Of a stretch of DNA of 13,170 nt, positions 1 through 13,170 are shown piece by piece. The position numbers and the translations under genes are program-made. The stretch's first letter is position 1, and each line of letters starts with the position of its first letter. Source of the stretch: Methanosarcinales archaeon (GTDB lineage Archaea; Halobacteriota; Methanosarcinia; Methanosarcinales; Methanogasteraceae); contig JAUWCK010000012.1 of assembly GCA_030609345.1 (NCBI GenBank), forward strand, positions 1 through 13,170, given 5' to 3'. The notes under the pieces are model-generated. The model had not been told where the DNA came from, ran no database searches, and saw only the letters and a program-made list of their open reading frames with translations.

Positions 1-1
1 C

Positions 2-937
2 AAGTTCAATGTTTCTCCTGTTTTATCTCCGGACACCTCGCTACTGGAGACCAAATCTATCATCGGCATGATAAAAGGAGCGAACGATTCTGTTTATGTG
101 GAGCAGCTCTATATCAGGAACTGGGGCACTCCTACTGACCCAAAACCAAATCCCTTCCTGGAGGCGGCGATCAACGCATCAAGGAAGGGATGTGAAGTGA
201 AGATATTGCTTGATTCTGTGTATGGAGAGAAGAATGAGGAGATAGTCGAGTATCTGAACGATATTGCCGCATCCGAAAATTTAAATCTTGAAGCAAAGCT
301 AATAGACAATGCCCCGATAGGACTTAACAAAACACATAATAAAGGTGTGATCGTTGACTGCAGTCAGGTTCTGATCTCGAGCATCAACTGGAATGAAAAC
401 AGCGCGAGAAACAACCGGGAAGCGGGTTTGATCATCAAGAATGAAGATGTGGCTGAATTTTATACTGATATCTTCTTTTATGACTGGTGGAATGGCGCAT
501 TTCATCCCCGGGCGTCTTTCACATACTCTCCTGAACATCCGGTTGTGGATCAAAACATAACCTTTGATGCCAGTAGCTCCACTGACCCGGACGGAAGGAT
601 TATAGAATACAACTGGAACGACGGATGCGGAAACACAACAGCCACCTCGTGTCCGGTAATAACCCACACCTACACCATCCCGGGCAGTTACACCGTAACC
701 CTGACCGTAACAGATGATGATGGCACAACCGACACAACCAGTAAAATCATAACGGTGGAAGGCATCTGCGGTGATCCCAACCACGACGGTACGATCACCA
801 TAGCAGATGCGGCAATCGCGCTCTTGATGGTGGTCGGGGTGATTCCTGATGCACGAGAAGCGGATGTGAACAGCGATGGCAGGGTGACATCGCTTGATGC
901 ATTGATGATCCTACAGAGTATATCTGGCTACGTATAA
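2..937 (+). CDS. Secreted phospholipase-D-like protein with PKD and dockerin domains (5' truncated)
   Basis: The frame is open from base 2, so the true start lies upstream; the ATG at 68 is internal. Seen, in order: the C-terminal half of a PLD-superfamily catalytic domain (about 2-490) with one HxKxxxxD motif at 335-358 (HNKGVIVD) followed by the usual SSINWNENSARNNREAGL-type block; a PKD domain (about 509-755, with STDPDGRIIEYNW and a GSYTVTLTVTDDDG strand); and a C-terminal dockerin-like pair of calcium-binding repeats (about 764-934, GDPNHDGTITIADA and DVNSDGRVTSLDA). PLD-family enzymes use two HKD motifs, so the first is expected outside the window. PKD and dockerin domains imply an extracellular, possibly scaffold-attached protein. 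The substrate could be phospholipid or DNA and cannot be told apart here. It seems separate from the cytochrome genes, with about 1.4 kb of remnants between. Confidence 0.85.
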   Translation, partial: KFNVSPVLSPDTSLLETKSIIGMIKGANDSVYVEQLYIRNWGTPTDPKPNPFLEAAINASRKGCEVKILLDSVYGEKNEEIVEYLNDIAASENLNLEAKLIDNAPIGLNKTHNKGVIVDCSQVLISSINWNENSARNNREAGLIIKNEDVAEFYTDIFFYDWWNGAFHPRASFTYSPEHPVVDQNITFDASSSTDPDGRIIEYNWNDGCGNTTATSCPVITHTYTIPGSYTVTLTVTDDDGTTDTTSKIITVEGICGDPNHDGTITIADAAIALLMVVGVIPDAREADVNSDGRVTSLDALMILQSISGYV

Positions 938-948
938 ACGGCTGATCA

Positions 949-998
949 CCCGATTCTCGGGGAAACACCAGCAATTCCCGCTCTCTTATTTTGTTTTG
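949..998 (+). terminator. Probable terminator after the PLD-dockerin gene
   Basis: A short hairpin CCCGA-TTC-TCGGG lies at 949-961, twelve bases after the stop codon, and is followed by the T-rich run CTCTTATTTTGTTTTG ending near 998. T-rich tracts end transcription in archaea. The hairpin and its position support the call, but no experiment is implied. Confidence 0.4.
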
Positions 999-1011
999 TA
1001 CGTGTTTAGCT

Positions 1012-1146
1012 AACCACAAGATTACACAGGATTACACAGATTTCCACGAGAAAGTATGAAGAGGCAGGATATAAAATGCAAACATATCGCCAATATCTTG
1101 TATGTACTACCATCTTCTTGTGTCAATCTCGTGAAATCTCGTGGTT
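1012..1146. repeat. Degenerate inverted repeat of a TTACACAG-type intergenic element
   Basis: The left arm at 1012-1040 begins AACCACAAGATTACACAGG. The reverse complement of 1121-1146 begins AACCACGAGATTTCACGAG and runs on into a similar GATT-GACA stretch. The arms agree at most positions and are separated by about 80 bases. No transposase is present and the arms are imperfect, so this is an intergenic repeat remnant and not a demonstrable insertion sequence. Confidence 0.45.
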
Positions 1147-1310
1147 TTTTCGCCTCAGATAAACACATACATTTTACTGAAAGTCGGGTATCACTGTGTA
1201 CATCTTCAAAGCCTCGACACTGCTGCAAACCCTCCCAAGCCCCAGACGCCTTCTGAAAAAAGAGTGGTGATGTGAACGACTGCAACTCGTCCACATCGAT
1301 TTCTCACACC

Positions 1311-1596
1311 TCACGCCATCTGCTTGATCTTCGCAAAGAGCTGCCGCATCGTATCCTCGTTGCTCTTCGTGAACTCAAACGGCGAGTCAGTGAACCCATC
1401 GAGGTAGACCGGCACATTGTCCAAGCCTACCGAACGTACCTGAACACTCCATCGCATCGATAACACCCGGCAGCACCACATCAGATGCAACTGTCGTCGG
1501 GAACAGAGCAATGTCAAGACAGACGAGTGGTATCTCTGCAAGATATGATGCAGGATCCGCGGGGATGTGGCAGATCAGGTTAGCACACACCACGAT
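1311..1596 (-). pseudogene. fwdB: Frameshifted C-terminal fragment of formylmethanofuran dehydrogenase subunit B
   Basis: Two overlapping minus-strand frames together read like the C-terminus of FwdB/FmdB, the molybdopterin subunit that reduces or oxidises the C1 unit on methanofuran. The upstream part (1596 down to about 1423) gives LICHIPADPASYLAEIPLV, then FPTTVASDVVLPGVIDAMEC and SGTF. The downstream part (about 1421 down to 1311) gives RLDNVPVYL-like sequence, then FTDSPFEFTKSNEDTMRQLF and a natural-looking stop. Removing one base of the CC pair at 1421-1422 joins the frames into TFGRLDNVPVYLDGF. About 95 codons remain of a family normally over 400 residues; an in-frame TAG sits just upstream at 1597-1599. 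It is a truncated, frameshifted relic, and the functional copy must be elsewhere. The family call rests on remembered motifs. Confidence 0.7.
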
Positions 1597-1827
1597 CTAC
1601 TACTCTGTTGTCTGAAATTTCCCGATTCTGCCGGATTCCGTGGTTTACAAGGATGCTGAAAGAAAGCAACACAATATACAATTCTGAAGATGTGTATGCC
1701 CGAGGATTGGCCACAAAACCCCACGATCTCCACATATATAGGTCTGCCATTAGCGATCACAGAAAATAGCAGAACCGAAAGATTGAAGGTGACTATAACT
1801 GTAATAGTATTGTATAGGGTGTGGTTA

Positions 1828-1856
1828 CATCGATTGAGATCGTGATATCTACGCTG
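1828..1856 (+). promoter_or_regulatory. Conserved upstream element of the decayed cytochrome gene
   Basis: CATCGATTGAGATCGTGA at 1828-1845 is identical to 8053-8070, upstream of the intact cytochrome gene, and the match resumes with TCTACGCTG at 1848-1856 (8072-8080). It lies 24 bases before the dead start codon at 1880. The core contains a small inverted repeat CGAT-TGAG-ATCG. Either the element is a retained regulatory site, or it was simply copied with the duplicated gene. Confidence 0.45.
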
Positions 1857-1879
1857 AACAATCAAGGGGAGGAACATAT

Positions 1880-2050
1880 ATGAAGAGTACGAAGGCAACT
1901 CTCTCACACATCGACTGTATCAGAAGAGTGTGGGAAACTGTTGTTCTGCTTTCCTATCTGTCGTGCCACCAGCCAGGCTGGCGAGGGTTTCGCAACCCCA
2001 ATCCACAACACGTGGATGGGTCGACAAATGTCATAGGAAAGGAGGTTTGA
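1880..2050 (+). pseudogene. Decayed 5' end of an octahaem cytochrome gene, paralogue of the gene at 8108
   Basis: A ribosome binding site GGGGAGG at 1866-1872 precedes an ATG at 1880. The first codons MKSTKATLSHIDCIRRVWET match MKNTKTSPRIDYVRRVSE of the gene at 8108. The signal-peptide core then runs straight into YLSCH, apparently a haem-1 CxxCH whose first cysteine is lost (TAT for TGT or a deletion junction). The next stretch matches the module DNA around the CACAACACGTGGATGGGT block, but one base out of frame. A 4-base loss then restores the frame for TNVIGKE before a TGA at 2048-2050. At most 56 residues could be made, with no complete haem site. Weak similarity may continue to about 2130. 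Confidence 0.8.
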
Positions 2051-2333
2051 CAGAAACCACTACATCGCGTGGGCTGCCGATGGCGGCAGGGGCGCGCACA
2101 AAGTTCCGAAAGTGGGATCGATATGGAAACAGAAACAATGTACGGGGACAGGGATGTGGCATGCATGATGCCACAGAGATCTGGTTGTACGGGCTGCCTG
2201 GTGGTATCCGGCACAGTTTGCTGGCGGATGCGATCCGGTACGGCATTGAACCTATCAGTACTCTGTATACCGGTTCGGTATATGGGCGAACGCTTAATGG
2301 CATTAAAGACCCGCTTTTTTAGAAAAAGTCTAT
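2051..2333. other. Probably decayed sequence between the pseudogene and the 24-haem gene
   Basis: Open frames of 88 to 144 codons cross this stretch on both strands, but they overlap and none has a clear family, start signal or signal peptide. CGCGTGGG at 2066-2073 and GCTGCCGATGGCGGCAGG near 2074 resemble the haem-4 region of the octahaem modules (GCTGCCATGCGACGGCAGG), so part of it is plausibly more decayed cytochrome. A short inverted repeat CTTTTT-TAG-AAAAAG lies at 2314-2328. The rest is unexplained. Confidence 0.35.
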
Positions 2334-2360
2334 GAAGATTATATAATATAATAAAGGAGA
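2334..2360 (+). promoter_or_regulatory. Promoter and ribosome binding site of the 24-haem cytochrome gene
   Basis: A TATA-like box TTATATAATA at 2339-2348 follows a purine-rich GAAGA at 2334-2338 that could serve as a BRE. A strong Shine-Dalgarno-like AAGGAGA lies at 2354-2360, nine bases before the ATG at 2370. The box is only about 27 bases from the ATG, which would suit a leaderless transcript and leave the Shine-Dalgarno unused; a start further upstream would use it. The sequence alone does not decide this. Confidence 0.5.
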
Positions 2361-2369
2361 TTATTGTAC

Positions 2370-5300
2370 ATGAATAATAGAACAACAATTACGATCGCAC
2401 TGCTGGCGGTTGTAATGACACTGGGAACGGCAAACGCGGTAAATGTTGCTGCTGTATGCGACAGTGATGAAAACAACAGCGTTAGTCCTTGTGAATCATG
2501 TTCGAGGTACCAGGCAAATGATACTCTCTCTGAAGAATGTGCAAACGACATGTATGCAGAGAACGGCTCAGGGGGCAACATCACAAACCTGACCGGCAGC
2601 GTGTGTGTTGATGAAGTTCCGATAGTGAATATAACCTCACCTGTCGGAATGAACGAGAGCACGGTGGACCGTTCAGTAACCAACGACAACACCACGGTAG
2701 CAACCGCTGTTATCAGGGATGGTGCCGTGGTCAATGGGACCGCGTCATCGGCATCGCCTGCATCTGAAGGGATGCACATCAGCAGCAATGCGGAAATCGC
2801 ACACAGCGCAATACACGAATACTCGGGTGCAGCAAACTGCCGGGTCTGCCACAGGGATCCCGAAAAGGGTTTCGTGACCTCGATCCACAACACGTGGCAA
2901 GGTATAGCGACAAATATCACAGGAAAGGGGGGCAATATGACAGGCAAACGCGTGGGTGTAAACGAGTTCTGCGGTGCCATAACATCGAATGAAGCCATGT
3001 GCGGTAAATGCCACGCGGGATTTGGCTTGCCTGAGGGTAATATCTCAGTCGATAAGATCGACTGCCTGATCTGCCACGCACCGAACTATAAGAAGACCGC
3101 GACAGGACCGGATCCCTCAATCACTATATCGGAAGTCACTCCGGGTATCAGATTGCCCACGCGTGAATATTGTCTGCGCTGCCATGCGACGGCAGGCGGT
3201 GGAGACAATAGAAAACGGGGCGATCTCGAACTTGCGATGGGCGCATCCAGTGTCTCAAAGGACCTCGACGTTCACATGAGCGCGAACATGACGTGCCAGA
3301 ACTGCCACATATTCGACGATGAGCACCACGTATCCGGAAGAGGTATGGATCTGCGGGTCGATGACACCGACACCATCGTCTCATGCGAACAATGCCACCA
3401 AGGTGAGATACATGATGGCTCGATGTACAACCAGCATACAGACCGAATCGCCTGCACAGCCTGCCACATCACATCGTATGGCAAGGTGGAGCCCGCCGAG
3501 GTCGCTCGTAACTGGGAGCTTCCGTTTTTGCCAGGCATGCTCACAAAGGAAAGCAATGCCACACCGATCCACGTCTGGTGGAACAGGACGTCTGAGATCA
3601 TGGACCTCGCAGACCCGGTTGTGCTTGACGATGGGGTTGTGGTGATGGCGAAGCCTGGTGGCGATATCAACGATTCCGAATCCAAGATATACGCGGCAAG
3701 ACTGCACCTGGGTAGATCGCCATGGAATGGCACATACATGCTGCCGTTCAACGTTCCGACTGCCAAGGCAACTAACAACATGACCACGGCAATCTTTAAC
3801 GCGACAGGCGAGATGTATAACCCGGTCCAGTATGTGAATGCCACGCGGTACATGGGACTCTTCCACGGAGTATCGCCGAAGGAGGACGCGTTGACGTGCA
3901 ACGACTGCCACAAAGATCACAAACTCGACTATGAGGCGCTCGGATACAACGTCAAGAAGGACGCATCAGGAAACCTGACCAGTGCAACAAAGCCTGGTAG
4001 TACTCTGAATCTTCTTGATTTCGGAGAAGGTGGGCACAAACTCCTCATCGATGAATACAATGGTTCTAAAACCTGTCTGGCATGCCACGTTGAACATGGC
4101 GATGATTTCGTGACCTCGATTCACAACACGTGGATGGGTACCGAGACCGGTAAACTCGTGGGTGTGAACGATTTCTGCGGCGCCGTAACATCGAATGAAG
4201 CTATGTGCGGCAAATGCCACGCGGGATATGGCTTACCTGATGACCTTTCGGTCGGGAAGATCGACTGCTTGATCTGCCACGCACCGAATTATAATAAGAC
4301 CGCGACAGGACCAGGTCCGTCGATTAATGCAACTGCAGCAGCCCAAGGCGTCGAATTGCCCACGCGTGAGTACTGTCTGCGCTGCCATGCGATGGCAGGC
4401 GGTGGAGACAATAGAAAACGGGGCGATCTCGAACTTGCGATGAGTGTATCTAATGTCTCGAGGGATCTCGATGTCCACATGAGCGCGAACATGACGTGCC
4501 AGGACTGCCATACATTCGAGGATCACCACGTATCCGGAAGAGGTATGGATTTGCGGGTCGATGACACCGACACCATCGTCTCATGCGAAGGATGTCACAA
4601 CGTCAGTGAGCCGCCGCATCCGGAGGGCTCGATGTACAATCAGCATACAGGCCGAATCTCCTGCACAGCCTGCCACATCACATCGTATGGCAAGGTGACG
4701 CCCGCCGAGGTCGCTCGTAACTGGGTGCCTCCATATTCGTCGGACATGCTCACAAAGGAAAGTAATGCCACACCGATCCATGTCTGGTGGAACCGAACGT
4801 CTGAGATCATGGACCTCGCAGACCGGGCTGTATTTGATTCCGATGGGAATGTGGTGATGGCGAAGCCTGGTGGCGATATCAACGATTCCGAATCCAAGAT
4901 ATACGCGGCAAGACTGCACCTGGGTAGACAGCCATGGGATGGTACATACATGCTGCCGTTCAACGTTCCGACTGCCAAGGCAACTAACAACATGACCGAG
5001 GCAATCTTTAACGCGACAGGCGTGACATACAACCCGGTCCAGTACATTAACACCACACGGTATATGGGACTCTTCCACGGAGTATCGCCGAAGGAGGACG
5101 CGTTGACGTGCGACGATTGCCACAAAGATCACAAACTCGACTATGAGGCGCTCGGATACAACGTCAAGAAGGACGCATCAGGAAACCTGACCAGTGCAAC
5201 AAAGCCTGGCAGTACCTTGAATCTTCTTGACTTTGGCGGAGGAGGACATGCCATCTTCATCGATGAATACAATGGTTCTGAAACCTGTCTGGCGTGTCAC

Positions 5301-7172
5301 GAGGAACAGGGCGAGAATTTCTCGACCTCGATTCACAACACGTGGATGGGTATAGCGACAAACATCACAGGAAAGGAGGGCAATACGACGGGCAAACGCG
5401 TGGGTGTAAACGAGTTCTGCGGCGCCGTAACATCGAATGAAGCTATGTGCGGCAAATGCCACGCGGGATATGGCTTACCTGAGGGCGATATCTCGGTCGG
5501 GAAGATCGACTGCTTGATCTGCCACGCACCGAATTACAACAAGACCGCGACAGGACCAGGTCCGTTGGTTAATGCAACTGCAGCAGCCCAAGGCGTCGAA
5601 TTGCCCACGCGTGAGTACTGTCTGCGCTGCCATGCGATGGCAGGCGGTGACAACAATAGAAAACGGGGCGATCTCGAACTTGCGATGGGCGCAGCCGATG
5701 TCTCAGAGGATCTTGATGTTCACATGAGCGCGGACATGACGTGCCAGGACTGCCACACATTCGAGGATCACCACGTATCCGGAAGAGGTATGGATCTGCG
5801 GGTCGACGATACGACGACTGTGGTTAGCTGCGACGATGCGGAATGCCACAGCAGTGGGCCGCATCCGGAGGGCTCGTTATACAACCTGCACACGGACAAC
5901 CTCTCCTGCACGGCATGCCACATCACGTCGTATGGCAAGGTGGAGCCCGTCGAGGTCGCTCGTAACTGGGAGCTTACGTTTTCGTCGGGCATGCTCACAA
6001 AGGAAAGCAAGCCTGCACCGATTCATGTCTGGTGGAACAGGACGTCTGAGATCATGGATCTTGCAGACCGGGCTGTATTTGATTCAGATGGGAATGTGGT
6101 GATGGCGAAGCCTGGTGGCGATATCAACGATTCCGAATCCAAGATATACGCGGCAAGACTGCATCGAGGCAGATCGCCATGGAATGGTACATACATGCTG
6201 CCGTTCAACGTTCTGACTGCCAAGGCAACTAAAAACATGACCGAGGCAATCTTTAACGCGACAGGCGAGATATACGACCCTGTCCAGTACGTTAACGCCA
6301 CGCGGTACATGGGACTCTTCCACGGAGTATCGCCGAAGGAGGACGCGTTGACGTGCGTTGACTGCCACAAAGATCACAAACTCAACTACACGGCGCTCGG
6401 CTACAACGTCAAGACGGATGCATCCGGAAACCTGATCAGTGCAACGAAGCCCGGCATTGCCTGGAATCTTGCCACTCTTGCATCAGGGAGCGGTGAAGAG
6501 GCAGAGGTAGCGATAAGAGGTCTTCCAACCGCTGTGTCTGAAACTGAGATCTTCACCGTGACGATCAACACATCCGATTATGGTGCATCTGCGCAGGTGA
6601 ACGAAACGCTGCCATCCGGCTTCGAGTATATAAGTTCATCGCTCGATAGTTCACAGGTGACCAGTATGGGCGGTAACGTTGTCAGATTCAATCTGACCGG
6701 TGAAACGAGTTTCACGTACATAGTAAACGCATCCGGCACACCTGGAATATACGACTTCAGCGGAACCATTACTAACGCATCTGATGTGGTGACTGACATT
6801 GGCGGCGATAGTAGTATCGTGGTCGGTGCAGCACCAATCGCCGAGATCAACGATTGGACCCTGCATTCGACAGGCACTCGTGGCACAATCATCACCAGCG
6901 CAACCGTGAACATCAAGAACACGGGCACTGAAACCACATGGTTCACGGTCTCGATATCGGGTATGCAGACCACAACAGGCTGCCCAATCGGAGGTGTTGG
7001 AATGGTTCAATTGAATGCTGGCGATTCCATTGATGCGTCGGTCATGATTGTAGTACCAGGTTCTTCGGATACCGGGGATTACACACTGATCCCAGCGGTT
7101 TACAAACAGGAGGACTACCTTGCAGGAGATTCGCAAGCAATCGGTTCAGGAAAATCGGTAACGATTTCCTGA
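2370..7172 (+). CDS. 24-haem extracellular cytochrome: three fused octahaem (OTR-like) modules
   Basis: ATG at 2370 is preferred over the TTG at 2364 because AAGGAGA lies nine bases upstream; the product has 1600 residues. Seen: a signal peptide (1-25); a linker (about 26-130) with five non-haem cysteines and nine N-x-S/T sequons; three octahaem modules whose first haem cysteines are at 157, 569 and 973; and a haem-free C-terminus (about 1372-1600) of two Ig-like or DUF11-like domains. Module 1 haem cysteines are at 157, 211, 232, 268, 309, 339, 362 and 510. There are 23 CxxCH and one CX4CH (CDDAECH at 1154). Order and flanking motifs (NEFCGA-SNEAMCGKCH, GGGDNRKRGDLELAM, HHVSGRG, CTACHITSYGKV) follow the octahaem tetrathionate reductase family. 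It has no membrane anchor. The role, extracellular electron relay or multi-site reductase, is inferred. Confidence 0.9.
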   Translation: MNNRTTITIALLAVVMTLGTANAVNVAAVCDSDENNSVSPCESCSRYQANDTLSEECANDMYAENGSGGNITNLTGSVCVDEVPIVNITSPVGMNESTVDRSVTNDNTTVATAVIRDGAVVNGTASSASPASEGMHISSNAEIAHSAIHEYSGAANCRVCHRDPEKGFVTSIHNTWQGIATNITGKGGNMTGKRVGVNEFCGAITSNEAMCGKCHAGFGLPEGNISVDKIDCLICHAPNYKKTATGPDPSITISEVTPGIRLPTREYCLRCHATAGGGDNRKRGDLELAMGASSVSKDLDVHMSANMTCQNCHIFDDEHHVSGRGMDLRVDDTDTIVSCEQCHQGEIHDGSMYNQHTDRIACTACHITSYGKVEPAEVARNWELPFLPGMLTKESNATPIHVWWNRTSEIMDLADPVVLDDGVVVMAKPGGDINDSESKIYAARLHLGRSPWNGTYMLPFNVPTAKATNNMTTAIFNATGEMYNPVQYVNATRYMGLFHGVSPKEDALTCNDCHKDHKLDYEALGYNVKKDASGNLTSATKPGSTLNLLDFGEGGHKLLIDEYNGSKTCLACHVEHGDDFVTSIHNTWMGTETGKLVGVNDFCGAVTSNEAMCGKCHAGYGLPDDLSVGKIDCLICHAPNYNKTATGPGPSINATAAAQGVELPTREYCLRCHAMAGGGDNRKRGDLELAMSVSNVSRDLDVHMSANMTCQDCHTFEDHHVSGRGMDLRVDDTDTIVSCEGCHNVSEPPHPEGSMYNQHTGRISCTACHITSYGKVTPAEVARNWVPPYSSDMLTKESNATPIHVWWNRTSEIMDLADRAVFDSDGNVVMAKPGGDINDSESKIYAARLHLGRQPWDGTYMLPFNVPTAKATNNMTEAIFNATGVTYNPVQYINTTRYMGLFHGVSPKEDALTCDDCHKDHKLDYEALGYNVKKDASGNLTSATKPGSTLNLLDFGGGGHAIFIDEYNGSETCLACHEEQGENFSTSIHNTWMGIATNITGKEGNTTGKRVGVNEFCGAVTSNEAMCGKCHAGYGLPEGDISVGKIDCLICHAPNYNKTATGPGPLVNATAAAQGVELPTREYCLRCHAMAGGDNNRKRGDLELAMGAADVSEDLDVHMSADMTCQDCHTFEDHHVSGRGMDLRVDDTTTVVSCDDAECHSSGPHPEGSLYNLHTDNLSCTACHITSYGKVEPVEVARNWELTFSSGMLTKESKPAPIHVWWNRTSEIMDLADRAVFDSDGNVVMAKPGGDINDSESKIYAARLHRGRSPWNGTYMLPFNVLTAKATKNMTEAIFNATGEIYDPVQYVNATRYMGLFHGVSPKEDALTCVDCHKDHKLNYTALGYNVKTDASGNLISATKPGIAWNLATLASGSGEEAEVAIRGLPTAVSETEIFTVTINTSDYGASAQVNETLPSGFEYISSSLDSSQVTSMGGNVVRFNLTGETSFTYIVNASGTPGIYDFSGTITNASDVVTDIGGDSSIVVGAAPIAEINDWTLHSTGTRGTIITSATVNIKNTGTETTWFTVSISGMQTTTGCPIGGVGMVQLNAGDSIDASVMIVVPGSSDTGDYTLIPAVYKQEDYLAGDSQAIGSGKSVTIS
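2811..6478 (+). repeat. Three in-frame tandem repeats of about 1.2 kb (octahaem modules)
   Basis: Repeat units begin at the DEYNG-type codons at 2811, 4047 and 5259, giving spacings of 1236 and 1212 bases, and the third ends near 6478. Nucleotide identity is patchy but locally complete: 3639-3716 and 4851-4928 are identical over 78 bases, and 6096-6163 matches the first 68 of them. A fourth, more diverged copy is the 5' module of the next cytochrome gene (about 8264-9526). Patches of identity next to diverged stretches suggest ongoing recombination between modules. Confidence 0.9.
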
Positions 7173-7196
7173 AACCTTTACTTTTAGGAGGCAATC

Positions 7197-7874
7197 ATGA
7201 ACCGAATACACAAACTTGCGATTTCCGTACTGTTGCTGATGATGTGCGCAGCACTACATGGTGCAAGCGCACAATCGACAGCGATCAAAGCAGAGGATGG
7301 AGGAGGTCTTCCGGATAGTATCTATGTTGACGAGACCTTTACGGTGCTAATAACCGAAGACGGTAGTCCTGTTGGTGCTGATACCAACGTGATATTCACG
7401 CTTCCACAGGTTGGTGGCACTCATATCAATGGTCAGACTGATGACAACGGCAAAGCACGATACAAGCCTCGGATAACAGGAACTCTTGGAATCAAGGTGC
7501 TGGATGGTCTCGTTACAGTGGCAGAAGCGACTGTAGATGTGACAGATACCGCCCCAACGCCCACACCAACGCCCACACCAACGTACCGTTCCAGTGGCGG
7601 TGGCGGCGGCTACTCTTTGCCAGCAACCCCAACCGTGATAGCGACTGCTGCACCAACAGCACCGCTGGGAGCAACATCCGGAGTCACACCAGTGGTGACC
7701 CCGGTCAAAGTGGTCGATACCCCGGGCGATGTCGATGTGAGAACTCCAGCCTCCACGCTCAAACCGCCCAAACCGCTCAAACCGGCCAAAAAAAGCGTCC
7801 CTGGATTCACATCGGTCTTCGCAATCGCGGGACTGCTTGCGGCTCTGTATCTGGTGCTGTGGCGAAGAGAGTAG
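7197..7874 (+). CDS. PGF-CTERM surface protein with Ig-like domain
   Basis: ATG at 7197 follows a strong TAGGAGG (7185-7191) and lies 24 bases after the 24-haem gene, so the two are probably cotranscribed. The 225-residue product has a signal peptide ending near ASA (residues 1-25) and one Ig-like beta domain (about 30-115, with a GQTDDNGKARYKP motif seen in Big_1-type folds). A low-complexity stalk follows (TPTPTPTPTY, then SSGGGGGY, then KPPKPLKPAKK). The C-terminus has PGF at 202-204, a hydrophobic stretch and final RRE, which matches the PGF-CTERM signal cleaved by archaeosortase A and replaced by a lipid anchor. There are no haem motifs. Because the 24-haem cytochrome upstream lacks an anchor, this protein may hold it at the cell surface; that is inference from context. 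The Ig call is moderate, the sorting signal strong. Confidence 0.85.
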   Translation: MNRIHKLAISVLLLMMCAALHGASAQSTAIKAEDGGGLPDSIYVDETFTVLITEDGSPVGADTNVIFTLPQVGGTHINGQTDDNGKARYKPRITGTLGIKVLDGLVTVAEATVDVTDTAPTPTPTPTPTYRSSGGGGGYSLPATPTVIATAAPTAPLGATSGVTPVVTPVKVVDTPGDVDVRTPASTLKPPKPLKPAKKSVPGFTSVFAIAGLLAALYLVLWRRE

Positions 7875-7882
7875 ACGAATAA

Positions 7883-7919
7883 ATGAAGGAAGATTCTTCC
7901 GTCATGCTTTTCCTTTTTC
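7883..7919 (+). terminator. Probable terminator of the first cytochrome operon
   Basis: An almost perfect palindrome at 7883-7905 (arms ATGAAGGAAGA and TCTTCCGTCAT, one mismatch) starts nine bases after the stop codon and is followed by the T-rich CTTTTCCTTTTTCC at 7907-7920. It separates the first operon from the promoter region of the second. Confidence 0.45.
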
Positions 7920-8052
7920 CACACTCTTCGGAAGCAGTGCAGCAGCCCCAACACTTGGTAACACAGGGTAATGGTGTCACATTCGAGGATCGAAGAGATA
8001 CTACTATTAGGTATCAAGAGAGTACTATGGTAGTGTGATATGTAGGCGGTCG

Positions 8053-8099
8053 CATCGATTGAGATCGTGAGGTCTACGCTGGGATAATCAAAAAGAGGT
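8053..8099 (+). promoter_or_regulatory. Conserved upstream element and ribosome binding site of the 18-haem gene
   Basis: CATCGATTGAGATCGTGA at 8053-8070 is shared exactly with 1828-1845 upstream of the cytochrome pseudogene, as is TCTACGCTG at 8072-8080. GAGGT at 8095-8099 is eight bases from the ATG at 8108. No clear TATA box is visible; AT-rich candidates lie at about 7998-8040, including the inverted repeat GATAC-GTATC at 7997-8015. Confidence 0.45.
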
Positions 8100-8107
8100 A
8101 TATGTGG

Positions 8108-11100
8108 ATGAAGAATACGAAGACGAGCCCCCGCATCGACTACGTTAGAAGAGTGTCGGAGGCGGCTGTTATTCTGCTTTTTTGCCTGTTGATCGCATCA
8201 ACAGCATCGGCATCGCCTGCATCTGAAGGGGTGCACGCCAGCGGGACATTCTCACACCGCTTCATCCATGAATACAATGGTGCTGAAAACTGTCTGGTGT
8301 GCCACAAGCAGGTTAGCAATGATCTCGCGACCTCGATTCACAACACGTGGATGGGTACGGCAACAAACGTCGTGGGAAAGGAAGGTGACGAGACCGGCAA
8401 ACTCGTGGGTGTAAACGATTTCTACGGTGCCGTAACATCGAATGAAGCTCTCTGCGGCGAGTGCCACGTAGGATTTGGCTTGCCTGATCACGATCTCTCG
8501 GTCGGGAAGATCGACTGCCTGATCTGCCATGCACCGAACTATAAGAAGACCGCGACAGGACCGGACCCCTCGATCGATGTACTGGCAGCTGTTCAAAGCA
8601 TGGTCAAATCGCCAACGCGTGAGATGTGTCTGCGCTGCCATGCGACGGCAGGCGGTGGAGACAATAACAAGCGGGGCGATCTCGAACTTGCGATGGGCGC
8701 ATCCAGTGTCTCAAAGGATCTCGACGTTCATATAAACGCGGACATGAAGTGCCAGAGATGCCACACATTCGAGGATCACCACGTATCCGGAAGAGGTATG
8801 GATCTGCGTGTTGACGATACGACGACTGTGGTTAGCTGCGATGATGTGAGATGTCACGGATCAGAGCCGCATCAGGGGGGCTCGATGCATTCGAATATGT
8901 ATAACCAGCACACGGACAGACTCTACTGCACAGCCTGCCACATCACATCGTATGGCAAGGTGACATCCGCTGAGGTCTCTCGTGACTGGGAGGATCGAAC
9001 GCTCGGCGCAGATGGCATGTACCATGAGGCGATCGTGCGAGAGAGCAATCCCGCACCGATCCATGTCTGGTGGAACCGAACGTCTGAGATCATGGATCTC
9101 ACAGACCCGGCTGTGCTTGATGATGGGGTTGTGGTGATGGCGAAGCCTGTTGGCGATATCAACGATTCCGAATCCAGGATATACGCGGCAAGACTGCATC
9201 GAGGTAGATCGCCATGGAATGGCACCCACATGCTGCCGTTCAATATTACGACCGTCAGGACGACCGATGACATGGCCCAGGCGCTATTTGACGCGACAGG
9301 CGAGGTGTATGACCCGGTCAAGTACATTGACGCCAAGCGGTACATGGGACTCTTCCACGGAGTGTCGCCGAAGGAGGACGCGTTGACGTGTAGCGACTGC
9401 CACGATGATCATAAACTCGACTACGAGGCGCTCGGCTACGACATCAAGAAGGATGCATCCGGAGACCTGATCAGTGCAACAAAGCCCGGCGGTACTGTGA
9501 ATCTCGCAACTCTCGGCGGCAAGGACTGTGTCAGTTGCCACAGAATTGGCGGAATTCTACCTGAAAAATTCCAAATTGACGTGCAGGCTATGAACATGTC
9601 CGACGCCATCCACTATGCCCTGAACAGAGAAGGTAGAGGTGCAGAAGGCGAACTGGATCCAAATAACGTACGCTGCTGGGCATGTCACGGTGATGGTGAC
9701 GGATCAGAAGCAGCCCAACCATCAGGTCATCCTGAGAACTACAAGAATCCCAAGAACTGCAGTGGAGGGGATTGTCACAGCATCAACCAATCCATCTTCA
9801 ACGAACCGATGGTCTACGAACACTTCATGTACGCAGACGTTCTCGATAACGAAGGCAACGTTCTCCCAACAGCGAATATTAGCACAGGGGTTGGTTGCGA
9901 TAGGTGCCACATAAACAGCGTCATGGAAACTCGGGATACCATCATTCCATCGGACATCGCACTGGTATCTCATTACGGCTCGACTTATGAACTGATGGCA
10001 TATCCGGATTTCACCATGACCGATTGCGTCTACTGCCACGAGGGGCATTACAAAGAGGATTGGGGCGAAGGGGTCTCAGGAGATTGGGGTGACGATATCT
10101 CAGAGGAGTGGGGCGATGCAATCGATCCGATGGATCAGGAGGCAGATATGATCGAGGATGAGGGTGATGAGTATAGTAAGACCATGTTTGCAGGTGATCT
10201 GTGGGAACTCAGGAACGGCTACATACTCAAGGTCACTGCCGTCGATCTGAATGGAGACAATGCACATATCCAGCTGAGCAGGGATGGAGAACTGCTTGAG
10301 GAGGAAGTAGCACATATAGATTGTCCTTATGAATATGAGAGAGAAATTACGGATGATGATGGCAAAACGTTCAACCAGACCGACGTTCTTTTGAATCTGA
10401 CCGGCATCATGCGATCTTCGGGCGGCGTGGTTGCGATATTTGAGGGGCAGACGACCAAACGAATTCACAGAGAGACCACTAATTCTGCGTGCTATGCCTG
10501 CCATATGGAAGGATATGGCAAGAACAGTCGATATACTCTTGTAGACAGACTCGGTGATAAGACCTATTATACAACGATGCTTGTCGACTTTGACTATTAT
10601 GGCGATAACACGTCAAAGACACTTGCGACTGGCGAAGAATGGGATCTTGGGGATGGATTCACTCTTACGGCAAAACAGATCGATATAGATGGAGATCTTG
10701 CCAGAATCGAACTTGCAAGAGATGGCGTTGCTGTCGAAAACGACATAGATGTAGTGCACACCGGGGAGATGTTCTACTACGAAGATGATTTCCATGCAGT
10801 CAACGTCTATTATGATGACGAGTTCCGTGCAATCAACGATTCGCATGCATTTCACGATCTGCGCATATTCAGGGCGAACCTATCCAGTGTGTTCAGATCA
10901 GAAGACACTGATCTGATGGTGCTCAGGGATGTACGGCTGATATCGCCTGATATATCCGCGGTGGATGCCGAAGATATCGAAGGCGACAACGGTTTCAGGT
11001 TGGATGGCTACAATCTCAGCTGGATCAGAGTTGGGGATGATTTCGGAGGGGGGAAACCATTCACGCTCCATACGGCTCCGCTACACAATGGAAGAGCTAC

Positions 11101-11914
11101 AAACTTTGCTGACTGCGTCCACTGCCACGATCTCGACAGTGGTATGGATATCAAACGCGTGGATGCGGTCGCATCCCAACTCGGAGCACACGCGGGGCTC
11201 AATGAAGAGGTATCCAGCGAGACTGTACTGGCAGATCCAATCGATAAGGCATGCTGGGCATGTCATGGAATCGGAACAGAACCAGATGTCCACCCGGATA
11301 AGAAGCCGAAGGAATGCGTGGACTGTCATGTGAACGAGATACTCTATGGTGCAACAGACCTGAGCAATGAGGCACACGGACAGGCTGAAGACTGTAATCG
11401 GTGCCATGCAGCAGATTATCCGGGAACGCATGTCATCACTGTTCTCAAACCAAACACGCCCGGCATCACAGAGATAAAGGTGATGCCGGAAGTTGCCATG
11501 TCCGGGCAGCTGGTGAATGTGAGTGCCACCGCCGTTGCGGGCTGGAACATGTTGGTCGAGGCGATGGAATATTTCATCGGTGAGGCGGGTCGATCCGGAA
11601 CAGGTACGGCAGTCGTGCCGATCGATTGTGTATTCGACGAGCAGACAGAAGAGTTTGAATTTACAATCAACATCACAGGACTTGAGCCGGGTGACCACGC
11701 AGTATATGTCCATGCAATGGAACGTGGCAAATGGGGTCCGATGAACAGAGCTGCATTCGCAATCGAGTTTTCGGAACCGGAGTCCGCGGAACCTGCGATG
11801 GCAGTTAAGCCAGAGCGGCACCTCGGTTTGCCAGCGATAAACGCTGCAACAGTCATCATCATTGGTATCGGAGCATGGTTGCTGCTTACACTCCGGAGAA
11901 AGAGGGGTCTTTGA
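8108..11914 (+). CDS. 18-haem membrane-anchored cytochrome with octahaem module and S-layer domains
   Basis: ATG at 8108 is preferred over 8102: GAGGT at 8095-8099 is then eight bases away, and it aligns with the start of the upstream pseudogene. The product has 1268 residues. Seen: a signal peptide (to about ASTASA); an octahaem OTR-like module (first haem cysteine 62, last 428) with CX4CH at 244 (CDDVRCH); further haems at 474, 523, 551 (CX4CH, CSGGDCH), 597 and 640; an acidic Trp-repeat linker (650-690); two S-layer-like segments (about 693-790 and 838-948, WDLGDGFTLTAKQIDIDGD) flanking a haem at 795; haems at 1003, 1049, 1070 and 1096; an Ig-like domain (about 1118-1222); and a transmembrane helix (1244-1262) ending RRKRGL. 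The S-layer segments resemble the Methanosarcina S-layer family (PF07752). Such fusions are known in ANME archaea and are proposed to carry electrons through the S-layer. Confidence 0.9.
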   Translation: MKNTKTSPRIDYVRRVSEAAVILLFCLLIASTASASPASEGVHASGTFSHRFIHEYNGAENCLVCHKQVSNDLATSIHNTWMGTATNVVGKEGDETGKLVGVNDFYGAVTSNEALCGECHVGFGLPDHDLSVGKIDCLICHAPNYKKTATGPDPSIDVLAAVQSMVKSPTREMCLRCHATAGGGDNNKRGDLELAMGASSVSKDLDVHINADMKCQRCHTFEDHHVSGRGMDLRVDDTTTVVSCDDVRCHGSEPHQGGSMHSNMYNQHTDRLYCTACHITSYGKVTSAEVSRDWEDRTLGADGMYHEAIVRESNPAPIHVWWNRTSEIMDLTDPAVLDDGVVVMAKPVGDINDSESRIYAARLHRGRSPWNGTHMLPFNITTVRTTDDMAQALFDATGEVYDPVKYIDAKRYMGLFHGVSPKEDALTCSDCHDDHKLDYEALGYDIKKDASGDLISATKPGGTVNLATLGGKDCVSCHRIGGILPEKFQIDVQAMNMSDAIHYALNREGRGAEGELDPNNVRCWACHGDGDGSEAAQPSGHPENYKNPKNCSGGDCHSINQSIFNEPMVYEHFMYADVLDNEGNVLPTANISTGVGCDRCHINSVMETRDTIIPSDIALVSHYGSTYELMAYPDFTMTDCVYCHEGHYKEDWGEGVSGDWGDDISEEWGDAIDPMDQEADMIEDEGDEYSKTMFAGDLWELRNGYILKVTAVDLNGDNAHIQLSRDGELLEEEVAHIDCPYEYEREITDDDGKTFNQTDVLLNLTGIMRSSGGVVAIFEGQTTKRIHRETTNSACYACHMEGYGKNSRYTLVDRLGDKTYYTTMLVDFDYYGDNTSKTLATGEEWDLGDGFTLTAKQIDIDGDLARIELARDGVAVENDIDVVHTGEMFYYEDDFHAVNVYYDDEFRAINDSHAFHDLRIFRANLSSVFRSEDTDLMVLRDVRLISPDISAVDAEDIEGDNGFRLDGYNLSWIRVGDDFGGGKPFTLHTAPLHNGRATNFADCVHCHDLDSGMDIKRVDAVASQLGAHAGLNEEVSSETVLADPIDKACWACHGIGTEPDVHPDKKPKECVDCHVNEILYGATDLSNEAHGQAEDCNRCHAADYPGTHVITVLKPNTPGITEIKVMPEVAMSGQLVNVSATAVAGWNMLVEAMEYFIGEAGRSGTGTAVVPIDCVFDEQTEEFEFTINITGLEPGDHAVYVHAMERGKWGPMNRAAFAIEFSEPESAEPAMAVKPERHLGLPAINAATVIIIGIGAWLLLTLRRKRGL
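10061..10132 (+). repeat. Three tandem 24-base repeats encoding an acidic tryptophan octapeptide
   Basis: Codons for Trp-Gly begin at 10061, 10085 and 10109, exactly 24 bases apart, within the linker between the haem at residue 640 and the first S-layer segment. The consensus is W-G-[E/D]-x-[V/I]-S-x-[D/E]; the third copy is degenerate. A strongly acidic stretch (DQEADMIEDEGDE) follows. Confidence 0.75.
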
Positions 11915-11939
11915 AGCGCTGAACTGTTGAGGTACTACA

Positions 11940-12926
11940 ATGATTTCAATGAAGAACGCATTGTTCGGGATCAGTGCCGTGTTGTTGCTTATTCTTGGGT
12001 CCGGGTGTCTGACTTATGTGGAGGAACCCAACGCTTCAACCATCCAAACGACTCCGGACGTTTTGGGAGTGAATGCTTCGGATGTGGGTGGCGGGGAACC
12101 AGTCGGTTCAATGCCGTCGGAATGCAAGGGCAACTGCACCGAGTGCCATGGGCTTGCTCACGGCACACAACTCCAAAATTGCACCGGGTGCCATGATGTA
12201 CATGATCCGAGGGGTAACATCCCAAGCCCACGTCTCGAACAGTTCTGTTCCCAGTGCCACCCACAACAATTCGAAGAGTTCTCAGGTCATCCTGGCGGAC
12301 ATGCTAACCTGAAGTGTGTTTACTGCCACAGTGTCCACCGACATATCGAGGCATGTACCAACTGTCATCCACCACACAGTGCAGAGTCGATGTATGACGA
12401 TTGCCTGAACTGTCATCCTGCACATACACCACAGGAGATCGAATATCCTGCAACGGTATCAGATGAACAGTGTGGTAACTGTCATAAAGGGGTGAGTATT
12501 GCACTTGCGCAGGGTAACACCAGGCATAGCAGCCTGAAATGCACATACTGTCACACAATCCATGAACAGATCCCCGACTGCAAGGATTGTCATGCCCCGC
12601 ACACACAGAATATGACTTATGACGATTGTATCGGATGCCATCCCGCACACAATCCGGTGGACATGAAATTCTCTTCAGACATCCCGCGAGAGGACTGTGC
12701 GGCATGCCACAAGGAGGTCGATTCCGAATTACGCGGAAGCAATACAAAGCACAACAATCTGAATTGTGTTTACTGCCATCCGGAGCACCGGTATCTGCCC
12801 ACATGCGAGTCCTGTCATGGATTACCACATGAGAATGTATATGATGTGCATAAGAATTACCCTGATTGCAGCCAGTGCCACATCGCCCCACATGCGGTGA
12901 ATAATATCGTGTTTACCAGACAGTAA
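11940..12926 (+). CDS. 14-haem lipoprotein-like cytochrome with tetrahaem repeats
   Basis: ATG at 11940 is chosen because GAGGT at 11929-11933 lies six bases upstream; the gene starts 25 bases after the 18-haem gene and is probably cotranscribed. The 328-residue product has a hydrophobic leader (ALFGISAVLLLILGSGC) whose SGC resembles an archaeal lipobox, so it is probably a lipid-anchored exported protein. Fourteen CxxCH motifs follow: two at 66 and 81, then three tetrahaem units beginning at cysteines 103, 178 and 253, exactly 75 residues apart. Each unit has the pattern CxxCH, H-x2-L-x-C-x-YCH-x2-H, C-x2-CH-x-PH, CxxCHPAH. Numerous extra histidines after haem motifs are suitable distal ligands, giving bis-His coordination. 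With one haem per about 23 residues and no catalytic domain, it is most likely an electron carrier between membrane and S-layer cytochromes; partner and direction are inferred. No specific named family is recognised. Confidence 0.88.
   Translation: MISMKNALFGISAVLLLILGSGCLTYVEEPNASTIQTTPDVLGVNASDVGGGEPVGSMPSECKGNCTECHGLAHGTQLQNCTGCHDVHDPRGNIPSPRLEQFCSQCHPQQFEEFSGHPGGHANLKCVYCHSVHRHIEACTNCHPPHSAESMYDDCLNCHPAHTPQEIEYPATVSDEQCGNCHKGVSIALAQGNTRHSSLKCTYCHTIHEQIPDCKDCHAPHTQNMTYDDCIGCHPAHNPVDMKFSSDIPREDCAACHKEVDSELRGSNTKHNNLNCVYCHPEHRYLPTCESCHGLPHENVYDVHKNYPDCSQCHIAPHAVNNIVFTRQ
12246..12915 (+). repeat. Three tandem 225-base repeats (tetrahaem units)
   Basis: Units start at the haem cysteine codons at 12246, 12471 and 12696, each 225 bases apart. 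Protein similarity is clear (YDDCxxCHPAHxP in units one and two), while the DNA has diverged, so this duplication is older than the octahaem-module repeats. Unit three is altered near its end, with VYDVHKNYPDCSQCH replacing the YDDC-type block. Confidence 0.8.
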
Positions 12927-12983
12927 TCGGCATGAGGTCGTGTCTGCTGTGCTTTCCGGCTTTGGGACGCTATTGCTCAACCA

Positions 12984-13154
12984 TCACTCCGCGAGCCGTG
13001 CAAGTTCATTGATCTCACATTATGACATCCGGGAGAGCTCTGGTATCGATTCTTGAAGGCGTGACACCTCATGTATATGCGGGTATTTGTGAATTTTATC
13101 CAAAGCCCCTGCGAACAAAATCTTTATATTGTAAAGATTTACAGGATTTAACAT
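12984..13154 (-). pseudogene. Possible small minus-strand gene or relic opposite the last promoter
   Basis: From a CAT at 13152-13154 a minus-strand frame reads 44 codons to TAA at 13020-13022 and includes ALDKIHKY, HIHEVSRLQESIPELSRMS. Past the stop it continues CEINELARLAE before TGA at 12984-12986. The composition (amphipathic, EL/RL-rich) looks like a decayed coding C-terminus, but no family is recognised and no ribosome binding site was found. It overlaps the promoter of the downstream gene, which argues against function. It could be chance. Confidence 0.2.
13117..13150 (+). promoter_or_regulatory. Promoter with palindromic operator for the gene starting at 13153
   Basis: A perfect 9-base inverted repeat (AAATCTTTA at 13118-13126, TAAAGATTT at 13132-13140, five-base spacer) spans the TATA-like box CTTTATATT at 13122-13130. 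The box is about 25 bases before the ATG at 13153, so the transcript is probably leaderless or nearly so. A protein bound to the palindrome would block TBP, which fits repression. Confidence 0.55.
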
Positions 13155-13170
13155 GGTCGCAACAAAGAGG
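13153..13170 (+). CDS. Start of an unidentified gene (first six codons)
   Basis: An ATG at 13153 sits at the expected distance from a TATA box and begins MVATKR before the window ends. Nothing can be said of its function. It lacks a Shine-Dalgarno sequence (ACAGGATTTAAC precedes it), consistent with a leaderless message. Confidence 0.45.

Follow-up and report, generated by a model that had tools for sequence, protein, structure and literature searches.

Large cytochromes of the S-layer, along with small carriers, make up the known candidates for electron export past the S-layer of ANME archaea. S-layer multihaem cytochromes have been proposed as conduits in ANME (PMC9012536), and those of the MHC-A type resemble the protein analysed here in being large, secreted multihaem proteins of these archaea. 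A second point of reference is provided by octahaem tetrathionate reductase (OTR; Shewanella oneidensis SO4144, PDB 1SP3, profile TIGR04315), and by its relative MmcA of Methanosarcina (TIGR04314), an extracellular conduit described as a single module with seven haems that lacks both the second haem motif and its lysine (PMC11024163). Hydroxylamine oxidoreductase (HAO) also brings together 24 haems from three octahaem units, but as a complex rather than as a single polypeptide (PMC7096707).

The protein described here combines 24 predicted haem sites with a single chain. It differs from OTR in having three modules per chain and an added tail, and from MmcA in having eight haems and an equivalent of Lys56 in every module. 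With MHC-A it shares a locus, one member of which is an MHC-A-type cytochrome containing an OTR-like module; the triple-module protein itself, however, gives no match to the S-layer profile PF07752 at E 0.001, and has no C-terminal hydrophobic segment that could form the corresponding helix. Its gene opens with an ATG at position 2370 of the window (the whole 13,170-nucleotide stretch of DNA that was analysed), and reads as 1600 codons with zero internal stops (2370..7172, forward strand). The features of the locus are as follows:

1828..2046, forward strand: decayed remnant of the 5' end of another OTR-type gene (upstream region, signal peptide and start of the haem region)
2370..2819, forward strand: N-terminal part of the triple-module cytochrome, with signal peptide and low-complexity sequence (protein 1–150; N-terminal hydrophobic 19-mers)
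2820..4043, forward strand: octahaem OTR-like module 1 (protein 151–558; eight CxxCH; TIGR04315 216 bits; equivalents of K56, N61, C64, D150 and K153)
4056..5255, forward strand: octahaem OTR-like module 2 (protein 563–962; eight CxxCH; TIGR04315 222 bits; all five pocket positions kept)
5268..6506, forward strand: octahaem OTR-like module 3 (protein 967–1379; seven CxxCH and one CX4CH)
6507..7172, forward strand: C-terminal tail of the triple-module protein (weak DUF11 match, below cut-off, then a domain of ~115 amino acids; no membrane helix)
7197..7874, forward strand: surface-anchored PGF-CTERM protein (PF18204 30.1 bits and TIGR04126 26.6 bits, both above cut-off)
8102..11914, forward strand: S-layer multihaem cytochrome of the ANME MHC-A type (16 CxxCH and two CX4CH; PF07752 93.2 bits; TIGR04315 205 bits, below cut-off)
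11940..12926, forward strand: 14-haem cytochrome (14 CxxCH; by eye, a signal or lipoprotein-like sequence at the N-terminus)

The presence of three OTR-type modules in one secreted chain is a real feature of this gene. Direct counting gives 23 CxxCH motifs and one CX4CH, the latter at protein position 1154 in module 3, and the resulting 24 predicted sites, at which we infer that haem is loaded, fall into three sets of eight. Scored alone, the modules match TIGR04315 with 216.3, 221.8 and 219.6 bits, at E-values (8e-64 to 2e-65) that exclude chance, whilst hydrophobic 19-mers start only at residues 5–12, at the very N-terminus; the original prediction of three complete modules, eight haem sites in each and a secreted product thus holds on each of these points. 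Pfam likewise finds three Cytochrome_cB stretches in the protein, but nothing within residues 1–150 at any E-value up to 1. In an alignment column test one haem motif failed in window module 2, as it did in two of the 16 modules from two-module relatives, which we ascribe to a shift in the alignment since direct counts give eight per module.

Membership of the OTR family, also part of the original prediction, requires a narrower wording. The whole chain scores 626.4 bits against the TIGR04315 cut-off of 375, but passes only as the sum of its three modules, each of which falls short of the cut-off when taken singly; single-module OTR-like proteins of ANME likewise score well under it. As each lies below the cut-off, we place the window modules and the ANME single-module proteins in an archaeal OTR-like subfamily, rather than in TIGR04315 in the strict sense. 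The OTR fold of that family is the one found. A single-sequence search of the PDB (E 0.001) returned one match, OTR itself (1SP3; E 6.5e-49), with a profile search adding six further, weak chains of cytochrome type (E 4e-4 upwards). Because only six rows of the three-module alignment (A1) span most of module 1, structure prediction with AF2 used a 40-row alignment of two modules (A2) instead (pTM 0.51). Most of its first module is covered by seven rows, counting the query, and we therefore trust this model only in its second half. A model of module 2 folded without an alignment was discarded (mean pLDDT 32).

Database relatives show that the triple-module protein does not stand alone but belongs to a series, as proteins with two and with four modules also exist. 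The first protein search, in which scoring was limited to the 7995 candidates with most shared words, yielded 19 proteins: the window protein itself (P0001), eight two-module proteins (P0002–P0009), eight S-layer proteins with one OTR-like module (P0010–P0017), P0018, and P0019, which has one OTR module. The eight two-module proteins are archaeal by similarity and 53–81% identical to the window protein, P0002 and P0003 being near copies of each other; they share its type of module, its junction spacing and its C-terminal tail, and differ in having two modules instead of three. P0018 (880 amino acids) has one full and one partial OTR-like module, with what by eye is a dockerin-like insert inside the full one. 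A wider profile search (7992 candidates scored, 112 matches) added two further two-module proteins, one of them named Verrucomicrobia, and the bacterial four-module protein KQI84_16320 (P0140; 2039 amino acids, 32 CxxCH). The latter is, like the window protein, a covalent concatemer of OTR-like modules, but its four modules are divergent and lack Lys56 and Asn61, and the tail was not found in it; its modules 1–2 and 3–4 appear by eye to be of two different kinds. Proteins with three or more OTR modules account for two of the 179 collected.

Modules of this type also occur singly. In four ANME-2 loci (L002, L004, L005, L006) OTR-like genes come two per locus, 0.4–1.3 kb apart; the intact ones encode eight haems, as do the window modules, but the modules reside in separate genes, and the first gene of L004 is split into two frames. 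Database relatives of this single-module type (P0021–P0049) are mostly 56–67% identical to module 1, among the best 120 of 193 matches from a search whose length limits exclude three-module proteins, and at least three single-module relatives among the matches listed carry PGF-CTERM. A genome survey at the level of the order (185 genomes, 112 with a TIGR04315 match, 19 above cut-off) and of the class (237 genomes, 104 with a match) yielded, among the matches listed, no unbroken frame in which OTR matched strongly twice, a result of little weight because multi-module genes can break at contig ends. Nor, among the matches listed from open-licence PMC literature, did we find OTR modules fused in one chain. 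The earlier claim that this architecture is undescribed therefore stands for three modules within that literature, whereas databases contain the eight two-module proteins and a four-module one; the cytochrome family is known, and the three-module protein is an unusual tandem version of it.

Such a break at contig ends is seen in the Methanosarcinales MAG AUK006, which has the same gene order as the window at 84–92% DNA identity. Its multi-module gene is split, one contig holding the start (L008), whose N-terminus resembles that of the triple-module protein, and another the end (L001); the two pieces most likely represent one gene with at least two modules. This counterpart bears on whether a gene with two modules might have gained its third in error during assembly, which we regard as very improbable. 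That the AUK006 contigs end within the gene marks it as hard to assemble, and a one-module form, P0145, looks like the product of recombination or of a collapse in assembly: its N-terminus is identical to that of P0003 over 130 amino acids, its tail over 214 of 215 positions, and its single module is a hybrid whose beginning mostly resembles module 1 of P0003 and whose end resembles module 2, hinting at a change in copy number through recombination or at such a collapse. The three window copies, however, differ throughout, by 12–16% of their DNA, and the longest exact repeat they share is 92 nt, which makes a false third copy unlikely; moreover, the AUK006 counterpart is 88.7% identical over 1349 nt that begin at the end of module 2 and run on across module 3. 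Pairwise, the window modules are 78–83% identical in amino acid and 84–88% in DNA sequence, with dN/dS values of 0.34–0.41 that are consistent with purifying selection on all three.

Two features unite the multi-module proteins of archaeal type. The spacing from haem 8 of one module to haem 1 of the next is 58–60 residues at 10/10 junctions in P0001–P0009 (the incomplete P0020, with 14 haems, being left out of the count), compared with 48–50 residues at 5/5 junctions in the bacterial-type proteins P0140–P0142. Spacing this uniform is as expected of a constrained junction, at which we infer contact between haems of successive modules, but it may instead reflect inheritance, and two of the nine proteins, P0002 and P0003, scarcely differ from each other. 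The second feature is the C-terminal domain of ~115 amino acids, common to the window protein and all eight of its complete two-module relatives. A scan of 238 sequences, some of them duplicates, located it also in P0145, in the AUK006 end piece (three overlapping copies), in a duplicate entry of the window protein, and in eight further proteins of 248–576 amino acids, several of which lie on short contigs and are perhaps truncated; it was not found in P0140 or in the single-module genes of L002 and L004–L006.

The module tree follows no simple scheme. It rejects a single clade of the P0001–P0009 modules with P0020, P0022 and L001 (p-AU 4e-33), as well as a single clade of all first modules of P0001–P0009 (p-AU 1e-49); the three window modules group together with support 44/0, although a positional grouping is also compatible (p 0.30). 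Despite these rejections we do not claim repeated independent fusion, given the tail and junction spacing that P0001–P0009 share; these make it likelier that all of them descend from a single two-module ancestor and that modules were exchanged later on. The triple gene would have grown from an octahaem OTR-like module duplicated in tandem and in frame, with exchange between the copies afterwards.

Remains of a further gene lie upstream. Positions 1828–2046 are 75% identical in DNA to 8053–8180 and 77% to 8290–8386, with a reading broken across frames, and a stretch starting at 1868 recurs in AUK006 upstream of the same gene (L008 from 7495). The region upstream of this decayed gene resembles the one that precedes the S-layer cytochrome gene.

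We next consider the surroundings of the second haem, with positions numbered on a Shewanella OTR (P0096) as ruler. Equivalents of Lys56, Asn61, Cys64 and Lys153 are present in 3/3 window modules and 16/16 modules of the two-module relatives (19/19 in all); Asn61, Cys64, Asp150 and Lys153 we take, from the OTR structure, to have roles in the pocket. In OTR the second haem is the catalytic one and is ligated by lysine (PMC11024163), namely Lys56 (PMC3769277), and such a lysine in each module suggests an alternative in which the protein is a three-site reductase for a sulfur or nitrogen oxyanion or other small acceptor, fusion serving to raise the density of sites and to share electrons between them. 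We consider this unlikely, if a serious contender. In its favour, the OTR-like modules of MHC-A-type S-layer cytochromes keep Lys56 in 10/10 cases but Cys64 in only 3/10 (position 64 being Y in five, C in three, H in one and R in one); and loss of the pocket does occur, since the alignment shows neither Lys56 nor Asn61 in any of the four modules of P0140, nor in the second module of either P0141 or P0142. Against this, the Asp150 equivalent is lost in module 3 of the window protein (2/3 modules keep it) and in nine of the 16 modules of the two-module relatives (7/16 keep it), the neighbouring genes suggest no substrate, and 76/78 more distant modules keep Lys56, Asn61 and Cys64, such that retention may be inheritance and is by itself no proof of use. 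In the S-layer cytochrome of this locus (8102–11914), a tyrosine replaces Cys64 in the OTR-like module.

The reading we favour, at a probability of roughly 0.55, is that of a secreted 24-haem protein that conducts or stores electrons outside the cell, as part of ANME-type electron transfer at the surface, and that grew by tandem duplication and module exchange. It is favoured by the gene neighbours and by the fixed junction spacing. The PGF-CTERM gene, which starts 24 nt downstream of the triple-module gene and has an AUK006 orthologue at 84% DNA identity, the MHC-A-type S-layer gene and the 14-haem cytochrome gene are together suggestive of such a role. The S-layer protein consists of an N-terminal OTR-like module, an S-layer domain and a C-terminal hydrophobic helix (19-mers starting at 1240–1248). 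The MHC-A type is described as having one haem motif in the linker that joins two S-layer subdomains (PMC9012536); here a CxxCH lies at 797, ahead of the better of the S-layer stretches (835–958).

Precedent for a conduit is found in MmcA, an OTR relative that acts as one (PMC11024163), and redox conduction in ANME consortia is reported to be consistent with multihaem cytochromes (PMC12372872). The host would be a methane-cycling, ANME-2-type Methanosarcinales archaeon, to judge from its relatives; the AUK006 genome contains an mcrA fragment. The triple-module protein would take electrons from the S-layer cytochrome encoded nearby, a putative partner, and these would then pass through its three octahaem chains one after another to reach a partner cell or a solid acceptor. 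Also counted in favour is the mass per haem of the window modules, 5.4–5.6 kDa, which falls between the electron-transfer and catalytic classes given in PMC7096707. Speaking against a conduit are the OTR-type pocket residues in every module, which a plain wire does not need. A highly transcribed, small eight-haem cytochrome has been described in ANME-2c E20 (PMC9012536), and is not matched to any gene here.

The conduit is also to be weighed against a role mainly as an electron capacitor or matrix cytochrome, in which 24 haems would store charge within the extracellular matrix and would need no directional chain. A secreted protein without a membrane helix and with 52 N-glycosylation sequons fits such a role, and small multihaem cytochromes are thought to aid conductivity of the extracellular matrix (PMC9012536); the fixed junction spacing, however, suggests modules that are ordered and not loose, and we hold this alternative to be improbable.

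The original prediction had named an extended wire and a three-site reductase as alternatives. Neighbours and spacing now tilt the choice towards the conduit, with the pocket residues leaving room for catalysis, and the two roles are not mutually exclusive. A more speculative proposal, which we put forward very tentatively, would unite them in a single-chain nanowire with built-in catalysis: a continuous 24-haem extracellular chain with a Lys-ligated reactive haem in each segment, which might conduct from a methane-oxidising archaeon and hand electrons over at multiple sites, whether to a partner or to a soluble acceptor containing sulfur or nitrogen, the length of the chain (one, two or three copies) being tuned by recombination between modules.

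The triple-module protein bears on the question of how ANME archaea pass electrons past the S-layer, as it ties an OTR-type module family to chain length through covalent tandem copies, and its gene shares a block with that of an S-layer cytochrome. The protein provides a defined, expressible object with which to decide between wire and enzyme, as well as an example of octahaem modules that have multiplied, and seem to have been exchanged, inside one gene. At the other end of the window, positions 2–937 encode, in a reading frame that is open at its 5' end, a PLD-like domain with a PKD domain and a type I dockerin after it.
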